The notes under the pieces were generated by a model, which saw only the letters and a program-made list of their open reading frames with translations, was not told the origin of the DNA and did no database searches. A stretch of 25,865 nucleotides of DNA from a virus: positions 1 through 25,865 of the IMG/VR virus record IMGVR_UViG_3300027985_000264; one strand, given 5' to 3'. Positions within the stretch are counted from its first letter, which is position 1; the number at the start of each line of letters is the position of its first letter. Positions 1 through 25,865 of the stretch are shown here, one piece after another. Position numbers and translations under genes: made by a program.

Positions 1-23
1 ACCTTGGTCATCTTGGTAGCCAT
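1..23 (-). CDS. 5' end of a minus-strand gene, truncated by the window edge
   Basis: Reading the minus strand, an ATG at 23-21 opens a frame starting M-A-T-K-M-T-K that runs off the left edge. A strong Shine-Dalgarno (GGAGG on the minus strand, about 31-36) sits about seven bases upstream, which is the main support for a real start. The gene is transcribed away from the lysis and structural block, so 24-398 is a divergent control region. Only seven residues are visible, so no function can be given. Confidence 0.55.
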
Positions 24-25
24 GA

Positions 26-130
26 TCAAAACCTCCATTCGTAGCAGCACAGACGCTGCATGTTGCTGTACTCAACCCAGCCCATATGCATCTGGATGAA
101 CTGACGGACAGAACGCGGTTGTGTGTTCAT
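26..130 (-). CDS. Possible 34-residue small protein or leader peptide
   Basis: A minus-strand frame starts at ATG 130-128 and stops at TGA 28-26, two bases before the start of the next minus-strand gene. That spacing would allow translational coupling. The start has a GGAG eight bases upstream. This GGAG lies inside the left arm of the inverted repeat at 133-181, so a folded transcript would hide the ribosome site. The peptide begins MNTQPRSVRQ and ends CCYEWRF, and the Shine-Dalgarno of the next gene lies within its last codons. An upstream TTG start at 226 would give 66 residues but has no ribosome site. No family is recognised. It may be a chance ORF or a leader peptide. Confidence 0.3.
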   Translation of the reverse strand: MNTQPRSVRQFIQMHMGWVEYSNMQRLCCYEWRF

Positions 131-132
131 TG

Positions 133-181
133 CACGAACTCCAGTTGTTGTGTGATGAATCACAAACAACTGGAGTTCGTG
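133..181. repeat. Perfect 17-bp inverted repeat forming a long hairpin
   Basis: Arms 133-149 and 165-181 are exact reverse complements over 17 bases. After one unpaired base (150), a further 5-bp stem (151-155 with 160-164) is capped by the four-base loop TGAA. No T-run follows on either strand, so this is not a standard intrinsic terminator. Its place between divergent genes suggests an operator for a dimeric repressor or an RNA structure in a leader. On the minus strand it covers the GGAG of the small ORF at 26-130. Confidence 0.8.
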
Positions 182-197
182 GGTCGGAACGACCCAC
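179..197. repeat. Second short hairpin, overlapping the base of the first
   Basis: GTGGGTCG (179-186) and CGACCCAC (190-197) are perfect complements around a three-base GAA loop. The left arm shares bases 179-181 with the right arm of the larger inverted repeat, so the two structures compete at their base. The arrangement resembles overlapping regulatory hairpins or adjacent operator half-sites, but no function is shown by sequence alone. Confidence 0.6.
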
Positions 198-398
198 CCG
201 GGGGTTATGGAGTTCCTTTTGAGCAACAGAGAACTGAAAAGCGATGAACAAGGGGTGTCTGTCGACGGGGTAGGGTAGGGGGACCAGTGCGCGCGTCTCG
301 ACCACTTTTTCTGGAAAAAAGACCCCCCCGGGGGTAGTCACTTCCACCCCCCACCCCTTATCCTTCGCTCCCAGCACTTCACGCTGAGATCTGCGCAC

Positions 399-638
399 AT
401 GACCCGGGGTACTAGTAACTTTTTTCGCCCCACCGCCCACATCGGGTGGATCTCGGCGCTTCTGATCGCGATCGCAGCCCAGCTGATCGGGATGTATGAC
501 CGGCTGGGCAACATCGAAGCTGCGCGCGCAGCTCGTAGCTCTGTGAGCGACGAGCGGTATACGTTGATGGAACACCGAATTGACCGTCTTCAGGACGAGC
601 TTGACCGTCAGAGGGAAAAACCGTGTCTGAAGAACTAG
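399..638 (+). CDS. Small one-TM membrane protein, candidate holin or antiholin
   Basis: This 79-residue protein has one clear hydrophobic segment at about residues 16-33 (WISALLIAIAAQLIGMY) after a short polar N-terminus. A charged, probably coiled-coil C-terminus (about 45-75) is rich in Glu, Arg and Asp. Its size, single membrane segment and position directly ahead of the lysozyme-like gene, endolysin and spanins fit a small holin, pinholin or antiholin. The endolysin has no N-terminal signal sequence, so a holin or similar export route is expected nearby. The ribosome site is weak (GAGAT about 11 bases upstream), which may mean low expression. The gene overlaps the next one by 16 bases. 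No sequence family is recognised, so the role rests on context and topology. Confidence 0.6.
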   Translation: MTRGTSNFFRPTAHIGWISALLIAIAAQLIGMYDRLGNIEAARAARSSVSDERYTLMEHRIDRLQDELDRQREKPCLKN

Positions 639-1102
639 ATGCCGTGTACGACAACGAGGAGGCGGTCATTCTCCACGCCCTCGCCGACCTCGTTCGCCGC
701 TACCCCTTCTCGAACATGCCGACGACCGTCGCCGTGCGTATGCTCGGTGACTACGAACGGATGCTCCAGCAAGGCGGAATGACCCGCGAAGAGGCGGAAA
801 GCCTCGCTTTGAACGACCTGCGCAAGATCGCACTGAAACTGCGCACGAAGCTCCTGAACTACGCTCATATCGGCCCAGTACGCAGCTCCGTCCTGCTCCA
901 CGCCGCCCTTTTTCTGGGCTACGAGCGGGTCGACACCATGCGGGACTTGTTCGACGCCCTGAAAAAAGAGGATTATGAGCGCGCGCAGAACGAACTGCTC
1001 CTGTCTGCGTGGCCATCCTTGGTGGGGGACAAGCATCACGATAAGCTGCGCGTGCTCGATCTGGCCCGGCAGCTGCGCACCGGTGAGGTAATTCAGGCAT
1101 GA
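623..1102 (+). CDS. Lysozyme-like protein apparently lacking the catalytic lobe
   Basis: This 159-residue protein uses a GTG start at 623, chosen because GAGGGA (611-616) lies six bases upstream. By eye, residues 53-156 follow the C-terminal lobe of T4-type lysozyme (GH24). MTREEAESL matches the ITKDEAEKL segment, followed by a helix with VRSSVLLHAALFLG (86-99). DALKKEDYERAQNELLLSAW (111-130) matches the helix ending in SRW, and RTGE (152-155) matches the terminal RTG motif. The N-terminal catalytic Glu, the Asp and the Thr-x-Gly-x-Gly-His motif are absent; residues 1-50 are a different helical stretch. It sits directly before the real endolysin (ATGA overlap). It may regulate, chaperone or bind with the endolysin, but no function is proven. 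The fold assignment comes from manual alignment only. Confidence 0.6.
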   Translation: MSEELDAVYDNEEAVILHALADLVRRYPFSNMPTTVAVRMLGDYERMLQQGGMTREEAESLALNDLRKIALKLRTKLLNYAHIGPVRSSVLLHAALFLGYERVDTMRDLFDALKKEDYERAQNELLLSAWPSLVGDKHHDKLRVLDLARQLRTGEVIQA

Positions 1103-1938
1103 CCCGCAAACTCGATTCGCGCGGAAACGCGCAAGGCAAGGCGTGGGAAGGTCTTCCCGGCACCGACGGTGCGCCGGCGCTCAAGGCGTACCTCGATCCG
1201 GCCGGTGTCTGGACGATCGGCTGGGGCCACATCGACAACGTGCACAAGGGTGACGTATGTACCCTGTCGCAAGCCGAACAGTGGTGGGAAGACGACACGG
1301 CAGACGCCTGCGCCGCGGTCGAAAAGCACGTGAAAGCGCCGCTTTCAGACCACCAGTTCTCGGCCCTCGCCCTCTTCGTACTTAATGTTGGGGACGAAGC
1401 GTTCGAAACTTCGACCCTGCTCAAGCGCCTCAACGCCACGCCGCCAGACTATGCCTCGGTCCCCGAGGAACTGGCGAAGTGGAAGTACATCCGCGACCCG
1501 GTGACCAAGAAAAAGGTTGTCTCGAACGGTCTGGTCAACCGCCGCGCGCTTGAAACGGCGCTCTGGCTGCTCCCCGACGATGCGCTTCCGGCCGCGCCCG
1601 CGCTCGAAGTGCCTCGTGCGACGCTCAGCGCAGCGGATATGCGCACCATCGAAGTCGACAATGTCATCCCAGTGGCACCGCCGGTGAGCGCCGTACGCAC
1701 CCGTACGGGTATGGGCAGCTTGATCGCCGCGGCAACGGGCTCGGGCGGCGCCGTTCTGACTGGTTTCACGTACGCAGACAGCGTCGTGAAGGCCGCGAAG
1801 GCGTTTTTCGCCAATTTCGACAACCTCGGGGCCGGTATTACGGTCGCCGGAGCGACGCTCGCCGTCGCTTCGATCGGTTTTTCGCTGTTCGTGTTCTGGA
1901 ACAAGCGCCAATCCATGGCGAAGGACACCGTAAAGTGA
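1099..1938 (+). CDS. Endolysin, GH24 lysozyme with C-terminal membrane segment
   Basis: This 279-residue muramidase cleaves the glycan strands of peptidoglycan at lysis. The GH24 signature is visible: W-E-G with Glu17, then AYLDPAGVWTIGWGH at 30-44 containing Asp33, Thr39 and the GWGH end. The helical lobe follows (SDHQFSALALFVLNVGDEAF). The Glu-to-Asp distance is about seven residues longer than in T4 lysozyme, because of a GTDGAP-containing insertion at 21-27. After the domain comes an Ala/Pro-rich linker (about 185-235) and a hydrophobic segment at 245-267 followed by a positive tail, suggesting a C-terminal inner-membrane anchor. There is no N-terminal signal peptide. The start overlaps the previous stop (ATGA) and the end overlaps the Rz start (GTGA). 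GH24 assignment is firm; the membrane topology is inferred. Confidence 0.92.
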   Translation: MTRKLDSRGNAQGKAWEGLPGTDGAPALKAYLDPAGVWTIGWGHIDNVHKGDVCTLSQAEQWWEDDTADACAAVEKHVKAPLSDHQFSALALFVLNVGDEAFETSTLLKRLNATPPDYASVPEELAKWKYIRDPVTKKKVVSNGLVNRRALETALWLLPDDALPAAPALEVPRATLSAADMRTIEVDNVIPVAPPVSAVRTRTGMGSLIAAATGSGGAVLTGFTYADSVVKAAKAFFANFDNLGAGITVAGATLAVASIGFSLFVFWNKRQSMAKDTVK

Positions 1939-2393
1939 AGATTCCGACCCTCACTGGCATCGAAATGAAGGCTGTGGTGACTTTTCTCACCCTAGTCGGC
2001 GTTTTTGTGGGCTACATGCTGTGGCACAGGCACGTATTCAACGCCGGCATGGCGGCGCAGCAGGCGCTGGACGCCGAAAACCTCGAATCCAACCGCAGGA
2101 TCTTCGGCGACACGTCGCTGAAGGTCGAAATCATCGGAAATCTGTCTTCGAAGGAGCAGATCCGCATCCAGACGGTGACTTTCCATGAAGTGGAACGAGC
2201 CAAGGCCGCTGTGGCGGCAAATCCTGACTTCAGCGCTATTCATCGCCCTGCTGAGCTTGCCCGGCTGCGCGCGGAAGAACTCGCTAAAGTGCACGCCGCA
2301 GCAGATTCAAGTGCCCGCGCCGCCGCCGGTGGCTCTCCAAGCCTGTCTCCCGCCAGTAGCGGAAGCGTTGGACAGCCCGCTGGGAGTCACTGA
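1935..2393 (+). CDS. Rz: Rz-like inner-membrane spanin (i-spanin)
   Basis: This 152-residue protein has an N-terminal membrane anchor at about residues 12-30 (KAVVTFLTLVGVFVGYMLW). A charged helical periplasmic region follows, and the C-terminus is rich in Ala, Ser and Gly. That is the usual plan of a Gram-negative phage i-spanin, which joins the inner membrane to the outer-membrane lipoprotein Rz1 and fuses the membranes at the last step of lysis. The GTG start at 1935 overlaps the endolysin stop (GTGA). The Rz1 gene begins inside it in another frame, the classic nested arrangement. The identification rests on topology and gene order; spanins are poorly conserved in sequence. Confidence 0.85.
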   Translation: MKIPTLTGIEMKAVVTFLTLVGVFVGYMLWHRHVFNAGMAAQQALDAENLESNRRIFGDTSLKVEIIGNLSSKEQIRIQTVTFHEVERAKAAVAANPDFSAIHRPAELARLRAEELAKVHAAADSSARAAAGGSPSLSPASSGSVGQPAGSH

Positions 2394-2511
2394 GGTCAAC
2401 GACGCCCGGAACTCCGGTGCGTGGGCGCAGTGCATCAATTCCCACACCGCAGCGCTGGAGTATTTCAACCTCCTGAAGACGAAAGGGTACATCCATGATG
2501 GCTCGCACTGA
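2185..2511 (+). CDS. Rz1: Rz1-like outer-membrane lipoprotein spanin (o-spanin)
   Basis: This 108-residue protein starts at ATG 2185 inside Rz, in a different frame, and extends 118 bases beyond the Rz stop. A signal sequence ends in a lipobox, LSLPGC, with Cys28 as the lipidated residue. A Pro-rich segment (VPAPPPVALQ, around 43-52) follows, as is typical of Rz1. The mature protein is expected in the inner leaflet of the outer membrane, bound to the i-spanin. At about 80 mature residues it is longer than lambda Rz1, with an extra C-terminal domain containing further cysteines (such as AQCINSH) and aromatics. Its end overlaps the next small gene by 17 bases. The lipobox and nesting make the call strong. 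Confidence 0.9.
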   Translation: MKWNEPRPLWRQILTSALFIALLSLPGCARKNSLKCTPQQIQVPAPPPVALQACLPPVAEALDSPLGVTEVNDARNSGAWAQCINSHTAALEYFNLLKTKGYIHDGSH

Positions 2512-2668
2512 CCTCGAAGAACTGGAAGCGCAGATCGAAGAGCTCCGCGCGAAGAGCGAAAAGCCCAGTCCGGAGCGCGAGGCGGCGATGGAGAAGTTCC
2601 GTCGCTACATGGACCTTTCTACCCTCGATAACGCTCGGCACGAGCTAATTCGCGGCTTCACCGTGTAA
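2495..2668 (+). CDS. Small charged helical protein, 57 residues
   Basis: The frame starts at ATG 2495 (a second ATG follows at once) and stops at TAA 2666-2668. An AAAGGG about eight bases upstream can act as ribosome site. The start overlaps the Rz1 end, as between most genes here. The product begins MMARTDLEELEAQIEELRAK, a regular heptad-like helix, and continues with a second charged helix ending in LIRGFTV. It has no membrane segment, signal or cysteine. The family is not recognised. It lies between the spanins and the fibre-like genes, so it could belong to either group. The coding call is supported by overlap, spacing and the amphipathic composition. Confidence 0.65.
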   Translation: MMARTDLEELEAQIEELRAKSEKPSPEREAAMEKFRRYMDLSTLDNARHELIRGFTV

Positions 2669-2678
2669 GATCGCCGCC

Positions 2679-3050
2679 ATGAAAAAGCCTTTGCAGCTGA
2701 CGATTTCGCTCTATCAGGGTCAGACGTTCAACGACGTGCTGGCCCTGTCGGACGACGTTTCTGGGCTTCCGGTCGATCTGACCGGCTATACGGCCCGCAT
2801 GCAGGCGCGGTTCGACATCACGGACACCACTCCGGTGTTCACGTGGTCGACGGCTACCGGCGAGATCGTCATCGACGGGCCGAACGGCACGATCACGTTC
2901 GCGGTCACGCCCACAGCCACCGCGGCGCTTCCGACGAACAACGACATCACGGTACTGGTCTACGACCTCGTACTTTCCTCGGGCGCCGGCTACGTCGAGC
3001 GCACGGTGCAGGGCGCGGTAGTTATCTACCCCGGAGTGACCCGTGGGTGA
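2679..3050 (+). CDS. BppU-N-terminal-like small structural protein
   Basis: This 123-residue protein contains the pattern DLTGYTARMQ (about 29-38), a GEIVIDGPNGTITFAV hairpin region, TVLVYDLVL and a C-terminal VVIYPGVTRG. Small phage proteins with this order (LTGYT.RMQ, G.I, YDL, VTR) are widespread and resemble the N-terminal domain of baseplate protein BppU, an immunoglobulin-like or beta-sandwich fold used to dock receptor-binding or fibre parts. It is the first of five small beta-rich genes before the terminase and overlaps the collagen-like gene by eight bases. An attachment or base role for a fibre or head appendage is inferred; the domain match is from memory of the motif, not a search. 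Confidence 0.65.
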   Translation: MKKPLQLTISLYQGQTFNDVLALSDDVSGLPVDLTGYTARMQARFDITDTTPVFTWSTATGEIVIDGPNGTITFAVTPTATAALPTNNDITVLVYDLVLSSGAGYVERTVQGAVVIYPGVTRG

Positions 3051-3549
3051 GGTCATCAAAGTCATCCAGCAGATCCCGTACACCGTTACGGTCGTACAGC
3101 GCCAGTCCGTACTGGTGCCGGATCACCGCACGGTCTCGCTGGAAGTGCCCGGTCTTCAGGGTCCGCAGGGCATCCCCGGGCCGCCCGGCAGCTCTGGCGC
3201 CGCGGCCACGGTGCAGCTACCGATCGGCGTGGTGATCACCGGACTCAAGATCGTTCGCAGCGTGCTCGGCGTGATCTACCCCGTCGACACGAGCCTGCCG
3301 GATCATGCGGAGGACGTCATCGGCCTCGCGCTCCAGTCCGTGACCGTCGTGGGGAACGACGTCACCGTCCAAACCGCCGGCCCGGTCACCGACTCGAGCT
3401 GGAACTGGTCGTCCGGCACCATCTGGTGCGGTCCGGACGGTACCCTCACGCAGTCTCCGTCGGCCACTGGCTGGTTGATGGAAGTCGGCCGTGTCGTAAA
3501 CTCCACCACCATCCAGCTCGACATCGAGCCACCTATCTACCGAGGCTGA
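3043..3549 (+). CDS. Collagen-like fibre or appendage protein
   Basis: This 168-residue protein has an N-terminal beta segment, a short collagen-type Gly-X-Y run (GLQGPQGIPGPPGSSG, about 37-52), and a C-terminal beta domain ending VGRVVNSTTIQLDIEPPIYR. Short Gly-X-Y stretches are common in phage fibres, where they trimerise the shaft. The C-terminal pattern recurs in the next gene (VGSATSPTQIETTITQPITR), suggesting related domains. The start overlaps the previous gene by eight bases. It is probably a virion fibre or head-fibre component working with its neighbours. The exact site on the particle cannot be told from sequence. Confidence 0.7.
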   Translation: MGEVIKVIQQIPYTVTVVQRQSVLVPDHRTVSLEVPGLQGPQGIPGPPGSSGAAATVQLPIGVVITGLKIVRSVLGVIYPVDTSLPDHAEDVIGLALQSVTVVGNDVTVQTAGPVTDSSWNWSSGTIWCGPDGTLTQSPSATGWLMEVGRVVNSTTIQLDIEPPIYRG

Positions 3550-3550
3550 C

Positions 3551-4063
3551 ATGAACTTCCTGACTCTCATCGGCAACAAGATCAGCGAGTACGCTGGCCT
3601 CGTTACCAGCGCCGGCGCGGGCGATGCCGGCAAGATCCCGGCGCTAGATGCGTCCGGCCGCCTCGATACCTCGATGATGCCGGTCGGCATCGGCGCGGAT
3701 ATCGCCAACGTCGTGGCGTCCGAGGCGCTGGCCGCGGGCGACTACGTCAACATCTACGACAACGCCGGCACCCCGAACGTGCGCAAGGCGTCGGCGACTG
3801 ACGCCACCAAGCCGGCCCACGGCTTCGTGATCGCCGGTTTCGCCTCCGCGGCCACCGCCACGGTCTATTTCCGCGGCGCAAACACCGGTGTCACCGGCAA
3901 GACCACCGGCACCACCTACGTGCTGTCGGCGGCCACTCCGGGTGCGGTGGTGGACGTGGCTTCTGCACCGGCTGCGACGGGCAACGTGCTTCAGGTGGTG
4001 GGCTCGGCTACCTCGCCGACCCAGATCGAGACCACCATCACGCAGCCGATCACCCGGGCGTAA
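3551..4063 (+). CDS. Beta-rich fibre or capsid-appendage protein
   Basis: This 170-residue protein begins with a short helix (MNFLTLIGNKISEYAGLV), then LDASGRLDTSMMP, a segment often found at the start of phage fibre proteins. A beta domain follows with AGDYVNIYDNAG, TKPAHGFVIAGF and TGTTYVLSA. GAGG (3541-3544 gives GAGG) upstream can serve as ribosome site. The last 20 residues resemble those of the preceding collagen-like protein, so the two probably share a C-terminal fold and may be ancient duplicates. It is likely a virion surface protein. No enzymatic motif, cysteine or membrane segment is seen. Confidence 0.65.
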   Translation: MNFLTLIGNKISEYAGLVTSAGAGDAGKIPALDASGRLDTSMMPVGIGADIANVVASEALAAGDYVNIYDNAGTPNVRKASATDATKPAHGFVIAGFASAATATVYFRGANTGVTGKTTGTTYVLSAATPGAVVDVASAPAATGNVLQVVGSATSPTQIETTITQPITRA

Positions 4064-4066
4064 TCC

Positions 4067-4435
4067 ATGGCTATCCGCTGGCCGCTGGTCATCGTCAACG
4101 GCGTTGTCCGTGAGCTCGCAAGCACGGACACGCTGCCGAACCCGTACGTCACGTCGGTCTCGGCCAGCACCTACACCCTGTCGAACACCGACTCTGGTGA
4201 CATCATCGAGTTCACGGCCGCATGCACCGTGACGGTGCCAACCGGTCTGAGCGCACGGTTCAACGTGACGATGGTTCAGGCCGGCACCGGTGCGATCACG
4301 GTGGCGGCCGGCGCCGGCGCAACGATCGTATCGAACGGCTCGTACCTGTCTTCGGGCGGTCAGGGGGCGGTCGTCGGACTTGTGCTGTCGGCCGCCACGG
4401 CGAACAAGTACTACTTCTACGGAGATCGCGCGTAA
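4067..4435 (+). CDS. Small fibre-type beta-domain protein
   Basis: This 122-residue protein has repeated beta motifs typical of phage fibre modules: YTLSNTDSGDIIEFTAACTVTVPTG, then FNVTMVQAGTGAITVAAGAGATIVS, and a closing YYFYGDRA, read in three short stretches. The N-terminus (RWPLVIVNGVVRELASTDTL) resembles the lead-in strand of such modules. In many phages this domain is part of one long fibre polypeptide; here it is a separate gene between the other fibre-like genes. The stop overlaps the next start (TAATG at 4433-4437). The role in a fibre or appendage is inferred from pattern and context. Confidence 0.6.
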   Translation: MAIRWPLVIVNGVVRELASTDTLPNPYVTSVSASTYTLSNTDSGDIIEFTAACTVTVPTGLSARFNVTMVQAGTGAITVAAGAGATIVSNGSYLSSGGQGAVVGLVLSAATANKYYFYGDRA

Positions 4436-5049
4436 TGCTGCTCGGTGTCGCAGTACGGCACGCCGCCGCGGCCTTTACCGGCGCGACGCTGGCTTCGTCA
4501 TACGTACAGTATGGTGTGACGCTGTCCAACGGCAACCTGACGCTCCAGACCTACGATGGTGGTGGCGCGGCCTATGTCGGTTCGACCAGTGGCAAGAACG
4601 CGGCCACGGCGAACATCTACTGGGAGGTGCACGCCGACTCGGTCGGCGCCAGCACTGCGGATCTGTGCGGCATCGCCATCGCCGGCTACACCTCCGGCGC
4701 CCCGGGCGGCAGCTACGACGGGTCTACACCGCACGCGTATGGTTTCGCTCCAAATGGCACGATCCTCGCCAACCAGTCGTCGATCGCCACGGTCGGTACG
4801 TACGCCACCGGTGACACGATCAAGTTCCTGCTGAAGAACGGCAAGTTCTACGTTGGAAAGGTCGGCGTGGGCTGGTACAACTCAGGCGATCCGGTGGCCG
4901 AAACTGGCTATGTGGTAGGCGGTCTGACCAGTAACTGGGTGCCCGGTGCTGGCTCCGGTGGCCCGCTGACCTACCAATGGACGTACAATTTCGGTGCAAC
5001 GGCGTGGGCTGACACGCCACCTTCTGGTGCAACCGGCTGGGCAGCATGA
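4435..5049 (+). CDS. SPRY/concanavalin-like domain protein, probable receptor-binding or appendage tip
   Basis: The start is ATG 4435, overlapping the previous stop as TAATG; this gives 204 residues. The sequence has the order of a SPRY-type beta-sandwich: NIYWEVHAD, then LCGIAIAGY, a Gly-rich loop, PHAYGFAPNGTIL, TGDTIKFLLKNGKFYVGK, GWYNSGDP and the closing YNFGATAWADTPPSGATGW. The last motif is very like the NFG...F...PPSG ending of SPRY domains in phage tail fibres. These folds bind proteins or glycans, so a host-contact or tip function is plausible. It is the last gene of the fibre-like cluster and overlaps the terminase small subunit start (ATGA). The fold call is by motif; the ligand is unknown. 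Confidence 0.7.
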   Translation: MLLGVAVRHAAAAFTGATLASSYVQYGVTLSNGNLTLQTYDGGGAAYVGSTSGKNAATANIYWEVHADSVGASTADLCGIAIAGYTSGAPGGSYDGSTPHAYGFAPNGTILANQSSIATVGTYATGDTIKFLLKNGKFYVGKVGVGWYNSGDPVAETGYVVGGLTSNWVPGAGSGGPLTYQWTYNFGATAWADTPPSGATGWAA

Positions 5050-5504
5050 GCACTGAACTGACCAACAACGAGCTCAACGAGCAGGAACAGCAGTTCCTCT
5101 ACAACCTCGAAGTGCTCGGAATGCCGCAGATCCGGGCGGCTGAGTTGGCGGGGTACACCACCTCGAGCTACGCGTATGTCCTGAAGAAGCCCGCCTTCGT
5201 CCTCGCCCGTGAGAAGATGAAGGAGCAGCTGCGCCAGTCCTCCCAGATCACCCGCGAAGAGGTGCTGGCCGGCTACAAGGAGGCGATCGATCGGGCGCGC
5301 ATCCTCGACGAGCCGATGTCGATGATTGCTGGCTGGACCGCTATCAGCAAAATCCTCGGCTACGACAAGCCGCAGGAGGTCCACATCACGGTTTCCGGCG
5401 GCAGCGACATCCGCAAGCAGATCCGCTCGCTGTCTGAGCGTGAGCTGCTGAAGCTGGTGGATGACTCTGGCGTTATCGACGGCGAGTTCTACCCGATCGA
5501 CTAG
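5046..5504 (+). CDS. terS: Terminase small subunit
   Basis: This 152-residue protein should bind phage DNA and start packaging with the large subunit. The N-terminal region (QQFLYNLEVLGMPQIRAAEL, then AGYTTSSYAYVLKKP) reads as the helix-turn-helix of small terminases: a helix, a G-x-PQIRAAE-LAGY recognition unit and a third helix. A middle helical segment with TREEVLAGYKEAIDRARILD and a GWTAISKILGYDKP motif matches Terminase_2 type proteins. The acidic C-terminus (VDDSGVIDGEFYPID) could contact the large subunit. Start at 5046 overlaps the upstream stop, and the large subunit follows after two bases. Size and position are usual for the family. Confidence 0.85.
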   Translation: MSTELTNNELNEQEQQFLYNLEVLGMPQIRAAELAGYTTSSYAYVLKKPAFVLAREKMKEQLRQSSQITREEVLAGYKEAIDRARILDEPMSMIAGWTAISKILGYDKPQEVHITVSGGSDIRKQIRSLSERELLKLVDDSGVIDGEFYPID

Positions 5505-5506
5505 AC

Positions 5507-7342
5507 ATGAGCGACTTTCAGGTTCTCAAGCCACGGATTTACTGCCATGGATGCGGGGTCGAGCAGTCGATCACCCGCTTTCGTGTGCTGTCCGAGGCCC
5601 CGCTGACCTACGTCGACTTCTGCATGGACTGCGAGAAGGTCAAGGGCACCAAGACGCTGTACACCAGCAAGCAGACGGCCGGCTACACCACCAAGCGCGC
5701 CGCGGACTTCATTTTGAACGGCCATGACGCGCAGGCCGAGAAAATCGAGAAGAAAGCGGTGTCAATGGCCGAGGAACAGCGCCGCGAGCTGGCTCGCCGC
5801 GAGCTGTCGCGCCGCTACCTGCTGTACTACACGGTCCAGTTCAACCCGACGTACCTCGCCGGTTGGGTGCACAAGGATATCGCGCGTCGGCTCGAGCAGT
5901 TCGTCCGCGACGTTGAGGCGAAGAAGTCGCCGCGTCTGATGATCTTCATGCCGCCACGCCACGGAAAGAGCACGCTGGCGTCGCAGGAGTTGCCGAGCTG
6001 GGTGCTCGGCGGTCATCCAACGTGGGAAATCATCTCGGCGTCCTATGCCGTGAGCCTGCCGCTTGGCTTCTCACGAAAGATTAAGGACCGGCTGGAAGAC
6101 CCGTCCTACAGCGCCATTTTTCCAGAGGCTCAGCTGCGCCCTGACGCGAAAGGCGTTGAGGAATGGCTCACCACGAAGGGCGGCCGCTACCGCGCGGCTG
6201 GCGTGGAGGGCGGTATTACCGGTACCGGTGCCGACATCCTGATTATCGACGACCCAATCAAGGACTATCAGGAAGCCCAGTCCGAAACAGTGCGCGAGAA
6301 CGCGTACAACTGGTTCACCACCACGGCGCGCTCCCGCTTGGCGCCGGGCGGCGGCGTGCTGATCATTCAGACCCGCTGGCACGACGCGGATCTGTCCGGC
6401 CGGCTGCTGACGGACCGCCAGTCGCTGATCGACATGGGCGTGGATCAGGAGGAAATCGACGATTGGCAGGTTGTTTCGTACCCTGCCATCGCGGAGCACG
6501 ACGAGTACCTTTTCCCCGACAAGACGATCCAGATCGCGCCGGCCGAAGTACCCGAGAACGCTACCAAGCTGCGCTCGGCGGGCGACGCGCTGCACCCGGA
6601 GCGCTACACGGCAAAGGCGCTGCGCACCATGCGCAATACCATGCCGCCGGTGCAGTGGAACGCCCTATACCAGCAGAATCCGGTCCCCGATACCGGTGAA
6701 TTCTTCAACCGCGACATGTTCCGGCCGTACGTCAATCTGCCCGGAATGCTCGACGAGTACGCTTTCTTCCTCGCCTGCGACCTTGCAATCGGCGAGAAGC
6801 AGACGAATGACTGGACGGTCGCGGTGGTCGGCGCGCTCAACAACGACGGCGATCTGTACCTGATGGATTTCCTGCGCGGCCGCATGGGCACGTACCAGAT
6901 CATCGACGCCCTGCTGACCATGGCGCAGAAATACGAGCACCTTCAGGTCATGGGCCTCGAGTATGGCCAGATCTACAAGACCATGGCGCCGCTGCTTAAG
7001 GACGCCATGCAGCACCGAAAAGTGACGTTTGCGCTGACCGAAGACTTGAAGCCGGTGACGGACAAGCTCATGCGCGCGCGCCCGTTGCAGCAGAAAATGC
7101 AGATGGGGAAGGTCTATTTCCCCGCAAATCGTCCGTGGGTATCGCAAATCGAGCAGGAGATGCTCCGGTTCCCAAGCGGCCAACACGATGATATTGTGGA
7201 CGCCATGGCATGGTTGGCCCGCATGGCGTTGACCATTACGCCGCCGCAGCCACCGAAAATGATCACGGGGCGCCGCGTCGAGAGCTGGAAGAAGCAGCTG
7301 AACGTGCTGCGCGGTGACGGCAAATCCTTTATGACGGCGTGA
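5507..7342 (+). CDS. terL: Terminase large subunit with an N-terminal zinc-finger-like extension
   Basis: This 611-residue packaging motor has an ATPase domain with Walker A MPPRHGKST (148-156, Lys154), Walker B ILIIDD (244-249) and the coupling-type TRWHDADLSGRL. The RNase H-like nuclease domain has Asp425 in FLACDLAIG and acidic HDDIVDAMAW near 560-568. The core resembles TerL proteins of P22- and N4-like phages. Residues 1-85 are an extension with two cysteine pairs, CHGC (13-16) and CMDC (39-42), spaced like a zinc-binding ribbon. A Lys/Glu-rich helix joins it to the core. Such an extension is not part of a standard TerL, and an internal Met at residue 87 would give a core-only protein. 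Reading frame is continuous throughout. It follows TerS by two bases. Confidence 0.95.
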   Translation: MSDFQVLKPRIYCHGCGVEQSITRFRVLSEAPLTYVDFCMDCEKVKGTKTLYTSKQTAGYTTKRAADFILNGHDAQAEKIEKKAVSMAEEQRRELARRELSRRYLLYYTVQFNPTYLAGWVHKDIARRLEQFVRDVEAKKSPRLMIFMPPRHGKSTLASQELPSWVLGGHPTWEIISASYAVSLPLGFSRKIKDRLEDPSYSAIFPEAQLRPDAKGVEEWLTTKGGRYRAAGVEGGITGTGADILIIDDPIKDYQEAQSETVRENAYNWFTTTARSRLAPGGGVLIIQTRWHDADLSGRLLTDRQSLIDMGVDQEEIDDWQVVSYPAIAEHDEYLFPDKTIQIAPAEVPENATKLRSAGDALHPERYTAKALRTMRNTMPPVQWNALYQQNPVPDTGEFFNRDMFRPYVNLPGMLDEYAFFLACDLAIGEKQTNDWTVAVVGALNNDGDLYLMDFLRGRMGTYQIIDALLTMAQKYEHLQVMGLEYGQIYKTMAPLLKDAMQHRKVTFALTEDLKPVTDKLMRARPLQQKMQMGKVYFPANRPWVSQIEQEMLRFPSGQHDDIVDAMAWLARMALTITPPQPPKMITGRRVESWKKQLNVLRGDGKSFMTA

Positions 7343-7346
7343 CGCC

Positions 7347-9476
7347 ATGGCACTTGACGACGATACCGCTCGCGAAAACTACGAGTTCTACCGGTACTGC
7401 CGAGTCGCCGGGCATGACGATTTTCTGCGCCGCGCGGAAACTGCCACCGACTTCTACGCCGGTAAGCAGTGGACGAACGCCGAGCTGGCCGAGATGCGAG
7501 CCACCGGGCGGCCTGCGCTGACCATCAACCAGACGTTCCGCACCCTCGATTCGATCGTCGGCGAGATGCTTTACTCCACCGGCGACGTCCGCTTCACGCC
7601 GGCCAGCATGGATGCCAATCCAGATGCGGCCGACGCGCTGGACAAGATCTGGGTCAACACCAACCAGATCAGCGGCACGCAATTCTTCGATCCGCAGGTC
7701 CTCCTCATGGGCCTGCTGACTGGCCGCGGCTACTACGACGTCCGTATGGACTTCGACCGGCAGCTCATGGGCCAGATCAAGATCTCCATGAAGCGTCCGC
7801 AGAACGTGGTGCTGAACCCCCAGATCACGTCCCGCGACCCGGATGACTGGCCCGAGGTCTTCGAGACGCGTTACGCCAGTAACGACGAAATCTCGATGAT
7901 GTACGGCCCAGAAGTGGCCAAAGAGCTGAAGGATGCCGGCCAATCCTCGTTCCTCACACCCGAGGACCGCATGGAAGAGCGGCTTCTGTCGTCGCGAATC
8001 AACCGGCTACCGACCGGTCTGATCGACTTCAGTCAGCTGTCGTACGACAACACCGTGCTCAAGACGCGGCGTCTGATCGAGCGCCAGTACCGCGCGATCA
8101 AGTACAAGAACTTCTTCGTCGACCCGCAGACCGGTGATTCGTCCGAAGTACCGGAGAACTGGGACCGCAACCGCATCGCGCGGCTCGTAGAGCTCGCCGG
8201 CGTGCAGGTTGTGCGTCTACGCGCGTCCACCATCCGCTGGCGCGTAACCTGCGACCGCTTCGTCCTGCATGACGAGGACAGCCCGTACAACCACTTCACG
8301 ATCGTGCCGTTCTTCCCGTGGTTTACGGATGGCTACACCCTGTCGCTTGGCGAGAACCTTGTGGACATGCAGCGCATGACCAACAAGCTGTACTCGCAGT
8401 ACCTGCACATCCTGAATTCGGCCGCCAACGGTGGCTGGAAGGTCAAGAATGGCTCGCTGAAGAACATGACGATCGAGGAGCTCGAGGCGCAAGGCGCCAA
8501 GACCGGCCTCGTCGCGGTCCTCGACAATCCTGACGATCTGGAGCGCATCCAGCCGGGCGCCCTGCCTAGCGGCCACGACACGCTGGCCGCCGCCGTGCGC
8601 TCGATGTTCGATGACGTGTCCGGCTATACCAACACGATGAAGGGCGCAGACCGCGCCGATGCGGCTGGCAAGGCGATCGACGCCAAGATCGCTCGTGGTG
8701 CTGTGAATCTCGCTACGGCATACAACGCCATCTACCATGCCAAGACCATGCTGGCCAAGCGCGTGGCCGATCTGGCGCAGACGTACTACACCGAGACGCG
8801 GTACATCCGCATTGATCAGGGCTTCCAAGGTGGGGCGCAGGGCGTACAGATCAACGCGCCGCAGCCAGACGGGTCGTTCCTCAACGACATCACCGTCGGA
8901 AAGTACAGCGTACTGGTTGTCCCGTCGCCGCAGCGCGAGACGGTCGAGCAGAACACCTTCCAGCAGCTGCTGGAGATGCGTCAGGAGCTCGGCGTGATGA
9001 TTCCTGACGACGTGCTGATCCAGTACAGCGCGATTCCGGACAAGAAGCGCGTGCAGGACGCGATCAAGGCGGCCGGCGGGTCGCCGGAGCAGCAGTCACA
9101 GCAGGCACAGATCGCTGCTGCATTGCAGCAGGCGCAGCTTGAACTGGTTCAGGCGCAGGCCAAAAACGCCGCGGCGCAGGGCGAACTCGCCATTTCCCGC
9201 GCGCAGAAGGCTACCACCGAAGCTCAGCAGCCCTCACAGACCGAGGTCCGCGCCAGCCTCGACCAGCAGCGCATGCAGATGGAAGCGGAGCGTGATCAGC
9301 GCGCCCACGACCTCGAGCAGCGTGGTCAGGATCTGGATGCGGCGAGCAAGCTGACTCAGATGCAGTTGCAGCATCATCAGGAAATGAAGAAAATCGACAC
9401 GAACAAGGAAGTTGCGCTCCAGAAAAACAAGAACAGCTCGACCCCCAAGCCTAAAAAGCAGCCACAGAGGAAATAA
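7347..9476 (+). CDS. Portal protein, P22-like
   Basis: This 709-residue protein should form the dodecameric ring at one head vertex through which DNA enters and leaves. The N-terminus (DDDTARENYEFYRYC, then ATDFYAGKQW) and GRPALTINQTFRTLDSIVGE match the start of P22-type portal proteins. The clip/stem part contains FTIVPFFPWFTDGYTLSLGE, LVDMQRMTNKLYSQYLH and MKGADRADAAGKAI. The C-terminal 165 residues are Gln/Ala/Lys-rich helix, reminiscent of the coiled-coil barrel of P22 portal. Size is close to the P22 protein (725 residues). It lies between TerL and the scaffold in the usual order. The ATG at 7347 follows the TerL stop by four bases. Confidence 0.9.
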   Translation: MALDDDTARENYEFYRYCRVAGHDDFLRRAETATDFYAGKQWTNAELAEMRATGRPALTINQTFRTLDSIVGEMLYSTGDVRFTPASMDANPDAADALDKIWVNTNQISGTQFFDPQVLLMGLLTGRGYYDVRMDFDRQLMGQIKISMKRPQNVVLNPQITSRDPDDWPEVFETRYASNDEISMMYGPEVAKELKDAGQSSFLTPEDRMEERLLSSRINRLPTGLIDFSQLSYDNTVLKTRRLIERQYRAIKYKNFFVDPQTGDSSEVPENWDRNRIARLVELAGVQVVRLRASTIRWRVTCDRFVLHDEDSPYNHFTIVPFFPWFTDGYTLSLGENLVDMQRMTNKLYSQYLHILNSAANGGWKVKNGSLKNMTIEELEAQGAKTGLVAVLDNPDDLERIQPGALPSGHDTLAAAVRSMFDDVSGYTNTMKGADRADAAGKAIDAKIARGAVNLATAYNAIYHAKTMLAKRVADLAQTYYTETRYIRIDQGFQGGAQGVQINAPQPDGSFLNDITVGKYSVLVVPSPQRETVEQNTFQQLLEMRQELGVMIPDDVLIQYSAIPDKKRVQDAIKAAGGSPEQQSQQAQIAAALQQAQLELVQAQAKNAAAQGELAISRAQKATTEAQQPSQTEVRASLDQQRMQMEAERDQRAHDLEQRGQDLDAASKLTQMQLQHHQEMKKIDTNKEVALQKNKNSSTPKPKKQPQRK

Positions 9477-9478
9477 CA

Positions 9479-10480
9479 ATGGCCAAGTCCATTGACGACA
9501 GCGCCAAGGGCGCCGCGCACATCGATGTTTCCAAGGGCGGTTCGAAAGAGTCGCTGCCTGATGACGTCGATAATCTAGACCTCGACCTCGGCGAAGAAGT
9601 CGAGGGCGAAGAGAAAGACGAAAAGAAGGACGACGACGGCAAGAAGGTCGAGAAGAAGGTCGCCAAGAAGGAAGAAAAGTCCTCCGACGAAGAGGAAGAG
9701 GAAGAAGAGGGCGACGAAGAGGAAGAGGAAGAAGAGGAAGAGGAGCAAAAAAAGGCCAAGGTAAAGATGGTCCCTCAGACCCGCATGATGCGGATCAAGT
9801 CGCAGCGCGACACTCTTCAGCAGCAGCTTGCCGAAGCCCAGCAGCGCATCGCGTCGCTGACCAACAGCTCGAACAAGGAAAAGGCAGACCAGATCGCCGA
9901 GTTCGAGAAGCGCGTTGAGTCGATGTACGAGAAGCTCGAGACCGAGCGTGCTGCCGGTAACGTCAAGGAAGCCGCCCGTCTCGCCCGCGAACTCGACAAG
10001 CTGAAGGACGAAGCCACCAACCAGCGCCAGAAGATCATCGCTGAGACGCAGACCAAGCAGCAGCTCGAGATGGCGCTGTACAGCAATGTGCTGTCCCAGC
10101 TCGAGGCGCAGTTCCCTGCACTCAACCCTGACTCCGACGAGTATGACGAGGAAATCGTCGCCGACGTCGATGCGATTACCCGTGGTTACGAGTCTCAGGG
10201 TCGCTCGCCGTCTGACGCCCTGAAGGCGGCCGCCCGCCGCGTGTTCGGAAAGGACGTGTTTTCTGAGCGCAGCATGCGTCGTGACGAGAGCAAACAGCAG
10301 GAGCCGCGTAAGGTCGACCGCGCCAAGAACGCCGCGGCGGCCAAAAAGCAGCCCCCCGCATCCGCCGGCGACGAACGCTCCGAGAAGTCGCAAGACCTCA
10401 AGGTGTCGAATATGAGCCGCGAGGAGTTCAACAAGTTGCCAGAAGCGGTGCAAAACCGCTTGCTCGGCAACGAACTCTGA
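9479..10480 (+). CDS. Scaffolding protein, acidic coiled-coil
   Basis: This 333-residue protein lies between portal and capsid genes, where scaffold is expected. It is strongly acidic at residues about 30-95, with a poly-Glu tract encoded by a 27-base tandem duplication. From about 100 to 200 it is a long heptad-like coiled coil (RDTLQQQLAEAQQRI and similar). The C-terminus is basic and then ends REEFNKLPEAVQNRLLGNEL. Scaffolds direct shell assembly and then leave. Their sequences diverge fast, so the call rests on position, charge and helix. GAGGAAA upstream of ATG 9479 is a good ribosome site. A strong terminator follows the stop. Confidence 0.85.
   Translation: MAKSIDDSAKGAAHIDVSKGGSKESLPDDVDNLDLDLGEEVEGEEKDEKKDDDGKKVEKKVAKKEEKSSDEEEEEEEGDEEEEEEEEEEQKKAKVKMVPQTRMMRIKSQRDTLQQQLAEAQQRIASLTNSSNKEKADQIAEFEKRVESMYEKLETERAAGNVKEAARLARELDKLKDEATNQRQKIIAETQTKQQLEMALYSNVLSQLEAQFPALNPDSDEYDEEIVADVDAITRGYESQGRSPSDALKAAARRVFGKDVFSERSMRRDESKQQEPRKVDRAKNAAAAKKQPPASAGDERSEKSQDLKVSNMSREEFNKLPEAVQNRLLGNEL
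9685..9737 (+). repeat. Tandem 27-base duplication encoding poly-Glu
   Basis: The 26-base sequence at 9685-9710 is repeated exactly at 9712-9737, giving a 27-base period. It encodes two copies of D-E(7)-G/E in the scaffold gene. The coding strand is almost pure purine here, so slippage and length variation are likely. Confidence 0.85.
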
Positions 10481-10490
10481 GTTATTTTGT

Positions 10491-10519
10491 GGCCGGGTGT
10501 AAAAACCCGGCCTTTCTTT
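10491..10519 (+). terminator. Intrinsic terminator after the scaffold gene
   Basis: A perfect 8-bp GC-rich stem, GGCCGGGT (10491-10498) with ACCCGGCC (10505-10512), closes a GTAAAA loop and is followed by TTTCTTT. It starts ten bases after the scaffold stop. It should reduce read-through from the packaging operon into the capsid gene. Confidence 0.92.
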
Positions 10520-10690
10520 GGTGGAGAAAAGAAACACCGCCCGCCCTGCCACGTAACGGCTGATCGTCCGCCACGACGTCTAAACTGGCCGCGCCCGTGC
10601 CGCGACAGCGCCGATTCCGCAGCTTAGTCTCAGCGGGAAAAAAGAGACTTCTTGCACCAGTCCCCCCTTTTTTGGACCGAGGAATCGGCA
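10520..10690 (+). promoter_or_regulatory. Leader of the capsid gene, probable promoter region
   Basis: This 171-base gap between a strong terminator and the capsid gene must carry a promoter if the terminator is efficient, but no clear sigma70-type or T7-type sequence is visible. A small stem (AGTCTC 10626-10631 with GAGACT 10644-10649) and a CT-rich tract (10661-10673) lie in the leader. CGAGGAA at 10678-10684, six bases before ATG 10691, fixes the capsid start. The promoter is inferred from context. Confidence 0.4.
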
Positions 10691-11812
10691 ATGGCACAGA
10701 CTAACTTTGCCCGACTGACTGACGAGCAGAAGACTGCTTGGTCGCTCAAGTTCTGGCACAACTACCGCGTAAAGTCCTTCCTGACGAACTTCGTCGGTAC
10801 TGGTCCGGACTCCATGATCCAGCGGATCGAGGAGCTGAAGCAGACCGAGAAGGGCGCTCGGGCCGTCATCACGTTGGTGCCCGATCTGCTGGGCGACGGC
10901 GTGGTCGGTGACAACACCCTCGAAGGTAACGAAGAGGAGCTGAAGTCGGCCGATCAGGTCATCCGCATCGACCAGATGCGTAACGCCAACCGTCTGGAAG
11001 GCCGCATGGCCGATCAGAAGTCGGTCGTCAACTTCCGCAACTCGTCCATGGACGTGCTGACGTACTGGCTGGCGAACCGCACCGACCAGATCGCGTTCCT
11101 GACCATGGCCGGCGTGGACTACTCGTTCAAGAACGACGGCTCGCTGCGCGTCGGTTCCCAGCTGCCGAACCTCGAGTTCGCTGCTGACGTGACCGCCCCC
11201 AGCTCCGGCCGCCACTACCGCTGGAGCTCGACCGGTGGTCTGGTCGCTGCTGACACCACCGCGGTGGCTGCTGCCGACACCCCGACGTGGGGCATGCTGG
11301 TTGACATGAAGGCGAAGGCCGCCGACCAGATGATCCGCCCGATCCGCACCTCCAACGGCATCGACGTCTACAACGTCTTCATGAGCCCGCAGGGTATCGC
11401 GAAGCTCAAGAAGGACCCGGACTTCATGAACGTGTGGAAGTACGCCCAGCAGCGCGGCGACTCCAACCCGCTGTTGAAGGGTACTCCGTTCGCGGGCTCG
11501 AGCGGTATCTACATCGACGGCCTGAACATCATGGACTACCGCTACGTCTTCAACACCGCCGGCGCTGCCAGCGGCTCGAAGTGGGGCGCGGCGGGTGCCA
11601 TCGACGGTCAGCGCATCCTGTTGTGCGGCGCGCAGGCTCTGGCCTACGCCGACATCATGGGTCCGAAGTGGGTCGAGAAGGACTTCGACTACGACGCCAG
11701 CCCGGGTATCTCGATCTCGAAGATCATCGGCTTCCTGAAGCCGAAGTTCCCGAGCGCGAAGACCGGCGTGGTCGAAGACTTCGGCATTATGTGCGTCGAC
11801 ACCGCCATCTAA
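10691..11812 (+). CDS. Major capsid protein, N4 gp56-like (DUF4043 type)
   Basis: This 373-residue protein should form the head shell. I chose ATG 10691 over an upstream in-frame ATG at 10652 because CGAGGAA lies six bases before it and the protein then begins MAQTNFARLTDEQKTAWS. Family features include LVPDLLGDGVVGDNTLEGNEEEL in two parts, IRIDQMRNANRLEGRMADQK, and VYNVFMSPQGIAKLKKDPDF. These match the N4-gp56/DUF4043 capsid family, which has an HK97-like fold. The codon use is very uniform and GC-rich, as expected for high expression. It lies in its own transcription unit between two terminators, together with a decoration-like gene. Confidence 0.92.
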   Translation: MAQTNFARLTDEQKTAWSLKFWHNYRVKSFLTNFVGTGPDSMIQRIEELKQTEKGARAVITLVPDLLGDGVVGDNTLEGNEEELKSADQVIRIDQMRNANRLEGRMADQKSVVNFRNSSMDVLTYWLANRTDQIAFLTMAGVDYSFKNDGSLRVGSQLPNLEFAADVTAPSSGRHYRWSSTGGLVAADTTAVAAADTPTWGMLVDMKAKAADQMIRPIRTSNGIDVYNVFMSPQGIAKLKKDPDFMNVWKYAQQRGDSNPLLKGTPFAGSSGIYIDGLNIMDYRYVFNTAGAASGSKWGAAGAIDGQRILLCGAQALAYADIMGPKWVEKDFDYDASPGISISKIIGFLKPKFPSAKTGVVEDFGIMCVDTAI

Positions 11813-11830
11813 CCGTAAGAGGTCACGAAC

Positions 11831-12235
11831 ATGTCCATCACGACCACCGCACGGAGCTTCGTGGCTCGCCAGTACCGCTTGTCGGTACTGGTGGACTTCG
11901 GCTCCGCTGCCACCGACTACACCTACGGTGTAAAGGTGAAGCTGCCCCCGAACACGCTCCTGCTGTCGGGTTTCGTCAATGTAACCACGGCCTTCAACGG
12001 CACCACGCCGGTCCTGACGGTTCTGGACAACGCGGCCTCCCCGGTCTCGCTGTTCGGCAACGTCGATGCGACCGCCGCTGTCGTGACTGGCGCGCTCACG
12101 GCGAACGCGGGTCATCTGTACCCCACTGGCGCGACGCTCTCTGTCGCTGTCAGCGGCGGTGCGACGACCGGTGCCGCCTACGTCGAGCTCGACGTCATTC
12201 AGGTCGGCCGTGAAAACGAGGTTTACACCTCGTAA
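11831..12235 (+). CDS. Probable capsid decoration protein
   Basis: This 134-residue protein follows the capsid gene after 18 bases with an AAGAGG ribosome site. The sequence is rich in beta-strand residues: YTYGVKVKLPPNTLLLSGFV, FNGTTPVLTVLDNA, and GATTGAAYVELDVIQVGREN. The order LP-N/A-x-x-x-L-x-G, then TTAFNGTTP, then AYVELDV is common to small beta-sandwich proteins encoded beside phage capsid genes. It probably binds the outer head surface. No signal or membrane segment is present. Position and pattern support the call; direct evidence of function is absent. Confidence 0.65.
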   Translation: MSITTTARSFVARQYRLSVLVDFGSAATDYTYGVKVKLPPNTLLLSGFVNVTTAFNGTTPVLTVLDNAASPVSLFGNVDATAAVVTGALTANAGHLYPTGATLSVAVSGGATTGAAYVELDVIQVGRENEVYTS

Positions 12236-12248
12236 TAAGTTCTGGCGT

Positions 12249-12295
12249 GGCTGCTAGGCTTGGGGGTGGGCAACCACCCCCCTTTTCTAGCAGCC
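12249..12295 (+). terminator. Composite intrinsic terminator after the decoration gene
   Basis: An inner 8-bp stem, GGGGGTGG (12262-12269) with CCACCCCC (12274-12281), has a GCAA tetraloop and is followed by TTTT. An outer 9-bp stem, GGCTGCTAG (12249-12257) with CTAGCAGCC (12287-12295), encloses it, so the T-run lies inside the outer arms. It closes the capsid/decoration transcription unit. Confidence 0.88.
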
Positions 12296-12356
12296 TTCGT
12301 CAGATTATAAGAAGAAGAAAAGATCCCATCCGCAGCCACAAACGAGGACCACCTCG

Positions 12357-12920
12357 ATGCCTACCATGATGATCGCGCCGCGAAACTACACGCTGCGCAC
12401 CAAGACCGGCCACGTGATCCGCTTCGAAGGCGGTAAGCCCAAGCTGGTGCCTGACAACCTCGTGTCCGCGGCTCTGGCCGTGAATATCCTGCCAGTCGCA
12501 AACGCCGATGTACCGGATGGCGATACCAGCGCCGGCGGTGTTCAGCGCGTCCAGATCTCCGGTATCCTGCGCGACGCGATCCTGATGCGCACCATCCACG
12601 ATCTTGTGCGTGAGAACGACACCGAGAATTTCGATGGTGGTGGCCGCCCGAAGGTCAACATCATCAACGACCGCTGTGGTCTCAGCATTTCGGCGAAAGA
12701 GCGCTCGGAAGCGTGGGACAAGTACCGCGAGCTCACCATGAACGGTGAGGATCTGCCGACCCACAAAGCGATGGATACGGTGCTGACCGTGCAAGCACTC
12801 ACGTTGCCGCACGATATCAAGGAGTACGCCACGCTGCTCGAGGTGCCAGAAAAGGCACTGATGGGGCTGTCGCTCCGCGAGCAGAAGCAGGTGCTGCTGG
12901 CAGCTGCGGTCAAGGTGTAA
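12357..12920 (+). CDS. Hypothetical virion-associated protein
   Basis: This 187-residue protein starts at ATG 12357 with GAGGA about eight bases upstream. The first 55 residues have a pattern seen in small phage proteins that follow the capsid gene (NYTLRTKTGHVIRFEGGKPK, then VPDNLVSAALAVNILP). The remainder is helical and charged, with ISAKERSEAWDKYRELTMNG and a C-terminal LSLREQKQVLLAAAVKV. It has no membrane segment or catalytic motif. It is the first gene after the capsid-unit terminator and precedes the head-tail adaptor. A head-completion or assembly role is possible from position. The family is not recognised with confidence. Confidence 0.6.
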   Translation: MPTMMIAPRNYTLRTKTGHVIRFEGGKPKLVPDNLVSAALAVNILPVANADVPDGDTSAGGVQRVQISGILRDAILMRTIHDLVRENDTENFDGGGRPKVNIINDRCGLSISAKERSEAWDKYRELTMNGEDLPTHKAMDTVLTVQALTLPHDIKEYATLLEVPEKALMGLSLREQKQVLLAAAVKV

Positions 12921-12929
12921 GGAGGCGTC

Positions 12930-13631
12930 ATGACCCCGATTACCGTGGATGACCTGATCGGCCGCTTCCGCCGGGAGGTCGACGACACCATCCGCGGTAC
13001 CGGGCAATTCGCCGGCTCCGACGCGCTTTGGCTGTCTGACGAGGTTCTCTGGTATCTGAATGAGGCGGTCACCATGACCGCCACAGAGACCCGAGCGCTC
13101 ATCAAGACGTTCGATGTCTCGTTCAACGCGGCCGACGAGTACGTCCGGATGCCGTCCGCCGGCGTGCTCGACATCTCCCGCGTGTATCTCAATGGCGTCG
13201 GCGGCAGCGAACTCACTGAGTTCGGCCTTGTAGAAGGCGCCGCAAAAGCCAGTGACTACGGCGAGCTCGACATCAACGCGTCGCGCTGGCCCACGCAGAC
13301 CGGCACGCCGCGCCGATACAACCGCGAACTCCGCCCCGGCTATCTGCGCCTGTTTCCCATCCCGGTAGACGCCGGTACGCTCACCATCACGGCCACGTTC
13401 GACACGTTCGACATGGACTACGGAATGGTGTTGCCATTCACGCATCCGAAGGATCTGCGCCTGATTCTGGCGTGGATGAAGCATCTAGCGTACGGTAAGC
13501 AAGATGCCGACACGTACGATGCCGGCAAGAGCCAGTCGTACGAGGCGTGGTTCGACAAGCACGCGCTTGACCGGCGTGCAGAGGTCGAGCGCATCCGTCG
13601 CCCGGTTGGTACCACCCGCTTCCAGTGGTGA
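12930..13631 (+). CDS. Head-tail adaptor protein
   Basis: This 233-residue protein begins with a helical segment (ITVDDLIGRFRREVDDTI), then WLSDEVLWYLNEAVTMTATE. A mid beta section contains YLRLFPIPVDAGTLTITATF, and LPFTHPKDLRLILAWMKHLA, AYGKQDADTYDAGKS and a helical C-terminus follow. The combination of an N-terminal W-x-x-x-E-x-x-x-x-x-N helix, an LRL-P-x-P strand and a PxDLRLxxLxWMKxLAYxKxDADTYD helix is characteristic of podovirus adaptor proteins below the portal ring (DUF6682-like). The start has a perfect AAGGAGG ribosome site. The next gene starts four bases after the stop. Confidence 0.75.
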   Translation: MTPITVDDLIGRFRREVDDTIRGTGQFAGSDALWLSDEVLWYLNEAVTMTATETRALIKTFDVSFNAADEYVRMPSAGVLDISRVYLNGVGGSELTEFGLVEGAAKASDYGELDINASRWPTQTGTPRRYNRELRPGYLRLFPIPVDAGTLTITATFDTFDMDYGMVLPFTHPKDLRLILAWMKHLAYGKQDADTYDAGKSQSYEAWFDKHALDRRAEVERIRRPVGTTRFQW

Positions 13632-13634
13632 TGT

Positions 13635-14915
13635 ATGCCGCACAGCGAGAAAGAACTGATCGCGCTGGCGTTTGCAAAAGGCGTCGATAACCGCTCCGAA
13701 GAGACGAAACTCGGCGCGGCGTTCGCGCGCGCCATGGTCAACATCGACCTGAACAATGGTGTTCCGTCTGCGCGCGCCGGCTACTCATCGGTGTACGCTG
13801 ATACGGGCATCCACTCGCTCTGGTCGCATCCGGCGATCGACTTCGCCCTGTTCGTACAGAACGGCGACCTGTACTACTTCGGCGACAACAACGAGCGCGC
13901 GCTGCTGCGCTCCGGCATGCATGACCGCGAAATGTCCTACGCATACGCGGCCGGTCGCGTGTACTATTCCAACGGCGTCGAGACCGGGTCGGTCACGGCT
14001 ACCGGCATCGCACGCGCGTGGGGCCTGCCAACTCCTCCGCAGCCCACGAGTGCCACCGTCGAGACGACTGGCGGTCTGGATGCCGGTGAATACCTCGTCA
14101 CTCTGACGTACGTATCGGGCCAAGAGGAGTCCGGGGCTGCCGACCCGGTCCGCGCCACTATCCCGCAGGGCGGCGGTATCACGCTATCCGGCATCGCGAC
14201 GCCGGCGGACTCGTCCGTCACGGCGATCCGCGTATACATGTCCGACGCCAACGACCCGCGCTTGTTCCACATCCGCGATCTGGCGGTCGGTATGCCTTCG
14301 GTCACGCTCGGCGTAGCGCCGCGCGGCCGTCTACTCGACTCTCTCTACCTCGCTCCGTTCGCCGCTTCCGAGCACTTGCTCGCTGCGAAGGGCCGCATTT
14401 TTGGCTCCCATGGCCGTGTATTGCGCTGGACCGAGTCCATGCGGTACGGGCTGTACGCGCCGTCGCTGAATTATATGGTGCTACCGCAGCCCATTACGGC
14501 TATCGCGGCCGCTGATACTGCGGATTTCTCCGTTTTCATCGGTACCGCAACGAAGACGTACCTGCTGCGCGGCGATGACGTGAGCAGTGCATCCCTGACG
14601 GCAGCGTTGCATTCTGGCATCGTCCCCGGCTCAACTGTGATGGTTCCGCACGAGGCGCTGAACCTCGAAGGCATTGCCGTGAATTGCCCTGTGTGGATGG
14701 GTACGAATGGCCTTATTTACGTTGGCACGCCGGTTGGCGCGCTCGCGTTGAACAAGAAAGCTGCGACGACGCTGTACAGCAAAGTCGCGGTGCTCTACAC
14801 CGAGACGGACAGCTCCGCTCGCTTCACGATGGCTGGGCGCGGCGGGCGCGCAGCCGACCTCTCGTTCAAAGATAAGGTGACCGCCCGTGTCATTGAAATG
14901 GGACCCGAGACTTAA
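13635..14915 (+). CDS. Tail nozzle-like beta protein
   Basis: This 426-residue protein is beta-rich with no membrane segment. Features are GVDNRSEETKLGAAFARAMV, VNIDLNNGVPSARAGYSSVY, repeated blade-like stretches (FALFVQNGDLYYFGD, AYAAGRVYYSNG, LLAAKGRIFGSHGRVLRWTE, FSVFIGTATKTYLLRGDD) and an inserted fibronectin-like segment (GEYLVTLTYVSGQEESGAA). The opening motif and blade-like repeats fit tail tube or nozzle proteins of short-tailed phages (tubular protein B type). It follows the adaptor directly. Nozzle function is inferred from fold-like pattern and order. A minor tail protein is the alternative. Confidence 0.6.
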   Translation: MPHSEKELIALAFAKGVDNRSEETKLGAAFARAMVNIDLNNGVPSARAGYSSVYADTGIHSLWSHPAIDFALFVQNGDLYYFGDNNERALLRSGMHDREMSYAYAAGRVYYSNGVETGSVTATGIARAWGLPTPPQPTSATVETTGGLDAGEYLVTLTYVSGQEESGAADPVRATIPQGGGITLSGIATPADSSVTAIRVYMSDANDPRLFHIRDLAVGMPSVTLGVAPRGRLLDSLYLAPFAASEHLLAAKGRIFGSHGRVLRWTESMRYGLYAPSLNYMVLPQPITAIAAADTADFSVFIGTATKTYLLRGDDVSSASLTAALHSGIVPGSTVMVPHEALNLEGIAVNCPVWMGTNGLIYVGTPVGALALNKKAATTLYSKVAVLYTETDSSARFTMAGRGGRAADLSFKDKVTARVIEMGPET

Positions 14916-14916
14916 T

Positions 14917-15081
14917 ATGATCGCTTCGTCTGATGAGCAGAAGCGCCGGTTGGCGGTCTGCGAATCCTGCGAGTTCCGGGTGACCAAGCCGGTCGTGGGT
15001 GGCGTGTGCGGAGTTTGCCACTGCGTCTTGGTCGCGAAAGCCGCAGCATCCCGGGCGTCTTGCCCCAAACAAAAGTGGTGA
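14917..15081 (+). CDS. Zinc-ribbon miniprotein
   Basis: From ATG 14917 (TAATATG with the upstream stop) the product is 54 residues. An alternative GTG at 14887 overlaps the preceding gene by 29 bases and adds ten residues. Six cysteines are present: CESC (15-18), CGVCHC (31-36) and a last Cys in SCPKQKW near the end. The spacing C-x2-C-x12-C-x2-C fits a zinc ribbon. The ending C-P-x-x-K-W and the start DEQKRRLAVCESCEF match a widespread family of small phage zinc proteins in late operons, whose function is unknown. It sits between tail genes and may aid folding, assembly or host take-over. Confidence 0.75.
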   Translation: MIASSDEQKRRLAVCESCEFRVTKPVVGGVCGVCHCVLVAKAAASRASCPKQKW

Positions 15082-15086
15082 ACGAG

Positions 15087-15665
15087 ATGTCCCAGATCCT
15101 CCAGAAGTACGCCAGCGAAATTGGCCGGCACGTTCGCAACGGCGCTACCGAGATGAGCGAGGCTGGCCTCCTCATCAAGCCGATGAAGCTAGCGATCGGC
15201 GGCTCGTTCATGTACTCCATCGACGGTGGCCCGCGCAAGATCGCCGACAATACGGCGACCTACGAGGGTCTGAACGACCTGCTGAACGTCTACTTCAAGC
15301 AGTCGGCGGCTCCCACCGCGTTCTACTTCGTCCCCTACGTGAACAACGTCGCGCCCGACGCTACGCTGACTGCGGCGAACTTCAACGCCACCATGGCTGA
15401 GTTCACCAACTACACTGAGGCCACGCGACAGCTGTGGACCCCCGGCACGGTGGCATCTCAGTCCGTGGATAACGCCGCGGCGCCGGCGCAGATCACGATC
15501 GGCACCGGTGGCGGTACCATCCGCGGCGCCGGCCTCGCGACGGCCTCGGCCAAGAGCGCTACCACCGGCGTCCTGATCGTAGCCGCGGCGTTCACAGCTG
15601 CTGAAGTGCTGAACGCCGGCTCGAAGCTCAACCTCGAGTACGTGCTGAGCGCGCAGAACGTGTGA
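15087..15665 (+). CDS. Hypothetical virion or tail protein
   Basis: I place the start at ATG 15087 (MSQILQKYASEIGRHVRNGA); an in-frame GTG lies nine bases upstream, and the longer frame from 15006 would run over the zinc-ribbon gene. The product is 192 residues. The N-terminal third is helical; after GGSFMYSIDGGPRKIADNTA the rest is Ala/Thr/Val-rich and beta-prone, including YFVPYVNNVAPDATLTAANF and IGTGGGTIRGAGLATASAKS. The stop overlaps the next start (TGATG). No family is recognised. Composition and context suggest a virion structural protein near the tail. Confidence 0.6.
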   Translation: MSQILQKYASEIGRHVRNGATEMSEAGLLIKPMKLAIGGSFMYSIDGGPRKIADNTATYEGLNDLLNVYFKQSAAPTAFYFVPYVNNVAPDATLTAANFNATMAEFTNYTEATRQLWTPGTVASQSVDNAAAPAQITIGTGGGTIRGAGLATASAKSATTGVLIVAAAFTAAEVLNAGSKLNLEYVLSAQNV

Positions 15666-18355
15666 TGCACGAAGGGTGGATGCGCACGCGCACCCCTGAC
15701 GGCAGTGATCCACCGGCGCATTTGCTGTGGTTCGCGCGCAAAGCCATGGGTGATCTCCTCGAGGCCGCCAAGAAAGGCGGCCTCGTTGTTACAAAGCGCG
15801 TCCATCATCTCCCAGACGGCTCTGTAGTCACGGTCGAATTCGACGGTACTACGCCGACCGCAACCATTTCTCCTGTGTCTCAAGAAGCCAGCAAAGAAAC
15901 CGACTTCGGTTCTTTGTGGGTGCCGCGTGGGTTTATCGTCTACCCTGCGTGGTCTACCGCGGTATTTGGCGTCGGGCTTCCGATCGTGCAAGACACGACG
16001 GTATCTGCATACAGCAGCCGCAACCTCTCGCCGGGCCTTTCGCGCGCGCGCTGGACGGCGGGTGGCCCATGCGGCGAAGTGCTCATCTCTCCAGATCACA
16101 ACGCCGGCTACCCTGACTACGGGACCAACCCGGCTCCCCTACTGGCTGATTCACTCGCCGGCCCACAGACGCTGCGTCACGACTGCGACGTCCGCGCGCC
16201 CGGCGAAGCATGGCGACCGTACCGTCTAGAACTGGCCCCCTTCATCCAGTACACGTCGCTGGACAATCCGTCGCAGCAGTACGCCACGTTCATCGCGGCC
16301 AATCAGGCGCGCCTCGACGCCGGCCGTCCAGCGGCTACGCTACGCTTCCGTGGTTTTGCGCACGTCGCAGAAATGGCCGCGGGGGTGTTTGCTGCTGCCG
16401 GGAGCATCGCCGAGACGTCTACGTCGTACCCAACCACGTTCCGCTCCAGCGCTGACCGCCTCACGAAAGACGGGTACAGCATCGCGTGGGGAGACGCAAA
16501 CATCACCAGCTTCGCACGCTCCGACGTCTTCGCGGCGGTGGAGCTGCGCGATCTCGGTAGCCCGCTTCCGACACTGATTACGAACTGGTCTGCCGCGGGC
16601 CTAACCGCCGATGTTGGCAGCTGCGTCACGCTCGACATTGGGTACCGCAATGGGTACAGCGCGGCGGCGCTCACCGCCCGCGACCGGTGGCTCGAGGCTG
16701 GCAATGCTAACTGGCAGTCACCGATCCATGCGTTGCCGCCGATCAGCTGGCATTCTTTTGCGAGCATGAATCTGTCGTGGGAGACACAACCGTCGGTTTT
16801 TGACGCCGTAAATGGTCCCACGCTGACGTATTCGTTCACTGGTACGTACGGCGACTGCTGGCTTATCTACCCGCGTTCGACCACGATCGAGCCAGCGTTC
16901 TATGACCCGGCGATGGGCCGACATATCTACTGCCGCGGTCGCTCGATCGCGCTCGCGCCTCGTGGCGGCCTTGTGTGGGCGGCCGCGGTAGCGCGTGTCG
17001 GAACGGTCGACCGCCTTCTTGCGCTCGTACATCACCCCGAAGACCAACCAACCGACAAGAATACGGACGGGTCGACGCGGTATCTGCGCCTCTGGTGGGC
17101 GGATATTCCGCCTCGCCGCGGTATTCGCCTGATGCCACAGAAGACGATCTGCGGTGAGGACACCGGGGATACGTGGAGCTGGCGCGGCGGTCATTTGCTC
17201 GACGTGGGCGTCATGCCCGCGCCGGCGAGCGGCCCCGTTGCTTCTGCCGGTACGAACAGCCTGAAGTATGCCAGCGTATGGAAGTTCGCTGCCGATGGGT
17301 CGAAAGCGGTCTGCCTACGCGACTACGGCACTCGGGCGGACTACGCCTCGGATGTTTCAGGCAGTAGCGCACTGACGCAGCTCATTTCAGTGCGCATGCC
17401 GCGCACCGTCGAGCTGCTATTTACGCACGGACCGACCGACACTACGGCCAATGTGGTCTTTTACGACTACCTCGCCGGCCAGCTCGCGTCGCCCGCCCCC
17501 GTCACTACCGGTGAGCCGCCACTGTCCGGCGATACGCTGCTGTCCGGCGGTAGCCCCGCCCAGCTGCTGGACTACGGGGCGCAGCCGACCGCGGTTGATT
17601 ACGATCGGGCTGGAGTCCTGCGGTATGCGTTTACCGTCTCGTTGTCATCGGCTTCCGTGGCAGTCGCCGCAACCTATGCGTCGCCGTTGACGTACAGCTA
17701 CGCTGGCGTGGGCCGCGCCAACGCGACTCACCTCGGCGATCTGTCTTTCGCTGTCCTGCTCGGCACGTCATTCAAAACCACGCATCAGGACTTCGAACTT
17801 AACGTGGTTCAGGTTCTTGATATCGGGGACGCCGTGTTCGTCGTTTCTGGCGCGCACCCGCGGCGCAGCGTGGACATTACCAACTTGTCTGGGGGCGCCT
17901 CGATTACGCCCAGTACCGTGGTAACTACGCCTTGTCTGACGTACTCCGGCGCGCTTGTTCATGGGGTCCGGATGTTCCGCCGCGGGGGCTTGCTCAATGA
18001 AAGCTGGTACACCAGCCCGGATGGCGCGGCATGGTGGCCGGTCGCGCGGTGCCTCGATAGCGGCGTGAATGGCTACGTTGCTCTTCCGCTGGCTGTGAGC
18101 AGCGCAGTGCAGGGCAGCTACGCGGTGCGCTTTGACGCGTACGTCGTGTCGTATCAGGTCGCGCCAATGCCCTATACTCTGCGCTACCTGAGCGCAGCAC
18201 CGACCGACGGTACGTGCGGGTGCAATGTAAAGCAGACGGATCTGTCCGGTGCTTCGTTCATGACTCCGGCGATGCTAGCCCCGCGCGGCGGTAAGGCGGT
18301 AGCATCGGTCGGGCTCCCCAGCCATGACTGGCTTATTTACGCCAAGGTGGTGTGA
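15665..18355 (+). CDS. Large tail or virion structural protein, 896 residues
   Basis: ATG 15665 overlaps the upstream stop (TGATG). An N-terminal helical segment (LLWFARKAMGDLLEAAKKGG) is followed by VHHLPDGSVVTVEFDGTTPT and long beta-rich sequence to the end, with many aromatic residues and repeated short strands. Cysteines are scattered, including a TCGCNV motif near the C-terminus. There is no catalytic motif, coiled coil or membrane segment. The length, beta content and location in the tail region suggest a large tail hub, propeller or adhesion-type component. The HLPDGSVVTV motif recurs in large structural proteins of other phages, as far as I remember, but no precise family is claimed. 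Confidence 0.6.
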   Translation: MHEGWMRTRTPDGSDPPAHLLWFARKAMGDLLEAAKKGGLVVTKRVHHLPDGSVVTVEFDGTTPTATISPVSQEASKETDFGSLWVPRGFIVYPAWSTAVFGVGLPIVQDTTVSAYSSRNLSPGLSRARWTAGGPCGEVLISPDHNAGYPDYGTNPAPLLADSLAGPQTLRHDCDVRAPGEAWRPYRLELAPFIQYTSLDNPSQQYATFIAANQARLDAGRPAATLRFRGFAHVAEMAAGVFAAAGSIAETSTSYPTTFRSSADRLTKDGYSIAWGDANITSFARSDVFAAVELRDLGSPLPTLITNWSAAGLTADVGSCVTLDIGYRNGYSAAALTARDRWLEAGNANWQSPIHALPPISWHSFASMNLSWETQPSVFDAVNGPTLTYSFTGTYGDCWLIYPRSTTIEPAFYDPAMGRHIYCRGRSIALAPRGGLVWAAAVARVGTVDRLLALVHHPEDQPTDKNTDGSTRYLRLWWADIPPRRGIRLMPQKTICGEDTGDTWSWRGGHLLDVGVMPAPASGPVASAGTNSLKYASVWKFAADGSKAVCLRDYGTRADYASDVSGSSALTQLISVRMPRTVELLFTHGPTDTTANVVFYDYLAGQLASPAPVTTGEPPLSGDTLLSGGSPAQLLDYGAQPTAVDYDRAGVLRYAFTVSLSSASVAVAATYASPLTYSYAGVGRANATHLGDLSFAVLLGTSFKTTHQDFELNVVQVLDIGDAVFVVSGAHPRRSVDITNLSGGASITPSTVVTTPCLTYSGALVHGVRMFRRGGLLNESWYTSPDGAAWWPVARCLDSGVNGYVALPLAVSSAVQGSYAVRFDAYVVSYQVAPMPYTLRYLSAAPTDGTCGCNVKQTDLSGASFMTPAMLAPRGGKAVASVGLPSHDWLIYAKVV
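15760..15790 (+). other. Terminator-like hairpin inside the 896-residue gene
   Basis: CGAGGCCGCC (15760-15769) and GGCGGCCTCG (15776-15785) form a perfect 10-bp stem around AAGAAA, followed by TTGTT. It lies about 95 bases after the gene start and encodes EAAKKGGL. The T-run is weak, so it could act as an attenuator, a partial terminator or an mRNA stability element. It might also be coincidental. Confidence 0.55.
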
Positions 18356-18798
18356 TGTCTATCGCGCTTTCTTCTTCTCTCGCGGCGACGCAGACCGCGC
18401 TACTGGCCAGCCAGTTCAACGGCGGCTTCATCCGCATTTTTTCTGGCGTACGCCCCGCGGCTCCTGAGCAGGCTGAGACCGGTGTCCTGCTCGCCATTGT
18501 TTCGGTGGACGGGGTGTCCGGCGCCGGTCTACACTTCGTATCGAACGGCGCTGCGCTGCTCAAAGCCGCGGAGCCGTGGCAGTACACGGGTTTGGCAAAC
18601 GGCACGGCGTCGTGGTTCCGCATTGTCGCGGCCGGCGACACCGGGTTGGCAGCACCTTCCGCACTGCGGATCGACGGGAGCATCGGTACGCCGAGTAACC
18701 CGGGCGATATCACCCTCGACTCGCTGATCGTACAACTCGGTGTTCCGTACACGTTCGACAGCTTTATCTACCTGATCCAACCTGTAGGTGTCGCATGA
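18355..18798 (+). CDS. Small tail protein, first of a tandem paralogue pair
   Basis: From ATG 18355 (TGATG overlap) this is 147 residues, the same length as its neighbour. The two share the order G-G-(F/Y)-(I/L)-x-(I/F)-FSG-x-x-P, VLLA, an EPWQ/EAWQ segment, TASWFR/TATFFR and a GSIGT/GTLGT turn, so they are diverged duplicates. The N-terminus has a helical stretch (LSSSLAATQTALLASQF) and the rest is beta-rich. No catalytic motif or cysteine is present. It is likely a virion component near the tail tip or a fibre-base domain. The family is not named with confidence. Confidence 0.7.
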   Translation: MSIALSSSLAATQTALLASQFNGGFIRIFSGVRPAAPEQAETGVLLAIVSVDGVSGAGLHFVSNGAALLKAAEPWQYTGLANGTASWFRIVAAGDTGLAAPSALRIDGSIGTPSNPGDITLDSLIVQLGVPYTFDSFIYLIQPVGVA

Positions 18799-19238
18799 GC
18801 ACTCAGTATTCCACCGGCCTCCTGACGTACATCGCTGCCACTGGCTCTCTCAAGGCGGCGCTCGATGGCGGTTATCTGCACTTCTTCAGCGGCCCAGTTC
18901 CGCCCACTCCGGACGATGCTATCGACGCTTCGAGCGTGCTGCTGGCCCGGTACACGGTGAACGGCGATGGCACGACCGCCCTCACGTTCAGCGCAACTCC
19001 GGTGAGCGGTTCGCTGGTCAAGACGCCTACTGAGGCGTGGCAGAGCACCGTGGCAGCCACCGGTACCGCGACGTTCTTCCGCTTCAGCGAGGCGACTGAC
19101 GACAGCACCACGGCGAGCACCACGTTTAAGCGCGTGCAGGGTACTCTCGGCACCACCGCGGCCACCGACGGTATCCTCGCAACCACGGCGCTGACTACCG
19201 GCCAGACCTCGACCATCAACGCATTCCAGCTGTCGTAA
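18795..19238 (+). CDS. Small tail protein, second of the tandem paralogue pair
   Basis: This 147-residue protein starts at ATG 18795, overlapping the previous stop (ATGA). Its key stretches line up with the first copy: LDGGYLHFFSGPVPPTPDDA, VLLARYTVNGDG, TPTEAWQSTVAATGTATFFR and VQGTLGTTAATDG. It is richer in Thr than its partner. The conserved order and exactly equal lengths support duplication followed by divergence, perhaps to form two related subunits in one ring or complex. A TAATACGAC sequence overlapping the stop looks like the start of a T7 promoter but is incomplete. Confidence 0.7.
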   Translation: MSTQYSTGLLTYIAATGSLKAALDGGYLHFFSGPVPPTPDDAIDASSVLLARYTVNGDGTTALTFSATPVSGSLVKTPTEAWQSTVAATGTATFFRFSEATDDSTTASTTFKRVQGTLGTTAATDGILATTALTTGQTSTINAFQLS

Positions 19239-19259
19239 TACGACAGGCGGTAAAAAAGC

Positions 19260-19580
19260 GTGCTGACGAAGCAGCCACAGAGGGTGTACCACCCTGCCGT
19301 GCCGTACGTGCCATATCGCCCGTACAGCAAGACGTGCCCGACGACTACAACGCCGTCGGGCACGTCTACGACTGTCTGCGGCACGTACAGCATTGATATC
19401 GCGGTAGCGCTTTCGTCGACCGGTTACTCAGGTGACGCCGTATACATCCGAATCCAGACGACGTCTTACTCGGTACCCGGCGTCAGCATTCCTTCGGTGA
19501 TCGAGGTGCTCCCAGACGTCGCCGGTCCGGTTGGCCACGTCGGCGGCGGTTCGTACTGCGTGAAGGTGACGACAAAATGA
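19260..19580 (+). CDS. Hypothetical small tail-region protein with an internal hairpin
   Basis: The only plausible start is GTG 19260, with AGGCGG (19245-19250) upstream; no in-frame ATG precedes the conserved-looking part. The 106-residue product has a Tyr/Pro-rich N-terminus (RVYHPAVPYVPYRPYSKTC), a Thr/Ser/Pro linker between two cysteines (CPTTTTPSGTSTTVC), and a beta domain with YSGDAVYIRIQTTSY. The linker is encoded by the perfect inverted repeat at 19330-19367. The stop overlaps the next gene start (ATGA). Function is unknown. The linker between cysteines could form a disulfide loop in the virion. Confidence 0.6.
   Translation: MLTKQPQRVYHPAVPYVPYRPYSKTCPTTTTPSGTSTTVCGTYSIDIAVALSSTGYSGDAVYIRIQTTSYSVPGVSIPSVIEVLPDVAGPVGHVGGGSYCVKVTTK
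19330..19367 (+). repeat. Perfect 14-bp inverted repeat inside a coding sequence
   Basis: Bases 19330-19343 and 19354-19367 are exact reverse complements, with a ten-base loop ACTACAACGC. The whole element lies in the small gene at 19260-19580 and encodes KTCPTTTTPSGTSTTV. A stem this long and perfect is not expected from normal coding constraint. There is no T-run, so it is not a standard terminator. It could slow translation or transcription, mark an RNA processing site or be a small inserted element. Confidence 0.8.
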
Positions 19581-20053
19581 CCGACTGCTACTACGACGTC
19601 GCGGGGTGCCTCGTCTGTCCGGAGCAGCCGGAGGTTCCCGGTTCCAGCGGGTACGTCACGAGCACTCCTATCGTTGGCTGGACCGCCGGCGCAAACAGCG
19701 TTACGCAGCTCGACGGCGATTTCCACATGGTCACCGATATTCCGGCGGTGCTCGGAGTCGCTATCGGCTTGAAAACGGCGCGGACCAAGCAGACGCAGCC
19801 ATCGCTCATCGAGCACGGCTTTGTGTTCAGCGGTAGCAGTGCGGCTCCGCAATTCAAGATCGTTGAGCGAGGCGTAGACCTTTCGCCTTTCATCTCGCGG
19901 TCGCTCACGGCTCTTTTTGAAATCCGTCGCGTCGGCGGCCAAGTGTCTTACTACGTCGATTCGGTGCTCTACTACACTTCTGAAGTGCCAAGCTACGGCC
20001 CGAAGATCATCAACGTCTGCATGTACAGCAGCGGCGACGAAGTACCGAGCTGA
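19577..20053 (+). CDS. Beta-sandwich (lectin-like) tail protein
   Basis: This 158-residue protein starts at ATG 19577, overlapping the previous stop (ATGA). A Cys-containing N-terminus (DCYYDVAGCLVCPEQP) leads into GVAIGLKTARTKQTQ, then IEHGFVFSGSSAAPQFKIVE, and FEIRRVGGQVSYYVDSVLYY followed by TSE. The last stretch resembles the R-x-G-x-x-V-x-Y-Y-x-D/N-G-x-x-x-Y-T-S motif of concanavalin/LamG-like beta-sandwiches used by phages and bacteria to bind glycans. It ends in VCMYSSGDEVPS. A role at the tail, perhaps in host glycan contact, is inferred. The fold call is by motif only. Confidence 0.6.
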   Translation: MTDCYYDVAGCLVCPEQPEVPGSSGYVTSTPIVGWTAGANSVTQLDGDFHMVTDIPAVLGVAIGLKTARTKQTQPSLIEHGFVFSGSSAAPQFKIVERGVDLSPFISRSLTALFEIRRVGGQVSYYVDSVLYYTSEVPSYGPKIINVCMYSSGDEVPS

Positions 20054-20062
20054 GGAACAGCC

Positions 20063-20944
20063 ATGCCAATCCTGTTCGAAGCCTACTCGTCCGTTGATGC
20101 CGACATCATCGTCAGTCGGGCAAAGCGTTCGTACGTCAGCGACATGCTCAATGTTATTGCTGGCAAATATGAGCCGGCAATCTACATGGTGGTCGACCAT
20201 GCTTTGACGGACTCGCTGTACATCAAGCGGACTCCGGCGTCGTATGTCAGCGACATGGCGAACGTCGTCGTAGGGAAGCGCCAGCAAGAATCGTATCTGG
20301 CAGACAACGTCTACATCCCGCTGGCGAACATCGTCTACGGGGCTACCCCGAAGTACTCGCTCGCACTCGCTTCGGTCGATACGCCGGCGTCGATTACCGC
20401 CGTGCGCGAGAAGAAAGCGCTGCTATTCGACACTGAGGCAGTTATTTTTGGCGCGCGAGTAAAGCGGTCCTACCGGCCTCCTCGCGCTCAACCGCACGGC
20501 GCTGATCTTGCAGCAGCCGACCATGACGGCGTCGGCGGTCGAAGGCATCAACGTCACTCTGCACAGCTCGTTCGGCATGTCTTCGGACGCGATCGTAGCC
20601 GCGCTCATCAACCGCTTGCAGACGGTACTCGGTCTGCGTTCTGGTCTGAGCGCGCCGTACATCGAAGCGATCCGCATCCTGACGTCGCGGATGCAGCTGA
20701 CCGACGCGATCTCGTCGGCGCGACTGATCGCCCTGTCGAACACGTTCGGCGTCGGCAGCACGCTGACCGAGTCGGAACTGCGCCTCGTGGCGCTGATCGA
20801 CGCCATCGCACTGGCCTCCGGAGTCGCGGACACGCAAACGGTCGACAAGGTGCTGGCCATCGTGCTCGGTCTGCACGAGTCCCTGCACACTCCGATCATC
20901 GAACTGCTCACTGCGACGTTCGGTCTGCATTCCAGCGTGGCTGA
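20063..20944 (+). CDS. 5' portion of a tail protein, likely broken by a frame change
   Basis: The ATG at 20063 opens a frame that looks genuine to about 20470. The region has two repeats of SYVSDM-NV-GK (around residues 26-38 and 63-74) and then FDTEAVIFGARVKRSY. After that the same frame becomes Arg/His/Ala-rich with RPPRAQ, HHxR-type runs and no structure, typical of off-frame reading, until a stop at 20942. The +1-shifted frame continues as a clear protein from about 20463 to 21602. So the meaningful part here is roughly 20063-20473. I infer one original gene, 20063-21602, that would give about 512 residues with one +1 shift. The cause (sequence error, mutation or programmed shift) is unknown. 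Confidence 0.6.
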   Translation: MPILFEAYSSVDADIIVSRAKRSYVSDMLNVIAGKYEPAIYMVVDHALTDSLYIKRTPASYVSDMANVVVGKRQQESYLADNVYIPLANIVYGATPKYSLALASVDTPASITAVREKKALLFDTEAVIFGARVKRSYRPPRAQPHGADLAAADHDGVGGRRHQRHSAQLVRHVFGRDRSRAHQPLADGTRSAFWSERAVHRSDPHPDVADAADRRDLVGATDRPVEHVRRRQHADRVGTAPRGADRRHRTGLRSRGHANGRQGAGHRARSARVPAHSDHRTAHCDVRSAFQRG

Positions 20945-21602
20945 CAGCGTCGAAGCGTACGCATCGGCGCTTGCTGCCATGCGCCTGACGGTGACGTCGC
21001 AGGGCGGCGCACTGCTGTCCGCGGCAGTGTCCGACACCTTCTTCGTTGCCGCCAACCTGAGCGACACCGTCGAAAAGCTGATCCAGCTCGCCAGCTCGGT
21101 CGGGCTGATGTTCACGTTCAGCACGGGCGACGAGGCGTATACCGCGTGGGTCATGGACGCAGAGTCCAAGGCCATGTGGACGTACGACAATTATCCGTTC
21201 AACAGCTTCTGTCAGCTGGGTGATCGCTACCTCGCTGCCGGCCCGGGAGGCATCTTCGAGCTCGGTGGCACGAAGGACGACACGGCTGAGATCCAGTGGA
21301 AGCTGCGTACTGGCCTGCTCAACTTCGGCGCCAGCACGAAGAAGCGCATCGACCGCATGTACCTCGGTTACACGACCGCGGGCACCGTCGGGCTGTCTGT
21401 GATCACTACCGCACCAGATGGCGAGAAGGTGCAGTACAACTACACGATGACCACGCATACTGCCAATGTGCCGACGAACGACCGCATGAAAGTTGGCCGC
21501 GGCCTGAATTCGGTGTATTTTGCCTTTGAATTCAACGGGACTGGAGACTTCTCGCTGTCTGACGCGAAGATCCTCCCGATGATCACGACCCGACGGGTGT
21601 AG
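20508..21602 (+). CDS. 3' portion of the same tail protein, conserved C-terminal domain
   Basis: This frame is open from just after a TAA at 20460-20462 to 21602. The candidate starts (TTG 20508, ATG 20523) have no ribosome site, which argues for translation by continuation from the upstream frame. The sequence begins, before any start, with GLLALNRTALILQQP. A helical region with repeats of the T-F-G-L-x-S kind follows (about 20540-21100). The C-terminal domain (from about 21130) contains AYTAWVMDAESKAMWTY, NYPFNSFCQLGDRYLAAGPG, LRTGLLNFGASTKKR and an ending LPMITTRRV. This order matches a C-terminal domain I recall from tail proteins of many phages. It is probably a minor tail or fibre-attachment protein. 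Confidence 0.65.
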   Translation: MQQPTMTASAVEGINVTLHSSFGMSSDAIVAALINRLQTVLGLRSGLSAPYIEAIRILTSRMQLTDAISSARLIALSNTFGVGSTLTESELRLVALIDAIALASGVADTQTVDKVLAIVLGLHESLHTPIIELLTATFGLHSSVADSVEAYASALAAMRLTVTSQGGALLSAAVSDTFFVAANLSDTVEKLIQLASSVGLMFTFSTGDEAYTAWVMDAESKAMWTYDNYPFNSFCQLGDRYLAAGPGGIFELGGTKDDTAEIQWKLRTGLLNFGASTKKRIDRMYLGYTTAGTVGLSVITTAPDGEKVQYNYTMTTHTANVPTNDRMKVGRGLNSVYFAFEFNGTGDFSLSDAKILPMITTRRV

Positions 21603-21604
21603 CC

Positions 21605-23494
21605 GTGGCACAGCCGCAACTGATCTATCCGTACGTCCTCGACGGGGCCACTGGCCTTGTCGACGCCGCGTACACGCGCTACACCGATTTCGCGAATCAG
21701 GCGTGGAATCTGGCTGTCCACGCGGTCGACGACCTCGGGTCGTACAGCATCCCGACGCTCGGGTTCACTGCCTCGTTTGACCCCCAGATCGCACTGGCCG
21801 GCGTGCAGCTGCCGACCGCGCCGACCGCGCCTACCATCGCGTTCAATGCCCCGCCGGCGCCCGGCGACGCTCCGTCTAGCCCGAGCGTAAACGTGTCGCT
21901 CTCTCCGGCGCCGACCGACAACACGGTCGCACCGGTGTACAGCGCGCCGCAGCGCCCGACGCTCATCGCACTGAGTGACCCGGGTGATGCGCCCACGCTG
22001 AATGACGTGGCGCTCCCGAGCGCACCGACGTACACGTTGCCGACCCCGCCGTCCGACATTGCGATCAACCTGCCGACGCCGCCGACGATCAACCTGCCGA
22101 CGTTTACCAGCACGCGTCCGGTGTTCGACGCTCCCATCCCGGCGGAGAACTTCTCGTTCACTCCGGAGGAGTACGTCTCCGCGCTGCTGGACAAGACGCG
22201 AACCGCCGTATCGAGCATGCTCGACGGTCAGTTTTTGCCGGCCGCGGTAGCCAAGGCGCTGCGCGACCGCGCCACGCTCGAGGCCGATAACGACTCCAGT
22301 CGCGTCGTCGAAGACGCGTATGACCAGTTCGCTGCTCGTGGTTTCGAGGAGCCGAACGGGGTACTTAATGACCGCATCCAGCGTGTGCGCATGGACGCGG
22401 CGTCGAAGCGCGCCGGCGTAAACCGCGACATCTACATTCAGGACCAGCAGGTCGCTCTGGAGAATCTGCGGTTCGCAGTGACCAGCGGTATCCAGCTCGA
22501 AGGCCAGCTCCTGCAAGCGCATTTGCAGATGCAGCAGCTGTCGCTTCAGGCGGCGAAGTACGCTGTGGACATCGCCATTTCGATCCTGAATGCGCGCATC
22601 GGCGTGTTCAACGCGCAGGTGCAGGCGTATCAGATCGACGCCTCGGTGTTCCGCGATCTCATTCAGGCCGAGACCGCTAAGCTGGAGCTGTACAAGACCG
22701 AGCTCGAGGGCGAGCAGGTCAAGATGCAGCTGAACGAGGCGCAGATCCGCAAGTACGAAGCGCAGCTGCGCGGCGTCAACACGCTGATCGAGGTGTACAA
22801 GTCGCAGCTTGAGGCCGTCACCAGCCAAATCCAGATCAACGCACAGAAGCTGGAGCAGTACCGGACGCGCGTTTCTGTGCTGTCCGAGCAGGTGCGTGCG
22901 CAGGCGACGCAGTACGAAGGTTACTCTGCGGCGGTCAACGCCGAGACGGCGAAGGCTCGCTTCTATGAAGCGGCCACCAGCGGCTACGCCGCGCGCGTCA
23001 ATGCGTGGGGCACCGCGGAGCGAACCAAGATCGAAAACGCCCGTCTGTCCCTCGACAACACGCGCATGCAGCAGGACAACTGGCGGTCCAAGTTGGCGCT
23101 GTATACGGCCCAGCTCCAGACCGAACAGGCCCGCATCGACGTTCTCGTCAAGAAATACGGCGCGGACGCTGACGCGTACAAGTCGAAGGTGCAGGCGGCT
23201 TCGGTGGCTTCCGAGGCGAACAACCGCGCGTTCCAGCTGAATCTGGCGCAGGAACAGGCTCAGGTCGATACCGAGTTCAAGCGCGCCGAGCTCGAGCTGA
23301 AGCAGCTCGATTTCGTCGTGGCGCAACAGCTCGAGATCAAGAAGGCCATCGCGCAGGTCAGCGCCCAGCTTTCGGCGTCGGCCATGTCCGCTGTGAATTT
23401 CCACGCCGGCACGAACTACTCGGGCAGCATGTCGCTGGGGTACAATCTGGGCGTGAATTTCTCGGGGGCTGTCGACGATGGCACAACTATCTAA
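21605..23494 (+). CDS. Long coiled-coil tail or ejection protein with Pro-rich head
   Basis: The start is a GTG at 21605, two bases after the preceding stop; there is no early in-frame ATG. The 629 residues fall into three parts. Residues about 60-180 are rich in Pro-Thr and include an exact eight-residue repeat (INLPTPPT, then INLPTFTS). Residues about 190-590 form a long Gln/Ala/Glu-rich helix, likely coiled coil. The last 40 residues are Gly/Ser/Asn-rich with NFHAGTNYSGSMSLGYNLGV. No membrane segment or enzyme motif is seen. Position before the probable internal proteins suggests a tail-fibre rod, DNA-ejection or tail-assembly protein, but the family is not identified. The end overlaps the next gene by 17 bases. 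Confidence 0.6.
   Translation: MAQPQLIYPYVLDGATGLVDAAYTRYTDFANQAWNLAVHAVDDLGSYSIPTLGFTASFDPQIALAGVQLPTAPTAPTIAFNAPPAPGDAPSSPSVNVSLSPAPTDNTVAPVYSAPQRPTLIALSDPGDAPTLNDVALPSAPTYTLPTPPSDIAINLPTPPTINLPTFTSTRPVFDAPIPAENFSFTPEEYVSALLDKTRTAVSSMLDGQFLPAAVAKALRDRATLEADNDSSRVVEDAYDQFAARGFEEPNGVLNDRIQRVRMDAASKRAGVNRDIYIQDQQVALENLRFAVTSGIQLEGQLLQAHLQMQQLSLQAAKYAVDIAISILNARIGVFNAQVQAYQIDASVFRDLIQAETAKLELYKTELEGEQVKMQLNEAQIRKYEAQLRGVNTLIEVYKSQLEAVTSQIQINAQKLEQYRTRVSVLSEQVRAQATQYEGYSAAVNAETAKARFYEAATSGYAARVNAWGTAERTKIENARLSLDNTRMQQDNWRSKLALYTAQLQTEQARIDVLVKKYGADADAYKSKVQAASVASEANNRAFQLNLAQEQAQVDTEFKRAELELKQLDFVVAQQLEIKKAIAQVSAQLSASAMSAVNFHAGTNYSGSMSLGYNLGVNFSGAVDDGTTI
22062..22102 (+). repeat. 17-base direct repeat in the Pro-rich segment
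   Basis: CGATCAACCTGCCGACG occurs at 22062-22078 and again at 22086-22102, a 24-base period (eight codons). It encodes consecutive INLPT units. It marks recent expansion of a proline-rich linker. Confidence 0.8.
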
Positions 23495-23888
23495 CCTGTC
23501 CCCCGGCATCCGCAGCATTCTGCGCCGCGCGCAAGCCGCCGATATCGGCGGCTACGGCTCTGTTGCAGCTCGGTTCGATCCGCGCCAGTACGGCTCGATC
23601 GCCAGCCGCAAATACCCCGGGCTGTTTCAGCAGCAGAGCGGCGACGACGAAATGGCCGCGGAACGGCAAAAGGAGATCCAGACCAACAACCAGATCATTA
23701 CGCTGCGCCGCCAGCAGCAGTATTTTGCGAACCCGCAGCTGTATGATCAGAACGCGGCGCTACGTCAGCAAGCACTGATGGCGCGCTACAACAAGGCGCT
23801 CGGAGCTTCCTCTGCGTCGTACCCTGACCTCTTCGGAGCCAACGATGGCTATGACGCAGAAGATGACTCCGATTTCGACGACCGGTAA
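23478..23888 (+). CDS. Hypothetical small virion or ejection-associated protein
   Basis: This 136-residue protein starts at ATG 23478, 17 bases inside the previous gene. It is Gln/Arg/Ala-rich and helical in the middle (EMAAERQKEIQTNNQIITLR, then RQQQYFANPQLYDQNAALRQ) and ends in an acidic tail, DAEDDSDFDDR. Its start, LSNLSPGIRSILRRAQA, is amphipathic. There is no signal or membrane segment. Lying between a coiled-coil protein and probable internal proteins, it may be a small tail or internal virion protein. The next gene starts inside it at 23845. Not recognised. Confidence 0.6.
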   Translation: MAQLSNLSPGIRSILRRAQAADIGGYGSVAARFDPRQYGSIASRKYPGLFQQQSGDDEMAAERQKEIQTNNQIITLRRQQQYFANPQLYDQNAALRQQALMARYNKALGASSASYPDLFGANDGYDAEDDSDFDDR

Positions 23889-24006
23889 GGGGAACGGGCT
23901 GCGCCGGCAAGAGCCGGTGCAGCTCTTCCAGAAGAACCGCGACGCTCTGCGCCGCTTTGGTACTGCTCCGACTATGCCGGCCATGCCGCCCATGAAGGTC
24001 CGCTGA
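23845..24006 (+). CDS. Small basic protein, 53 residues
   Basis: ATG 23845 has GGAG (23835-23838) six bases upstream and the frame runs to TGA 24004-24006. It overlaps the previous gene by 44 bases and ends two bases before the next start. The product is MAMTQKMTPISTTGKGNGLR, continuing into a basic helix (QLFQKNRDALRRFG), and ends in a Met/Pro repeat (TMPAMPPMKVR). A GC-rich hairpin (23901-23908 with 23913-23920) lies in the gene. The Shine-Dalgarno and tight spacing support it as a real gene. Function is unknown; a minor virion or assembly protein is possible. Confidence 0.7.
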   Translation: MAMTQKMTPISTTGKGNGLRRQEPVQLFQKNRDALRRFGTAPTMPAMPPMKVR

Positions 24007-24007
24007 G

Positions 24008-25279
24008 ATGGCATACGCTCCAGATACTCCGAACGACATCAAGCGCGGTAAGGCTCAGGTCCTGCCGGATATGACGGTGCGCGCGCCGGCGCTGCGCCGC
24101 AGCTCCTTCAGCGACCTATACAACCAAGCGCAGATCGCGCAGGCCGACCCGTACGGCACCGTACAGAACAACCTGCCGAACTCCTCGATCAACGACACTC
24201 CGGTGGCGCGGAACATCGCTGCCACGGTGGCACCGCAGCCCGCGCCGGCCATGCCGGCATCCAACGTGGTTAAACCGGCTCCGCAGCAGCGCTCCCCGCT
24301 GGCACGCGGCGTGTCGCGCTACACGATTGGCGGCGATGTAGGTGGTCCGAACGCCGCGCAGGTCTACACCACCCGCGGCAAGGACGGCTCCGTCATTTTC
24401 ACTGACGACGCGAGCTATGCCGCGCGCAACAGCGCGGGCGGACTGCGGCGCGGCGACGCGAATGCGCAGGTGCTGGCGAACAGCCAGATCGACCCGAACA
24501 GCGCATACGAGTACGCGAAGCCGACTTCCGGCCTGACGACTCGCGACATCCTGAACCTCAACAGCGACGGTACGCAGAAGGCTTTCGCTGACGCATCCGC
24601 TGCCGCCGCGAAGAACCGCGGTACGGATCAGGGCGTCTCCGACGCTATTCAGGCCAATCAGCTGCGCGCCCGTATGCAGACGCAGCAGGAACAGCAGGGC
24701 GCTGGCTCTGGTGCGCTTTCGCCGCGCGACCAGATCGCTCTGTTCCGCGCGCAGGACGCTGCCAAGCGCGGTCAGGAAATGGTTGATGTGGCCCGCCAGA
24801 ACGCCGGCCTATCTCGCACCCGCGACGCCCGCGCCGGCTACAACGACACGGTGAAGAACTACAACTCGTTCGTCGCCAATGGCGACAACAACGGCGCGGC
24901 GAATTTCCTTGCCGACAAGCTGTCGTCCCTGTCGCCGAAGGATCTCAAGAGCTACCTCGGTACTCCCGAGGGCAAGTTCGTGCGCTCGAACTACCTGAAC
25001 ATCTTGCAGCAGGGCGCCATGAACGCCGAACTGCCGTGGGAGCTCATCGATAAGCGCAAGGTACCGACGCTTACCTTCGCGAACCTCGCGATGGACAAGA
25101 ACGGCGACTTCTCTGGCTTCAATGATCCGACGGACCCGGCAGGCAGTGACCCAGAGTACCCGCTGCGCAAGGGTCTGTTGCGCCGCGGCTTCGGCACCGG
25201 CGAGAACTACACCCCGTCGATCTACTCGATTCCCTCTGCTAATCTGGCGGTACTGAAACAGTTCGACTCGGGTAAATAG
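24008..25279 (+). CDS. Probable internal virion protein
   Basis: This 423-residue protein starts at ATG 24008, two bases after the previous stop. The N-terminus is polar and Pro-rich (PQPAPAMPASNVVKPAPQQR). A segment GKDGSVIFTDDASYA is followed by Gln/Ala/Arg-rich helices (IQANQLRARMQTQQEQQGAG). The C-terminal part has PLRKGLLRRGFGTGENYTPS and ends LAVLKQFDSGK. There is no membrane segment or enzyme motif. Phages of this type often encode such a moderately sized, Gln/Ala-rich protein just before a very large internal protein. A role in DNA ejection is inferred. The family is not named with confidence. Confidence 0.6.
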   Translation: MAYAPDTPNDIKRGKAQVLPDMTVRAPALRRSSFSDLYNQAQIAQADPYGTVQNNLPNSSINDTPVARNIAATVAPQPAPAMPASNVVKPAPQQRSPLARGVSRYTIGGDVGGPNAAQVYTTRGKDGSVIFTDDASYAARNSAGGLRRGDANAQVLANSQIDPNSAYEYAKPTSGLTTRDILNLNSDGTQKAFADASAAAAKNRGTDQGVSDAIQANQLRARMQTQQEQQGAGSGALSPRDQIALFRAQDAAKRGQEMVDVARQNAGLSRTRDARAGYNDTVKNYNSFVANGDNNGAANFLADKLSSLSPKDLKSYLGTPEGKFVRSNYLNILQQGAMNAELPWELIDKRKVPTLTFANLAMDKNGDFSGFNDPTDPAGSDPEYPLRKGLLRRGFGTGENYTPSIYSIPSANLAVLKQFDSGK

Positions 25280-25281
25280 CC

Positions 25282-25865
25282 ATGGCGCTGCTGCGCGATT
25301 ATTTCCACCCGAACGCGCAACCCGCTCCCGATCCGGCACAGGCTCTACCGCAGACTCCTGAGCAGGCTGCTGCGCTCAGCCAGCAGCTGGATCAGGAAAA
25401 CTCGCTGCGCGCTCGCCAGCGTTACGCCGAGGAGTCTCCTTTTTCCGCTGGTATTGCCCGCGGCGCCGAGGAACTCCCGGCGTCGCTCGGCGCCGTCGCC
25501 GGCTTGGCTCAGGGTGCTGTAGGCGACGTACAGGGCGGCCGCGCCCGTCTTCGCCGTGCCGCAGCAGAGCTCCAGCAAGCGCAGCAGCTAACTCCGCAGG
25601 GAGCAGACACTTTTTCTGATGCGCTGCACAGCGGCCATCTCGGCGCTTACGCCGCCAACCAGATCGGTGCGTTGATCCCGGGCACCGCGGCGACGGTTGC
25701 TACATCGCTGGCCTCCGGCGGTATCGGTGGTCTGGTACAGGGCGGCCTGCGCCGCGCCGCGCTTGGCGGCGCTGAGGACGTAGCGGCTAACGTTGCCAAG
25801 AACACGCTCGGCAAGACGGTCGGTGAACTGGCTGGCGCAGCTGCGGCCGGCACGGCGCAGAGCGC
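25282..25865 (+). CDS. 5' part of a large probable internal/ejection protein (continues beyond window)
   Basis: ATG 25282 follows the previous stop by two bases and the frame stays open for 194 codons to the window edge. The visible part starts MALLRDYFHPNAQPAPDPAQ, has a Gln/Arg-rich helix (LSQQLDQENSLRARQRYAEE), then a Gly/Ala-rich hydrophobic zone (about residues 60-90), a charged helix (GGRARLRRAAAELQQAQQ) and a second Ala/Gly-rich zone (about 120-190, with IGALIPGTAATVATSLASGG). Alternating Gly/Ala-rich hydrophobic segments and charged helices at the N-terminus are typical of giant internal virion proteins of podoviruses. Those proteins cross the host envelope during DNA entry and often carry later enzyme domains. 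The total length and any catalytic domain are not visible. Confidence 0.65.
   Translation, partial: MALLRDYFHPNAQPAPDPAQALPQTPEQAAALSQQLDQENSLRARQRYAEESPFSAGIARGAEELPASLGAVAGLAQGAVGDVQGGRARLRRAAAELQQAQQLTPQGADTFSDALHSGHLGAYAANQIGALIPGTAATVATSLASGGIGGLVQGGLRRAALGGAEDVAANVAKNTLGKTVGELAGAAAAGTAQS

Follow-up and report, generated by a model that had tools for sequence, protein, structure and literature searches.

Few proteins have been studied as much as T4 lysozyme, whose N-lobe-deleted form serves as a laboratory crystallisation aid. That engineered minimal T4 lysozyme, mT4L, consists of helix A and the C-lobe (design in PMC4379943; PDB 5i14, "truncated and mutated T4 lysozyme"). Gp1 of mycobacteriophage Ms6, a lysis-cassette protein, acts as a chaperone that binds and stabilises the endolysin of its cassette (PMC6116114), and Spackle (gp61.3), encoded by phage T4, binds and inhibits a T4-type lysozyme domain (PMC7650644). 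Gp1 is linked to Sec-dependent export in mycobacteria, and Spackle is secreted to the periplasm, with gp5 as its target. We know of no relation of Gp1 to lysozyme, and to our knowledge Spackle is not derived from one. SpmX of the Caulobacterales is reportedly a phage lysin that was co-opted and detoxified (Randich 2019, cited in PMC11476376). It serves as a bacterial localisation factor. In a literature search, no report was found of a non-catalytic lysozyme-like protein adjoining an endolysin.

The window analysed here, a 25,865-base stretch of viral DNA, opens with a plus-strand lysis cluster encoding a one-TM protein, a C-lobe-only relative of lysozyme (termed the pseudolysozyme), a GH24 endolysin, an Rz and a nested Rz1; downstream lie the terminase gene (5507-7342) and then portal and capsid genes. 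The first protein (399-638, 79 aa) was called holin-like in the preliminary description. A single predicted TM helix at residues 15 to 33 (hydropathy 1.88), with a charged helix after it, agrees with that name, but the PHROG matches were weak, that to "hol-like chemotaxis" being only marginal (0.0041), and together they point to a holin less firmly than the label implies. The gene runs 16 nt into that of the pseudolysozyme (623-1102, 159 aa), which begins with GTG, 7 nt downstream of a Shine-Dalgarno-like AGAGGG (610-615). The pseudolysozyme stop and the endolysin start share an ATGA (1099-1102), a 4-nt overlap by which the two genes are likely to be translationally coupled. The protein that follows (1099-1938, 279 aa) had been taken for a genuine GH24 endolysin, and this proved correct: it matched PF00959 at 5.2e-33, and the catalytic Glu, Asp and Thr were in place by alignment as E17, D33 and T39. 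Its hydropathy profile indicated a C-terminal hydrophobic hairpin at about residues 205 to 223 and 247 to 265. The Rz-type inner-membrane spanin (1935-2393), with one TM helix near its N-terminus, resembled the Rz of contig L009 (E ~1e-9), and the Rz1-type spanin lipoprotein (2185-2511), nested in another frame of Rz, matched LysC (5.2e-4) and a PHROG Rz-like spanin family (0.0014).

Residues 53 to 156 of the pseudolysozyme had been proposed to correspond to the C-terminal lobe of T4-type lysozyme. When the pseudolysozyme alone was searched against phage genomes with tblastn, it matched T4-type lysozymes of unrelated phages in a single register, mostly over query residues 46 to 155, and the best match was the lysozyme of Pseudoalteromonas phage Pq0 (3e-7). 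Nine of the ten matched records started at query residues 35 to 52 and ended at 137 to 156, the other spanning residues 1 to 155. Seven of the matches were translated and were found to be ordinary T4-type lysozymes of 138 to 161 aa with the pattern E..[DC]..TxGxG. A profile built from these seven scored 57 bits over residues 44 to 155 and reported none of 2,000 shuffles at E<=10, nor the adjoining GH24 endolysin, a result that is partly circular in that the seven were picked by similarity to the pseudolysozyme. Less circular was the use of the orthologue from a related phage as the sole query, which recovered the Pq0 lysozyme at 6e-6; its weak matches down to E=10 were mostly lysozymes, tail lysozymes or unnamed T4-like phage proteins. 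A profile of the two non-catalytic proteins ranked T4 lysozyme first in the PDB and in register (57 to 139 against 55 to 140), though weakly (E 0.014, with FtsY at 0.016). The pseudolysozyme gave no significant Pfam, NCBIfam or single-sequence PDB match, and PF00959 (Phage_lysozyme), which all seven lysozymes match, did not match it or the orthologue at E<=1. Chance similarity was ruled out by the shuffles and the two independent queries. The pseudolysozyme is thus a member of the T4-type lysozyme superfamily by descent, through a homologous C-terminal lobe (residues ~44 to 155). From helix C to the last helix, the lobe was placed by tblastn, profile and model at residues 51 to 155 (773-1087).

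Structure prediction likewise gave the fold of the T4 lysozyme C-lobe. AlphaFold, given 33 aligned true lysozymes as input, which biases the model toward lysozyme, returned a mean pLDDT of 78.4, with 73 to 95 in the C-lobe blocks and 46 to 71 over the first 40 residues. In a Foldseek search, this model matched T4 lysozymes over about 107 aligned columns, at best with E 0.02. The best non-fusion match in VIA-align was 5i14 (Z 13.2, rmsd 2.2, 115/120 residues), a tied rank because full T4 lysozymes lay no more than 1 Z unit away, and a Z near 13 is indecisive for a helical protein. A single-sequence AlphaFold model was unreliable (pLDDT 47.8) and was discarded. In C-lobe sequence and predicted fold, the pseudolysozyme resembles gpE and the other T4-type lysozymes, namely the TIGIGRNL-type endolysins of Pq0, XAJ2, Alexa and HMO-2011, and in phage Alexa the lysozyme gene is likewise placed between those for holin and Rz. 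It differs from them in the absence of the catalytic lobe and of the Glu, Asp and Thr-x-Gly-x-Gly, and in its substituted cleft residues. The deletion of the N-lobe is shared with mT4L, but that protein is a laboratory construct with a linker, whereas the pseudolysozyme has natural helices replacing the lobe and is encoded by a conserved gene. It is a natural "minimal T4 lysozyme", a protein of the C-lobe type encoded within a lysis cassette.

The catalytic Glu, Asp and Thr-x-Gly-x-Gly, which had been noted as absent, were found in neither the pseudolysozyme nor its orthologue. They were present in all 87 sampled relatives (80/80 viral loci and 7/7 phage lysozymes), the viral loci having been retrieved with an alignment headed by the pseudolysozyme and seven of them, with a longer loop, having been missed by the pattern and read by eye. 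Where lysozymes carry T-I-G-x-G-R-N-L, the pseudolysozyme has L41-G-D43-Y-E45-R-M-L, which is predicted to be helical, and the catalytic Thr, Gly and Gly positions are substituted (L41, D43 and E45) in both members. Residues 1 to 50 (623-772) form N-terminal helices in place of the catalytic lobe, modelled at residues 2 to 26 and 39 to 49 with low confidence (block pLDDT 46 to 72) and 38% identical to the orthologue. The model contained no strand of the N-terminal lobe beta sheet, residues 30 to 39 being of low confidence. The pseudolysozyme cannot act as an ordinary lysozyme, and it seems to be kept for something other than catalysis. Residual activity through another constellation of residues, such as an acid of the N-terminal helices at the catalytic Glu column, is very improbable: D22, which is conserved in both members, falls at that column in one alignment, but E13 does so in another, so that the match is unstable, the Thr-x-Gly-x-Gly and the cleft residues are gone, and the model has no beta sheet. 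A frameshift or split-gene origin was rejected, as no lysozyme catalytic motif was found in the holin-like frame or the other frames and the orthologue shares the layout.

The orthologue was reached by widening the endolysin search with the homologue from contig L176. It was found on contigs L269 and L270, which are identical over 7,816 bases and were therefore counted as one virus, so that two independent members are known. Its ORF (2974-3486) encodes a protein about 47 to 49% identical to the pseudolysozyme (48.7%, 4e-42). The gene lies 3' of a homologue of the holin-like gene (31.5% identity, 8e-9), with an equal 16-nt overlap, and 5' of an endolysin gene whose product is 45% identical to that of the window and which it meets at a TGATG, the gene order being unchanged. 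This conservation in a second phage, in the same slot, is new. In both phages, the other two frames of the gene contain several stops each. Between the window and L270, the dN/dS of the pseudolysozyme was 0.35 (bootstrap 95%, 0.19 to 0.54), which equals that of the whole endolysin (0.35) and exceeds that of the endolysin catalytic domain (0.21); as dS was >1, these figures are approximate. The substitution pattern shows that the pseudolysozyme is conserved under purifying selection in the two related phages. The preliminary description, which had portrayed an intact gene kept with a ribosome site and overlapping neighbours, was right, and its observation is stronger than stated because the gene is conserved. 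It is barely credible that the gene is a lysozyme remnant in the course of being lost; the missing catalytic lobe would fit, but the ORF has stayed open in two phages at this level of identity and dN/dS, new residues are conserved, and the start and overlaps are intact.

Exact-peptide searches with the pseudolysozyme alone found no close relatives in viral or genome contigs, and those with the window endolysin alone found none; an alignment of the two pseudolysozyme members returned only L269 and L270 again. Among annotated phages, the five matches opened in a search for C-lobe-only proteins were all of ordinary lysozyme length (429 to 468 nt).

Seventeen residues are common to both non-catalytic proteins and never occur in the 33 sampled lysozymes, 11 of them in the C-lobe. 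Compared with lysozymes, these shared residues include F97 for Asn, L127 for Asp, L133 for Gln, A129 for Arg or Lys and P131 for Ala, at positions that, going by T4 lysozyme, presumably face the old substrate cleft. Position 93 is Asp or Asn in lysozymes and His in both non-catalytic members. Core residues were retained (G52, E57, D65, R87, G99, A121, S128, W130 and R143). A C-lobe that has kept part of the face for substrate binding and is freed at lysis might bind the wall without cutting it and guide or spare the endolysin, and the retained fold, the kept W130 and R143 and the position of the gene within the lysis cassette would suit such a role. However, the polar residues on the cleft side of lysozymes (N97, Q133, R/K129 and D/N93) have given way to F, L, A and H, respectively, in the two members, and this loss makes simple wall binding quite unlikely. 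The hydrophobic replacements could equally be compatible with packing on the new N-terminal helices.

The large terminase subunit (TerL) of the window was 62 to 69% identical to that of G001, the record containing L270, where an intein divides the protein into two pieces, and 67% identical to those of G003 (L009) and G004 (L176); in the window itself, TerL is uninterrupted and has no intein. In the 65-kb record of G003, neither the pseudolysozyme nor the window-type endolysin was found. The endolysin of G003 is of a different type, lambda-R-like by eye. In the same phage (L009, 1157-3300), the capsid is 79% identical to that of the window and the Rz/Rz1 homologues are kept despite the different endolysin module. 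G004 has the window-type endolysin, but its contig begins inside that gene, and coverage starts downstream of the position in question. The pseudolysozyme and the endolysin type were therefore jointly present in two viruses (the window and G001/G002) and jointly absent in one (G003), a pattern that is suggestive, from few cases. No pseudolysozyme-like gene was seen near the endolysins of the other relatives (L272 to L348), and so this endolysin type does not generally depend on one. The relatives also bear on a role on the holin side or in other lysis control, in which the pseudolysozyme, as a soluble regulator or antiholin-like protein, would act on something other than the endolysin. The 16-nt overlap with the holin-like gene in both phages and the conservation of that gene alongside speak for such a role, but the gene is coupled at least as tightly to that of the endolysin, and G003 retains a TM/coiled-coil small gene without a pseudolysozyme; we consider such a role unlikely.

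The reading that we prefer, with a probability of roughly 40%, is that the pseudolysozyme is a cytoplasmic partner of the adjoining endolysin, acting as its chaperone or inhibitor. On overproduction, endolysins that carry C-terminal TM segments can bring about lysis independently of holin and Sec (M4Lys, PMC7143992; Enc34, PMC8943055; LysAP, PMC8879335), and the window endolysin would therefore need restraint. Encoded by a coupled gene just 5' of the endolysin, and having a lysozyme-derived fold without catalytic residues, the pseudolysozyme would be well placed to bind it. A binding, inhibitory or chaperone role would fit both the coupling of the two genes and their joint presence and absence. 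The slot between the holin and Rz genes may formerly have held the ancestor, an ordinary T4-type lysozyme, which would have lost its cutting lobe after a membrane-tailed endolysin had taken over. The pseudolysozyme, now cytoplasmic, would bind newly made endolysin and hold the enzyme in a soluble and/or inactive state up to the holin step; this restraint would set the timing of lysis. The old cleft, more hydrophobic and perhaps lying under the new N-terminal helices, would be an altered working or packing surface. In its fullest form, the proposal that the non-catalytic half of a lysozyme has become an antagonist or chaperone dedicated to binding a membrane-tailed replacement endolysin (a lysozyme-derived "anti-endolysin") is tentative. 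Simple lobe swapping with the adjoining endolysin is not obvious because that enzyme comes from another GH24 branch.

As a proposed endolysin partner, the pseudolysozyme would share with Ms6 Gp1 a non-enzymatic nature, a place in the lysis cassette and service to the endolysin, although the Sec-linked export of Gp1 sets the two apart. By hydropathy, it has neither a signal peptide nor a clear TM helix and, unlike the secreted Spackle, no N-terminal hydrophobic stretch. SpmX is a second lysozyme-family domain in non-lytic reuse, but it keeps the muramidase domain and belongs to another GH24 branch. Recruitment outside lysis, for example in host takeover or virion assembly, with the gene position reflecting descent only, would be in keeping with a fold that is a generic helical scaffold; in both phages, the tight coupling within a lysis cluster of five genes makes this unlikely. 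A truncation similar to that of the laboratory crystallisation aid is found here in a conserved natural gene. If it does bind the endolysin, the pair would show how phages with membrane-tailed endolysins escape premature lysis and would provide a case of an enzyme fragment repurposed as a control protein.

Several further features were observed. A perfect inverted repeat with 17-nt arms and a 15-nt loop (133-181) lies 5' of the lysis cluster and may be a terminator or an operator; L270 showed no counterpart. The lysozymes encoded on L003, L002 and L006 matched phrog_33534, a PHROG family of unknown function (94 aa) with a profile confined to the C-lobe of lysozymes; it might be a further family of C-lobe-only proteins or a collection of fragments. 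Compared with other GH24 endolysins, the window endolysin has a 7-residue insertion after E17-G-L and before D33 (1147-1197), and the endolysins of L270, L272 and L273 have a similar one by eye. In NCBIfam, its N-terminal domain matched the gene-transfer-agent endolysin BgtA (6.7e-31) and SpmX (6.3e-16), both under the model cut-offs. The intein of the G001 terminase (IMGVR_UViG_3300028798_000008; L351, 14107-16746) is in frame, matches Intein_splicing (PF14890, 4.2e-16) and lies between Terminase_6N and 6C.
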